Source: Dioscorea cayenensis subsp. rotundata (taxonomy: Eukaryota > Streptophyta > Magnoliopsida > Dioscoreales > Dioscoreaceae). Taken from it: 64,000 nucleotides of DNA. The first letter of the stretch is position 1; every line of letters starts with the position of its first letter. The stretch lies in the NCBI RefSeq assembly GCF_009730915.1, contig NC_052489.1, positions 22,437,916 to 22,501,915 of the forward strand, given 5' to 3'. Below the pieces are notes generated by a model that ran no database searches, was not told the DNA's origin, and saw only the letters and a program-made list of their open reading frames with translations. This document shows positions 1 through 64,000 of this stretch, piece by piece. The position numbers and the translations under genes were made by a program.

Positions 1-540
1 CATCAGACACATAGACCTCAAATATTGTATGAATTAGATTCAGATGACATTTTTAACTAAATAATAATCAATCATATTTTAGCAAGTTCTTCTGTGGTTT
101 TCTTTGTCATCTGAATCAGTTTTTCTTCACCAAAAACCGCCAGGATCCAGCATTTGCTGTCGGCTATAGGAAGAAGTTAAAGACAAAAAATGATGGCACA
201 GGCCATGCATGCTTCACCTTACTAGAAACAAAATAAAGATGCCTGCATTTCATACATGAATCAGATATTTTCTAAATGCGAAACATTCACTAAATTGACA
301 ACTGAACCTCAATAACATTATTAATTCAGCAAAAAAATTCATAATTTTTCCCCTGAAAAATTAAAATTTCAGACTGCAGAACAAAATCCCCAAACTTAAA
401 ACGGTTTCAAAAGAAGCATTCTGATAGTTATAGTTTCATAGTCCTTGACAGCAACCACCAGTTGCAGCAGAGCCACAAAACAGCACCAATCGGAATTTTT
501 ATAACAAGCGAAGAATTGGATCAGAGCAGCAGAAACACAC
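1..540 (-). other. Intronic part of the QPT gene; no further exon recognised
   Basis: This stretch lies downstream (minus strand) of the splice donor that ends the second QPT exon, so it should be intron. It is AT-rich and I found no segment encoding the next conserved QPT block. One acceptor-like site near 159 opens a phase-compatible frame that stops at 72-74; it does not resemble QPT (see findings). Confidence 0.5.
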
Positions 541-901
541 CTCGGTCGCCCGCATCCTCAGCAAGGGCGAGTTTGATCACGGTCTTGATGTCGTAGGTGG
601 GATGAGACGGCGGCTTTACCGCCATGGATCCAACCGAAGAGCCATGAATTGCGGCCTCACTAACAGACATCGTTACAACACTTCGTCTGGATCATCAGAG
701 AGATTCAGAAAAGAGAACGAACTCCAGTAAAAGCAAAAAAGGAACGAATGGAAGGATAACGATATATATATATACAGAAAGAGGGATCAACCTGAAAGCC
801 GGGGAAGATAAGGAAACGGTGGGGAAATTTCCGGCGAGTCTCCGACGAGGAGGGAAGAGAAGAAGAGAAGAAGGGGGCGATGAGAACGTCGTCTTGATCA
901 T
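541..901 (-). CDS. QPT: Nicotinate-nucleotide pyrophosphorylase (quinolinate phosphoribosyltransferase), 5' exons, partial
   Basis: QPT converts quinolinate and PRPP to nicotinate mononucleotide in de novo NAD synthesis, in plastids in plants. Two coding exons are visible on the minus strand. Exon 1 (901-792) starts with ATG and encodes 36 residues rich in Ser, Pro, Leu and Arg (starting [12 protein letters not shown], with an RRRL patch), which looks like a plastid transit peptide. It ends CAG|GTTGAT. Exon 2 (659-541) follows a CTGTTAG acceptor, keeps frame, and encodes [19 protein letters not shown] then EDAGDRG, the conserved N-terminal block of plant QPT. It ends GAG|GTGTGT in phase 1, and the catalytic domain must lie off the left edge. 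A second ATG at 670, just inside the intron, is in frame with exon 2 and could give a form without the transit peptide. Family assignment rests on about 40 residues recalled from the family. Confidence 0.75.
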
Positions 902-1165
902 CGCCCCTTCAATAAGCCAATGAAACCTATTGAGTGCGCAGTTTTGCGCTTTTTTTTTTCACTTCTAAATTACATTTTGCCTCTTGCGTGTCAAATATTC
1001 CGTAAAAGTCCTTGCTTTGCTTATTTTATATGTACAGCCTTAAGGAGTGTGAGAATTATTTTTGGAAACGTTTATTGAATTTTGAGATTTCGAAGGGGGT
1101 AAGCATCAAACTGACATCGAGATTCACACTAGATCGACGTGTTGGGATGTGTAATGCTTCTGTGT
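902..1165. other. QPT upstream region
   Basis: This is the 5' flank of the minus-strand QPT gene. It is AT-rich with a T-tract at 951-960. No clear TATA box or other defined element could be assigned. Position 1157-1165 is the left copy of a 9-bp target duplication (see next entry). Confidence 0.4.
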
Positions 1166-1338
1166 GAACTCAACTTGTCTGGTTTGAGAACCAGACAAAT
1201 CCCTAATTCTCACCTATCATAAAATGCCAAGTGTCTACATAGAAAAATTAATTACAATAAAATAAATAAATAGACATGTGACAGCCTCTGATAGACCAAA
1301 ATCAGGGACTTGCCTGGTTATCAAACCAAGTTGAACTC
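1166..1338. mobile_element. Mutator-type MITE, 173 bp
   Basis: The element is flanked by identical 9-bp direct repeats CTTCTGTGT at 1157-1165 and 1339-1347. It starts GAACTCAACTTG and, read on the other strand, its end starts GAGTTCAACTTG. The inverted similarity continues inward through CTGGTTTGA-like and CAGGGA-like blocks. A 9-bp duplication with imperfect inverted ends is the hallmark of Mutator-like non-autonomous elements. It has no coding capacity. Confidence 0.7.
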
Positions 1339-1504
1339 CTTCTGTGTATGGTTACTTGTGCATATCTTGGAGTAGTAGTTCAACGGTTGTGATTGTTGTT
1401 TTAGAATAGGTTTAATTTGAGAAAACAATTATTTTGAATTTCAAGTATAAACAAATTAAAAAATTTCAATCACATACTATTTAAAGGAGTAATTTTTTTT
1501 TTAT

Positions 1505-2052
1505 GAATAATGATATTTTTACCGAATAGATTTCCCGAATATATTTCCCGAATGATGTGGATGTTAAGTTGGTATCCATATCAACATCTATGTCATTCTT
1601 TCTTTATATTTTTTTTTTAAAAAAATTAATTTCTCTTTATTAACTAAATCCTAAATTTAAACATTTAATCGTAAAAGATAAACATGTAAATGATAAACCA
1701 AAAACCCCTCCCTAAACCCTAAACAAAAATCACAAACCCCCGGGGGTTTGTGATTTCTTGTTTAGGGTTTAGGGCATAGGATTTAGGGTTTAGGGCTTAG
1801 GGTTTAATATTTATTATTTAGGGTTTAAATTTTTTAGATTTTAGGGTATAGATTTTGTAGTATTTGGGTTTATGATTTTAGATATAGTTTTATAAATTTT
1901 TTTAAAAATTTTAAGTATTTAAGAATTTTTAAGGTTCAAATTTAAAGTTTATATAAAAAAAAATAATGACGTGGATGACGATGTGGATGACAAGTTAGGC
2001 ATCCACGGGAAACATATTCGGTAAATTTTATTCGGTAAAAATAGCATCGCTC
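1505..2052. mobile_element. Mutator-type non-autonomous element, 548 bp, with telomere-like core
   Basis: Perfect 9-bp direct repeats TTTTTTTAT flank the element at 1496-1504 and 2053-2061. Its inverted ends of roughly 60 bp carry paired TTTTTACCGAATA and TTTCCCG motifs near both termini, followed by GGATG blocks. The interior holds a long palindrome and several TTTAGGG-type repeats (1710-1850). There is no open reading frame. Structure and duplication length fit a Mutator-like foldback element. Confidence 0.75.
1710..1774. repeat. Near-perfect palindrome with plant telomere-type repeats
   Basis: The arms meet at 1741/1742 (CCCCC|GGGGG). The left arm reads CCCTAAACCCTAAAC then CACAAACCCCC; the right arm is its complement with about one mismatch and one extra base. 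Each arm ends in two CCCTAAA/TTTAGGG units, the Arabidopsis-type plant telomere repeat. Further TTTAGGG units continue to about 1850. It sits inside the 548-bp Mutator-type element. Confidence 0.85.
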
Positions 2053-2061
2053 TTTTTTTAT

Positions 2062-2300
2062 TTGCAGTGTAGTTTATCTACTGCAAATGAGAGAAAAATA
2101 AAAGAGCCCGTAAAATACACCATAGTTTAGTGGACTCTAGGAAAATGGTTCATCTGTAGCACTTGTATGTTTATTTAGATTCTAATGTGATTAATAATAT
2201 CCCTAGGAAGCAAACATTTACATGATATTTTATAATTTATGTATTGTCTTATCGATATACATTTGTATATGGATAATATTGGGTGAATAAAAGGTTTTTA
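2062..2300. other. AT-rich spacer between Mutator-type element and LINE
   Basis: This is unassigned AT-rich sequence. Its last 16 bases (2285-2300) are the left copy of the LINE target duplication. Confidence 0.5.
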
Positions 2301-3829
2301 AAAAGAAAATGTGGATAAACTACTACCATTAAAGAAAAAAACGAAAAGATACAGCAAACCACCCCCAAACAGTAAGGGAAAATACAAAAGGGAGCATCAT
2401 AACACTAGATGTGGTATAACAGCTCAAAAGCAGGAAAAATAACAGTACAGAGAAAAAAAAGAGGAACAAAGGTTTCCTCAAAAGCCAACATCAGAGGAAA
2501 ACTAGCCCGTACTCAAGTGTTGTGCCTCCTCGGCCGACGGATCCTCACTCGCAGCATCAATATGTGGTCCCTGAAACTCCAGGCTGCGACCAATGGTCTT
2601 CATAGAATCATCAAGCTTCTCTTTGACATCCTCTACGCAATTTGAGAAGCAGGACAATAGCATTCAATTAATTTTCAAAACAAGAGCATGTACAAGAAAG
2701 ACTTTAGCATTAAAAATATCATCGTTTCTAGCAAGCCAAATATTTCACACAAGGGTTCACAAATAAATCGCCTAATACCCTCATAGAAGGTTAAATTAGC
2801 ACCCTCCAAGAGTCCCAAAGATTGCACATCGAGGAAGGCGGCTCAGGAAGCTAAAGAAGTCTAGCAAAATAATCCCAAATTTGTCTCACAAACAGACAGT
2901 AGATGAAGAGATGATCAAAAGATTCAATCCCTGAGTAACACAACACACAAATTGCGATTGGAAGTCTGTTGCACCTTCTTTTCTCCAGATTCTCCAAGGA
3001 CAGAATTTTATTTTTCCACACCAGTCAGTTGAGGAGATTGATTTTCCTTGGGTAACTATTATGCCTAAAGAACCTCACCACCGAGCAGCGCAACCCACCA
3101 TCATTTAGGAAATTGTAAAAGAATTTTACTGTGAAGACACCATTCCCCATAAAGCATCCACCATTTCTTGTCCCCCGCCTCCCCCACCAGGGCCTGCAGA
3201 CGATTCCTGAAAGATAAGGAATCGAAGTTTGAAGAAAGCGGGGCTTCCTCTAAAAGAAAGGCCAGATCCTGCATAATGCCATTAGGGTATTGACTATTGC
3301 AAAACTCTGTTTCCCACAGATACATGGGTGCACATTGGTTAAACCAACGGTCTTTCCAAAAAAGGGTCGAATCACCCGAGTTAATGCCATGCAAAATACA
3401 TCTTCTAAGGGCCAGTAAACAGCTGGAAACCCCTTTCCAGAAAAAGGAGACCCCGCCTGTCAATCTAGGGAACAGATTCCAACGGGAAAAACCATAATTG
3501 AATTGAATCATTGTTGCCCCACACTAGTTGGGATCCATCACAAACTTTCACCAAAACTTCCCAAAGAAGGCTAGATTGAAATTGTATAAATCCAATATGC
3601 CCCAACCCCTAGTCCCGAGACCGACATGGATTCTTCCAGCAGACCAATCGACACCCTGGATGATCAATATCCGGACCTAACCACATGAAATCTCTCCTGA
3701 TACGATCAATTTCTTTGATAACCCATTGCGATAGTCTAAAGACGGACATCCAATAAGTTGGCAGTGCAGACAATACTAAATTTCACCAGGGTTAGATGAC
3801 CTCTTAATGAGAGGTGCTGCATTTTCCAA
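2301..3829 (-). mobile_element. 5'-truncated LINE (L1-type) retrotransposon, 3' part of ORF2
   Basis: Read on the minus strand, fragments of a plant L1 ORF2 appear in order, in shifting frames. The end of the reverse transcriptase (LPTYWMSVF, EIDRIRRDF) lies near 3600-3770, then GDSTLFWKDRW within an open stretch at 3511-3101, then a zinc-binding RVT-type tail (ESFDHLFIYCLFVRQIW) near 2900. In-frame stops and frameshifts show it is dead. The matching 15-bp direct repeats GAATAAAAGGTTTTT at 2285-2299 and 3830-3844 mark target-primed insertion. The sharp 5' end at 3829 is the usual 5' truncation. I see no clear poly(A) tail at the 3' side near 2301. Confidence 0.85.
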
Positions 3830-3845
3830 GAATAAAAGGTTTTTT

Positions 3846-5007
3846 ACACAATAATTTTTATTTTAAAATTATTTATAAAATTTAATAATATATTACTCAT
3901 AAGAAATATCTCATCGATGAAAAATATTTACTAGCATCAAATTTTGTTATGAAAATCAATGAATACATAATTATATATGAACGATAAAACCTAAAATTAA
4001 GTTTTTAAATGTATTACAACATTAATTACTGTTAGTCCATTGCAGCATGTAGCGAGTTGGTTTTTTCATTAAAAAAAAAAAAGAATTATCAGCGGCTAGT
4101 GAATTGAGATTTTTTTTTTATTTGCAAAAAAAATTTATCTTATAGAAATATTTTTGAATAATTCTTTTTCTATTTTAGTGATTCTGAAAAATTGCCTAAA
4201 TTTTTAAAGAAATCTAATTTATTAGAGTTTTTTTTCCAATTGCAAAATCACAAGCTTATGTAGTAATCTATCGAACACAAATAACTCAATTTAACCACCC
4301 TTAATTTATTTAAAGCCACTGATAAAGATTCTTTCTTTAAGTAATATATATCCTAAGCTTGTGATGTTGGATCATGATTTAATAATTGTTTGTTTAGATG
4401 ATGTACAAAATTGCTATTTGTTTAGATGATGTACAAAATTGCTATGCTGAATGCTATTAAGTATTGTTAAATGCTATTAACTACTATTAGATATTAAGCA
4501 TCAATGGACGTTAGATTAAAATCTAGCACCCATTATTGGGCGTCCCTAAGATTCTAAAAAATGTGTTCTCATGCGTTAGAATGTATGTATATACATGGGA
4601 AAAGTTTTCATATAATGAAAAACAAGAGAGAGAAGTTGAGAAAGATGGAAGGGGTTGGGATTTAGAGAAAAATGCTTGAAGGAGGAGACATAGGGCTGTT
4701 TGGATGATGATCTAATAGGCTCCAAAGATATCCAAAGATTTAAAATTTGCGGACGTCCCAAATATAATGCATCCTCATATATATATGAGCCATGTCTTCT
4801 ACGCACGTTCATAGAATTGGATTTTCATAACTTTTTTTTTTTCAGCGATTGGATTTAAATTCAATGGCTAGAAATCCTCCACAGTCATTTGATCTAAACC
4901 ATTCATTGTAACATGATTTCTAGTAAACACCCTGCAAAGCTAATAAAAATCAAACAACAACTCTAATAACAAGTTTTCGGAGTAAGTACAAGTTTTTTAT
5001 ACTGTTT
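3846..5007. other. AT-rich intergenic sequence with a 28-bp tandem duplication
   Basis: No gene is supported here. A perfect 28-bp unit starting TTTGTTTAGATGATG is present twice in tandem at 4389-4416 and 4417-4444. A phrase GGGCTGTTTGGATGATGATC at 4689-4708 resembles the ends of PIF/Harbinger or hAT elements, but I found no partner end. Confidence 0.5.
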
Positions 5008-5182
5008 CTAATAATAATTATTATTAATTATCATTATTATTATTGTTATTATTATTATAACTTAATGTATTATGATTAGAATAATAATTATTATTAACTA
5101 TCATCATCATCGTCATTATTATTATAACTTAATGTATTATGATTAGAATAATAATTATTATTAATTATCATCGTCATCATCA

Positions 5183-5232
<50 letters not shown>
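5008..5232. repeat. 67-bp tandem repeat running into an (ATT)n microsatellite
   Basis: A unit of about 67 bp (AATAATAATTATTATT ... ATAACTTAATGTATTATG) occurs about two and a half times; the phrase GATTAGAATAATAAT recurs at 5074 and 5141. The last copy grades into CATCAT and then a pure ATT run to 5232. Confidence 0.85.
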
Positions 5233-5288
5233 GTCGTGATTGTTGTGCTTGTTTAATAAGCACAAAAAAAAACCTTAAGACTTGAATT

Positions 5289-5398
5289 TTAAACCCCATG
5301 ATAACAACAACAATAGTATTGATTGGAACAACAACAACGACAACGACAACAACAACTACAACAACAACAACAATAGTTATAACAATAGTTATAACAAT

Positions 5399-5433
<35 letters not shown>

Positions 5434-5434
5434 C
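5289..5434. repeat. (CAA)n microsatellite, imperfect
   Basis: This is an AAC/CAA triplet array with GAC and TAG interruptions, ending in a pure run at about 5397-5432. It directly abuts the truncated Harbinger transposase gene. Confidence 0.9.
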
Positions 5435-6385
5435 CTAAATTGTGGTATGTGATATCTTGCACTCTTGTATGGCCCCAAAAATCCTTTCATTGTAGGATAC
5501 CCGGAATCCACAAGGTAGTATTTTTCCTACAAAAAAATATAATACAATAAAAAAATAAAAAAATAAAAACATAGATAATACAATTAATTTCAAATAAATG
5601 TGAACCTTCGAGTAGTGAGGAAACTTCAAAGAAGGATTTCTCAAAGCCTCCATTAATATACATTTGTCATGTGCCGAACCCTCCCAACCAATAAGTGCAA
5701 ATGTGAAGCACATATTGAAGTCACATGCGGCTAGAATATTTGTTGAGGTGTACCCTTTCCTGTTCATAAATGGAACTTGTTTCTCAGCAGGGACAAGAAT
5801 GGCCACATATGTTCCATCTATTGCACCAAATTAGTCTTTAAAGTAAGGCCAATATCGAACATCACCATGGATGTAATCCTCCACATCTTTGAAATTTTCA
5901 TCTACCGGTTTGATAATATCATTTCCAAGTTTGTGGACAACTTTTAGCACTCGATGAAATTGTCTGTGTACTGTTTCTCCAGAATGTTGAAATCTCTCCT
6001 CCACATTTCTATAAGTAGCTCATTGGCCAAGTATATACAAAAACATTATCACTGATTCTTCTACAGTAACATATCTCGTATGTTGTAAACCATACTTTTG
6101 AGTAAGCTCATCCACCAATCTTCTAAATATAGTTTTATTCATCCGGACTTGCTCAAAGAAACGACTGTTTGATCCATTTAGTATTTCATGAACCCACCTA
6201 TGGCCAGTTAATGAAGATCTCCTCTTCTCTCCCTTCAACATTGACTTCATAAACTGGTATTGTGCAGTTGCAGCACATGCATACATTCGTCCAATGTAGT
6301 CATCCATATGCATATTGTTAGCCTCTTCTTCTGAATCAGACATTGGTTCTTTTGATTCTGTATCTGAATCAGATAAGAACTCCAT
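5435..6385 (-). pseudogene. PIF/Harbinger transposase (DDE_4 type), degenerate and C-terminally cut
   Basis: This is the nuclease gene of a Harbinger-class DNA transposon on the minus strand. The N-terminal part (6385-6020) starts MEFLSDSDTESKEP and contains a helix-turn-helix-like region (MNKTIFRRLVDELTQKYGL). An in-frame stop follows FLYILGQ. The frame then continues through [16 protein letters not shown], a second stop before FGAIDGT, and the DDE core. The first Asp is in AIDGT, the second in GWEGSAHD, and the third in YYLVDSGYP after an intron of about 80 bp (donor after HYSK, acceptor TTTTTGTAG). Soon after [11 protein letters not shown] the gene runs into a CAA/TTG microsatellite and the C-terminal helices are missing. 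It is not functional. It probably worked with the Myb-like gene upstream. Confidence 0.85.
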
Positions 6386-6719
6386 TTTGATTTTACACCC
6401 TACATAAATAATATCAAATGTTTAATGCCATATAGAATATATGAAAAAAAATACTCAATACAAAGGTACGAATAAACATTTCTCAAATACCATACAAAAA
6501 TTTGGCATAAAACAAAGGCATGATAAAAGTCTAGAAAATATTTTAATGCTGAGAGCGCAACATGTGAAAAGTTCGAGACAATCTTCGATACATAAACTTA
6601 ACACACGAGGCAAAGACATAACAATCAAGTTTAAAAAACAAAGACATAAACTCAACACATAAAGCAAAGATACAGCAAAGTCATAAACTCAACACATAAA
6701 GCAAAGGCATAACAATCAT
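6386..6719. other. Spacer between the two Harbinger genes
   Basis: This is AT-rich intergenic sequence inside the Harbinger element, with repeated CAAAGRCATA...AACTCAACACAT phrases at about 6590-6720 forming a short degenerate tandem repeat. No coding signal. Confidence 0.5.
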
Positions 6720-7843
6720 AGATAAATGATCATCCGTTGAATTCAAAGTCGAGTGAGGTCATCCACACTGAAAGTGTGACACCAACCGATAGCAAGTGAT
6801 GGATCCTTTTCCACTAGTGCCACAAAAGTCTCCCTATGATATTTTTTTGCAAACAACCTCACCATGAGAAAGTAATGTTGACTTCCTCGTTCCATCCCCG
6901 GGACTGTATCCAACAAATCTACACATCTGGTTATACTGCAACGATCATCGTTCTCAATTCTTGCATTACTTGTACGTGACATGTTATCCATCCCAGAGAG
7001 TAGGCAGTCAAATGATTCTTGTAGTTTCTCTTTTGCACTTTTTTTCTTTTCTCTTTGAGATGTTCTTTGTCTTTTTCTAGCTTGTGTTGTACTGGTTTCT
7101 CCCCCTGTGGCATTATTGTTTTTATTGAGGACTGTCACCATCATCTTCAAAGTTTTCAACCTCTATGTCTTCGTCATTCATCCGAGCATAAGCATTGTTA
7201 TTAGACACTTCATTCTCTGATGATGGTTCTGCATATGGTACCAATGCCATGTAGCCTGTCACCACATCTTTGAAGAATACCTCCATCATGTCTAAGAACT
7301 TTGGACCTTCATTTCTCCATTTCAGATATTCTGGGTTTTCCTGTTTCAATTAAATAAGAAAAAGCAGATAATGTGTTATTATTTATTTGAAATAAAAATT
7401 GCAAAATAAATGAATGATTACATTATTATATATAATATGGATTCGCAGGCTTACTTGCCCTTTTCTCTCCCACCAATCATCACTTGCTAAAATTATCCTC
7501 TTAATAGGGGCCCAACCAAGCCCTGTTTGGTGCTCCACTAGCTTTGCCCATATGTCGAACTCTTTCTTGAGATAGTCCCACCTATTTTTTAGTTGTTTGT
7601 AGTTGTAACTCATCCTTGTTCTCGTAGCAAACTTTGAAATTACATTTTCCAACCTTCTTTTGTAAAGTGTGTGTGTGGTCTATTACCAATTTGGACCTCG
7701 TCGACACATATTTTTAAGAATATTTCAGTATTTGTGTCATCCCATCTTGCTTTTGGAGTACTCTCACTTGCAACCACATTCACATCACCCACATTTGTCC
7801 CTTGTGTAATTCTTTTGAATGGTAGTTTTGAAGCCATGTTCAA
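6720..7843 (-). pseudogene. Harbinger-associated Myb/SANT-like DNA-binding protein, frameshifted
   Basis: This is the second gene typical of PIF/Harbinger elements; its product helps the transposase bind element ends. Reading the minus strand, an N-terminal piece (7843-7645) carries a Myb/SANT-like start (KARWDDTNTEIFLKICVDEV ... THFTKEGW). A frameshift follows, then NVISKFATRTRMSYNYKQL and NRWDYLKKEF up to DDWWERKGQ. An intron of about 115 bp (donor GTAAGCC, acceptor TTTCAATTGAAACAG-like) leads to ENPEYLKWRNEGPKF, an acidic stretch, a second frameshift near 7140, a Lys/Arg-rich segment (ARKRQRTSQREKKKSAK), and a C-terminal tail ending SVDDLTRLDFEFNG. It has the domain order of the Myb_DNA-bind_3 family. 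At least two frameshifts make it a pseudogene. Confidence 0.8.
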
Positions 7844-7855
7844 AAAATACTAGGA

Positions 7856-9590
7856 TGTTGAGCCCTTAATAAAAAATAACATAGTGAAATCATTGTTTAG
7901 TAAAAAAAAAATAGCACACAACAATCTCTAAAAAAAAATAAAATAAGAATCCTAATGTGGTTTGTGGTTTGTGTGTCACTATAAACTTACTATGACAAAA
8001 GTATTGAAAAGTATATATTTACATTTAGATATATCATTTGTATTGCAAACAAGAGAAATGAATAGAATGCAATATTTACAGGCTTATCTTGATTGTGTTG
8101 CTTTTTGTGTTATGTTGTTCAAACAAAGTAGTAATTTGTTTCACTCATGTTGTATTGATTAATAATTTGTTAACTAACTGACCAAGAGAGTTTACTGAAA
8201 TTTACAAGATGTTCAATTGGTCAAACTCATCTAGCCTTTGTTTGTTATAAGATTTGGAAGCTCACAGCATATGCTTAGTGTAAGATTACAGACTTTGGTG
8301 ACATAGCATATATTACCTTAGCTTAATTTCGATTCATGATATCATTTGCTTATCTATCTTCAGAAAGATTAGATATTTATTATTATTAACAATAACTTTA
8401 GAAGATATCTAGTTAGTAATTTATTATTAATTGCAGCTCGGTTCTGTAGTCAAGCTGGCCTCTAAAATCAACAACCCACTTTAAGTGGTGATTATCAACA
8501 TATTAAACTCATGGACTATTGACTGAATCAGGCAACGTTTTGCATGATTTATGTTCCTTTGTATTGCTTCAAGTCGTATAGATTTTTAAAGTTAATAAGA
8601 CCCCATAATTGTCTAATATTCAACGTCTCATTTTCTTCAGTCTCTTTCTAATGAATGCATCATTGCTACGGAGTTGCTTTTCTTATAATGTATCACAATC
8701 TTCACAAATATCCAGCTTTTATTAATGATATTATCACTTAAACAGTAACCACTATTCTCTCAACCATAGAAAAAACTTATACTTAATAATGAACTTTATA
8801 TATTCATGATCAACATTGAATCCTATATATATTGTCAGTTAGGTTATGAGTTGTGGATTATTATTAATTTATCAATTATTAAGTACCAAGAGTACACATC
8901 CACGAAGAATGAACATAGTCAACATACTGTACCTACGTTTGCGGGACTAAGTTCGAAAAATCAAATCCCCTAAAAAAAGCAAAACTAGATCGATCATACC
9001 AAACTTATGTAAGCATGCATATTTCATAAACAGCCATTGCTTATGCTTGAATGAAATATAGCATACTTCCACTAGTCCATGTGTTATGGTTGAGCAGGGT
9101 CTATATGACATCTTAAATCAGTTGTAAACTCTAAGATGTTTACAGCACATAAAGTACAGGAAATAAGATATTAGAGAAGTTTAATACTATTGATTTTAAA
9201 ACATGAATCATGAAATGAATGAAAAATTAGAGAAATGCATCAAGTTCATAAAAATACAGGAAAACACGGTATGACCACCTCACCATATATGTAAAAGTAC
9301 CCGATTAAAGATCCAAACATTTTCATCTACCTATTATTGACAAGAGAGACTATCTGCACATTGTCCACCTCATCCAGAAAGGGCTTTCCTTTCTGGAAAT
9401 TTTTAATTCATAATCACAGCGGAAGTCAATGGTATATACTTCATTTAATAATCATAAGGAGCTAAATATTAGTCATAGTAATAAGTTGTTCAAACTTCAA
9501 ACACTAAAAAATAAAGTTTGAATAACAACATGCAATTAACCTTTGAAACTATATGCTTCTTGGACCAAAATTTCCACCAAGGGACTTCTT
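7856..9590. other. AT-rich intergenic sequence, no gene seen
   Basis: I examined both strands for protein-family motifs, tRNA-like boxes and paired element ends and found none that hold. One end of the Harbinger element probably lies here, but I could not find a matching inverted repeat. Confidence 0.5.
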
Positions 9591-9707
9591 CAATGTTTTA
9601 AAAATCTGATTTCTTTTCAATTTTAGCCTTTTCAAAATCCTGTGAACAGTGTGCAGTGAGTGACTTGCTTTGATTTTGCTTATTTATCTTGTTCTTCCTT
9701 TGCACTG

Positions 9708-9733
9708 AACAACAACAACAACAACAACAACAA
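9708..9733. repeat. (CAA)n microsatellite
   Basis: A run of about eight CAA units. It reads GTT on the minus strand, just downstream of the orphan coding fragment. Confidence 0.85.
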
Positions 9734-9734
9734 A

Positions 9735-10083
9735 CTAAAGAAAACAAGAAAACAAAGACTGAAAGATGAAAGAGAGACATGAATCCACTGCTTCATTGGC
9801 TAAGAATGAAATCTTCTTCTTTAGTTCAGAGACTTTGATGCCAATCTCAGTTTTGGACATGAGCCTCAGATGAAGTGAAGAGAGATGGAACCTGAGAGCA
9901 TGGCAGCATTTAGACAAGTCCTTCAAGTGCTTGCAAGAGTCACCAACCACACCAGTGTTGTTGCCGGAGGAAGGGGAAGATCCAGGGAAGGCACGAAGAG
10001 GAGATAAGAGGATGGCGTCGAGGCAGGGAAGAAGTGAGAGGAATCGGCTGATGTTAGGTCTAGAGATGGGGAAATTTTAGAAA
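9735..10083 (-). pseudogene. Unidentified coding fragment lacking a start codon
   Basis: A frame open on the minus strand for about 115 codons (10083 down to 9735) encodes a sequence that looks like real protein. It has a hydrophobic Leu-rich start (ISRFLSLLPCLDAILLSPL), a Ser/Gly/Asn linker, then an amphipathic helical segment (CKHLKDLSKCCHALRFHL, LMSKTEIGIKVSELKKKI). No ATG precedes the conserved-looking part, and the frame is cut off upstream by transposon-like sequence from about 10085. I do not recognise the family. It may be the surviving part of a first exon whose 5' end was replaced by the insertion, or chance. Confidence 0.35.
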
Positions 10084-10134
10084 AGAACAGGGTTAATATA
10101 GTAATTTCATAACCCACAAAATAGCTTTTGAAAA

Positions 10135-10760
10135 GTGCTTTTCTCAAAAATAGATCCTACGGGGCGCCTGCTCCTCCTAGGGGACTGAGATGAGGACGTT
10201 GGGGATGCCGTTCAACTTACTCGGGGGTCATCCGGGTGAAGTAACGGTTAGGGCGGAAGCTAAGAAGAGTTAGAGAGAAGAGAGCATGAGAACTAGAAGC
10301 AAGAGAGACAAGAGACAAAAGATGTATTCACAAAAGGGACTCTTTATTTATTCCATAGACTTAGATGGTGGATACAAGGGAAGGGATGAGACCTTAAGGA
10401 TATGTGGGTGTCTTGTGTGTAAGTCCCAAGGATGTGTTTTTCCCTTTACAAACTAAGGGGCCTTATATAGGCTCCAAGACCCAACTATTTGTGACAAGAC
10501 ACATACCAAACTTAACTATAGCTTACAAGATACATTCCTAATTGTCATGTAGTAAACATGACACTTACCTAACCCATTAATTACAAGCATGCTCTTCAAC
10601 AGTAAAACTACTATTGCTACAGTTACAAACCTATTTTACACACTAAAAAAACACCGACTGTTACAGTTGAGCAGAGCTTTTGTCCAAAAGCCAACACAAA
10701 CATGGTTTTTAAAATACAGAAGTGATTAACTTATAAAAAAACACTTTTGGACTTTAAAAG
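10135..10760 (-). mobile_element. Probable solo LTR or TRIM-like element inside a small inverted-repeat element
   Basis: The outer parts resemble a MITE: GCTTTTGAAAAGTGCTTTT at about 10122-10140 and CACTTTTGGACTTTAAAAG at 10742-10760 are arranged as inverted ends. Between them (about 10150-10605), the minus strand looks like an LTR. It has a TATA-like CCTATATAAGGCC (plus 10454-10466), an AATAAATAAAG polyadenylation-like signal (plus about 10339-10355) and CT-rich downstream sequence. I could not define TG...CA ends with a convincing target duplication, so the class is tentative. Confidence 0.4.
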
Positions 10761-10779
10761 AGCCAACCTAAACATGCCT

Positions 10780-10787
10780 TATAAATA
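10780..10787 (+). promoter_or_regulatory. TATA box candidate for the PPR gene
   Basis: TATAAATA lies 75 bp upstream of the first ATG (10855), a usual distance for a plant core promoter with a short leader. It sits at the edge of the inverted-repeat element, so the core promoter may be partly transposon-derived. Confidence 0.5.
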
Positions 10788-10854
10788 TACGACACCATCG
10801 AGCACAATGATATGAGGCTAAGATCCAGAAACTTAGATTTGTTTCCCGCGCTCC

Positions 10855-12261
10855 ATGGATTCGAGGTTGCTTGCGGCGCGGAAATGTCTCGTTGCTTGCA
10901 AAACTCTAACCCAAGTTCTACCTTGCTCTTCCAACCATTGGAGATGGGAGCGCTCGTTTCACCTCCAATCTCCATCTCCACCATCTTGCTCCCAAAACCC
11001 TAGTTCTAGCTCTCTCTGTGTAATGATCAGATCTCGAAACCCCCCCAAATATTGCTCCCGATTTCTCTCAAGTTTCTCTCAGAAATTCCGTCGAACACCT
11101 GGTCGGCAATCCATTAGTGCGGGCATTGATCGGGAAGAAGTGAGTGAAATCGTTGAATTGATTGGAAGAGACGTTGCCGACGCTGAATCCAAGCTAAATG
11201 GTATGCGTTTGAGGCTCTCCGATGCTCTTGTCTCCGAGATTCTTCGTATTTCCAGTGCTCGTCGCATCCCTGTATTGCGTTTCTTCATTTGGGTCTTCAA
11301 ATCTCACCCTGATTTCAAGCCCAGCGCGGCAATGTATAACCAAATTGTGGATAATCTCGGTCGTTTGGGTGATTATGGTACTATGGATGTCTTGCTGAAT
11401 GAGCTTTCTTCAAATGGGCATTGCTTGACCGAAAAAGCCTTCGCTTTTCTCCAAGAAAGAGGCGATTTTGATGTCAAGGAATCTACGGGAAGAGTTATTG
11501 AAATTCTAAATAGAGTGGGAAGGTCTTGTCGAGGTTCTGGGATTTACTCGTTGATTAAATTGTTTTGCTTGTCGAGATCTTTTGATCTTGCGATGTTTGT
11601 GATGGAGGAAACATCTAAATGTACATCTTACTACAATTTGCTTATTGCAGCAAAATGTAGATATGGTAGTTTCCAAGATGTTCACAATATGTTTGATGAA
11701 ATGAGAAGGTTTGGTTGTGAGCCTAGTACTAGTTCCTATAACTACTTGCTCGGGAGCCTCTTCAAAAACAAGAGATTTGTTGAGGGTTGTGAATTGCTTC
11801 AGAGGATGGAAGAGTTCGGTTACTGTCCAAATCCATTGACTTTTGAAGTGATTGCTTTTCATGCGTGCAAGGACAACAGGATGGATGTAGCAATGGAGTT
11901 CCTTAACCGGATGTTGGTGGAAGGGATTAAGCCAAGATACGCTATGCATGCGGCATTCATTAAGGGTTACTTCTTGTCTGAACGAGTTGAGGATGCATAT
12001 AATTATGTTGTAGATATGAGTGTGAGAGATCAATGCTCGAGCAACATGAATTACAGTTTACTTGCTAGTCTTTTTCGCATGTCTGGGAAGGTTGTAGAAG
12101 CAGCAAGGGTACTTCATGAGATGATGGAGAAGGGACTGAAACCCAATTTTTCTATCTATATTAAGGTTATGAAGGACCTACATAGTATGACCAGGGGTGA
12201 TTTGGCTTTACAACTGAAACCCTTGTATTCGAAGTTTAATCCAAGTGTACATATTGGATGA
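10855..12261 (+). CDS. Pentatricopeptide repeat protein, P class, probably mitochondrial
   Basis: This single-exon gene encodes 468 residues from the first ATG. P-class PPR proteins bind organelle RNA sequence-specifically and act in its stability, splicing or translation. From about residue 150 onward the protein is a series of degenerate 35-residue helical hairpins. Clear ones include YYNLLIAAKCRYGSFQDV / MFDEMRRFGCEPS, SYNYLLGSLFKNKRFVEG / MEEFGYCPN and MNYSLLASLFRMSGKVVEA / MMEKGLKPN. There is no E, DYW or SMR extension. A second in-frame ATG at 11023 starts MIRSRNPPKYCSRFLSSF, an Arg/Ser/Phe-rich stretch typical of mitochondrial presequences, so 11023 may be the real start (412 residues). 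The frame is intact. It has no intron, as is common in this family. I cannot name an orthologue. Confidence 0.9.
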   Translation: MDSRLLAARKCLVACKTLTQVLPCSSNHWRWERSFHLQSPSPPSCSQNPSSSSLCVMIRSRNPPKYCSRFLSSFSQKFRRTPGRQSISAGIDREEVSEIVELIGRDVADAESKLNGMRLRLSDALVSEILRISSARRIPVLRFFIWVFKSHPDFKPSAAMYNQIVDNLGRLGDYGTMDVLLNELSSNGHCLTEKAFAFLQERGDFDVKESTGRVIEILNRVGRSCRGSGIYSLIKLFCLSRSFDLAMFVMEETSKCTSYYNLLIAAKCRYGSFQDVHNMFDEMRRFGCEPSTSSYNYLLGSLFKNKRFVEGCELLQRMEEFGYCPNPLTFEVIAFHACKDNRMDVAMEFLNRMLVEGIKPRYAMHAAFIKGYFLSERVEDAYNYVVDMSVRDQCSSNMNYSLLASLFRMSGKVVEAARVLHEMMEKGLKPNFSIYIKVMKDLHSMTRGDLALQLKPLYSKFNPSVHIG

Positions 12262-14780
12262 GGATACCTTTCTGCTGTACTTTGTTGTGAATTATGAAGA
12301 TATCATTCAGTAACCATCATTAGGTTGTTCGAGATTTACCTGAGTTGGCCTGCATGAACCAAACTGTAGATGTTGAAAGAAGGACGAAATTGTGGTATGA
12401 AACTGAACATAGCTGTTGAAGCAATGTGACAGAGAGAAACATCAACGGCTTGCTTGGTCCTGTTGATTGCTATCCAATTTATGGAGGATCACACTGCGTG
12501 CCATTTTTCTCTGGTAGAGAACCATCTCTAATCTAGCTAATTTTGTTATATTTTTTTGATCAAAATATTATATCAATACACTGACAGAAATTGTGCAAGT
12601 TAGTCATAATGTAACCAATGTGCAATTTTTCATTGGATAATATGTACATCAAACATTCATGATGTGTATGCAAATGAGTAGAAGTAGTTATCCATTGGTT
12701 TATCAGAGAATTATCTCTCCAGGGACTATGAAAAGATGCTCCCTTTGATATATCAAAGCTAACAAAAAAATGAACTTCGCAGGTGGTTATATTTCTGACA
12801 AGTTCATTGAGTGACAATAATACAATACTTATATGAAAAACTTACTCCAGAAGCATCTGATTTTGATTGAATTTAGTTAGTCTTTTGAATATAGTTCTGA
12901 AAAACCTATCATATGATATACTTTTGCAGGTACTTTATAAGAAACCACTCTGATTTTCGCACATGGTTTTCAATCTTCATTTCTACATTATGTAACCATC
13001 TGAAATAGTTCTAATTATTGTTAAAATTCTCCTGCATTATATAAATGAATAACAAATAGAAAGTTGAGCTTGTGTTAAAATTCTCAGTGGACAGTTTTGA
13101 TTCTTGGGGAGAGCTGAATAAGGATTGAAATCTAAATTTACTGATTTGTTTAGCGTTTAGATATGTTTCAAGAAAGCATTTTGTTTAGAGATATTCGCTG
13201 AGACAAGTACTTGCATGATTTAATGCTGTCATTTTGCATGTTATAACCCTCAAAATCCCACTTTAATTCTTAATTTTATTAAAAAAATAGCGTCCTATGG
13301 AGGATTCCCTTCAAATGTCTGAATCCTCAATCACAAGAAGATAGCGCAAATCATTTCTGTCAGGAAAACAGGCGACGAAAAGCAATTTTTCTGAGAATTT
13401 TCAGCATTGTATGGAGCATAGGGAATGTGAAGTGGAGGCTTTCATCTAGAATCGTTCCAGGACATTTTCTTCTCTGTTTCTGATATCTGTTATGATCATT
13501 GTTATCCAACAGATAACTTCTGCAAACATGATTTGGTAATAAAAAAATTGACTCAAATTCATTGTTGAACTATTAAATTCTTTTTGTGTTGAAACTCTGC
13601 TAATAGATGTACATGTTTTGATGCAGTATGGAGATGATTTTGGTAACAGAGGTCCTACTTATTTGCCTTCTCACAGTGGCCATGATATTTGTACACTATA
13701 TGAAGATGGTGGATCATAGCTGGAAGTATTTTGTACTTGAAGCAATGACAATTTTGCATGAGAGATCAAGCCGCATATGCAAGTAAGAGTGCTAAATCAA
13801 GTTGCTCCTGCTCTAATCATTTTAGTTTCACACACTTCTGTATCTTGCTACAAAACTTGATCTTTAGCCAAAAGGTGGGGAGCTCTATTAGGCAAACTTG
13901 TTTGTCTCTTACTACTTTTCGGATATTGAAATCTGTGAGGTCTTATCCTCTTCAAGGACAAGCATCAGAAAGGTGCATTAGTCTCAAGCCTGAAACTAAT
14001 GGCTGAGAATCAATTCCAGACCAAATAGGCTGGCACCGAAACTACACATGCTGTCTGGTCTACCACCATACAAAATGAATGAAAATAGATTTCTCCTCCT
14101 TAGGTATTGTATTTGGACTCTCATCTTCTTTGCCCACAATCTTCTTTTGGATGAGGCTCTCCTGTCTGTGACACATGTCATCTAAATAGTGGCTAAGTAT
14201 TTATATGAGGTTTTCTCTTTAGGTGGTGACACTAGATTTGCCAACATGTAGGGCCTGTTTTGATGTGCCCTTCAAGGAGGGAAAACAAATAAATTATTTT
14301 TTATAACTAAAATGTTTCTATGAATATTTGGATAATATTATAAGAATACAAATGTCTTTTTAACCAATTAGCACCGAGTTATTTATTTTGGAGATGATCT
14401 GAAATTGAACTTTAAAACTCACTCAAAGTGAAATCATAAATTTATAAAATTATTAACCCACATCAGTCTATATTTCTAACTACTTTTAAATGAAGCTATT
14501 TATCGTTTACTTGTAAAAAAAAAAATTAGGTGAATTTCCTCACTTGAACTTTATTATTGTGTCCATTAATGGTGTCGTTGAGGGAGCCATTAATGGATGG
14601 GAGACAAAGAAAGAACGAGAACCATAAACATGTGGCTCTTATTTTTTACTTAAATATTATCATTTTTACATTTTTTTTATATTTCAATTATTCTGTTTAG
14701 ACATCAATTTAGAAGCAGAACACGAGGCATTAGTCTATTGGTGTGGCGGCGGAGTGATGCTGACGTGGCGAAAAGTGCAG
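12262..14780. other. Downstream region of the PPR gene; no further gene supported
   Basis: The first few hundred bases are probably PPR 3' UTR. The rest has only short unrelated open frames with no family motif. From 14247 a phrase GGGCCTGTTTTGATGTGCCC resembles the end of a small DNA transposon, but no partner was found. Confidence 0.45.
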
Positions 14781-14834
14781 CACTTTTAATCCACATCCTA
14801 TGGTTGACACTTTTAATCCACATCCTATGGTTGA
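14781..14834. repeat. Perfect 27-bp tandem duplication upstream of the RVE-like gene
   Basis: The unit starting CACTTTTAATCCACATCC and ending ATGGTTGA occurs at 14781-14807 and again at 14808-14834 without mismatch. It lies about 560-610 bp upstream of the REVEILLE-like start codon and next to an evening-element match. Confidence 0.9.
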
Positions 14835-14860
14835 GCTTGGTTCTCAATTTTAGAGGCTCT

Positions 14861-14869
14861 AGATATTTT
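14861..14869 (-). promoter_or_regulatory. Evening element (AAAATATCT on the minus strand)
   Basis: AGATATTTT on the plus strand is the exact complement of the evening element AAAATATCT, the site bound by CCA1/LHY/REVEILLE-type MYB proteins. It lies 522 bp upstream of the start codon of a gene that encodes such a MYB, which would allow self- or cross-regulation by the clock. A 9-bp match in AT-rich DNA can occur by chance. Confidence 0.45.
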
Positions 14870-15138
14870 CAGCTCTTTTTGTCCCCCAGATATAGAAAAA
14901 TAAATAAATAATTCAAAAAAAAACTTTTGTAAATAACAAGACAAATGTAATTACTGCATTCAGATTTGAATCGTTTGATTGATTTCTTGAAAAGATTGCC
15001 ATCAATGTTTTGTCTAATAACACTTTTATTGTTCATCCTAATATATATTTGAAAACTCTCTCATTGGCTTTCGGGCAGGGTCTCAGGTGTGTGATCCGAC
15101 TCGTTTACGTCCTAGTTGCTGCTGATGGCCGGGCCTGC

Positions 15139-15144
15139 CACGTG
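15139..15144. promoter_or_regulatory. G-box CACGTG upstream of the RVE-like gene
   Basis: CACGTG (context GCCACGTGTA) lies 247 bp upstream of the start codon. A second ACGT-core site, TACGTGGC, follows at 15231. G-boxes are bound by bZIP and bHLH (PIF-type) factors and often accompany light- and clock-controlled plant genes. A CT-repeat at about 15267-15283 lies in the likely leader. Confidence 0.5.
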
Positions 15145-15390
15145 TATAGGACCTTGTGAAACTCCAGCCACAAGAACTGACCTGTTTCTGGACTTCTCTC
15201 CATTTCAATGTATTAAAATAACACCCTTCCTACGTGGCTCCCATTGTTTCTCTTCTGTCAAAGACCTCTCTCTCTCTCTCTTCATCTTTTAGTCTTTCTT
15301 GTGATCCTTAGAGAAGAGAGGTGAACTCTTCTTCAAGGACTCCTTAGCTTTTTTTTTGTGTGAGGTTCTTCAAGCTAAAATCATCTTTCA

Positions 15391-17307
15391 ATGGCCATGG
15401 ATATTGAGGTGACACATCCTATCTTTTGACACTCTGTTTTTGGTCCATATTGTCACTGTAAGTTATGATTTATCATGAATTGCTTTTTGTACTTTCAAGG
15501 ACAAGATGTCTGGTGAAGAGGGAAGCTCATCCATTCTAGACTTGAGGGAGAGGAAGCCTTATACTATTACTAGGCCAAGAGAGAGGTGGACTACTGAAGA
15601 GCATCAGAGGTTCCTTGAGGCCCTGAGCCTGCATGGCCGTGCTTGGCGCCGTATCCAAGGTGTTCCATCAACTGACTGCATCTTCTCTGTTGTCTTGTCT
15701 TTCTTATCATAAACCTGTTTACATAGTCTAGTTTGTCTTGTCTTGTCTTGTTTTAATTTATTGTGGTTAATCCTGTTCCCGTCGAGAGAAAAGCAAAATG
15801 TTTGGGTGTAGAATATTTTGGGCCAATTACTTTGCCCCAATTACTTGATGCATTTGTTTAAATTCTCTCTTCTTTGGCTTAACTTGATAGCTTGAAGTTT
15901 TTCCCTCTGATTATGAAAATCCAGTGTAGAATTAATCTTTTTTGTTTGTCCTTTTGAAAACAAATCTCAATCTAGTGTTCACCTTCTCTGGCTTGATTTA
16001 TAGAAATATTTGAGCCTTTCTTGTTGTGTCTAGTTGAAAATTTTGATAGGGATGAAAATGAACATAGCTTGATTGATATTTGTGAGATGTAAAAATAAGT
16101 AGTCTTTTCCTTGCTTAACATAACTTGTGATAGGATTTTCTTGCAGAGCACATAAGGACTAAAACTGCAGTCCAAATTCGAAGCCATGCGCAGAAGTTCT
16201 TCTCCAAGGTTTACTGCCTTAAAAATTATTTCTTGTATCATAAAAATCTTCATTCATGTTCATACTTAATGCATAGAGTACACCATTAAATATATTAATC
16301 TAAGAGTGCCATTTTCTAATGGTATCTTCTCTATGGACATTTGTTTTTAGGCTCCTTCTGTGACTCTTGTTTGCTTACAATGGTTGTAGGTGGTGAAGGA
16401 GTCAGCCAGTGGTGGCGATGGCAGTCTGAAGCTCATTGACATCCCTCCTCCTCGTCCAAAAAAGAAACCCATGCATCCATACCCTCGGAAGTCCCATAGT
16501 ATACAAGAAAGAACTATCCTGGAGCCATTGCAGACTTCATCATCTCCAATCTCATTGGCCTGTGGACCAGATAATCAATCACCGACATCAGTCTTGTCTG
16601 ATACCATTGGGATGCAGGTTTCATCAGCCCATGAACAAGAAGATGGAGACCAGGACACAACTGGTTTGGATGCACAAAAGTGCCCTGTGGTAATCCACAT
16701 CTAAGCATTCAAACTTGCTTGGATTGCATTAGTCTGCTACTGCTTTTACATTATTGTTTGATTCATTATTGAACATGTCTAGGAATTGGATGTGAGTCCT
16801 GATCATGCAGCAACCTCAAAAGAATGTTCATCCGTCGAGACACAAGTTGTGAGTCTTAGGCTGTTTGGAAGGACAGTTCTGGTCACAGAATCACATGGCA
16901 CAACATCTTCTAATTTCGGAGACAAAACCAAACACCAAAGTGCAAGCAAGGATTTGCAGAATCAAATTAGTGTTCCATCTGAAGCTTTGGACCATGGAGA
17001 CTGTCATGGTGATCAAATGAAAATTGAATGGAGCTATTGGCCAGCTAGCTTTCCATCAATGTTATATAGTTTGCCTCATGGAAATACTAAAATTCCCATG
17101 CCGTGGTTCATGTATCCTTTGAACTTCCCATTTCCTTTCAGCCATCACCAAAACATTATTTCTTGTGAACAGGCAGGACAAGAAGAGTGTTCTAACACTG
17201 GTTCTAACACCTCCTCTGACACTGAAATGGAAACACATGACAAAGAGGAAGCAGCAACACATGGAATTGATGCAACAACCACGGGGTTTGTACCATATAA
17301 AAGCTAG
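15391..17307 (+). CDS. REVEILLE1/7-type single-MYB (SHAQKYF class) transcription factor
   Basis: Nuclear MYB-like factor of the LHY/CCA1-like clock family; RVE1/7-type members link the clock to auxin and growth. Five coding exons with GT-AG borders keep frame: 15391-15408, 15500-15659, 16147-16208, 16390-16689 and 16783-17307 (354 residues). The tiny first exon encodes MAMDIE. Residues 24-80 carry RKPYTITRPRERWTTEEHQR, then HIRTKTAVQIRSHAQKFF, the single MYB repeat with its SHAQK(Y/F)F signature; helix 3 spans the exon 2/3 border. Next comes the family's basic proline-rich block PPPRPKKKPMHPYPRK (residues 99-114). The C-terminal conserved motif SLRLFGRTVLVT lies at 204-215. HIR instead of the more usual HIG or HVG before TKTAVQ is a small deviation. 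If the mini-exon is skipped, ATG at 15506 (MSGEEG) could serve. Upstream G-box and evening-element matches fit clock control. The gene converges tail to tail on the PRAF-like gene. Confidence 0.93.
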
Positions 17308-17934
17308 CTAATGAATGGAGTAAAGGTTCAAGGCTCCTCCAGGATTGTTTCTCAATTGATTAGAGGTTTTGTATGTGTTGTTCCAGAGAAGCAGTTTAGA
17401 GAGACTGATGTTTTTTGTTTTCATGGCCAACCATTCCACATTTGTACAAATTGTGTGGATGGACCATCTTTCATGTATAATCAACGAATTTGACAATCTT
17501 TGTGTTTTCTAATTTTCAATTGAGACTTCAGAAACTATGCAAGTTCAAAATGAAGCTGTTCTTCAGAAAAAAAAAAAGAAGACATTTTCAAGAAAGAAGC
17601 CATAGTTTTCTTATATTCAAAAAGCTAAAAATATACACTGAATTTATTGCATTCTTCACAAGTATATAAGTGTGATAAGTATTGAACCTCTTGTATACAC
17701 CTGAAGAGGGCCAATGTCATCTTGAAAGTCGAAACCAACCAGAAAGACGATATGATTTCAGCTTCACACTGCAATCTGATAAAATGTTTGGAAGGAAATT
17801 GGGTTTTGGCTTCACACTGTAAATTCTCGGCAGACTCCCAATGAATTGCTTGGTGATTTGGTTTTCTGTTGTGTATGTAATCTGCAGGAACACTCCATTA
17901 TCGACATCCTGTAATGGTGGATGATGAAATGAAA
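17308..17934. other. Intergenic region between convergent genes (3' UTRs)
   Basis: The two genes end facing each other, 627 bp apart, so both 3' UTRs must lie here and may overlap. An A-run at about 17565-17577 is the only low-complexity feature. No further gene. Confidence 0.6.
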
Positions 17935-20900
17935 CTAACGCACTGTCCTGTTTCTTCCTGAGGTCAAAATCTGCTCAACATTGTACTTTGTGTATATTCT
18001 AGTCTCATTCTCCTTCCACCATCGTTCTGCTTGCTTCTCACTAAAATGCTTCCGGCTGTGCAAAGAATCAGAAAATATCATGTTAGATGACATGTTAATC
18101 ACAATTTTTACACAAAAATGTACATCATAAGAGAATTAACTGTGGATTACCTAAATCGGACGCGTTTCAGACCTCTCTGACCACTTGGCAATGCAATGAA
18201 TGTAATGTAAACACCAATCTCATCTTGTTCAACCCATTCTTCTTTAGATCCATTGATTTCATTCGTTCTTCTATCAGCCTTGGTTACTAATGTACCATCA
18301 GTTGATCTTGTTTCATGCTGAGACTTTACCACACTGCCGGCTCCTGTTAAACCATTAGATGATGGTCGAACTGAACCTTCCATTTGCCTTCCTTCCATAA
18401 TCCTAGCATCATGTGACAAATGAGAACCAACGAGAATCGTCTTGGAATTGCCTGTTTCTGAGAGTTCTGTTGGGTGAATGTTTTCATCAGGTTCAGATCT
18501 TATGTTGTTTGTTGGTTGTGCTGTCGAAGCCTTTTCTGATAGCACATTCATCTGAACAAATTAAAACAAGGGTAAATGTTAATGGGTTTCCTCTGTATTC
18601 TCTGTATTGGAAAATTTTTTAACTCAGTGAATGTTGTTGATCCACTTTAATAAAGAGACTTGTTAAAGAATCACTACAAAATGAAATATGATGACTAGAT
18701 GGAAACTTCCTTAAAATATTTTTACGGCATAATGCCTTCTTATAGAATTAAAGGCTAGAAAGAATGGTTGAAGGTGAAAGTATACCAATAGCATTCATGT
18801 TGATAACAAAACAGACAAGCACAACAAAAGCGATAATCCTTCTATGTAAAATATGAATTAGATAAGCAATTAGGACCAACCTGATGTGTGAGGACTTTGA
18901 TAACATCTTTTGCTGCTTTGCACTTTGCAGCTTCATCTTTTGATAGCAACCATGTCTCCTCAATTCTGCGCTTATAATGTTGAAGCTTCTGACTTCTATA
19001 TTGGCATTGTTGTTCAAGCACCGTTGCCTAGCAAAGAAGCATCAGGTATCTATTAGTTTTAAAACATATATTGGATAATGTTTGATGGCACAATGATGGC
19101 TGAATTCATTAAGACAATGAAAGAGCATCAAAAGTATCAAGAAGTTATAGCTATAGTGTATACGGGAATTGTTTATGGATTACCTCAGCATTCAGTCGCT
19201 TAATTTCTTCGGTGAGCATCTTATCTAAAACGTTCAAATCTTGTTTCAAGGAAGTAGCATTTGGAGGAAAAGATTCCACCGAAAGCGGGCTTCCCCATGC
19301 ATGAACATGAGAAATGTCAGATATCTCTTTATCAGAAAATGGTATGATGCCATTGTGTTCATTGAATTGTGGAGGGCATGGGACCTGCCCCCATCTTTCA
19401 GTACTACTAATGAACAGTGCAACTGGACCTTGATCATGCTTGTTGCTGCCTTGTGTTCTCATTGCTTCTTCTTCATTTGATTTGGTTTTCGATCTATTTG
19501 GCCCTGAGAATAGTGTTTCTTGCCTGATTACCTTTGATTCAGACAATCCCTTTCTCGATAAAAATGGTAATCTTGGGCTTGCAAGTTCAGTTCTTGATTT
19601 AAGATATGGTACTTTTGTCAGCTGAACAAAGCATGGATCACAAACACGGCAGGATTTGCTCTTATTCGGAGCTAAAGATGCGTTCATAGCTTTCTTACTG
19701 CTACAAGCATGGCAGAAAGCAAATCCACAGTTGTAGCAATTATGTTTCTTTCTAGTGAATCCAAAATCCATTTTGCATCCACTGCAGATGGATTGGTCTT
19801 TACTAGACATCGATTTGTGAGAGCATATCGCAGCAGTGAAACTGGACCCGCACGCTATACTCCGCACATACCGATCTTCCAATGCTTCCACCAAAGCCGG
19901 AGAATTTCTGTCATTAACATCACCTAGCCCAAGTCTTCCATTTGCACCTTTACCCCAAGTGTAAACTTTTCCTTTTGTTGTCAATGCCGCAACGTGAAAT
20001 GAACCAGCGGAGATTTCCTTGACAAATTCAGCTTTTAGAAGACCTCCAACAGTTGCAATGGATCTATCTTCAACCTGAGGATTACCTAACTGTCCATTCA
20101 TTGCACTTCCCATAGTAAAAACAATGCCAGTAACAGTGAGTGCAACAGTTAACGTTCTTCCACAGGATACTTGAAGAAAATCACAATCCACAAGCGAAGC
20201 CACGCATGTTGGAAGAAGCTTTCTCTCCATATCACCATGTCCTAATTTCCCTTTATCGCCATCTCCCCAAGTGAATAGCTTGCCACCGAGAGCATTACTC
20301 TTGTAATGACTAGCCATGACTTCTACAATAGCAGCAGTATGCCAGGGTCCACAAGCGACAGCCTTAACACGCAATCCTTTCAATGACTGGACTTCTTTCG
20401 GTTCAAGAAAACTCTGTAGATTCCCATGCCCAAGAACTCCAAATGTTCCGTCTCCATATGTGAATAACTGCCCGGACGAAGAAACAATAGCTGTGTGCCA
20501 TTCTCCACACGAAACCTTTGATACATGTATACCATCCAATAAACCGGCCATTCTTTGAGGTAACCACCGGCTTCTTGAGCATCCTTCACCTGAAAGGCCA
20601 ATGCCATGACCGATGTCTCCCCAAACATAAACTTCACCTGAATTTGTCAATGCACAAGTGTGTCGAGCTCCACATGCAATTGAATTCACATTGACATTGC
20701 TTAGTGATTCAACAACTTTAGGAGAAGGAACACCCATGTTGATCTTGTGGCCTAATCTCCCACCATTCTCTTCACCCCAGCAGAAGACTTCACCTTGTCT
20801 GGTAACCAATGCAGCATGTTTTTGTCCACAAGAAATGTTCATCACATCAAGCATTCTGGTTGATTCCATTAATTTCGGCAATACAGAATCACAATTTGAG

Positions 20901-22655
20901 TCATTGGTTTCAAAGCCATTTAATCCACCACCCAGAATTCCTCCTACTCCTTCACCCCACATGAAAACATCTTTCAATACATCAGTGTCTTCTGCCGCAT
21001 TAGATTCACTATCAATTACCTGTATTCTAGAACTCGACATTCTCTGTTTTCTGACAATACTAAAATCTCTGTGATCCTTAAAATTGGTTGAGACCAAAAG
21101 AGGTGATTGAGGCACCATTTTTTCCACAATCAATTGCATATCCGATAAAGATTTTTGTCGTGAAGAATGAAAGATATCAGGAGAATCCAATACTCTATCA
21201 GAAATGTATCTTTCTAGTATCGACCGAGGAGGACTCCCATAGAGACTGCGCACCTTCAAAGGAAAATTACCAAAAGATTATTGCAGAGAATGTAAATCAG
21301 TACTAAAACATGGTGAAAGTCCATGATAATAATTCTTCCAGGATTTACTGAAAAAAATAATTGCAAAAAATTTCTTCTACACCTTTGAGAGCTTCGGTGG
21401 ATCTTGCAAGAGTCCAAGATTGTTCTTCCTCCGGGAATAGCCCATTGGGCTATTAATGCAACTCTGTGCATCTCTTGCATTTCTTAGACTCATCAAAGGT
21501 CTAGGGTGATGAAAACAAGACACCAATGCTGTTAAGCCTAGAAACCAAGTTTCAGCTTGTTCCTTATCTTTGCAAATCTAAGTAAGAGGATAACAAGATT
21601 GAAGTAAATTAATATAACAGTAAATAAAAGTGCATAAAATAGATGTTCGATTATTAATTGAAAATTACCAGGTCAAGTGATTGTTGGCCATTTAGGTATA
21701 TTAATGAAAAGGATTGAGATTCCTTTCCTGGTTGAGGCTGCCTTAGAAAATTTATCTGCAGAATTAAGCAATTCATCTGATGAAAACATAAAAACCAAAT
21801 GACAATCAAATCAATATTCACTAATTCAAGTTGCACATACAGTTTTTTGGCCAAATACAGTCTTGGAGACAGCACTCAACTTCAAGTGTTTTTCCTTTTC
21901 TCCTGAGTACCAAATTAGAAGTTTCTCATCCTGAAAACAAGAATGACCAATTAACCAGCCTGCTTCAAGTAACATGTAACTACCACCAACATCATTAAAC
22001 ACCTTTTTTGACATCACAAATTGCAATGGAACTGTTTTAAATTTTTTTTTTACATTTTTTCCACAAGAATGTTTGTGTTCTGTCCATAAGGCATGTGTAA
22101 ACCTTTTATCTCAAATGAAAATTCACCAAAAAACAAAAGGAAGGAAGGAAGAAAGATTAACAGCCAAAAGCCACACAAAAAAGGGGAAAATATCAACATT
22201 TGGTTTACATTTACTTTTTGGCATAAAAAAATTTAGTATGCATACCGAAGAAAGTCTGAAAGGACAGAACTTGGGCTTGCCTCTCCTCCCACATTTCAGA
22301 AGATGAGCACCTTTCTTCAGAGCAACAAGAGCCTTTTCAAGATATAAAAAAAAAAAATCAGTGGGCACAGACACACCATCTCTGATTTCCATTACTTACC
22401 AAGGTTTAACAATGCTAGCACACTGAAAGGATACTATTTGTTCACCATTTTGAAAATCTAAGCCCATTAGATCTCATTTTAACATCAACATGAAAAAAAA
22501 ACCTCTGTTCTCTGAACACCCAAAAATCTTATATGAAAAACAGAGTAGTAACACAAAAATTAAAAAAATTAAAAATTAAAAAAATTAAAATACAAAAAAC
22601 ACACCTTTTCAACACCTCTATCAGAAGGAGCAGTCCTCACACATCTCTCAGCCAT
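17935..22655 (-). CDS. PRAF-type protein: PH, RCC1 repeats, FYVE zinc finger, BRX domain
   Basis: Plant-specific RCC1-like protein thought to bind phosphoinositides (PH, FYVE) and act at membranes or as an exchange-factor-like scaffold. Nine coding exons (minus) join in frame: 22655-22605, 22332-22246, 21930-21841, 21755-21669, 21577-21383, 21253-19184, 19027-18881, 18551-18151 and 18055-17935 (1082 residues). The protein starts MAERCVRTAPSDRGVEK. A PH domain spans about 18-140 (LLIWYSGEKEKHLKLSAVSK). RCC1 repeats fill about 265-645 (GQKHAALVTRQGEVFCWGEE, CGARHTCALTNSGEVYVWGD and others). A FYVE finger follows at about 655-708 (CSGCKMDF, RKKHNCYNCG, CHACSSKKA, CRVCDPCF). Then come a coiled coil (EEIKRLNAEATVLEQQCQ) and a C-terminal BRX domain (VYITFIALPSGQRGLKRVRF, HFSEKQAERWWKEN). 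The central exon of 690 codons without introns is typical of the family. All splice sites are GT-AG and no frame breaks were seen. Confidence 0.95.
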
Positions 22656-22967
22656 TTCTTCTCTTTCATGTGCTCTCATTCAAACAAAAACAACAACAAC
22701 ACAAGGAGCAGAAGAAGAAGAAGAAGAAGAAGAAAAGAAGGAAAGTAGCAAAAAGCAGACAAGGAATGCAGAGAAGGAAAGAAAGAAAAACTATGGAGAG
22801 ACAGAGGAACAAAGAATGGAATTCAATCAATAGAGATTTCCTTTCTTTATTTCTCCCGTTTTGTTTCCCAAAGTAGAGGTGTGCCTTAGGCCCCCCTCTC
22901 CTCTTCTTTTCCTTTCTGTTTCCAGTCCTGCTCCTCCCTTTTCCTTTATTGTTTTCGTACTCTCCTC

Positions 22968-23003
<36 letters not shown>

Positions 23004-23340
23004 GACTTCAGTTCACAACTCCTCCTCCTCCTCCTTCTCTCTGTACACACCTCTTCTTGTTTCTCGTGCAAACACAAACACAAAGACAAAGACACAGTGG
23101 AAAGAGAGAGAGAGAGAGAGAGAGAAAGACTAAGAGTTTAGAAGGTGATATACTGATACTGATACTGTCATACTGATACTGATGATGTGTGTATGTGTAT
23201 AAACTATAAAAACTATAAACAATGAAGTGTATATAAGAAAAAGTATATAGTATAAAGAAAGAGAGTGGAGCACGTGTGCTTCAGTAATGCAGTGGTTGTC
23301 TGCTTTTGTTAGCTCTCTTGAGATCAGGCCCTTGGATTAA
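22656..23340 (-). promoter_or_regulatory. Leader and promoter region of the PRAF-like gene, rich in CT/GA and triplet repeats
   Basis: Upstream of the minus-strand start codon lie a GAA run (about 22707-22735, CTT in the sense direction), a CT run (about 22972-23001, GA in sense) and a GA run (about 23104-23125, CT in sense). CT/GA tracts are common in plant leaders and core promoters and can bind GAGA-type (BBR/BPC) factors. A six-base ATACTG repeat follows at about 23150-23180. Exact transcription start is not visible. Confidence 0.5.
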
Positions 23341-23943
23341 TGATGTCGTTTCTCAGGTTTGTCATAATCCTCTCTCTCTTTCTCTTTCTCTTTCTCTTTC
23401 TCTTTCTCTGCTTTGAAGAGGGACATGTTTGTCTAAATTTTCTTTCTTTTTTTTTTTTTAGCTTTTCTTTTGATTTTGTTCATCTTGATGTTCATGGTTT
23501 TGCTGTTGTTTGTTCTTGTTTCCTCTTTTGTTAAAGTTTGGTCTTGTTGTTGAGATGATTGGGTTGGTGTGAGGTTTATTATGAGTGTTAGAGATTTTCT
23601 TTTTGGTTTTTTAGATTTGGATTCTTGATTAAAGATTTAAAGATTAGTTATAGGAATAAGTCTTGGTTGTGCCAAACTTTATGATTTTTTTATGTTTGAT
23701 TAATATAAGTTTGCGATTCTAATTGTTGATTGACAGAATAATATTTACTTTTAATGGTTTTCCCATATTATATTATTTTGTATTTATTTTTTTATTGCAC
23801 ATGAAATATTTATTGTTATTCCAACAACCTCTTTTAAATCATTTGGTGCTCTCAGCTTATGGTTAATTATAGATTAGTTTTTAAATAAGCATGTGACATA
23901 ATGAGATTATTATCTGATAATAAATAAATGATAAAATTATTTT
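23341..23943. other. AT-rich intergenic sequence with a CTTTCT repeat
   Basis: A TTCTCT/CTTTCT run at about 23370-23410 gives a spurious Leu/Phe open frame. No gene. Confidence 0.5.
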
Positions 23944-24432
23944 TTAGTTCCTGAAAGTTTCAAAACATCCCAGACAGACCCTCTGACATTTGAATTTGCC
24001 AGACAGTCCCTTCTTTTTTTGACAGCTTATTTTTCAATCATGACAATGTACTTTTCAATTAATGCAGCTTACTCTGTTAGTTTATTCTATTTTACAACAT
24101 GTACATCCCACTTAAAATTATTAGTTTCCACTTAAAATTTGGTGTTTTCACTTAACTACATAAGTTTTCACTTAACATATAACACATTTACGTTTAAAAT
24201 TTGACTTTTCTGTTTAAAATTATGGGTTTTCGCTTAAAATTTGGTATTTTCGCTTAAAAAACTGAGAGTCAGCCCAGTTAATATCTGTTATTTTATGTCA
24301 ACGTCAATCACCTTTATGTCAGAAAGGTCTGAAAAATAACCTGTCAGAAAAAGAAAGGATCTTTTGGGAATACTCAAAGTCATGGGGTTTTTTTGTGAAT
24401 ACCTGAACTTTGGAGGGATTTTTTTGTTCATT
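23944..24432. mobile_element. Putative inverted-repeat element with internal CACTTAAAAT repeats
   Basis: Inverted similarity links the two ends: CCCTTCTTTTTTTGACAG then TTATTTTTCA near 24007 pairs with the complement of sequence near 24330-24360 (CTTTCTTTTTCTGACAG, TTATTTTTCAG). The outer ends both carry poorly conserved CTGAAAGTTT / AAAGTTCAGG phrases. The core contains four to six degenerate copies of a YACTTAAAATTTGG phrase (24110-24260). No target duplication was identified. Confidence 0.4.
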
Positions 24433-25514
24433 TCCAGTAAATAAATAAATAAAAAATTGGAAATATTTCAAATATATGAAATTATAGTAAAAATCATAGA
24501 GTTCTTAGCAAAATGGAAAATTTTCATAGAAGCATCTATAAAAGATACTAATTTTAATCATCTTTGACCCCATCAAGACCAGCTCAATTACAACCATATA
24601 TAATTTTAGTAATTAAGGTAAATCTATTAGGAAGGCTTAATAAATAATTATTAAAAAAATTAAAAACACTGAGACATACTAATAATGGGATCTGTCTTTT
24701 ATCAATTATTTCCCATATGATACAGTTCAAAAAAAATTAAAAAAGAAGATTCTATTCAAGTCTTGTCAATAATATGCAAATATTAAGTGAATTTATCAGC
24801 ATCCAAATAATTCTCATATCCAATTCAAACAATAACCTAAAATTTAGTACTATAATAAATTAATAATAATTCTGATATAGATCATGTGTCTCTCTTTACA
24901 TGCCATAATTCACTGTTCAAACACCTTCAAATAAGTTTAGACAAACCAAAAACACTATGCTTGTCAAAACTCTGCTGTTTGATACACTTTTGTTCATATA
25001 TGTATATAGTCCTTTTTAAGTCCACTCAACTACATATTATTATTTAATAATAAAGAAAACGACAAGTGAAATATATCTGAAGTGATCGATATCATTTACC
25101 TGTGCAATTTTTAACATTTTAAGTTATAATTTATTAAATTATTAAATTATGATAAAAAAATAAAACAATTTAATATTTCACTGCAATAATCTATATACAT
25201 ACCATCTGATCTATATATATATATAAACTATATATATATATATATATGATTTTTTATTTTGAAAATGTGGGTAAGTCAAGCATTTAAATCCAAAGTTTGA
25301 TTTGGACAACAATAAAATATGATTTTTATTTATTAGAAACACACTATGTTGAAATTAAAAATATTATATTAATTAACTATTTTTTATTTATTGGAATTGA
25401 GTCTTGTGTTTATTGAATTTATGATTGTGCTTCATGAATGTTTGTGTATATTCCTTTAAATACAGTCTATTTGTCATCTAGTTATTTGTTAAAAAAAACA
25501 TTACGGGATATGTG

Positions 25515-25549
<35 letters not shown>

Positions 25550-28500
25550 TTTATGATTTTTTTTTAAAAATAAATTAGAGCTAAATAGTACGTAGGTTAA
25601 GGGATAACTTTTTTATTCTCACAGCATTGGTTGTTGTGACTTGTGAGTTGTGAGTGCTTGTTCACTTTATTTTAAAAATAAAGAAAAATAAATAAACATA
25701 AGAGCCCTGCACAGAAGTCAATCTGAATCCCTTGTCCTTTTGCTATCTTTTGATCTCACCACTGACAGAGAAGGCCTCAAGATCACCACTCTCTTTCCTT
25801 GACTTCCTTGACTTCCATCCCTGATTTCCAGCCCCAGGTGAGACAAGGCCGGCCTTATAATCTCCCACCCTCTTCCCTTGCCCTTCCTTGAGTTCTTCAT
25901 TCAGTGACAGTGGTGCTCAATTGCCTCCGGCCGGCGGGGACCAAAGTGTCACTTCCGTACATTTGGTTTTTGGAAGTAGCCAGGAAATCTAACTTTCGAA
26001 ACCTCCCATTTCAGCATTTTAACTTTCTTGAAAAATAAAGTTCTGTGATTTCTTATTAAAGTCATAGTTTTCAACTGTTTTCATTGAAGACTGATTCGTA
26101 TATTTTACTTCAGTAGACTTCCATGGATCACTTCCCTCCAAAACTTCCACACCTTCTAATAAAATTTTTTTTTAAAAAAAAAGTACATACATGATAATAA
26201 GATTGAGAGAATTTCCAAGCTGGAAAACATGTGAAGCATTATCCTTTAGATGCAGCTGTATGTATTCATACATACATATATACACACATATGATTTCTCT
26301 TAAATCCCCACAACTGTTAAAAATTAACACTATATATATATATATATATATAAATGACTTTGATTCCTGGGGCCACATTGTGGACAAAAAACACTCCAAT
26401 AATTGTGGTGGATGGATGGTGTTTGGTGTTGCTCTCACATGTGAAGCTGTGACTTTTGTACTTATCTCTCTTCTTAATTCCATCCCTTATATTTATTATA
26501 TATACTACATAAAATATTAATGGAGATTTAAACAAACTGATCACCACCTCTGGATAAGCAATAAGGTGATGATCATTGTGTCTCTCTCTTTCTCTTCTCT
26601 TCAAGTACTTTGTAATACTGTGTACGTACGCATGCATGCTTTGAATCCCCATTTGATGCTTAGTTAATCACAGCCTTGACTTTGCCACAAGCCTGCCATT
26701 ATTTCATGTACGTAATCTCCAATTAATTGAAGCAGAGTTAATTAATGTAATGCTAATATAAAGATCCAGTGCAATTTTATTTGCTTGCTAATTAGAGAAT
26801 TCTATAAAATGTTTTATAACTGTGATGATGAGTATATTATGGTTTATCAGTTAATTAAATGTTGATTAACAAGAGTGATTTCTATAATTAATTTATAGCT
26901 AGGGAGACAAGGCTAAGAGTGAAGCTTTTGCTTTTCTTGATGTAATCTCATGTGTGGTTGAAGATGCTTGCTTTTTAGCTCAACTCTTTTCTCAAGTTAT
27001 CAGTCCTAGTGCCACTAGCTTGATTACTATCTATGGAACTTCATAAAAAAATGTTTTTTAACATGGTCTTACGCGTACTATTTACTATGCATTATTTATA
27101 CAAGAGCATCACTTTTTATTAACTATATATTTATTCCTAGAACATTAACAATATGTAGTAGGCTTGGTAGAGATTAGCCTTTACAAGTTTTGAATTAGGT
27201 AATGAGTAGAGGAATGGTGCTATGAACGTAAAAGTGATATATAGTTGAACTATAACAACTGCCTCTCATTAAATTAGGTGCATTGAAAGAACGGCCACAT
27301 GCACAATACTTCAACCATTTGAAATAGTTCATTTTAGAAAATGAAATGAGAGACACTATTGAAACTATTGTTATATATATATATACATATATTCATACAT
27401 ATATATTTATGTATATATATATATATGGAGTTAAGAGAACTTGGATGGAATGAGTGAATGAAGTACTGAAGATTGATTAGTAATCAATGGATTGAACTCA
27501 ACATGGAGCCATATTATACAATAAAACAAGCCAAAGGTTTGGATTACATCAATTCATGTCTGGTAGGTGCATGACCAAAGCCACAAAATGATTCAAGCCA
27601 AACTGAACCTGAAATTGGCATTACTTGAACTATCAAACAGTTAAGACAGCTGATAAGTGTGACCTTGACTATAACCATCAATGTCTACACAAGAAACTCA
27701 AACTTAGTTCAAACATTGTCCAACGGGCCGGGCTAGCTAGGCTCTGTCATTATGCTTTTTTTTTTTAAAAAAAAATTAATTAATTATTTTAAAAGAATTA
27801 AATCTATAAATATGGAAGTCGATAGAAGACACTAGAAATGATTGTGATGGTTGAAACTGATCGATTGAAGTTATAAAGGGTAAAAATTATAAACTTTAAC
27901 ACAAAACCATAAGAAAAAAAAACAATGGTATGTCATTTTCTATCTTAGTTTGTTTAAATAATTAAAAGCAACAAGTGTACAAAACGTTAAAAGTGATGAC
28001 ATTCGAATTAGAAGATCCTAGAAGCCTTTAGATGAATATACTAGAAACAACAAGATTTAAATATTTACCGAAAAAAAAAGTTAGTGTAAAAACTAAAATT
28101 TTATAATTATGTTTATGTAAATAAGTATATATGCATCAAGAAACAAAGTCGGTCATGGTATCACTTTCAACAAGGTATTACTCAAACCTCATAACCAGAC
28201 AAACACACAGGCCCTAAAAGAAGTGATCTATAATTCAAACAAGAAAGATAAATATCCAGGTACAACACTAATCATGCGTCACTTTCAGTACAAAGACTTT
28301 ACTGAAAACTTGGAAAACAGACTATTGCACAAACCCAAAAAAAAACCATATAAAAAGCCCGGGCCCGAAATTTGTGGGTGATAATTTAGGAGAATAATGA
28401 AAGAGTTGAAACAAGCCAAACAGGCTTGGGCCCGGATGAAACACAAGTGATAACAGTGTGTAGACAAGGAGAATTGGCTGCATGTTGTTGGTGGCTCAGT

Positions 28501-29147
28501 AGAATCTCAAGTTGATCCAAGCTTTCACGTAAAGGAGGTTCCCAAAAGGGTGGCCAGAATGATGGAGAAGGTGAGCATGCATGGGTGGTCTCCCAGAAGG
28601 CATGCAAGTCCACATGCATGCAACTCAATGGATGAGTACTAGAGCAGAAGATGATCATCATGATCATGATGGTGAGATGGCAGTGCACCTGGCCCTTTTA
28701 AAAGGACCCAAACCTTAACTGTTTAAAGGGTTTAAGCCAGCTAAGAGATACTGATCCCTTGAACTCCTTTTGCTGCTCAGTTTGGAAGTACCCATGCATG
28801 CACCATTGCACCTAGTCATATAGTATGCAAAGCTTTTGTCATATAATTGTTTTAGCATATATATAGACTGACTTATATATATATATATAATTTTATTTAT
28901 AATAGGTATTGTGGTCCATGTGGTTTTCTATTGGTTTGAGCCCCTATTGGGCTATAAAACTCAACCTATGTTGGTTATGGCCTCTGAAAAAGTAAAACTA
29001 CTACTACTACTACTAATAATAATAATACTACGTAGTGGCAGTAGTAAATTAATATATATTCATTTCTAATAAATTATAGAACCTCGTTAATTATTAAAAT
29101 TAAAATTAATAATTGTGCTTTATATCTTTTAAAAAAATTTAGTGCTA
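24433..29147. other. Long gene-free AT-rich intergenic region
   Basis: No gene, tRNA, rRNA or recognisable small RNA precursor was found. It contains TA runs (about 25214-25248, 25516-25532, 26331-26353, 27372-27426), a TG run at about 25531-25549, and a CTA/AAT triplet run at about 28999-29027. A few open frames of 60-111 codons (for example 26317-26652 and 28386-28688, both minus) have TA-repeat-encoded or low-complexity products without family motifs. Confidence 0.5.
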
Positions 29148-29488
29148 TTTCCTTAATTATATGACCCCACATTTTATTTTATTGTAACAATAACTCTAGG
29201 GCCATTAAATCATGTCTAGTCAGCATCTATGTGCTAATTGCCCGGGCCGCTAATTAGACATTTTTAAAATTAAAAAATAATAATTTTTTGTATTTTGACC
29301 TTTTATTTTTTATAATTATTAAAATAGCTTATTGTGGAATTCGATACTAAATAAAGTGTGTTGTGCATTAACAGACTTAGGGCAACGTTTAAAGATGAGA
29401 GAAAGTCGAAAGAAGCATTTCAGACCTTAAACAATGAAGTTGGAGCTCTCTCGTCATCATTATAACAGACAAGGCAAACTGGATGGCT

Positions 29489-29828
29489 TACAAGCAGCTT
29501 ACGGTCGACCTTATGGCCGTAAGTCAATTCCAGAAGACATTGCGGGCATACTTATGAGGACCTTACGAGCAAGGCTTACGCCCGTAAAGATGCCCATAAG
29601 GACCATTCAAAAGAGCTTATGTTTACAACATACGCCTGTAAGGGCGGCCGCAAGAAGCAGAATAATGAAGCTTATTGTTCAGCAGCTTAAGGGCGTAAGA
29701 TGGACCGCAACACATACAGAAGACCTTACGAACGCGACTTACGGCCGTAAGAGTTCCCGTAAGGCTCGTGATTATCTTCTCCAGCTCTCTTATGGCCTAG
29801 CCCTTATGCCCGTAAGCATCCCGTAAGT
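29489..29828. repeat. Cluster of TTACGGSCGTAA-type short palindromes in the LTR
   Basis: About ten full or half copies of CTTAYGSCCGTAAG lie within 340 bp (for example around 29498, 29509, 29577, 29632, 29690, 29735, 29800). They are spaced irregularly, in what would be the U3 enhancer part of the LTR. A 130-codon open frame (29434-29826) crosses them but has no family resemblance. Confidence 0.7.
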
Positions 29829-30839
29829 AGTCGAGTATAAATTGAACTTATGAGGATTTTTAAGGCATTCTCTATTTAATCTTTATATTCTTTGCGGCTG
29901 ATTCTTGGAGGCGAGGTCGAGAAAGAAAAGAGACGAATCTCTAGCACCTAAGAAGCGATTTGGATAGGGATTCAGATCTACATTAAAGGGGATTGAAGAT
30001 CGTAGCTGTCGAGCTCATCTTGGCGGCGTGCGTGGAAGCTTCTCTAACGATTCTTCATTATGAGGATTGAAAAGGGGGTTTTCAATGCTTTCATATTTTC
30101 CTCCATTATTTGTCTTGTATGCTTGCCCTCCATTAATGGAGGCTAATTTGTAGATGTTTGAGTATATTTGAACTCAAGAGTTTATTTTCTTGACTTTGGT
30201 TGTTGGATCTTCTATACTTAATTAATTGATTTCTTAGTTGCAATCATATCTATTTGAGTCTAATTGTGTGATTGAATATTCGATTGCTAAAGAGGCGAAA
30301 GCCCTAGCAATCATACTTGGTATTGCTATGTGACGAGAAGAAATTCTCACATAGCATAGATTTACTGCAATTCGAGAAGATAGTGGGGTACGCCTTTGGT
30401 TAATGTATCTAGGAGACTTTGTATCCCATAATCCTTCATAGTAAATTGATGATAATTTCCGTGCTCTTTGCAATTATATGGAGCGGATTTTAGGAGAAAT
30501 TGGATTTTTGCTATATATTTGGATTAAGGGCAATCTCTCTAATTGGGAGAGATTATCTACTTAAGAGATTATCATTAGTCTACGATAAGGTTTCAAGAGT
30601 TTTAATACGATTGTGTGGATGTCTGTATCAGTTCTGCACCTATTTAGTTACACTTCGCCTAAGAAATCAAGGTTTGTATATTTCTGGAAACCTTTCAGTT
30701 CAAACACTACAAGAACATGCATATTTAGAAACACAACATTAGAAACGGAATTTCTTCCCTTTTTAATTGCAACCGATTAGAAACAGAATAAATCTCCCTT
30801 TCTAATTTAAAAAATGAACACTATGTTGTTTTCAATGTG

Positions 30840-31670
30840 TTACTAATAACAACGGATTAGAAACGACAATTTCTAATTTATTAAAATATTACTAATTATC
30901 CGTTTCTAATCCGTTGCTAATCAAAAGGGACTATAAACGGATTTAAAAAATTTATATTTTATTTAAATATTATTAAATATAATAAATATTTGTTTCTAGT
31001 CCGTTTCTAATACAAAGGGACTAGAAACGGATTTCAAAATTCATATTTTATTTAAATATTATTAAATATTATAAAATATATGTTTCCAGTCCATTTCAAA
31101 TACAAAGGGATTTGAAACAGATTTAAAAATTCATATTTTATTTAAATATTACTAAATATTATAAAATATCCATTTCTAGTCCGTTTCTATTAGAAAGGGA
31201 CTAAAAATGGATTTAAAAATTCATATTTTATTTAAATATTATTAAATATTATAAAATAACCGTTTCTAGTTCGTTTGAAATACAAAGAAATTTGAAACGG
31301 ATTTCAAAATTCATATTTTATTTAAATATTATTAAATATTATAAAATATCCGTTTTAGTCCATTTCAAATATAAAAGGATTAGCAAAGGATTTCAAAATT
31401 CATATTTTATTTAAATATTATAAAATATTCATTTCTTGTCCCTTTCTATTCAAAACGGACTAGAAACGGATTTAAAAATTCATATTTTATTTAAATATCA
31501 TTAAATATCCGTTTCTAGCCCCTTTCTATTATAAACGGACTAAAAACGGATTTAAAAATTTAGATTTTATTTAAATATTATTAATATTATAAAATATCCG
31601 TTTCTACTTTGTTTCAAATTGAAAGGGACTAGAAATGGATTTAAAAATTCATATTTTATTTAAATATAAA
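30840..31670. repeat. Sub-terminal tandem repeats of the CACTA element (~90 bp unit, about nine copies)
   Basis: The phrase CATATTTTATTTAAATAT recurs about nine times at 80-92 bp spacing. Between copies lie paired CCGTTTCTAGTCCGTTTC and GACTAGAAACGGATTT motifs that are inverted relative to each other, so each unit can fold as a hairpin. A less regular set of the same GAAACGG motifs occupies the other end (about 35350-35720). Confidence 0.9.
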
Positions 31671-31753
31671 ATATGAATAAAATTCATATTTTATTCCAAC
31701 CGCCTTTTCACCATCAAAACGTTCTCCCACTCCAAACCCTAGAAACCCTAACA

Positions 31754-32899
31754 ATGGCGGACCACCTTCGATCGGCACCGCTTCTGCCAAGAAGAAAACC
31801 AAGCCAATCCCAATCCCACTCTCAATCCACCTACGACGACCTCTGCAGCTTCTGTCTCAGCCTCCACTTCCTCTGCCTCTACCAAAACTCCGGCAGCGGC
31901 ATTTGGTGAACCCTAACATCATGGGATCTATTTTTTATCCTCTTCCTCATCGTCCCCGTGATCTCCCACTTCCTCCTCTCTTATTCCCCAACCCGCCGCT
32001 CCTTCGACACCATCATCGGGCTCTCTCTCATCGCTACCTCCACCCTCTCCTACCTTACTGATGCGGACTAGATTGATGAGCTAGCTTGCGCCTACATGGA
32101 CAAGTGGGACGCGATGACCTAGGCGGGGTCATTTTTGTAATTTTCTTGATTGGCTAATTTTGGTGATCAGAGAACCCCATTAGATGGAAAACGGGTCAAC
32201 AAACACAAGTCAAGAGCTTGCTATGCAAGCTCATGAGTCACACCCTTTTTCGGCCAAATTCCATCATCTGGGCCTCGAAAACAGCAATTTTGTAGTTTAT
32301 GGAAAGATTTTCTCCATCCATATCTTGGGCTGTGGATCTCTGATTGAGACGTTATTTTTGGTATTCACTATGTTTGGTTTTTAATTTTAATTCTATGATG
32401 TCAATCGAGAATTTTCTATTTTTGAAAAATTTCTGATTTATTTCTCTTTTAGTGTTTTCTTGTTGGTCTATTTATTTGTAAGCTTTCGGGCTATGAAGGT
32501 AGCTTTGGATTGAAATAAAATTGATGTGTTCTTTGTTTTCCCTCTAAATTCCTAGGCATTCTTAGACTAAACAGGATTTAGATTTTCATTATGTTGTTGA
32601 CTTGGGCATTCTTAGACTAAACAAGTCCTCAACCTTATCTCCACAGCGTCACTCACCCTCTCACGTTTCATCCGTCGTTACGGCCTCTACCGCTTCCTAG
32701 CCCTCGATAAAGTCCACAGCGAGAGCGATCACATCCGTCTCGACTACACAACCTAGCTCAACCGATCCTTTCGTCTCCTCTCCCTCTCGTCGCCCCTTGC
32801 TTCCTCCTCGAGTCCATCTACAAGATCTGGTGGTACTGCACAGATGCCGGTCGAATCCCCATCATCGGTAGCTCTGTGGCCATCGACCACTCCGCCGAG
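31754..32899 (+). pseudogene. Captured fragment of a DUF3537 (plant multi-pass membrane protein) gene
   Basis: Inside the CACTA element. ATG at 31754 opens MADHLRSAPLLPRRKPSQSQ, then TYDDLCSFCLSLHFLCLYQ, as at the start of plant DUF3537 proteins. After a stop the frame continues with hydrophobic LFFILFLIVPVISHFLL and SYSPTRRSFDTIIGLSL. About 500 bp of unrelated sequence (about 32060-32640) interrupts. Then RRYGLYRFLALDKVHSESD, LNRSFRLLS and ESIYKIWWYCTDAGRIP appear, ending at a likely original splice donor (GAG|GTACCC, 32899). Several stops and the interruption rule out function. The family assignment comes from memory of conserved YG-L-FL-LDK and YKIWWY blocks. Confidence 0.75.
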
Positions 32900-33632
32900 G
32901 TACCCTAGTTTGATTTCCCTATTTCCTTTGATGCTTGCATATGTCATGCCCTTTGTTTCTAGAGAACAATCCTTATAGTTTTTTTTAACATATTTTTCCT
33001 TGACAATTGATGCTATTAGTTGCTGCGATCCGGTGTCTGCTGAAATTCTAGGGTTTTGGATGTTCTTTTAACGGTGATGATGCATATTTTTTAGGAGTTA
33101 GCGTTGTTTTCATCGACTTTATTTAGTTAATGTGTGCCAATACCTAGTTCTGGTTGATAATTGGCATTGCAAGTTCAACATCGGATTTATAAGCTTCAGT
33201 GAGAGCATTAGGGATAGGTTTTCATTTTAATCTTCAGATAACCCATCAAAAATGTATCGTGACATTTATGCTTTGCTTTTTAGGGCCGTCAAAGATTTTT
33301 GCTAGGTGGATTTTTTGCTTGCTTTACTAGTAAAATTTCAACACTTCCTTCTTCCCTATGTTTTTTTTCCTTTCTTTCTGTATATTTTGTTTGGCATTTT
33401 TTAGAAGCGCAAGCAAAATTATTGTGTTTATTAGATTGACTGATTTGGGTTATAGATTGTGACAAATTTGTTTTGGTTTTCAACTACTCAAATGGCTTGG
33501 ATCTTCATGCCGGTCTACCAAATCTTCATGCCAATTTTCCATGAATACCAAACTGTTTAGATTGCACTTAATTTGAAAACTGTGAGATGCATCGTCTTTT
33601 TGGAAGATCATGGTGATAGATCCTTCATGTTA

Positions 33633-33706
33633 TTGTTGGTATTTTTGAAGATCGTGGAATAACTACTAATTCTTTCTTGTGCCTTAGCTCCTGAATAATT
33701 GATATG

Positions 33707-33755
<49 letters not shown>
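33633..33755. repeat. (TG)n microsatellite inside the CACTA element
   Basis: A pure TG run at about 33715-33753. The surrounding 32900-34320 is probably intron or flank of the captured genes; no further coding block was recognised. Confidence 0.7.
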
Positions 33756-34321
33756 TTTAATCTTAATTTACTACCGAGGCAAGGCCAGGCCACAATTGAT
33801 TTTCTTTCAGTTCAAACTATTTAACTTTTGAGTTGAAAATTCATGATTGCATTAATAGAAGAATAGGGAAAAAAGTTTTGAGGTTATTCTATTGGTTATG
33901 ATGGTTTATGATGAGGAATATGCTTTTTGTTGATAACTAGTATAATTGTGAGTAGGAATTGATATGGTTTAATTAAATCTAATGATAGTGCATGATGAAC
34001 ATTGAAGCAGATGACACTGCATTAATGTTAGAACATATTGATGCTTTTAATCTGTTTGTATGCCATATTTATCTATTTTAGCTTTTTTTCTTTTCTTTTC
34101 TTTTTTTTTTCATATTGTGCATTTCTATGACAGGACTCCCTCCTATGATAATCAGATTGGTTTATGTGGGTAAACTTCATTGAAATTTGCTGATTTTCAT
34201 GCAACTTTTTTGTTGGGAAGATATCTCCTTGTCTTAAGTATCTGCCAAGGTACAATGTGTTAAATCAATTTAAATTTAAGCTTGTTTTCACTAAACTTTC
34301 TTCAGTTTTACTGGATCATTT

Positions 34322-35020
34322 GTACAGACTCAACATTCGGGGGAATTGTTTTCAAGATAAAGAGTCCATCAAGCTGCGTTCTACTGAGCAATGTAGGGTG
34401 CCTTTTGTTAGGATTTCTTGTCATTCTTCAATTTTTTTTTAACTATACTCTGATTAACAGCCTTCGTTTTTGTCTTTAGGTTACTCTGTGAAAGCCAAAC
34501 AACCAATGAAAGCTATGAAATTGTTGTTCAATCACTTAGTATTTCAGAGATTCAATGGACAACATATTTTTAGCTTTCAAAATGAGGTAATTATTTCTTA
34601 ACACGTTTCTGCAAGAAAAAAATAAATTGATCATTGTGTGAGGGAACTTTAATTTAGGTTGCAAATTTTTCAAGGTTGAATAATGAGAACATAGGCAAGT
34701 TATTGGGGTATTGCAGAGAAAGTGAATCATTTTCAAAGATGTTTGTTTTTGAATATGCATCAAATGGAACATTATATGAGCATCTTCACTGTGAGTATTC
34801 TGTTATGGTTGCTTTAGTGACTGATACTTTTTATCATCTCAACAATAATATGTGTGGATTCATTATAGATGGTGGAGGATGCCAATTCTCTTGGCTAAGA
34901 CGAATGAAAATAGCTATTGGTATCGCTTGTAGACTAAAATATTTGCACACTGAACTCTAGCCTCCATTCGCAATATTTGAGTTAAACTCCAGTTCCGTGT
35001 ATATTACTGGAGATTTTTTC
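34322..35020 (+). pseudogene. Captured fragment of an LRR receptor-like kinase gene
   Basis: Inside the CACTA element. Near 34343 NIRGNCFQDKE resembles the end of an LRR ectodomain. At 34482-34586 a degenerate kinase N-lobe piece occurs. The best part starts after an acceptor at 34656: RLNNENIGKLLGYCRES, VFEYASNGTLYEHLH, then a typical GT...AG intron (34792-34868), then GGGCQFSWLRRMKIAIGIAC and LKYLHTEL followed by a stop and PPFAIFELNSSSVYITGDF. These match the kinase N-lobe to the start of the catalytic loop region of plant LRR-RLKs of the At1g63430 type (family recalled, not searched). The catalytic core is absent and the gene is dead. Confidence 0.8.
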
Positions 35021-35029
35021 TAAAGGCAT

Positions 35030-35193
35030 GCAATGATATTGCTAACACTGGGTATTGGAATTGCACTGACCATTTGCTACTTACTATATATGATGGTGTC
35101 TATTGTCATTGTTGGCCTGGTGCCATATCTTTCAATGGACTCGGACACCTCGATTTCATCTGTGTTTGCTAGAAATGGTGTAGATTGGGTAGT
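35030..35193 (+). pseudogene. Captured exon of a cationic amino acid transporter (CAT) gene
   Basis: Inside the CACTA element, right after the kinase fragment. A frame from 35030 encodes AMILLTLGIGIALTICYLL, MMVSIVIVGLVPYLSMDSD and TSISSVFA, which match a transmembrane segment and the following loop of plant CAT-family transporters (VGLVPY then MDPDTPISSAFA in relatives). It ends at a likely original donor (GTAGT|GTAAGT). Only one exon is present, so it cannot make a transporter. Confidence 0.75.
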
Positions 35194-36060
35194 GTAAGTA
35201 GGTCTTTTTAATTTTAGAAAATTTACATAGCAGGTTTTTGTATAATTTACAGGGATATAATTTTTATTTTATTTTTTTTATTATGCTTGAATTTTAGAAA
35301 CATATTAAAAAGGGATTAATTTGTTTTAATATTTTTTTTTAAAAAAATAATTTTAGAAACGGATTAGAAACAAAATTGGTTATGTTTTCAAAGCAGCATA
35401 ACAAAAATAAAACAAAAAATATTCCGTTTGAAATCTGTTCCTAATTTTTGTAACGGTAACAGTTTTGTTTCAAATATGTTTCTAAATTCAGAAATGAAAT
35501 TATAACGGCATTTAGAAACGGATTACAAACATAATTATTCCGTTTTAAATTTCAAAAGTTAGGAACGGTTAGGTTTATGTTTCTAGTCCGTTGTTAAATT
35601 TAGAAACGGAACAGTTTACTGTTTCTATTTAAATTAGAAACAAGGGGTTTTGAAACAAATAAATTCCGTTTTAAACCCATTTCTAAATGGCATTAGCAAT
35701 AGATTAGAAACGAAAAATGTTGTTTTTAAACTATAATTTTCTTGTAGTGAAATAGGATCACATGTTTAGACAACCATTGTCTTGTGCCTCATAACATAAC
35801 CCTAGAGGGATGTTATGCAGGACATCGCTTTTGATTTCTCTCCTATTACTTCCCGTATTTTCTTATGTTCATTTACTTTTATTCACACACACACCACTCG
35901 ATCATTTAGGCTATTTTTTGGGTCTAGAGTCATTACTAGTATTCACCTCTTTCTTTGTGGACCGATACTCTGCACTTATACACATTTTATTACGCGATCA
36001 ACACGTACACATGCATCCCTATCATATGCATACATAAATATTTTAAAATTAAATGAACTA

Positions 36061-36141
36061 TTATTGATATTATTTTTATAAATTATAAATAGATTATTTT
36101 AATAGATAATCTATTTACAATTTATAAAATAATATCAATAA
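36061..36141. repeat. 81-bp near-perfect AT palindrome
   Basis: TTATTGATATTATTTTTATA opens the left arm and its complement closes the right arm at 36141 with about two mismatches and a one-base gap; the centre is near 36101. It lies just outside the solo LTR and inside the long-inverted-repeat element. Confidence 0.85.
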
Positions 36142-36480
36142 TAGATTTTAATAGTATATTATTATTTTAAAAATAAATGGTTTTAAAAGATAATAAATTT
36201 TAGAAAAAATAATATATTTTTTTAAATTCAATTAAAAAACCATAAATAAACTATTTTAATAATTAAAAAAAACGAAGGATTAAAATGCAAAAAATTATTA
36301 TTTTTTTATTTTTAAAATACCTAGTCAAAAGCTTAGTCAACGCTCATGTGCTGTTTAGGCCATAATTTAATGGCTCTCGGGCCATTTTAACAAATATAAT
36401 GGCTATAAAGTCATTGTGATAATAAAATAAAATATAGGGATCATAGAGGGAAATAACTCAAAAATTTAATTTAGGATGAG

Positions 36481-37238
36481 AATTGATGCAATTTTAAGAA
36501 ATTTTCCTTAGCCCCTCCTTCTGCTTCTCTCTCTCTCTCTCTCCATATATATATATATATATATATAATGATATGAGCTTGATCTATTGTTAAACTAACA
36601 ATACAAATGTAATTAAATCATAATAATTGGAAGGGACTTTATTATCATTTTAAAGCAGTGGATTAGTCTTTGTTTGTTGGTCATCCACACACATTAAGCT
36701 ATTTGTACATGAGATCTGCTTGATTATTTAATAAAACATCGTTATAAATTTAAATGATCCTAACTTTATCAAAACTCATGTTTCTAATTATTTGGGATGT
36801 ATATATATTAGGTAGTGAAAACAAAATTTTAGGTGAATGAGAACATTTGACAAATCTCCCGTTTTGGCACCATTAAGGATTTGATGATGAAGACTAGCCC
36901 TAATTTGTCTCCATGTCACAAGAATTATGTAAATAAAATAAATAATAAAATAATAGATATATTATAGGATTAGTCCACAGCATGCCATTTTAACTTTTTT
37001 TTTTCTTTTAATGATTTAATAAGTTAAATTTGCGTGGTTATTGGTGGATTGGATTAAACACTAAAAAACTTTAACCATTAGCTCTATAGACAGAAGAAAT
37101 AAGACAAAGTACGGAAATATATATATGATTGGAAAAGGAATGAGAGGGGATTTGGATTAAGGATTTCCATTTAAATTTAATATTTTTACCCTTCATTCTA
37201 CATCATTCTATTGCAAATAATGGGATTAATAAAAAAAC
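36481..37238. other. AT-rich spacer with CT and TA microsatellites
   Basis: A CT run (about 36525-36543) passes into a TA run (36546-36566). No gene seen. Confidence 0.5.
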
Positions 37239-37680
37239 GAAATTATCCAAAACTACCATGTAGTTTGTCTTTTTTTTTTTTTTAATTCAGTATCTGTGAT
37301 TTAATTATTATAATTGTTTATAAAATATTTTAGTACCATATGGTTTTAATTGTTTATAAAAACATGACAAAACACTTAACTCAGTCAATTATTACTGATG
37401 TGGCATTTAAAACACATGAATTTATTTTTTTTATCATTATAGGTTTAAATAATAAATCTTTCAAAATAGATCTTGGGTTTTTAATAATAAACTTATAAGG
37501 ATAAAAAAGTAAATTTATGTATTTTTAAATGCCACATCAGCAAAAATTAACGGGGTTAAATGTTTTTGTATCTTTTTAAAAAAGGTTAAAACCATAGGGT
37601 ATTAAAGTGTTAACAATCAAACTACTCCAGGTACGAATTTAAGAAAAAGATAAACCACATGATAGTTTAGAATAATTTTT
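37239..37680. mobile_element. MITE with long inverted ends, ~440 bp
   Basis: The left end (GAAATTATCCAAAACTACCA, then TGTAGTTTGTC) pairs with the complement of the right end (AAAATTATTCTAAACTATCA, then TGTGGTTTATC). Inverted similarity continues inward to paired GATGTGGCATTTAAAA blocks (about 37398 and 37535). No clear target duplication. No coding capacity. Confidence 0.65.
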
Positions 37681-37892
37681 CCTCAAAAAATTATAATCCT
37701 CTTATGTCGGGTTTGGTAAATGCAATAGGAGACACGATAAAGAGGATTAGAAAAAACAGCTTAGAGAAAGCAAACAGAAAGATAAGTTATAGTTATAATA
37801 GAGTTCAGCTTGGTCTACCGACTGCCCAAAAGAAAGATGAGTTTGGGTTTTTCGTAAATCGTTTGAAAAGTTCATCAAAACATATTATAATT

Positions 37893-38295
37893 TGTTATAA
37901 ACAAATATTTTAATGGATGCCTACTGTAGCAATTCACTGTAGCAGCCGGCATTACTATAGTAACTTCTAGATATCATACATGGCAGTACGCAACATGTAG
38001 TGACCGCCCATGTGGTAATCATGAGCGACGCACGTCTTTCATTACTATTCCACCAACGAGTATTTTTTGGACCGTCGGATCGAATCGATCGCGGCGTTCA
38101 TTCAACTCTTGTAACCCTATAAATACCCCTCATTTTTGTATATTTTTGAGATATAGAAAAGAGAGAAAGAAAAGAGAAAATAAAAGAAGAAAGAAGAAGA
38201 AGCTAATTCTTCAGGGTTTTTGGGTGTTTGGTAAATACTCTGGCTCTCTATTCTTATTACTATTTTTTACATTTATAACATATATATTCTTAATA
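37893..38295 (+). repeat. 5' LTR of Copia-1
   Basis: It starts TGTTATAAACAAATATTT and ends ATATATTCTTAATA. It carries a TATA-like CCCTATAAATACC at about 38116-38128. Compared with the 3' LTR, the differences cluster where the 3' LTR has CTGTAGCAGCCG, CCAGG and CCTGG (see findings). Confidence 0.92.
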
Positions 38296-39079
38296 CGTTA
38301 TCGTACCGAATTTGCTCATATGATTTTAATTTTTCTTTGACTCATCTAATATATATGTTATATATGTGGAATCCATTTCTAACTACTTGAATGCGGGGAA
38401 GGATCGACGAGATAATATAATACTACCAAACCATACATTTTATTCAGTCAACAATACATAAGATTTTCTTAGAAGCATACATAAAAAAACATACGAGTAC
38501 TAAAAGCCACTAAGGCTAATATTGCCCGATACATTTTAAAAATAAACAAGAAAAAAACAATAATATTATTATTACAATGAGGTTTTTCCATCAAATCCAA
38601 ATTAGCAAGCATCATCTTCTTAGCGGCGACCCTCCGATCCAGCGATCGTTGACAAAAGTCAGGGTAAAAAACACTGTCGGGCCCTTTTTCTCTTCTCAGC
38701 CCTTCTCTCTACTCCACGCCCCTTGAGGTTTCTCCGTCGGCAACTCGGCGGCTTTTTCTCCGTCGACAACTCGGGCCGACTTTTCTCCGTCGGCCTCCTA
38801 TTTTTCTTCTCTCCACTATTTTTTTACTTCTTCTTCCCTTTTTAACTTATAATCACTTTCAAACAAATTTTTAATTCCCAATCTTTGCGATAATTGCGGT
38901 GTATGAACAAGATCTAGTATACATGAATAGTATCGTACATGAACAGTACTGTATATATGAATAGTGTTATACATGAGCGAGTACTAGTATATATGAGCGA
39001 GTATAGATGCTTTTATATTTTATTCTATACTCTCTATTCTAATTACATGCTATATTATTATTTTTTTGAAGAAAAAAAT
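38296..39079 (+). other. Copia-1 leader between 5' LTR and gag
   Basis: The sequence right after the LTR (CGTTATCGTACCGA) does not match the usual initiator-Met primer site TGGTATCAGAG. It resembles, imperfectly, a CGTTATCAGCACGA-type alternative site. A TTTCTCCGTCGGC phrase repeats three times at about 38729-38795, and ATGAATAGT / ATGAGCGAGTA phrases repeat at about 38920-39005. Confidence 0.5.
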
Positions 39080-42000
39080 GGCAAATATTGCAAAAAGAGA
39101 ATTTGAGGCCCTTGAAATCTCGGGGAGCGATTATATATCCCGGAGCCTCGATATCAAGCTCCATCGAAAGCAAGAAACACGAGTAAAAACTATTGAGGGC
39201 TAATAACAATGAGCCTAGTGATAATAAAGGCGAAGGCCTTAATATTTATAAGGCATCATATTGATGATGGCACGAAGAATGAATACTTGACCATTGAGGA
39301 TCCACGAGGGAATTGTGGTTATCCACGAAGAGAGATTTGAACATCTCGGAATGGTCTACTTGCCCAAAAGCACGCAATGATTGGTCAAGCCTCGGGGTTT
39401 TCAAGATTTTAAAAGCGTGCGAGAATATAATTCCGAGCTATTTAAAAATTGTTTTCGATGCTTACGTCTCGTGGAGAAAGCGATGTGAGAAGGAATGATG
39501 CTCGAGAAAACATTTACAACATTTCACGCACGAAATGTTATATTACAACAACAATATAGAGAAAAGAATTTTTACAAAAATTCTCCGAATTAATTTCTTG
39601 TCTCCTTGTGGCGGAGCAAAAACAATGAATTGTTGATGCGAGAATCATCAATCTCGACCATACGGATCGGCACCTTTGCGCGGAAATTAATTTTTGGGCA
39701 AAGAAGATGGGCGTGGTCGCGGTGCTAGTTTTAAAAAACCGCGGTGGGCGAGGAAATTATGGTGGTCGAGGACTACTGCGGTCGTGGTGGGGGGCGAAAT
39801 AATATCGGACCAGCGATATGAATTGATGTACATCAGCGAAGCAACAAAAGCCACAAGATGGGGTTAGAGACAAAGAAAGATACATGCTATCGTTGTGGCA
39901 CGGAAGGTCGTTGGTCCGAAATTTGCGGGACCCCTAAACATTTTTGTCCAACTTTACCAAGAATCACTTAAAAATAAGAAAGGTAAAGATATTGAGACAA
40001 ATTTTGCTGACAACCCCATAGTTGATCCAATTGAGGATAATTCCATAAATAATTTAAATGTAGCTGAAAAATACATATTTAGATATGTCGATTTCCTTAT
40101 AGACTAGTTTGTAATATGTCTTTATGTTTTTATTAAATTATGTTTTTCTTTTTGTTTTTGTTAGAATATGGTGATGATGAATGCATTATTGATTGCGGGA
40201 CAACACATACTATTTTTGACAAGAAAAAAATATTTTTATATCCTTATCAATGAGAAAAGGCATATATAGCCACAATAGCGAGGGTCATCGGACACGGTTG
40301 AAGGTTACGGAGAAGCGGCATTGATGTTGCCAAATGGAACATCCTTGCGGATGAAAAAAATGCTCTCTATTCCCCTAAGTCTAGAAGGAACCTTTTTAAG
40401 CTTTAAAGATATACGTCTCAATGGATATCATTTAGAGGCGGTTGATAAGGAAGGAAAAAGAATATCTTTATATTACACAAGTTATTTCATGCCAAAAACG
40501 TGTACTTGAAAGTTTTCCCTGTATATCCTCAGGATTATATTTTACACGTATTAAAGTGATGGAATCACATACGGTATTAACCCGGGAAGGTTAATGACCC
40601 GAGAGATATTTAAAATATGGCATGAAAGACTTGGACATCCAGGGTGCTATTATGTTGCTGCCGGATTATTACTAGTTCTCATGGACACCCTATCTGAAGG
40701 ATTATAAAAATCCTAACACATAATGAATATGCATGTTCGGCGATGTTCGATGGGAAAAGCTAATAACCGGGACCTTCTATAACAAAGGTGATCTGGTGAA
40801 TCTCCTAAATTTTTTTAGAAAGAATACAAGGAGACATTTGTGGACCAATACATCCATCATGTGGACCATTTAGGTATTTTATGGTTTTAATCGATGCATC
40901 GACTAGATGGTCCCATATTTCACTACGTCTACAAGGAATGTAGCATTTGCAAGGTTATTGGCACAAATTATCGGGGCTTAAAAGCACAATTTCAGATTAT
41001 CCCATAAAGACAATTCGTCTTGATAATGCTTTGGTGAATTTTCATCAAAAATCATTTTATGATTATTGTATGGCGGTTGGAATACATGTTGAGCATCCGG
41101 TGAGCTCATGTACATACCCAAAATGGGTTAGCGGAGTCATTAATTAAAAGACTCCAGTTATTGCCCGATCGATGTTATTAAGGGACGAAAGCGCCTATAA
41201 GTGCGTGGGGTCATGCTATTTTTGCATCTCTGCGACTTTTAATACTGGATCCGACCCACTGCATGTAATTCATATTCACCACACCAACTTGTTATGGGTA
41301 AAGAGCCTGATATTTCATATATAAGAATATTTGGTTGTCGCAGTATATGTGCCAATACCACCACCAAATCGTACAAAAAATGGGTCCACAACGCAGACTT
41401 GGTATATATGTTGGTTATGATTCCCCTTCGATTATACGATATTTAGAACCATTAACGGGGGAAGTATTTACTGCAAAATTTTCAGATTGTCATTTTGATG
41501 AATCTGTCTTCCCTTCATTAGGGGAGAAATGATTACTCAAAAATGAGCCAAAAAGAAATTGATTGGAATGCATCACGATTACATACATATGATCCTCGTA
41601 CCAATGAATGTGAACTTGAAGTTCAAAGGATCATTAAATTGCAAAATTATTGCAAATGAAATACCTGATGCATTCACTGATACTAAAATGGTAACCAAAT
41701 CATATATACCAGCTGCCAATGCTCCTGCAAGAATTGAGATTCCTAAGAATCCATTGAAAGAAAATCAAGTAGAAAATAAACCACGACAAAAAAAGCGTGG
41801 AAGACCAATTGGTGCCAAAGATTCGACTCCTAGAAAAAGGAAGCGAGAAAAAATAAAGATAAGGATCTCCCATGTGAAAAGGGAGAGGAAATTATAAAAA
41901 CCCTCGAACAAGTTAATGAAGAATCAATGGGGATGATATTTCTGAAAATGTTGAAAATTCAATTTGCTATGTAGATGATGGTCAAATATTGAATCGGCAT

Positions 42001-43225
42001 GAGACCGAAATAAATGATATATTCATCTACAATGTGGCTACGAGATATAGAAATAAATACCGATAATGATCCGAGCCACGATCCATTGAAGAATGTCGAC
42101 AAAGAAATGATTGGCCAAAATGGAAAAGAAGCTATCCGGTGAGCTAAATTCCCTATCAAAAGCGTGAGGTGTTTGGGCCGATAGTGCCAACACCGGAAGG
42201 GATAAAACCGATCGGTTATAAATGGGTGTTTGTGAGAAAAAGAAATGAAAAATAATCAAATTATGAGATACAAAGCAAGACTGGTTGCTCAAGGTTTTTC
42301 TCAAATGCATGGTATTGATTATGAAGAGACATACTCTCCTGTAATGGATGGAATTACTTTTTAGATTTTTTTAATTGCCATGGCGAGAAGTAATAAATTA
42401 GATATGCGGTTGATGGATGTTGTCACGAGCATATCTGTATGGATTACTTGAAAAATGACATATATATGAAAAATCCACGAAGGATATAGAAAAAAACAAA
42501 CATTACAAATAATCATCATTTATACTCTATTAAATTACGAGAGATCTCTTTATGGGTTAAAAACAATGCTGGACGGATGTGGTATAACCGTCTCGAGTGA
42601 ATATCTTATAAAAAGAAGGGTACCAAAATGATAATATATGTCCATGTGTGTTTATTAAAAAGTTATACTAACGGTTTTTGTTGTGATAGCGAGTATATGT
42701 GGATGATTTAAATCTTGTAGGTACTTCTTACGAAATTGCAGCTATGCAGATCATATCCGAGAAAAAGAATTTGAAATGAAAGATTTGGGAAAGACCAAAT
42801 TACGTCTAGGGTATACTAAATCGAGCACTTATCCTCGGGAATATTTGTGCATCAATCAACCTATCTGAGAAAAAGGTCTTTGAAGAGATTCAATATGGAG
42901 AAGGCTTATCCATCGAGTACGCATGATGGTCGTCCAGAACTCTTGATGTTCGAGAAAGATCCATTTTCGCCCACGGAAGAAGGAGAGATCATTCTTGGTC
43001 CAGAAACTCCATATTTAAGTGCAATCGGTGCATTAATGTATCTTGCAAATAATACGAGACCAGATATAGCTTTTGCAGTAAATCTTCTAGCAAGATACAG
43101 TTCTACACCGACACGAAGACACTGGAAAGGAATAAAAGATGTGCTACGTTATTTACGAGGAACTACAGATCTGGGTTTATTCTATCGACAAGAATCTTCA
43201 TCCAACCTCACAGGTTTTTCTTGAT
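39080..43225 (+). pseudogene. Copia-1 gag-pol, broken
   Basis: The pieces follow in order. Gag (about 39085-39860) includes YLTIEDPR and TFTTFHAR-like blocks. The zinc knuckle CYRCGTEGRW-EICGTPKH lies at 39894-39941. A protease-like IIDCGTTHTIF is near 40185. The pre-integrase block HERLGHPG is near 40625. Integrase (40815-41150) includes GDICGPIHPSCGPFRYFM and IKTIRLDNA. Reverse transcriptase (42120-42800) has [20 protein letters not shown] and the YVDDL catalytic box near 42697. RNase H (43013-43220) has YLSAIGALMYLANNTRPDIA and RYLRGTTDLGLFY. More than ten frame changes or stops occur. Lineage within Copia was not determined. Confidence 0.88.
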
Positions 43226-43920
43226 CTTTGGGTATCCGTCGATCCTCACAAAGGGCGATCTCGGGATCGGATACATGTTTTTCTTACAATGGTACGACTA
43301 TCTCATGGCGTTCCACAAAAACAAACTCTTCGACTACTTCATCAAATCATGCTTTGAAATTCTAGCTCTCCATGAAGCAAGTCGTGAATGCCAATGGTTA
43401 CGATCTATGATTGGGCATATCTGATCATCCTGCAAATTACCATCGAGTAACAACAAATGCTACGATGAATTTATGAAGACAACGAGTGCTTGTATTTCTC
43501 AAATACAAGGAGGTTATATTAAAGGTGACGAGCGAAGCATATATCACCAAAATTTTTCTACACTCATGATCTCCAGAAAGAAGGCGTTATAGAAGTTCAA
43601 AAGATTCAATCCAGTGAGAATCAAGCTGATCTATTCACAAAATCACTTCCTAAGTGCATTCACCAAAGACTTATATACAAAATCGGGATGAGAAGACTTA
43701 AGGATGTAAGTACTTCTGATATAAATTAAAAGCTATTTATTTGAGAGGGAGACTGTACTCTTTTTTTTTCCCTTCGCCAAGGTTTTTAATGAGGCAGTAA
43801 CCCTCAAATGTACCAAGGATAGTGTACTCTTTTTCCTTAGCTAGGTTTTTATCCCACTGGGTTTTTCCTGGCAAGGTTTTAACGAGGCATATCCTTTGGT
43901 CGTAGGCATCCAAGGGGGAG

Positions 43921-44325
43921 TGTTATAAACAAATATTTTAATGGATGCCTACTGTAGCAATTCATCACTGTAGCAGCCGGCATTACTATAGTAACTTCTA
44001 GATATCACTGTAGCAGCCGCAACACTGTAGCAGCCGCCCATGTGGTACTGTAGCAGCCGCCGGTACTGTTACTATTCCACCAACCAGGGTATTTTGGACC
44101 GTCGGATCGAATCGATCCTGGCCGTTCATTCAACTCTTGTAACCCTATAAATACCCCCTCATTTTGTATATTTTGAGATATAGAAAAGAGAAGAGAAAGA
44201 AAAGAGAGAAATAAAAGAAGAAAGAAGAAGAAGCTAATTCTTCAGGGTTTTTGGGTGTTTGGTAAATACTCTGGCTCTCTATTCTTATTACTATTTTTAC
44301 ATTTATAACATATATATTCTTAATA
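43921..44325 (+). repeat. 3' LTR of Copia-1
   Basis: It matches the 5' LTR over its whole length and ends TTCTTAATA followed by the TAATT duplication. It keeps four to five regular CTGTAGCAGCCG units (43952-44072) that are scrambled in the 5' LTR. The TATA-like CCCTATAAATACC lies at about 44141-44153. Confidence 0.92.
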
Positions 44326-44559
44326 TAATTCATATTTTTAATAATTGTAAACACAAACATCATAGCAATTGTTGATTTTTGATATTCCAAGAAGAAGACT
44401 GTGACTATTGGTTCTATTTATATTTGATTGATCTGCATAATTATCATTCTTTCACCATAAAAGAAATACTTTGGAAAACATTAAAAAAATTACAAAATAA
44501 TGGTATAAAAGAGTAAAAACTCATAAACAATCAATCACAAAGATTGAAGAGCTTCTAAT

Positions 44560-45280
44560 AGGGATGGTAACGAGGCGGGGTGGGGGTGGGGAGGCCCCGC
44601 CCCATCCCCATCCCCATCCCCGTCATTGGCGGGGACGGGGATTCCCCATATCTGATTCCCAGATGGGGGAAATTTGTTTCCCCATCCCCACGGGGATCCT
44701 CTCCCCACAGAGATTCCCACGTGGATTCTCTATTTGCAAACATATTATTACATTTTGGAACATGAAAACTACTCTACATAGATATTTACATAAAAATATA
44801 ATAACATCAACTACTCAACAACGAGCTCAATAAACTTGTCAAACCAACATTTAAAAACTTAAAAAAATTCTCCAAATGATTGTTAATATAAAACAAAACA
44901 TAAAATTTGGAATTCATACAAGTAGGTAGTATGCCATTACAATCAAATACAATGACTTAACAAATGTACTTAGAATTTTGAATTTATATAAAACCTCTCC
45001 TATCTAATTTTAATTGTTAATAGTTTAAAATAAATAGTTTATGTGGTTAGTCTAATTAAATTTAATATAGAGTTTTTTATATCATTATTTAGGCCTTTGA
45101 ATTTTTTATCGTTGAAAAAAATTATATATATATATATATGTATTAATCGGGTCGGGGATCCCTACGGAGTGGGGAGGGCATTCCCAGCCTCCGGCCTTGT
45201 TTAGGGACTCGGGGAATCCTCGTCCCCGTCGGGTCGAGTCCCCGCAGGGATTGGGGATTCTTATCCCCATTACCACCTCT
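44560..45280. mobile_element. GC-rich-ended Mutator-type MITE, family A copy 1, 721 bp
   Basis: Perfect 10-bp target duplications AGCTTCTAAT lie at 44550-44559 and 45281-45290. The ends are inverted: AGGGATGGTAAC at the left, AGAGGTGGTAAT on the complement of the right. Both ends are unusually rich in GGGG/CCCC (GGCGGGGTGGGGGTGGGG; CCCCATCCCCATCCCC), while the middle is AT-rich. The open frames through the GC-rich ends are artefacts of composition. Confidence 0.8.
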
Positions 45281-45290
45281 AGCTTCTAAT

Positions 45291-46389
45291 TTAATGTTTT
45301 GATTTTGGGCCTTTTGTTGATGGTGAAGTAAGAATTGAAACAAGAAAAAAGACCAGGATAAAAAAAATATATGTGAAAAGGGTAAAAAAAAAATCTTATA
45401 TTTCTTAATCAGAATTAAGCTACTAAGATGGAGTCAGAGTAGCTTAATCTGGATTACACTTCATTCTTCATAAATATCTCTCTACTTAATTTTAAATTAT
45501 CTCTCATCTATAAAAAGTGTGAAATGAGTAAAAATAAAAACTTAAATAATTTTAATTTGAAAACAAACAAAATGATTTATTAATTAAGAGAAGCTAACAA
45601 AAATCTTTGAAATTTGTTGGCAATTATCAGTGGTAAATGTTTTATTTAGAATTATAATATACGCAACCAAAATCTAGTTTGGTTGGAATTTAAATGAGTA
45701 CAAATGAGTCAGATAAATATTGTAGCTAGACAGGATTTTTTGTTTCAATATTATTTAAATCCATTTTAACTTTCAATATTATTTAAATCCATTTTAACGA
45801 AGATCCTTGATAATGGAATAAAAAATAGTAATTCATTTCAGGATTTAGACCATATTTGAAATGTGAAAGTTGAATAATTTGAAAACAAATTTTGAGTGAA
45901 ATTTAGATTTGAATTATTTTTGTTCTAACTCTGTTTATACAATTTGTAATAAAATCAAGTTGATCATTTAATTTATAGAATTTAAATGGATTTGAAATAG
46001 AAATAATTCAATTTTAAAATATAGAAATGGAATGAAAACAATTTCAATTAAAAAAAAAAAAAAATGCAATTGTAGCTGTTTAAATCCAATTTCAACTATA
46101 CAAATAGAATTATTTCCAATCCATTTATAAATATAAAAACTTTTCAAAAAAAAAAAGGTTTTCAAACAATTAATTAGCTGTTTCTAATTAATTCGTTTCT
46201 AATTTGCTTTTAAAGATTATAGAAATATAAAATAAAATAAAATAAAATAATTTTTCAATTCATTAATCCATATATACATATCAAATTTTTATTCCAATAA
46301 ATTTATTTAATAAGAAATATCAACAAATCAAAAACAAAACTTGTCATAGCTTGCATCTAAAGTACTATCTGTTCAGACTTAGGGTAGTT
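45291..46389. other. AT-rich spacer with a 28-bp tandem duplication
   Basis: A perfect 28-bp unit starting TTTCAATATTATTTAAATCC lies at 45743-45770 and 45771-45798. Short AAATA and T/A runs elsewhere. No gene. Confidence 0.5.
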
Positions 46390-46942
46390 AATGTTGCGGG
46401 GATTTACCAGAGAATATATTCCCCTGCCATGGTCCTGAATTTATAAGGCCATTCGTCTCCAAACCCGAATACAGGGATAATTTTTTTTCCCATTTCCTTC
46501 CTAGGGGATTATCCTTATTCGGAGATTCCCTTATTTAGATTAATTTTCTAAAATATTATTATTATTTAAAATAAAATTTATAAAATACGTGGTAAAAATC
46601 TCATAGAAATATTTGATAATTGAATCAAGAAATACATTTGAAAATGTTAGCAGTGGATATGTTAAAGGCCCAACACCAATATACACATTCCTTATATGGT
46701 GTTTATGTTGAAGGCCCAACACCAATACATGATAAATAAGGCTACAACTTTATTTAATTTTTTTTTTGGTAATGTTCATTTAATTATTAGTAATTTAATT
46801 AAATTATATCCCGTACCGGGAGAAGTATGTTCCGTACCGGGCACTGACCTCAATCCCCAAAAATTATTCCCGTCCCTTGTCCCGATAGAGCGGGGAATCA
46901 TGCAAGTTTCCACGTCTGGGCTGAGGCCCATTGACAACTCTA
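46378..46942. mobile_element. Possible third, decayed member of the GC-rich-ended MITE family
   Basis: The left part (AGGGTAGTTAATGTTGCGGG, with TTCCCC/CAGGG blocks to about 46535) and the right part (CCGTCCCTTGTCCCG ... CCCATTGACAACTCT) are GC-rich and roughly inverted around an AT-rich middle, like the two well-defined copies at 44560 and 61434. The flanking duplication is not clear. A GAAGGCCCAACACCAATA phrase occurs twice inside (about 46664 and 46709). Confidence 0.4.
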
Positions 46943-49892
46943 CTAACAACTCTACTAAGAGTACTAATTTTTCTCCATAGCAACAAAACTCCCCTTAAGG
47001 TGCTAACTACCATCCTATGATTAATCAATAGTCTAGTTAGATGATGTAATGGAGGATAATTTTTGAGATGACTAAGGGTAAAAGACATGTCAGACATCCA
47101 ACTCGACAAACTCGGTGCATGTTTTCTCCCGCCAAAACTTGATAATAGTCATATTTTCACCCTTCATAGGAGGCTCACTATGTCCCTCCTTCATTTGAAA
47201 TAATTCATATCAAGTTCCAAATACATGTTCTATGTCAATCAATTTATTTAGAAAATCTTGTCTAAGTAATTGAATAAAGTAGTATTTGATGCAAACAAAA
47301 ACTATAATTAAAACAGGTAAATAAAATGCTTATTCATCAGAATTTATTATATTTTTAATTCTTACATAGCATTTGGATCCAAAAGTAGAAAAGACAGAAA
47401 AGGAAGAGAAAGAGAAAGAAAGGAAGGGAAAGTAAGGAAAATGAAAAGAAGAGTTGAGCCCTTATTTGGATAGTCAAGTTTTACAAAGGGAAAGGAAAGA
47501 AAGGTTGTTAAGTACACCTTGTCAATTTGGTTAAGGAGGGAAAGAGAAAGGAAAGGAAAAGATATAAAATAATGTAATTTACAAATTATACCTTTGTTAT
47601 TAAATAAAAATTACTTATTTATATTTAAACACATACATTATCAATATCTTAAACAAATTCACACTTTAAGTAGTTTTTTTTATAAACATTGAAATTATTA
47701 CTCCAAAATTATGAGTAATGTATGATTCCTTTCCGTATCAATTATCAATTAATATTTAGAGATAGATCTTACATATATTTTTACCTCCTCAAAACAAAAA
47801 GACTCAAAATGAGTGAAGTTTTTTCTATTTGGAATTGTTTTAGGTCTAATTTCTATTATTTCGGCAGGATTATTTATAACTGTATATTTATAATATAGAA
47901 GCGGTGATGAGTTGGATCTTTAATTGAGTAATATTTTTTTTTTGTTTGACTTGAAAAACAAAATAAGCGAATAAACAAATAAACAAATATATGATTGCAT
48001 ATATTTTCTTTAAGATATTTTGCATATTAACAAGTAAAACAAAAGTCCTAAAACATATGAGAATGATGTGATGCTGACCATAAACAATTAAAAAGCACAT
48101 AATAACAAAAACAATATAATAATGATTGCCTAAAAAAGAGAAATCTAGTGATATAGCAATGTTCAAGACAATATAGATGTGTGATCTACATTGATAAGTA
48201 AAGAGAGAAAAATCAAAACACAAGATCAAATCGATGCAAGATATATTGAATTAACAATAAGGATCGAAAATGCAATGTAACAAGCTTACTTTCTAAACAA
48301 GATGATTGGTGCCTAGTGAACTTTAATTACAATAAAATTATATTGAAAAAGTGGAAGAAGAACTTTATAAAGTAATGTTATATAATTAATCAAAAAAATT
48401 GCGGGTATTAAGGTTCTTCTAAAACTTATAAAATTTTTAAGAGGTTCTTCCTCCCCCAGCACCCCAAATAGAGAGGCCAAAAAAAGTGAGGTTTTGGAAT
48501 TCGGAGAATCAAAGTTAACGCTTCCTTTCTCTTCATAAAAGTAAAAAATTTATCCAAACAAAGGGATGGCTAACTTTGACTCTACTTAAACTCTCCAATG
48601 TTTTTTTTTTTTTACTTTCGTTCCTCAACCCTCAATCTAAACATAACATTAAAATTAGCACCTAGTAATTATAGGCGCTCATTTTCTTATAGAGAAAAAA
48701 AGCTGTCTAAATCAAGCTCAATTTCTAGATCTAGCATAGAAATTTAGAGAAACCAATGCAATTTAACATTTAAAATCTCCTAAAATTTATCTTTGGATAT
48801 AAGATAGATGTCTCATTTGTATCGACTAATTTCTCTTTATTTGATGGCAAGTTTTTTTTAACGAATGTTGTGGGATTTTTTGAATGCAAGTACACGCTAT
48901 AGTGAACAAAAAAAAATAATGATAAGAGAGTATAAGCTACCTAAATTACTCTAAGCCTAATTCTATGTATTTGATTAATAATATTAAAAAGATTTATTTT
49001 AAAAGGATCTAATTTGAGAAATAGAGAGAGAAATAATCTGACAAGGAGAAATATCAACGCTAAAAGGTTCTAGGGTTTCCAAGTTCACTAGACTAATTCC
49101 ACCTAGATTATCTAGTTCAATCAATTGATGTTTATTTCTTATATATATTATTATCAAATTTAAAACTCAAGCTTGGAGATGAATCCGAGTAGAATCTTTG
49201 CTCCCAACCATCTTTTCTTTCCGCGATTCTTCTTATTTCCTTCTCAAACCATGGTCCTTTTTATAACCTGATTGTCAAGATGGAGCCTAGGCCCCAAAAG
49301 TGCAGTGTCTAGGCGCTAAGTTTTCTAATTCACACTTGTTAATATTGTAGTGCCTAGGTACTAGACTTTTTATTTTGTTTGCTCATTCTTAGTTGAAACT
49401 TGCTCTTTTTTCTCCTTTTTTCCTATAATGCAAAAACAACAAGATTAAGAGTAAATTTGATTCAAAATAATATTCACATTTCATTGGTCATGAGTTAAAG
49501 AAAATAGAACTCATTAATTGAGTGAAAATTATACTTATTAATAAATTAAAGTAAAAATACATGAAATTGCAACAAAAAGCTTAATACCATATGTTTTAAG
49601 GTGATGATCCCTGCAAATGTAAAAACCAAACACCCTTATTTTGCCAAACTCCATTAAAATTCTTGACTCCAAATCATCAAGCAATAGATGATATGTAAAT
49701 CTTACTACATTAGCCTTATGGGAAGAAAGTTATTTGTTTCATTTTTTTTTTATTAAATGTGTTTTTTAATCTTGGATGAATAGGATAAGGGACGCAAACT
49801 AATATGAAGCTAGCAAATAAAATCATAAGAAATTATTATAGTGAAGCATACACAATAAACTAATGTGAAAATAAATCATTCAATATATATAT
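46943..49892. other. AT-rich intergenic sequence, no gene seen
   Basis: Only low-complexity open frames were seen (for example 47888-48229 minus, a Phe/Ile/Tyr-rich frame from AT-rich DNA). A purine-rich GGAAAG stretch at 47385-47560 has no repeat order. Confidence 0.5.
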
Positions 49893-50175
49893 TGTTGTAT
49901 ATGGCTTATATACAAGGGTGAATGGGCATATGGGAGGCAGCAAGATGGGTTGGCCATGGGGTGCAGGGGCAACGCCTTGCGGTACAATACAAGGGTACTT
50001 TGGTAAATTGTACTGGGTAGGGTTTCTATTTATGCATAATTCAATTCTAATAAGAGAATCGACAACTACTCCACTCCCAAGGACGTAGGTATACTCTGTC
50101 GAATCTCGTTAAATCTTGTGTCTTTGTGTGATTACTTTCATGTTTTTCTTTTGATCATTGTTAAATTTCTCTACA
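49893..50175 (+). repeat. 5' LTR of Copia-2
   Basis: It starts TGTTGTATATGGC and ends TTTCTCTACA, directly before the primer-binding site. Shares CAATTCTAATAAGAGAATCG and GGACGTAGG blocks with the 3' LTR. Confidence 0.88.
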
Positions 50176-50201
50176 ATTGGTATCAGAGATATTTTTTGAA
50201 C

Positions 50202-53200
50202 ATGATGAACCCCGTTGTGAAGTTTGATGTGGGAAAGTTTGATTGAACTGGAAACTTCGGCTTATGGCAACAGAGGGTCAACGATCTGTTGGAGCAGCAA
50301 CAGATGTTGAAAGCTTTTTGGGAGACTAAACCTCAAACCATAGACAATGCCGATTGGGAGAAAATTAAATACAGGCGAGAGCGGCGGCAGTAATTTGGTT
50401 TTGTTTGGAAAATGTTGTGTTATACCACATCATGCATCTCTCATCTCCAGTAGAGGTTTGGAAGAAATTGGAAGCCCGGTATATGTCAAGATCTTTGGTG
50501 AATAAACTGTATCTGAAGCAGAAGCTATACGGGTTGAAGATGCAATAAAGTGGAGATTTGGTGGCACATATCAACTTCTTTAACCAAACAATTATCATTT
50601 TGCTGAGAATTGAGGTTAGGATTGAAGATGAAGATAAGGTGATGATATTGTTGTGTTCTTTACCACCTTTGTATGAGCACCTGGTGATGACACTCACATT
50701 GGGGAAGGATACAATTAAGGTAGATGAGATTACTATTGCACTGTTAGCCCACAACCAGTGCAGGCAGAATATTTCTAAGGGTTCTGTGACTGAAGGACTC
50801 TATATGAAAGGGAATCAAAAACGTGGAAGAAGGTAAGGAAAGGGCAGTTTGTGAAAAAGAAATTTCAGATCAAAATCTAGATGCAGAAAACCTACGCAGT
50901 GCTACAGAAGTCCGCATATTTACTATATTCGAAAGGATTGTCCAATGAAGAAGAAACAGCTTGATGAGAAGAATGATGTTTCATCAAAATCTATAAATAT
51001 TACTCAAAACAATAATTCAGATTGCAGCGATGGAGATCTTCTTCCAGATTCATCATGTCAACCATCTGATTCTTGGATTCTGGATACTGGTTGCTCGTTT
51101 CATATGACTCCCAACAAGGACTAGTTCAGTTCATATACAACTGGAAGTTTTGGTTTCATCTACATGGGCAACAACAAGACGTGTGATGTTGCTGGTGTTA
51201 GGATTATGCCCTCGAATGTTAATGAGGATACTTGTATTAGGGCATTTCATTTGTATTATACATTCTTATTCTTATTAAATAGGCATTTATTTTGATGTTC
51301 ATATAAATCTTGTGATGGCATTATAATTAGTTTTGAATATCATAGTCCATGTGTATGAAGTTAAACCTTCTACTCTTTGTGGGATAAAGAGGAGAGCACT
51401 AGAAGAGTTTGGTACTTATACACTTAAATAATTCGCAAATCGGAGAATCTTCAATTGGGCGTTAAAGGTTCGTAAGGATTTGTATGACATATACTTTGAC
51501 AAAGAGTGCTAGTTGAACACTATGGAATAGTAGGAGTATATGTCATAAATGCATCATTTGGGAATTGGTGTATTCGAATATAATTCGCAACAATCCAATC
51601 ACATGGATTTTACTTTTTCACAGTCAATGATTGAGATTATTGGTTATGATCATATGAGTGGACCTTAGACCTGAGGTATCATGATCACAATGTACTTATG
51701 ATGTCTAGTCTGTTACTAGAGTTGTTAGGCTCAGTTTACCTTTTGGTAGGGCCAACCTCGAAGTGCGACTATGTCGGACAAGTAGCAGTTGTGAGTGATC
51801 ACCAAGAATGAATTCATTCTCTCGGAAGTAAACGAGTTAGTATCCTATGTGATTATAAGTATGTGAGATTAGAAGACCTTGGCCAAGGCAGTCAAACTAA
51901 TCGTTTGGTACACGAAGGGTAGTTTGGTAGTCTCACCACACTATAATTATTTGCGTATGATCGAGTTCAGTGAGTTTGATAACTACTATGGCTCTCACTC
52001 GGTTCGGATACAAGAACGAAAGGTTTATACACATATGGTAATCATAATCAGAGAGGTTCGTAATGATCTACTCATTCGTGTTCAATTGGGTTACGATGTG
52101 GGGCCACCGGGCTAGCTAGGTGTCACCCACATCCTTTGGTATCCTTCCATTGCCAATCAAAACAAACTTAGGGAGTCACGCTTAAAGGGATAAAGAATTA
52201 GCCTCGTTTTGAGTACATGGTTAAATTGTTAATTTATAATTTTACTTGATGGGATTAGTGAAATTATAAATTGGTCTAGAGTTTTTGTCTTTAGTTTAAA
52301 TTTTGATTTAAGTTCGATGGAGTCGAATAGATAATCAAAATTATAAGAACTCAAAGACAAAAGTGGTTTTAGTTACATTAGGACTCATATTTCCAATAGA
52401 ACTTCTATAGTAATGTTGATCATATTATAAAGGTTCATATTTTGAATAGGACTTCATAATTGAATAATGTTTATCATATTATAAAGGTTCATATTTCAAA
52501 TAGAACTCGTAATTGAATAATGTTTATCATGTTTTATGAAATCTCTATAAATATGACTCCTCTCTAACTATAGAATCAATCAATTAATTCTCTAGTAAGA
52601 AAAATCCCCAAGCTCTCTCTTCCTCTCTAACCCTAGCCGCTATTTGGAGAAGAAGAGGAGATTGTCTCTTAATTCCGGCGTGCAATCTAGAGACGTGGGA
52701 CTTTCGTTCGGCACTAGGAGATCTATGATAATCCGAGAGACAACTTCAACACATCAAAAGAAAATCATTAAGAGGTAATTTTCTATGCCTTTTAATTAAA
52801 TTACGGTGTTCATTAAAACAATCAGAATATATCGCAAATATATTGTTACTTCTGCATGCCTTTTTGATGTTATTTGATTTTTTTGATATTACCTAATAGT
52901 TGGAAAGGGACAAAAAAGAATTTAGATGCATGATGATGTTGTTCGTACCTTGTATGATGTTAGGCACATTCCATAATTGAAGAATAATCTGATCTCACTT
53001 GGCACATTACATGCGAGCGGTTTTAGCTACAAAACTGAGGAGGATTGCATTATGGTGAGTAAGGATGCATTGATAGTGACGAAGAGAAATAGGAGTGCTG
53101 GGAACATCTACAGATTGATTGGGAGTACAGTTGTAGATGGAGTAGCAATTGCAGAATCAGATCAAGATAGTACTTTTCTTTGGCACATGAGACTAAGTCA

Positions 53201-55450
53201 TCTCAGTGAAAGTGAGATGGTTGCTCTTTATAAAAGTGGTTTGCTAAAGGGAGTTAGTTGCTGCAAGTTATATTTCTGCAAGTATTGTTTACTGAGAACA
53301 ACAAGTTATATCTCAGTGTAGATGGAGTTAGTTGCAGATTTGCTGAAAGGGCATGTTGCTTGAGGTTGAATGTAGGGCTTCCTAAGAGTTTCTAGTCAGA
53401 AGCAGTTAATATGGCATGTTATATCCTAAATAGATCACCACGGGCCTCATTGGATGTAAAAACTATAGAGGAAGTGTGGACATGTAATGAAGTTGATTTT
53501 TTAGGACTGTAAATCTTTGGATGTTCAACCTATGTGCGTATTCCTGGTGATGAGAGGTCCAAGCTTGATCCAAAGTCTAAGAGGTGCATATTCTTGGGCT
53601 ATATAAAAGGGGTTAAGGGTTATAAGTTATGAGATCTAGTGGCGAAAAAGATGTTGATTAATAGAGATGCACTATTTGATGAGCAGTCAATGTTGCAGGA
53701 AAGTGGTGGAAATCATGTACCGATTTCAGTGGAAAATAGATAAAATATAGTGGAGGTGGAGCTGGAACTACAATAACCTGGAAAGACTGAGAGTTCAAGT
53801 TCAAGAGAGGAAAGATTAGTTTCAGATAGTGAACTGGGAAAACCCAAACGCATAATTATGCCACCAACCATGGTTTTGAAGATTTAGTTGTTTTTGCACT
53901 TATAGTTAGTGATGCAGATCCTACTTTTTTCCAAGATGCTATGAGTGATCAAAATTAAGATAAGTGGCTTGGTACTATGATTGAAGAGATAGAGTCTCTC
54001 CATAAAAACAAGACTTGGGTGCATGTTGGTTGAACTTCCTCCAGGGAAATGGGCTATTGGGTGCAAGTGGGTCTACAAAAAAAAAAATAGTCAGTATCAG
54101 AAAAAGAAGGGGAAAAGTTCAAGGCTAGACTTGTGGCAAAGGGGTACTCACAGCAGAAGGGTATAGATTATGATGAGATCTTTTCTCCTGTGGTCAAACA
54201 CACTTTTATCTAAGTGGTGTTTGGTTTGGTTGCTAGATGGGATCTACATTTAAATGGAACACTTCATTCATGGTGATTTGGAGGAATAGATTTACATGGA
54301 GCAAGCACAAGGGTTTGTTTAACCTAGGTAGGAGCAGTTGGTTTGTAGCCTGAAAAGATTGCTCTATGGTTTGAAGCAATCTATACGATAATGGTACAAA
54401 TGGTTCAATTTGTACATGATCCAGATTGGCTACAGCGTTGTGAGTATGATTGTTGTGTTTATGTTTTAAGCATTGATGATGGTTCTGTTATTTTTCTGCT
54501 ACCGTATGTGGATGATATATTAGTTGCTGCGAAGAATATGAGTGATGTGATAGAATTGAAAGCCTTATTAGGGAAGGAGTTTGATATGAAAGATTTGGGA
54601 GCTACAAAGAAGATTTTGGTATGGAGATATGCAGGGAAAGAAGCTCAAAGAAACTATATTTATCTCAACTGAATTTTGTTGAGAATGTATTGGACAGATT
54701 TGGCATGAGTAGAGCTAAACCAGTTAACATTCCATTGGCTGCCCACTTCAAACTTTCTTAAGATCAATGCCCAAAATCAGAAAGTGAGGTTGAAGGTATG
54801 TCTTCAGTTTCTTATGCTTGTGTAATTGGTTGCTTAATGTATGCTATGGTTTGTACAAGACCAGACATGCTGCTAGTCAAGTCAGCTAGTTCATGTCAAA
54901 GCTTGGTAAGCAACATTGGGAAGCAGTCAAGTGGATTTTCAGGTATCATAGAGGCACTGCAGATTATGGCTTTGTGTTTGGTAGTAAAGAGGGTGATCCT
55001 TCAGTTGAGGGGTATGTGGATTTAGATTACACAAGAGATTTGGATGACAGGAGGTCTACTACAAGATATGTCTTTACTCTTGCAGGAGGGCCTATTTGTT
55101 CGAAGTCTATTGTTCAGTCTATTGTTTCATTGTCCACAACTGAGGCAGAATATATTGTAATTGCATAGGCTGCTAAAGAAGCTTTATGGTTTACAGGGCT
55201 GGTCAGAGAATTGGGTATTGAGCAAGGTGGAGTTAGATTGTATTGTGATAGTCAAAGTGCAATCTACTTGGTAAAGAATAAGTCTGTCATGCTAGAACCA
55301 AACATATTGAGGTGAGATTTCACAAAATCAGGGAATTTGTGGCATCTGGTCAGATATTATTAGAGAAGACTCACACCTCAGAGAATGCAACTAATATATT
55401 CACAAAGACAGTGACTACAAAGAAGTTCAAGCATTGCTTGGACTAGATTT
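50202..55450 (+). pseudogene. Copia-2 gag-pol, degenerate, integrase core missing
   Basis: Gag starts at ATG 50202 (MMNPVVKFDVGKFD), followed by an LFLRIEVRIEDEDKVMILLC-like frame to 50836. A degraded zinc knuckle lies near 50890-50940, and the protease motif SWILDTGCSFHMTPN near 51071-51115. A 1.7-kb solo LTR interrupts. Then come NNLISLGTLHASGFSYKTEE (52980) and LWHMRLSHLSE (53177). Just after 53320 the sequence jumps to the far C-terminal integrase part (LNRSPRA, SKRCIFLGY), so the integrase DDE core is deleted. Reverse transcriptase (53950-54670) retains [19 protein letters not shown] and YVDDILVAAKN. RNase H pieces (54800-55170) include RPDMLLVKSA and SLSTTEAEYI. Many stops. Confidence 0.85.
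51196..52898 (+). mobile_element. Solo LTR, 1.7 kb, nested in Copia-2
   Basis: The insert begins TGTTAGG and ends CCTAATA (inverted ends with one mismatch, a CA-to-TA change at the terminus). Flanks are GCTGG (51191-51195) and GTTGG (52899-52903), a 4-of-5 match. It contains a TATA-like CTCTATAAATATG at about 52543-52555 and a CT-rich downstream region, as LTRs do. No internal genes. Retrotransposon coding sequence resumes on either side. Confidence 0.75.
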
Positions 55451-55553
55451 ATGTCTCTAAATGCTAAGGAGGCATGGCACCCAACCCATTTAAATGATGA
55501 GAAGTTCCCCGGTTTTATTTATCTCTATGGGGTATATTCGCCAAGGTGGAGAT

Positions 55554-55828
55554 TGTTGTATATGACTCATATTCAAAGGTGAACGGGCAGAACGGAGCTA
55601 CGGATGGTATAGGGGTATTTTGTTAAATTGTAACGGGTAGAGTTTATATATATATATATATATATATTCATGTGATATGTAACCCTAATTCAATTCTAAT
55701 AAGAGAATCGACAGCCACTCCGCTCTCGAGGACGTAGGCATATATATTCTTCCAAACCTCGTTAAATCTCTTGTTTTTGTGTAATTGCTTTTGGGTTTTC
55801 CTTTTGATCATTGTTAAATTTCTCAACA
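55554..55828 (+). repeat. 3' LTR of Copia-2
   Basis: It starts TGTTGTATATGACTC and ends TTTCTCAACA. It holds a TA microsatellite at about 55648-55668 that is absent in the 5' copy. Confidence 0.88.
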
Positions 55829-55839
55829 TATATATCTAT

Positions 55840-55881
55840 ATGCAATTCGGTTTAAAGCTTATGCAATTCGGTTTAAAGCTT
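55840..55881. repeat. Perfect 21-bp tandem duplication
   Basis: The unit ATGCAATTCGG + TTTAAAGCTT is present twice in a row, immediately beyond the right flank of Copia-2. Confidence 0.9.
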
Positions 55882-58800
55882 ACATACATGGGCAGAAGCC
55901 ACGAGAGAATTCCATTATAATCAGGAAGATGAAGATTACGAACTTAACCAAACAGCTTAATGATTTACTAATAACCCTACTACTAATTGAAGATGAATTA
56001 GCCGAGAGTTTCCAAGTGTCAAAAAGATACAAAGCTCTCTCTAATTTTTTTTTTATTCCACCGCATGACCAAGTCTCAAAAAAACAAAACAATGTCACCA
56101 CTCTTTCCCATCTCCATTTGCCCTACATTCTAAAGCTCTTATGCCATTACATGATATTCACAAAATGATCATAAAAGAAACCAGTTACAAAGCATGTCAT
56201 GAAGAATACAAAAGAAAACCTAGGACAATGGTGGAATACATGTACAAAACGAATATAGATCTTAGGCCATTGGCTCAAACTAATGTTAAAATGAACATGA
56301 AGAAATTGTCTAAGTCACTATTCATACAACTCTGTTTTTAAACTGTTTTTTAAGTTCATTAATTGATTTTTTTACTAATTAGTTTTTAATTATATATGGA
56401 ACATAATTAGTGGTTTGAAAGGAGAGAACAATTAACAATTAGTTGAAATTTAACTTAACTAATACTTATTAAATTAAATATATTGTAGTGAAATAAAATT
56501 TTTTAATTAATAATTAATTTCTATGTATTAAACATAAATATTTATTATTACTATATAAATACATATAATAATTGATAATTAATTTTGTAAAAATAAATTA
56601 TATTCATAATTACTATATTGATGGTGTTTAGTTGAGAATAAAAAAATATGTTGTGATTTAATCTACTCTATTTTATTTGTGAGCCAAACACAAATTCTAT
56701 GTCAATTAATTCAAAATTTTCCACTAGAGCGAATTCCATATATTTATCAAGGCATTAATTACAAGTCATAAATATTTTAAAGTAACTAAGAGAAAATTAT
56801 TTGTATAACCCAATAAACAAAAATGAATCATTAATATTAACAAACAATCATGGTTTTCACAAGGGTACAAGATTAATCTCCTTCATGCAATCCAAAACCC
56901 AATAAAATTAGTACTTGTAGAAATAATATATAGACTTTTAAAATATAAATTTATTTTATAAATGATTGAAACATTTAGAAAATTAAAACAAAATCTACGA
57001 TCATGCAAGGAGTTTTAGAATTTTAATTTACAAAATAAATTCCTAAAAAGTCAATACAAATTATAACATTTTTTTTCAACTTTTCATTAATTAATATTTA
57101 TAATCTAAAATAATTTCATTATACAGCGAAGTAGCATTAGCTTATGATAGATTACAACCCTTATTCTACAAAATCTTTCCAAACACACTTTCAATTTATA
57201 TACATATGGCCTTTGACTCTGCAGTTATGGTATTAAATGATTATGGAACTCAATTGTTCAATCTTTGACATAATTAATAATTAAAATTTTCAAATAATTT
57301 ATTTTTAGGATTTTGTTCGAAAAATAAAAATTATTACTGAACATATGCTTTATTGAAATTTTTCTTGCCATAGACCATTGCATGCAAAATTCTATAACGT
57401 AATTTATACTTTTAAATCTATACCTTTAAGATTTTAAAATTTCACACATACCTCACGTTTTATTTTTACATTAATTATTTTTATTACTAGAGTTGGACAA
57501 TGGCTCTATACATAGGATAACGTTGGAACTTTGAAGGAGCTAACTCACCTACTCTATATAGACTATTCCTTTCTTTTAGTCCTTCCATATGGTTAGCTTT
57601 ATATTATCATTTTTAATTTTTTTTAATATCATTTGCTATATATGATCATTTTTGAAAGATAAATTTTAGTGAATATAATTTATTGTTAAGGTTTTTATCT
57701 AAATCCCATTCAACATGAGTCAAAAAGCTCAATTAGGTGTGGCTTATTTGATTTTTCAAATTATAAGAAACTCTTTGAGATTAGTGTTGGGAGTGCAAAG
57801 ATGAAGCTTTATAGTATAGAATTGTTCAGAAAATTTAGATGATTATAAGGAGCAATATAGAGTTAAGTCATGAACCATACTAAATTAAGATAAATCTGAC
57901 TTATAATTTATTTAGAACCTTTATAAAAACATATTATTAGAATTATATGACGATAATATAATTTAGCAAAATAAACTGCTACACTGTTGTTAATTTTTAA
58001 TGTAGCAAAACTTTTCATGTTACTACTCATAATTTTTTTAAATTTAAAATTTTTCATATAAATTCATGTGTTATTGTTTTATTTTTTTTTTTGTTTTTAC
58101 TATTATGGTTCCTTATTTCTTTCATTTACTTACCTTTGTATTAAAAAAATCAATTTACTAAATATGATATAATTATACATAAAAAGAAAAGAAGTGGCTT
58201 TTAAATCACATGCATAATTCAAATAATTAATTTCTAAGCTTGAGAATAATCTTTCAACAAAACTTAACTTTTTGTCTAATTTTTTTCTTAAGGGTAACGT
58301 CAGTAATAGCTATATTTTTAGATTTTTGGAGTGATTCCAATGATTTATAAATAATTTATTCAATGTTTATTTAACGTAACATCAACTTTAACATACTAAA
58401 CACTAATCTAAATCTAATAAAAAAAATTCAATACATATTAAACATAAGAGAGCGCATTAAGTATTTGGATAATCCAATGCATATATGCAATTAATCAAAT
58501 TGGTTATAGTTACGCAGGGCTGAAAACATCATATTTTGATGGCAAGGGAACATATCCTCTTACAAAAGGCGTTACATTTTTTATTAATAAAAACCAAAGG
58601 AAATTTCAAAAAAGGTTTGAATAATTTTTCAAATTAAATGAGGTGGAACTTTGGCCACTTGTCCTAAAATTGGAGGCTTGAGTGCGAATTAATATCTTTC
58701 CCTTTCATAATTTATGATGAAGATATAAACTTCCAAAACCATACCTAATATCTTCTGGTGCAAAGTCAAAACCTGATAAATAAAATTTGCAATTTAAATA

Positions 58801-59263
58801 AACCATAAAATAAAAAATATAAATAATTTTTAAATTTTTTTTATTATATAATGTTTTCATATGAAAAATACATAAGCTATTTATATTAAATTGGAAAAAA
58901 ATAAAGTACAAAAGGACTGGAAACACAACAGTGTACAAACCAAGAAGAAGAACAAAGTGACAAGTAACCGGAGATCCACGGAACATGGAGAATAAAACAA
59001 AACAAAAAAAAAATAAAAAAAAATAAAACATGCCAAACACGGTTTAGCACAGTGGAAATGCATGTAGGTGTGAGTGTTGAGGTGAAAGAGATGCGATCCT
59101 CCGCCATCAATACTATAGTAGGATTGTGTAATAGTGTGAATACTATATAGTACTATTCATTGGATTTCTTATGGAGTAGTCATATTTTACACCCATTCAG
59201 GATTGCATGGGAGGAGAAATTTACCATTATGAAATTTTGGTTTATGTTATGTTATTTTATGTG
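55882..59263. other. AT-rich intergenic region, no gene seen
   Basis: Only short or low-complexity open frames (for example 58705-59040 minus, Phe-rich). No repeats with clear ends were found. Confidence 0.5.
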
Positions 59264-59271
59264 CATGTGGT

Positions 59272-59506
59272 TAGGGGTGTATTTGAGCCGAGCCGTTTGT
59301 GAGTAGCTCGGTGTTCTACCGATACAGGGCTGCGCTCGTGTTTAAATTTCATATCAGAAAGCAGAGCAAGTCGAACATCATTTTCAGTTCGATTAATAAA
59401 CGAGCCATGAAGCGACCAAAAGCTTTCGACTCGCTTTTGGCTAGCTGAACAGACTCGTGACTGAGCTCATGAACAAGCTCGTTTATAAAAGCTCGATTGT
59501 GAGCTC

Positions 59507-59555
<49 letters not shown>

Positions 59556-60177
59556 CATTATATATATGTATATGTATAAGTATATTAAGGTGTATATGTG
59601 ACTATGTCATTGTTGTCAATTTGAGTTACACATATATGGCTACATAAACTACTATTCAAGGCTAAGTCTCATTAAAAAGTCTCGAGTCAACTAGTTCATT
59701 AAGTTAAATGAGCTCATAAGATAAACGAGCCAAGCTTGAACACCACCAAACTCGACTCATTAAATCTTGTGAAGAACTCGTTTATTGTATAATTAAAAAG
59801 CTCGTTTATAGTATTATTTACAATTTTATTTTTTTAACAATCATTAATATAATCAAACTCAAATCGAATTGAGTCACACTTGATAATGATTCATTAAATA
59901 AGTTTACTAAATAAAAAAATAAAAATATATATAGTCAAGCCTTAATCAAGTTAGCTAGCTAAGTCTAAGCTCGAATTTTTCTTAACAGTTGAGCTCGAGC
60001 ATGAAGCTCGAAAGAAGCTCGATTAGAGCTCGAGCTCGGTTAAAATAATGAGCCAAGCTCGAACATAAAAAAATGAAGCTCGAAGAAAGCTCGGCTCGAG
60101 TTCAGCTCGATTAAATAGAACGAGCCAAGCTTGAACAAGGCAAAAGCTCAGCTCGGCTCGACTGCGTTCTGACTCTA
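59272..60177. mobile_element. hAT-type non-autonomous element, 906 bp, with GAGC/GCTC-rich ends
   Basis: Perfect 8-bp target duplications CATGTGGT lie at 59264-59271 and 60178-60185. The left end begins TAGGGGTG and the complement of the right end begins TAGAGTCAG, fitting hAT ends. Both flanks of the element are packed with GAGCCGAGC / GCTCGGCTC and AGCTCGA motifs in opposite orientations. The middle holds a TA run (about 59511-59552). No transposase. Confidence 0.8.
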
Positions 60178-60185
60178 CATGTGGT

Positions 60186-61423
60186 GGACCATTATTGCTC
60201 TGATTGTTAGCTGGCTCCACATAGTATATTTCTAAAGGGTCGTTAAGCCACCATAACTAGTGCATTACCGTATTCACTTGTCTCTTTGACACCCTCTTAT
60301 GTGGCGGCACTTATTGCCTTTGTAAAACTAAAACATCACTAATCTCCCCTCATTTTATAGAATTTCTCTGCCGTCAATGTAATTCCCATGAATCTAATGA
60401 ATTTTCTACAAAGTTGAGGATTTATTTAATTATTTGGGATAGTTTCCTTAAATTGGATCTTTAATTTTAACATTTAGAAATATATTTACACAATCAATAA
60501 ACATATGATCAATACTATAAATTAAAAAAAAAGTGCGCAATGCAATTAAATATGATTATTTCTTTTCATACATTACTGGTTTTCAAATTGGCCGTATTAA
60601 TAAAATTATTCAGATATTTTATGAAATTTGAGGAAAAAATCGTCATCCATGAAAAATTGAAGAAAGATCGAGTGCTTGGGTGAGTTGCATGGGAGTGGAA
60701 TTGTCTAGGATTTGCTACAAAAAGACAATGACAGCAGGCCAAAACAGGTACAAAAAGTATCAATGCATTTCACCTGCAATGGATCTTATTAGGCCCCTAC
60801 TTATTAATATTTCTTGGCATCCAATGCGTGCATCCTCATGTGTTTGGCCAATGAAATTACTGGTCTCAAATTCACTTAAAAAATGACTTGACAGGATAAC
60901 CGTTGCCAACTTTAATCAACAGTTGGACTAGTTTGGATACCTCCAATTGGATTCATTCTAGTATGACTGTGACGTCACATGCTCGATTTGTATCACGTCT
61001 ATATATTATATGATCCAACAAAGAAAAACTATTTTTTTATATATAAAAATAAATAAATTACATCAATGATTAGCTGCATTAATTAAAATCCCAAGAGTAG
61101 AAAAAAAGATAATGCAAGTTCAAAACTCATATAGATATATTAATGGCATGGGAGTTTAGACAATTAACATCATACATGCCTCTTGATTAACCAAGCATTT
61201 GTTCTTTTCTTAAAAATAAAATAAAATAATAAAGCACAACTTTATCAAACTAATAAAGTATTTTATCTGTTATGGGTTATCATCCATACATGATAGTATA
61301 TATATTTGCCTTTGAGCTCAAAGAATTTTTTTTACTTGAGATGAGGTTGACTTAATCAATGTTACGTAGTACAAAATAAAAAAAAATATATTTTTTAAAT
61401 ATATTTTTTTTATAATAATAAAT
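60186..61423. other. AT-rich intergenic sequence, no gene seen
   Basis: No family motifs on either strand and no clear element ends. Confidence 0.5.
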
Positions 61424-61433
61424 AGTTATGAAT

Positions 61434-61871
61434 AGGGATGGCAATAGGTGGGGTGGGGGTGGGAGCGGGGCACGCCTCTACCATCCCTGCCCAGGATGAC
61501 AATGGAGCGAGGTGGGGCACGCCTTTACCATCCCCACCCCGCCCAGACCCCCTTTTTTTTTTTTTCATAAATCGCCCACTCTGTCCCGTCCTACCCCGCT
61601 CATAGTTACAAATAAATAACTAAAATTGCTTAAAATATTTTTAAAATAGATTTTTTTATAAAACATATATTTATAAAAACAAGTTCATAAGAAATTTATT
61701 GAATTTTTTTAAAAAAAAATTCATTTACCTCTACACTATATAATTTTTATAACAAGTTAAATTAATAGCAGGGCGGGGCGGGGTATGGAAAAACTAAACC
61801 CACCCCGCCCCGCCCAAAGCCAGGGAGGATCGGGTCAAAAAACACAGGTCGATTCAGTTTTTGACATCCCT
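61434..61871. mobile_element. GC-rich-ended Mutator-type MITE, family A copy 2, 438 bp
   Basis: Perfect 10-bp target duplications AGTTATGAAT flank it at 61424-61433 and 61872-61881. The ends are inverted: AGGGATGGCAA at the left, AGGGATGTCAA on the complement of the right. Both ends carry GGGGTGGGGGTGGG / GGGCGGGGCGGGG runs around an AT-rich centre, as in the copy at 44560-45280. Confidence 0.8.
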
Positions 61872-62017
61872 AGTTATGAATATTAATATTTTTTTAAAAT
61901 AAATTATTATTTAAAAAAATAAATAGTATTTAGTCAGCAACATCTTAATGTATTTGAAACTGGTTTTCTTTAAGTAAAATATTCATGAGGTGAAATTTTA
62001 TCTCGTATATAGTAAAA

Positions 62018-62072
<55 letters not shown>
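62018..62072. repeat. (AC)n(TA)n compound microsatellite
   Basis: An AC run of about 13 units passes directly into a TA run, abutting the MITE to the right. Confidence 0.9.
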
Positions 62073-62073
<1 letters not shown>

Positions 62074-62075
<2 letters not shown>

Positions 62076-62375
62076 TAATACCTAAATTGGTCCCTCTACT
62101 TTTCTCTCTCTTTCCTTTTGGCCCTTCTACTCAAAAATGCTCCCAAGTAGTCCCTCTACTTTTGAAAATAGTTCTATTTAGTCCCTTCTACTCTAAAATA
62201 GGCTAATTATTTGATAGTATTTTCAAGGGTAGAGGGACTAGATGGGAAGAGATTAAGGGTAGAGAGACTAAATTGGGTCATTTTCAAGAGTTGAGGGATT
62301 AGTGCGACGCATTTTTGAGTAGAGGGACCAAAAGGGAAGAGAGAGAAAAGTAGAGAGACCAATTAGGGTATTATA
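62074..62375. mobile_element. Foldback MITE, ~302 bp, inserted in a TA repeat
   Basis: The ends are inverted over about 70 bp: TATAATACCTAAATTGGTCC then CTCTACTTTTCTCTCTCTT at the left, and on the complement of the right TATAATACCCTAATTGGTCT then CTCTACTTTTCTCTCTCTT. TCCCTCTACT-type motifs (AGTAGAGGGA inverted) recur inside. TA repeats lie on both sides, so the target duplication cannot be resolved. Confidence 0.75.
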
Positions 62376-62585
62376 CCTATATATATATATATATATATAT
62401 ATATTGAGATATTAACTCTATGTCTGTGTATGTTTTTAACATAATTTATTCATTTTGCCAAGACAAAAAAAAAATTTATATTTATCCCTGTGATTTGATT
62501 ATGAAAAAGGAACTTATACCAACCAAATATACTACATATGTTGGCATGCACCATGAAATCGACCCTGTTTCACCAATATCTTTTC

Positions 62586-62618
<33 letters not shown>

Positions 62619-63055
62619 TAAAAAAAAACGAAGATAAAAGTATGGAGGAGACAAGACTAGTGTCCAACCAGTACCCAGATCACATGATACTGAACTTGTG
62701 TGGTGTCAAGTGTGAAGTAGTTAACTTCCCTTTAGTCTAGGGAACACAAATAGCACAAGGAGGGTCTTCTAAAGGCCAAGCAAACCATCAACAAATACAG
62801 CTTCAATTCGGGTACGTGTTAATGAAAAGGTAATCCCACCCACCATGCTCAAAATCAATATCAAATCCTCATCAGCCAAACACTCGTCCCAGCTTCAACC
62901 ACCATTCTTGCTGGCTGCTGCCCCTTTAATAAGGAGAGAACCCTCTTAACAAAGTCACTTGCCATGCATGCAAAGACTACTGCTACTCTTTCCAGCCTTC
63001 CTTCCTTCCTTCCTTCCTATACTTGTAAGACTATCATCTCTTCTTCTTCTCCATC
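62376..63055 (+). promoter_or_regulatory. Upstream region of the BIG GRAIN-like gene
   Basis: It contains an AAT triplet run (62586-62617), a CTTC run in the leader (about 62997-63018) and a weak TATA-like CTTTAATAAGG (62924-62934) about 120 bp before the ATG. The stretch from about 62640 is more GC-balanced than the repeats to the left. Confidence 0.4.
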
Positions 63056-63994
63056 ATGTCCACCATTAAGTTATCAAACACTAACAACTTTAGAAAGCCA
63101 TCATCATGCTTCAAACAGTCCGACGAGCTCGATGTCTTTGATGCGGCACGATACTTCTCCGGCAGCATAGATTGTGTTAGCAATGCACTGAGAGAAGACA
63201 AGCTTATGAGAAAGCCAGCAAAGAAGAGCTTAGAGCGTGCTACCACTAGTACTCCTGCAGCAGTTAACACTGCACAAGCATCTAAGAAAGAGATCACCAA
63301 GGATGAGCCTTATAAGCAACCAAGCTCTCCTTGTGGCTCACTGGCTGACTTCCTTAGCTTGCTCTTCCAATCATCTCTTAAGAAGAAGTTGAGGTATTTA
63401 GAGGATGGTGAGAAGATCCTCGAGTTGAGGGACAAGAGCAACGTTAACTCCAAAGCCAAGGTGACAAGCCATGAAGCATGGCAAGATAACAAAGTGGCCA
63501 TGATCAATGATGATCATACATGGATGGCTGAGAAAGCTAGATTCAGGGAGAGGTTTTTCAAAAATTACAAGTTTGCAAGCAATGGTACGTACTCTTTGGA
63601 AGATCAGGGTAAGAAGATTAATGGTGATGAGTTTTGTGGGGAGTGCATGGTTCCTAATAATACTGAATTAGGTGCGGTGGAGAACAAGTGGGTGTTAAAA
63701 GGTAACAGTGCTTGGAAAGACAAGGTATGGGCAAATGAAATGAAAGCAAAGGAGAGGAGAGGATTCAAAAGGGTGGTGTTAGAGGAGGAGGATGGAGGGG
63801 AGAGTGATTCAAGCTCTGATCTTTTTGAGATAAAGAGCTTTTGTTCTGGTACTCTCTCAAGTGATCTTCCTGTTTATGGCACCACAGACATGGAGTTTGT
63901 GAAGAGGGAGGCCATTGCCATTGCCATCTCCATTGGTTCCTCTGCAAGGTCAGCTAGAAATGGGAAAGATCCTAATACTTATAACAATAATTGA
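63056..63994 (+). CDS. BIG GRAIN 1-like protein (type E)
   Basis: This complete single-exon gene encodes 312 residues. BIG GRAIN 1-type proteins are plant-specific, membrane-associated, partly disordered proteins tied to auxin response and organ size. The N-terminus has SDELDVFDAARYFSG (22-36), close to the conserved start of BG1-like E proteins. SLADFLSLLFQSSLKKKLRY lies in the middle (95-114). The C-terminus carries an acidic stretch leading into the signature SDSSSDLFEIKS (250-261) and SSDLPVYGTTDME (268-280), then a hydrophobic AIAIAISIGSS. Phytochrome kinase substrate proteins share the SDASSDLFEI-like motif and are the main alternative; the LPVYGTT block favours BG1-like. No signal peptide. 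The frame is intact and the stop is 6 bp before the window edge. Confidence 0.72.
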   Translation: MSTIKLSNTNNFRKPSSCFKQSDELDVFDAARYFSGSIDCVSNALREDKLMRKPAKKSLERATTSTPAAVNTAQASKKEITKDEPYKQPSSPCGSLADFLSLLFQSSLKKKLRYLEDGEKILELRDKSNVNSKAKVTSHEAWQDNKVAMINDDHTWMAEKARFRERFFKNYKFASNGTYSLEDQGKKINGDEFCGECMVPNNTELGAVENKWVLKGNSAWKDKVWANEMKAKERRGFKRVVLEEEDGGESDSSSDLFEIKSFCSGTLSSDLPVYGTTDMEFVKREAIAIAISIGSSARSARNGKDPNTYNNN

Positions 63995-64000
63995 TCAGGT

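What the first reader, a model, noticed from the sequence alone, without database searches (positions are those of the whole stretch)
30705..35749. Pack-CACTA element that captured pieces of three unrelated host genes in one orientation
Within one 5-kb CACTA element are a DUF3537 membrane-protein start (31754-32899), an LRR receptor-like kinase piece with its intron (34322-35020), and a cationic amino acid transporter exon ending at its old splice donor (35030-35193). All are on the plus strand, in series, with splice-site remnants. Multiple same-sense captures could yield chimeric or antisense-regulating transcripts and small RNAs against the parent genes. Multi-gene capture by CACTA elements is known in plants, but this combination is not one I know.
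Basis: partly seen in the sequence, partly recalled or inferred. Interest (0 to 1): 0.8.

Follow-up and report, generated by a model that had tools for sequence, protein, structure and literature searches.

The report
Yam CACTA transposon carrying gene scraps
This is a non-autonomous plant jumping gene, apparently from a yam, that carries decayed pieces of three unrelated host genes; it is real, but gene-capturing transposons of this kind are already well known in plants.

Summary
Window 30705-35749 is a 5,045-bp element with perfect 11-bp CACTACAAGAA terminal inverted repeats, AAA on both flanks and subterminal repeats, including a nine-copy ~90-bp array. No transposase domain was found in 25 ORFs of 50 aa or more. 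It carries plus-strand pieces of a DUF3537 gene, an LRR-VI-2/At1g63430-type receptor kinase gene and a cationic amino acid transporter gene. The best protein hit of each is from Dioscorea, so the host is a yam or close relative.

Corrections: a 568-592-bp unidentified segment splits the DUF3537 piece. The kinase piece starts at 34134, keeps four whole GT-AG introns and lacks an internal stretch. About 1.25 kb is unassigned.

Amino-acid-changing C-to-T changes outnumber the reverse 25 to 6; 20 of the 25 lie in CG/CHG contexts. This looks like a fossil of DNA methylation, suggesting a silenced passenger rather than a working chimeric gene. CpG is not depleted overall, which weakens this reading.

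Multi-gene CACTA capture has close precedents (soybean Tgm-Express1; maize Pack-CACTA). Transcription, small RNAs and copy number could not be tested: the genome search did not complete nine times.

The parts
30702..30704 (.). left copy of the 3-bp target site duplication, AAA
   Evidence: paired with 35750-35752
30705..30715 (+). left terminal inverted repeat CACTACAAGAA
30878..31667 (+). 5' subterminal tandem array, nine copies of ~90 bp, most units holding a 45-nt quasi-palindrome of the CCGTTTCTAGTCC / GGACTAGAAACGG motif; presumed binding sites for a TNPA-like protein
   Evidence: tandem repeat score 932; in 8 of 9 units 32-40 of 45 positions are self-complementary, the ninth as sampled 16 of 46; single-strand fold -195.8 against -112.8 kcal/mol for 20 shuffles, none as low; binding role inferred by analogy
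31690..31753 (+). probable captured 5' untranslated leader of the DUF3537 gene
   Evidence: inference from position directly before the matching ATG; no donor DNA to compare
31754..32059 (+). DUF3537 gene piece A, donor residues 1-106, one in-frame stop
   Evidence: tblastn 78% over 106 residues to D. alata P0001; PF12056
32060..32651 (.). unidentified segment between the two DUF3537 pieces (ends at 32627 if the weaker part of the tblastn match is counted)
   Evidence: no Pfam match for tested reading frames; none of the 4 hits covers its letters; not a GT-AG intron at the DUF3537 break by eye
32652..32887 (+). DUF3537 gene piece B, donor residues ~107-183, one in-frame stop and a frameshift
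   Evidence: tblastn 83% over 54 and 92% over 36 residues, 32628-32786 and 32789-32896; PF12056
32888..34133 (+). unassigned T-rich non-coding stretch with a (TG)n run; ends in a splice acceptor, so at least its end is probably the kinase gene's intron
   Evidence: 33% GC, 42% T; no convincing tblastn match to the donors (best E 3.8); acceptor CTATGACAG|G
34134..34249 (+). kinase-gene exon piece 1 (end of LRR part), frameshift and stops
   Evidence: tblastn donor residues 192-230; boundaries
34328..34392 (+). kinase-gene exon piece 2
   Evidence: tblastn and GT-AG boundaries
34480..34586 (+). kinase-gene exon piece 3, carrying an internal deletion (transmembrane and juxtamembrane part missing)
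   Evidence: residues 253-370 of P0004 unmatched by tblastn
34658..34790 (+). kinase-gene exon piece 4 (N-lobe of pseudokinase domain)
34869..35025 (+). kinase-gene exon piece 5, one in-frame stop
35028..35193 (+). cationic amino acid transporter exon piece, ending at a GTAAGT donor
   Evidence: tblastn 84% over 51 residues to P0124, 35042-35194; PDB CAT4 5.1e-14; start before 35042 by eye
35353..35738 (-). 3' subterminal repeats with GAAACGG motifs
   Evidence: GAAACGG at 35356, 35515, 35603; D20 family
35739..35749 (-). right terminal inverted repeat
35750..35752 (.). right copy of the target site duplication, AAA

Best explanation
A non-autonomous CACTA (En/Spm superfamily) transposon in a Dioscorea genome, i.e. 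a Pack-CACTA. Its ends (terminal repeats and TNPA-like subterminal sites) let a transposase made elsewhere move it; its inside is host DNA. Genomic DNA, introns included, was taken up from at least three genes in separate events, trimmed and joined. The likely route is insertion of related elements near each other followed by aberrant excision, or faulty gap repair. The passengers are no longer coding, and the copy seems to have been DNA-methylated for long, decaying by C-to-T change. Shown: ends, target duplication, the three pieces, retained introns, broken frames, substitution bias. Inferred: mobilisation in trans, capture route, methylation. Likely effect on the host: little; any effect would be through small RNAs or splicing noise.
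For: Ends and motifs. Pieces and their Dioscorea top hits. No transposase domain among 25 ORFs of 50 aa or more inside the element. Four GT-AG introns kept, so the capture was of DNA, not of mRNA. D. alata-named hits on contigs of three different lengths. C-to-T/G-to-A 25 against 6 reverse and 9 transversions, opportunities 247, 304 and 1348, binomial p=7.6e-5 for direction; same direction in each piece: DUF3537 13:2, kinase 7:3, CAT 5:1. 20 of 25 in CG or CHG context against 75 of 247 opportunities, Fisher p=1.7e-6; CHG alone against CHH p=5e-6.
Against: CpG is not depleted overall in the captured exons (observed/expected 0.79; DUF3537 part 1.04; neighbouring PPR gene 0.76, RCC1 gene 0.50). 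The substitution test sees only amino-acid changes, infers direction from donor proteins without donor DNA, uses present-day neighbours for context, left out 6 ambiguous or multiple changes and the sites where the references differ (22 in the slightly longer blocks), and used one reference only for the first 49 residues. No other copy of the element was found in the window and the genome could not be searched, so mobility after capture is unproven.
Confidence: 0.9

Rival explanations
1. The pieces act on their parent genes: the element is transcribed and its RNA feeds small RNAs that damp the DUF3537, kinase or CAT genes.
For: All pieces lie in sense order with splice sites kept; the terminal array folds far better than shuffles as one strand (z -12), which could feed small RNAs if transcribed. 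Methylation-type decay is what small-RNA targeting would leave.
Against: No RNA data. Identity to donor proteins is only ~83-87% at residues where the references agree, which limits small-RNA matching. Sense order would give sense RNA, not antisense.
Confidence: 0.08
2. Chimeric gene: an exon-shuffled transcript starting at the DUF3537 leader or in a flanking gene is spliced through the kinase and CAT exons, as in soybean Tgm-Express1.
For: DUF3537 start codon and probable leader are present; four intact introns and a perfect GTAAGT donor; precedent PMC1947982 (passages).
Against: In-frame stops in DUF3537 and kinase pieces and frameshifts in the joined kinase exons. I did not look for a host gene spanning the element, and no donor or expression data were available.
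Confidence: 0.05
3. Not one capture series but a chance nest: separate duplications or insertions brought the pieces together and the CACTA ends merely flank them.
For: The DUF3537 piece is broken by 568-592 bp of unknown DNA and 1.25 kb is unassigned; no second copy is known.
Against: Both ends match perfectly with AAA on each side, and subterminal motifs are almost confined to the element (13 of 14), so the whole 5 kb was most simply inserted as a unit.
Confidence: 0.05

Closest known systems
Tgm-Express1 (soybean CACTA element, PMC1947982; passages seen)
   Same: 5.7-kb CACTA element made of exonic and intronic pieces of five unrelated host genes, introns kept
   Different: Sits in an intron of F3H and its pieces are spliced into chimeric RNAs; other host, other genes, other subterminal motif. 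Here transcription is untested and the pieces are decayed.
Pack-CACTA of Arabidopsis and maize (PMC8903248 and review PMC13317346; passages seen)
   Same: CACTACAA-type ends, no transposase, host coding DNA inside; [quoted passage not shown]
   Different: No Dioscorea example appears in the passages seen (term absent in both texts); copy number here unknown
Tgmt* (soybean 20.5-kb CACTA, PMC2613891; passages seen)
   Same: Asymmetric, palindrome-forming subterminal repeats, 13-bp CACTA ends, 3-bp target duplication
   Different: Encodes transposition proteins; different repeat motif; no gene capture noted in the passages seen
Chenopodium CACTA elements with captured genes and satellite arrays (PMC8978399; passages seen)
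   Same: Captured gene fragments and tandem arrays within CACTA elements
   Different: Those elements also carry their own coding sequence

Membership tests
CACTA (En/Spm, CMC) superfamily | terminal inverted repeats beginning CACTA | tested here: met
   11 of 11 identical, CACTACAAGAA
CACTA (En/Spm, CMC) superfamily | 3-bp target site duplication | tested here: met
   AAA on both sides; AAA is common here, so weak on its own
CACTA (En/Spm, CMC) superfamily | short repeated motifs in both orientations inside the ends | tested here: met
   GAAACGG 13 of 14 in the window lie in the element, at both ends; 90-bp array
CACTA (En/Spm, CMC) superfamily | related autonomous element with TNPD/TNPA genes in the genome | not testable with these tools
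   The genome search unanswered
Pack-CACTA (Pack-TYPE) | no own transposase | tested here: met
   25 ORFs of 50 aa or more scanned against Pfam; apart from the captured families, one sub-threshold match (F-112, E=0.014) in the AT-rich array
Pack-CACTA (Pack-TYPE) | host gene DNA between the ends | tested here: met
   three gene pieces
Pack-CACTA (Pack-TYPE) | several copies in the genome sharing the captured DNA | not testable with these tools
   none in the window; genome not searchable

The most novel reading that the evidence does not exclude
The captured pieces make the element a trans-acting silencer: its sense-ordered, spliceable transcript yields small RNAs that at once dampen an amino acid transporter, a receptor pseudokinase and a DUF3537 membrane protein, with the C-to-T fossil recording long-term methylation drawn by that same RNA.
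Probability: 0.04. Interest if true: 0.6.

Novelty: new member of a known kind. Interest (0 to 1): 0.22.

Why it matters
It adds a multi-gene Pack-CACTA from what appears to be a yam, a crop lineage outside the species of the precedents seen here. The context-specific C-to-T bias in captured exons suggests a way to read past methylation of gene-capturing transposons from sequence alone: captured exons have living parents to compare with. If three chromosomes really supplied the pieces, it also dates as at least three capture events in one element.

Tried and rejected
Rejected: the unknown segment inside DUF3537 as an intron of the donor (by eye no GT at the left break and no AG at the right break). 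Rejected as a strong signal: one orientation of three pieces (1 in 4 by chance). Tried without result: Pfam on reading frames of the unknown segment and part of the unassigned stretch; a protein search including two translated stretches of the unknown segment, whose 4 hits cover only the CAT part; a DNA pattern of the array in viral contigs, 0 matches; Rfam on the window, 0 matches; other copies in the window, only microsatellite and low-complexity matches; an alignment of the two DUF3537 break ends, only a 9-bp match. Paper searches for Dioscorea with CACTA as whole words gave 7 papers; only listings seen, none titled on yam transposons. A search on deamination in Pack-MULEs returned a listing, not followed up. 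The substitution count was run twice: 26 C-to-T with slightly longer blocks, 25 with trimmed blocks; the report uses the latter. A first context background (166 of 580 cytosines) included a few bases outside the matched blocks and was replaced.

Full report
What is there. At 30705-35749 lies a 5,045-bp stretch that begins CACTACAAGAA and ends with its exact reverse complement, with AAA on both sides. These are the only two exact copies of that word in the window; one-mismatch matches are no more common than chance would allow. The motif GAAACGG occurs 13 times in the element, in both orientations and near both ends, of 14 in the window. The left end holds a tandem array of nine ~90-bp units (30878-31667). 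In eight of nine sampled units a 45-nt core is quasi-palindromic (32-40 of 45 positions), in the ninth as sampled it is not (16 of 46). As one strand the array folds to -195.8 kcal/mol against -112.8 for 20 shuffles. Palindrome-forming, asymmetric subterminal repeats are known in CACTA elements, where they are taken as binding sites of TNPA-like proteins (PMC2613891, passages).

The captured pieces. DUF3537: PF12056 at 1.2e-8 and 2.2e-11; all 3 hits of the protein search are Dioscorea, the best D. alata at 78%. Kinase: 540 hits among 600 candidates, 120 listed, the best two D. alata (82%) and D. zingiberensis (81%); many others are named At1g63430-like, and one D. sansibarensis paralogue is named RLK-Pelle-LRR-VI-2. 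The best solved structure is a maize-coded pseudokinase, 'drought responsive inactive kinase 1' (1.4e-22). Transporter: PDB CAT4 at 5.1e-14; 4 hits in the protein search, three Dioscorea and one Brassica carinata. Host genus is inferred from these three best hits; no species is claimed.

Anatomy, by tblastn of the donor proteins on untouched window DNA and splice boundaries. DUF3537 residues 1-106 at 31754-32059; residues from ~107 (from 96 with a weaker stretch) to ~186 at 32628/32652-32896, with a frameshift near 32787. Between them are 568-592 bp with no match. Kinase residues 192-252 at 34135-34394 with one intron, and 371-495 at 34499-35017 with introns; four whole introns (78, 87, 71 and 78 bp) all run GT to AG, and an acceptor precedes the first exon piece. 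Residues 253-370 have no tblastn match; by eye a dozen of them survive with a lost base. The CAT piece follows within a few bases and ends at GTAAGT. The pieces keep introns, so capture was of genomic DNA. D. alata-named hits lie on contigs of three different lengths (20.6, 22.7 and 22.9 Mb); since that column is per cluster, this is good but not final evidence for three chromosomes.

Not autonomous. None of 25 ORFs of 50 aa or more within the element matches a transposase model; beyond the captured families the only match is a sub-threshold one (F-112, 0.014) in the AT-rich array.

Decay. At residues where the Dioscorea references agree, the element keeps 155 of 178 (DUF3537), 83 of 98 (kinase) and 39 of 47 (CAT). 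Of the single-base-explicable changes, 25 are C-to-T or G-to-A, 6 the reverse and 9 transversions; 6 more are ambiguous or multiple. By opportunity 45% of transitions should be C-to-T; 81% are (p=7.6e-5). Of the 25, 11 lie in CHG, 9 in CG and 5 in CHH contexts, against 29, 46 and 172 opportunities at unchanged codons (p=1.7e-6). CHG bias is the more telling, since in plants CHG methylation marks silenced DNA rather than gene bodies (own knowledge). Against this: the captured exons are not CpG-poor (0.79, against 0.76 and 0.50 in two neighbouring genes), no donor DNA was at hand, and contexts are today's.

How it most likely works. A defective CACTA element moved, when it moved, by a related element's proteins acting on its ends. 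Host DNA inside came by repeated capture. Published work on Pack-CACTA proposes tandem insertion of related elements and excision of the outer ends together with the DNA between (PMC8903248 and PMC13317346, passages; the primary paper was not held). The abutting kinase-CAT join and the unidentified DNA between the DUF3537 pieces fit several rounds. Nothing here shows that the pieces do anything now.

Known or new. Tgm-Express1 of soybean is a 5.7-kb CACTA element of five gene pieces with introns (PMC1947982, passages), and maize Pack-CACTA commonly hold several loci (PMC8903248, passages). This is a new member of a known kind. The whole-word search for Dioscorea with CACTA gave 7 papers, seen as a listing only; I make no claim that yam cases are absent from print.

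Noticed in passing
37893-38295 and 43921-44325: Direct repeat, 89.6% over 414 bp, about 6 kb apart, with an ORF at 42820-43224 that reads like Copia RNase H (by eye; no Pfam match): probably an LTR retrotransposon.
   Followed up: partly
5435-5830 (-): DDE_Tnp_4 (PF13359, E=4.8e-8) fragment, PIF/Harbinger-like transposase remnant.
   Followed up: no
10837-12261 (+): 474-aa open frame with PPR repeats, probably a host gene.
   Followed up: no
18147-21277 (-): RCC1-repeat, FYVE and BRX domains in neighbouring open frames: a host gene of the plant RCC1/FYVE/BRX type.
   Followed up: no
50037-50175 and 55686-55828: 143-bp direct repeat, 83% alike, 5.6 kb apart; perhaps remnant LTRs or a dispersed repeat.
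   Followed up: no
32553-32623: Within the unidentified segment, a ~19-bp word GGCATTCTTAGACTAAACA occurs twice about 52 bp apart (read by eye).
   Followed up: no
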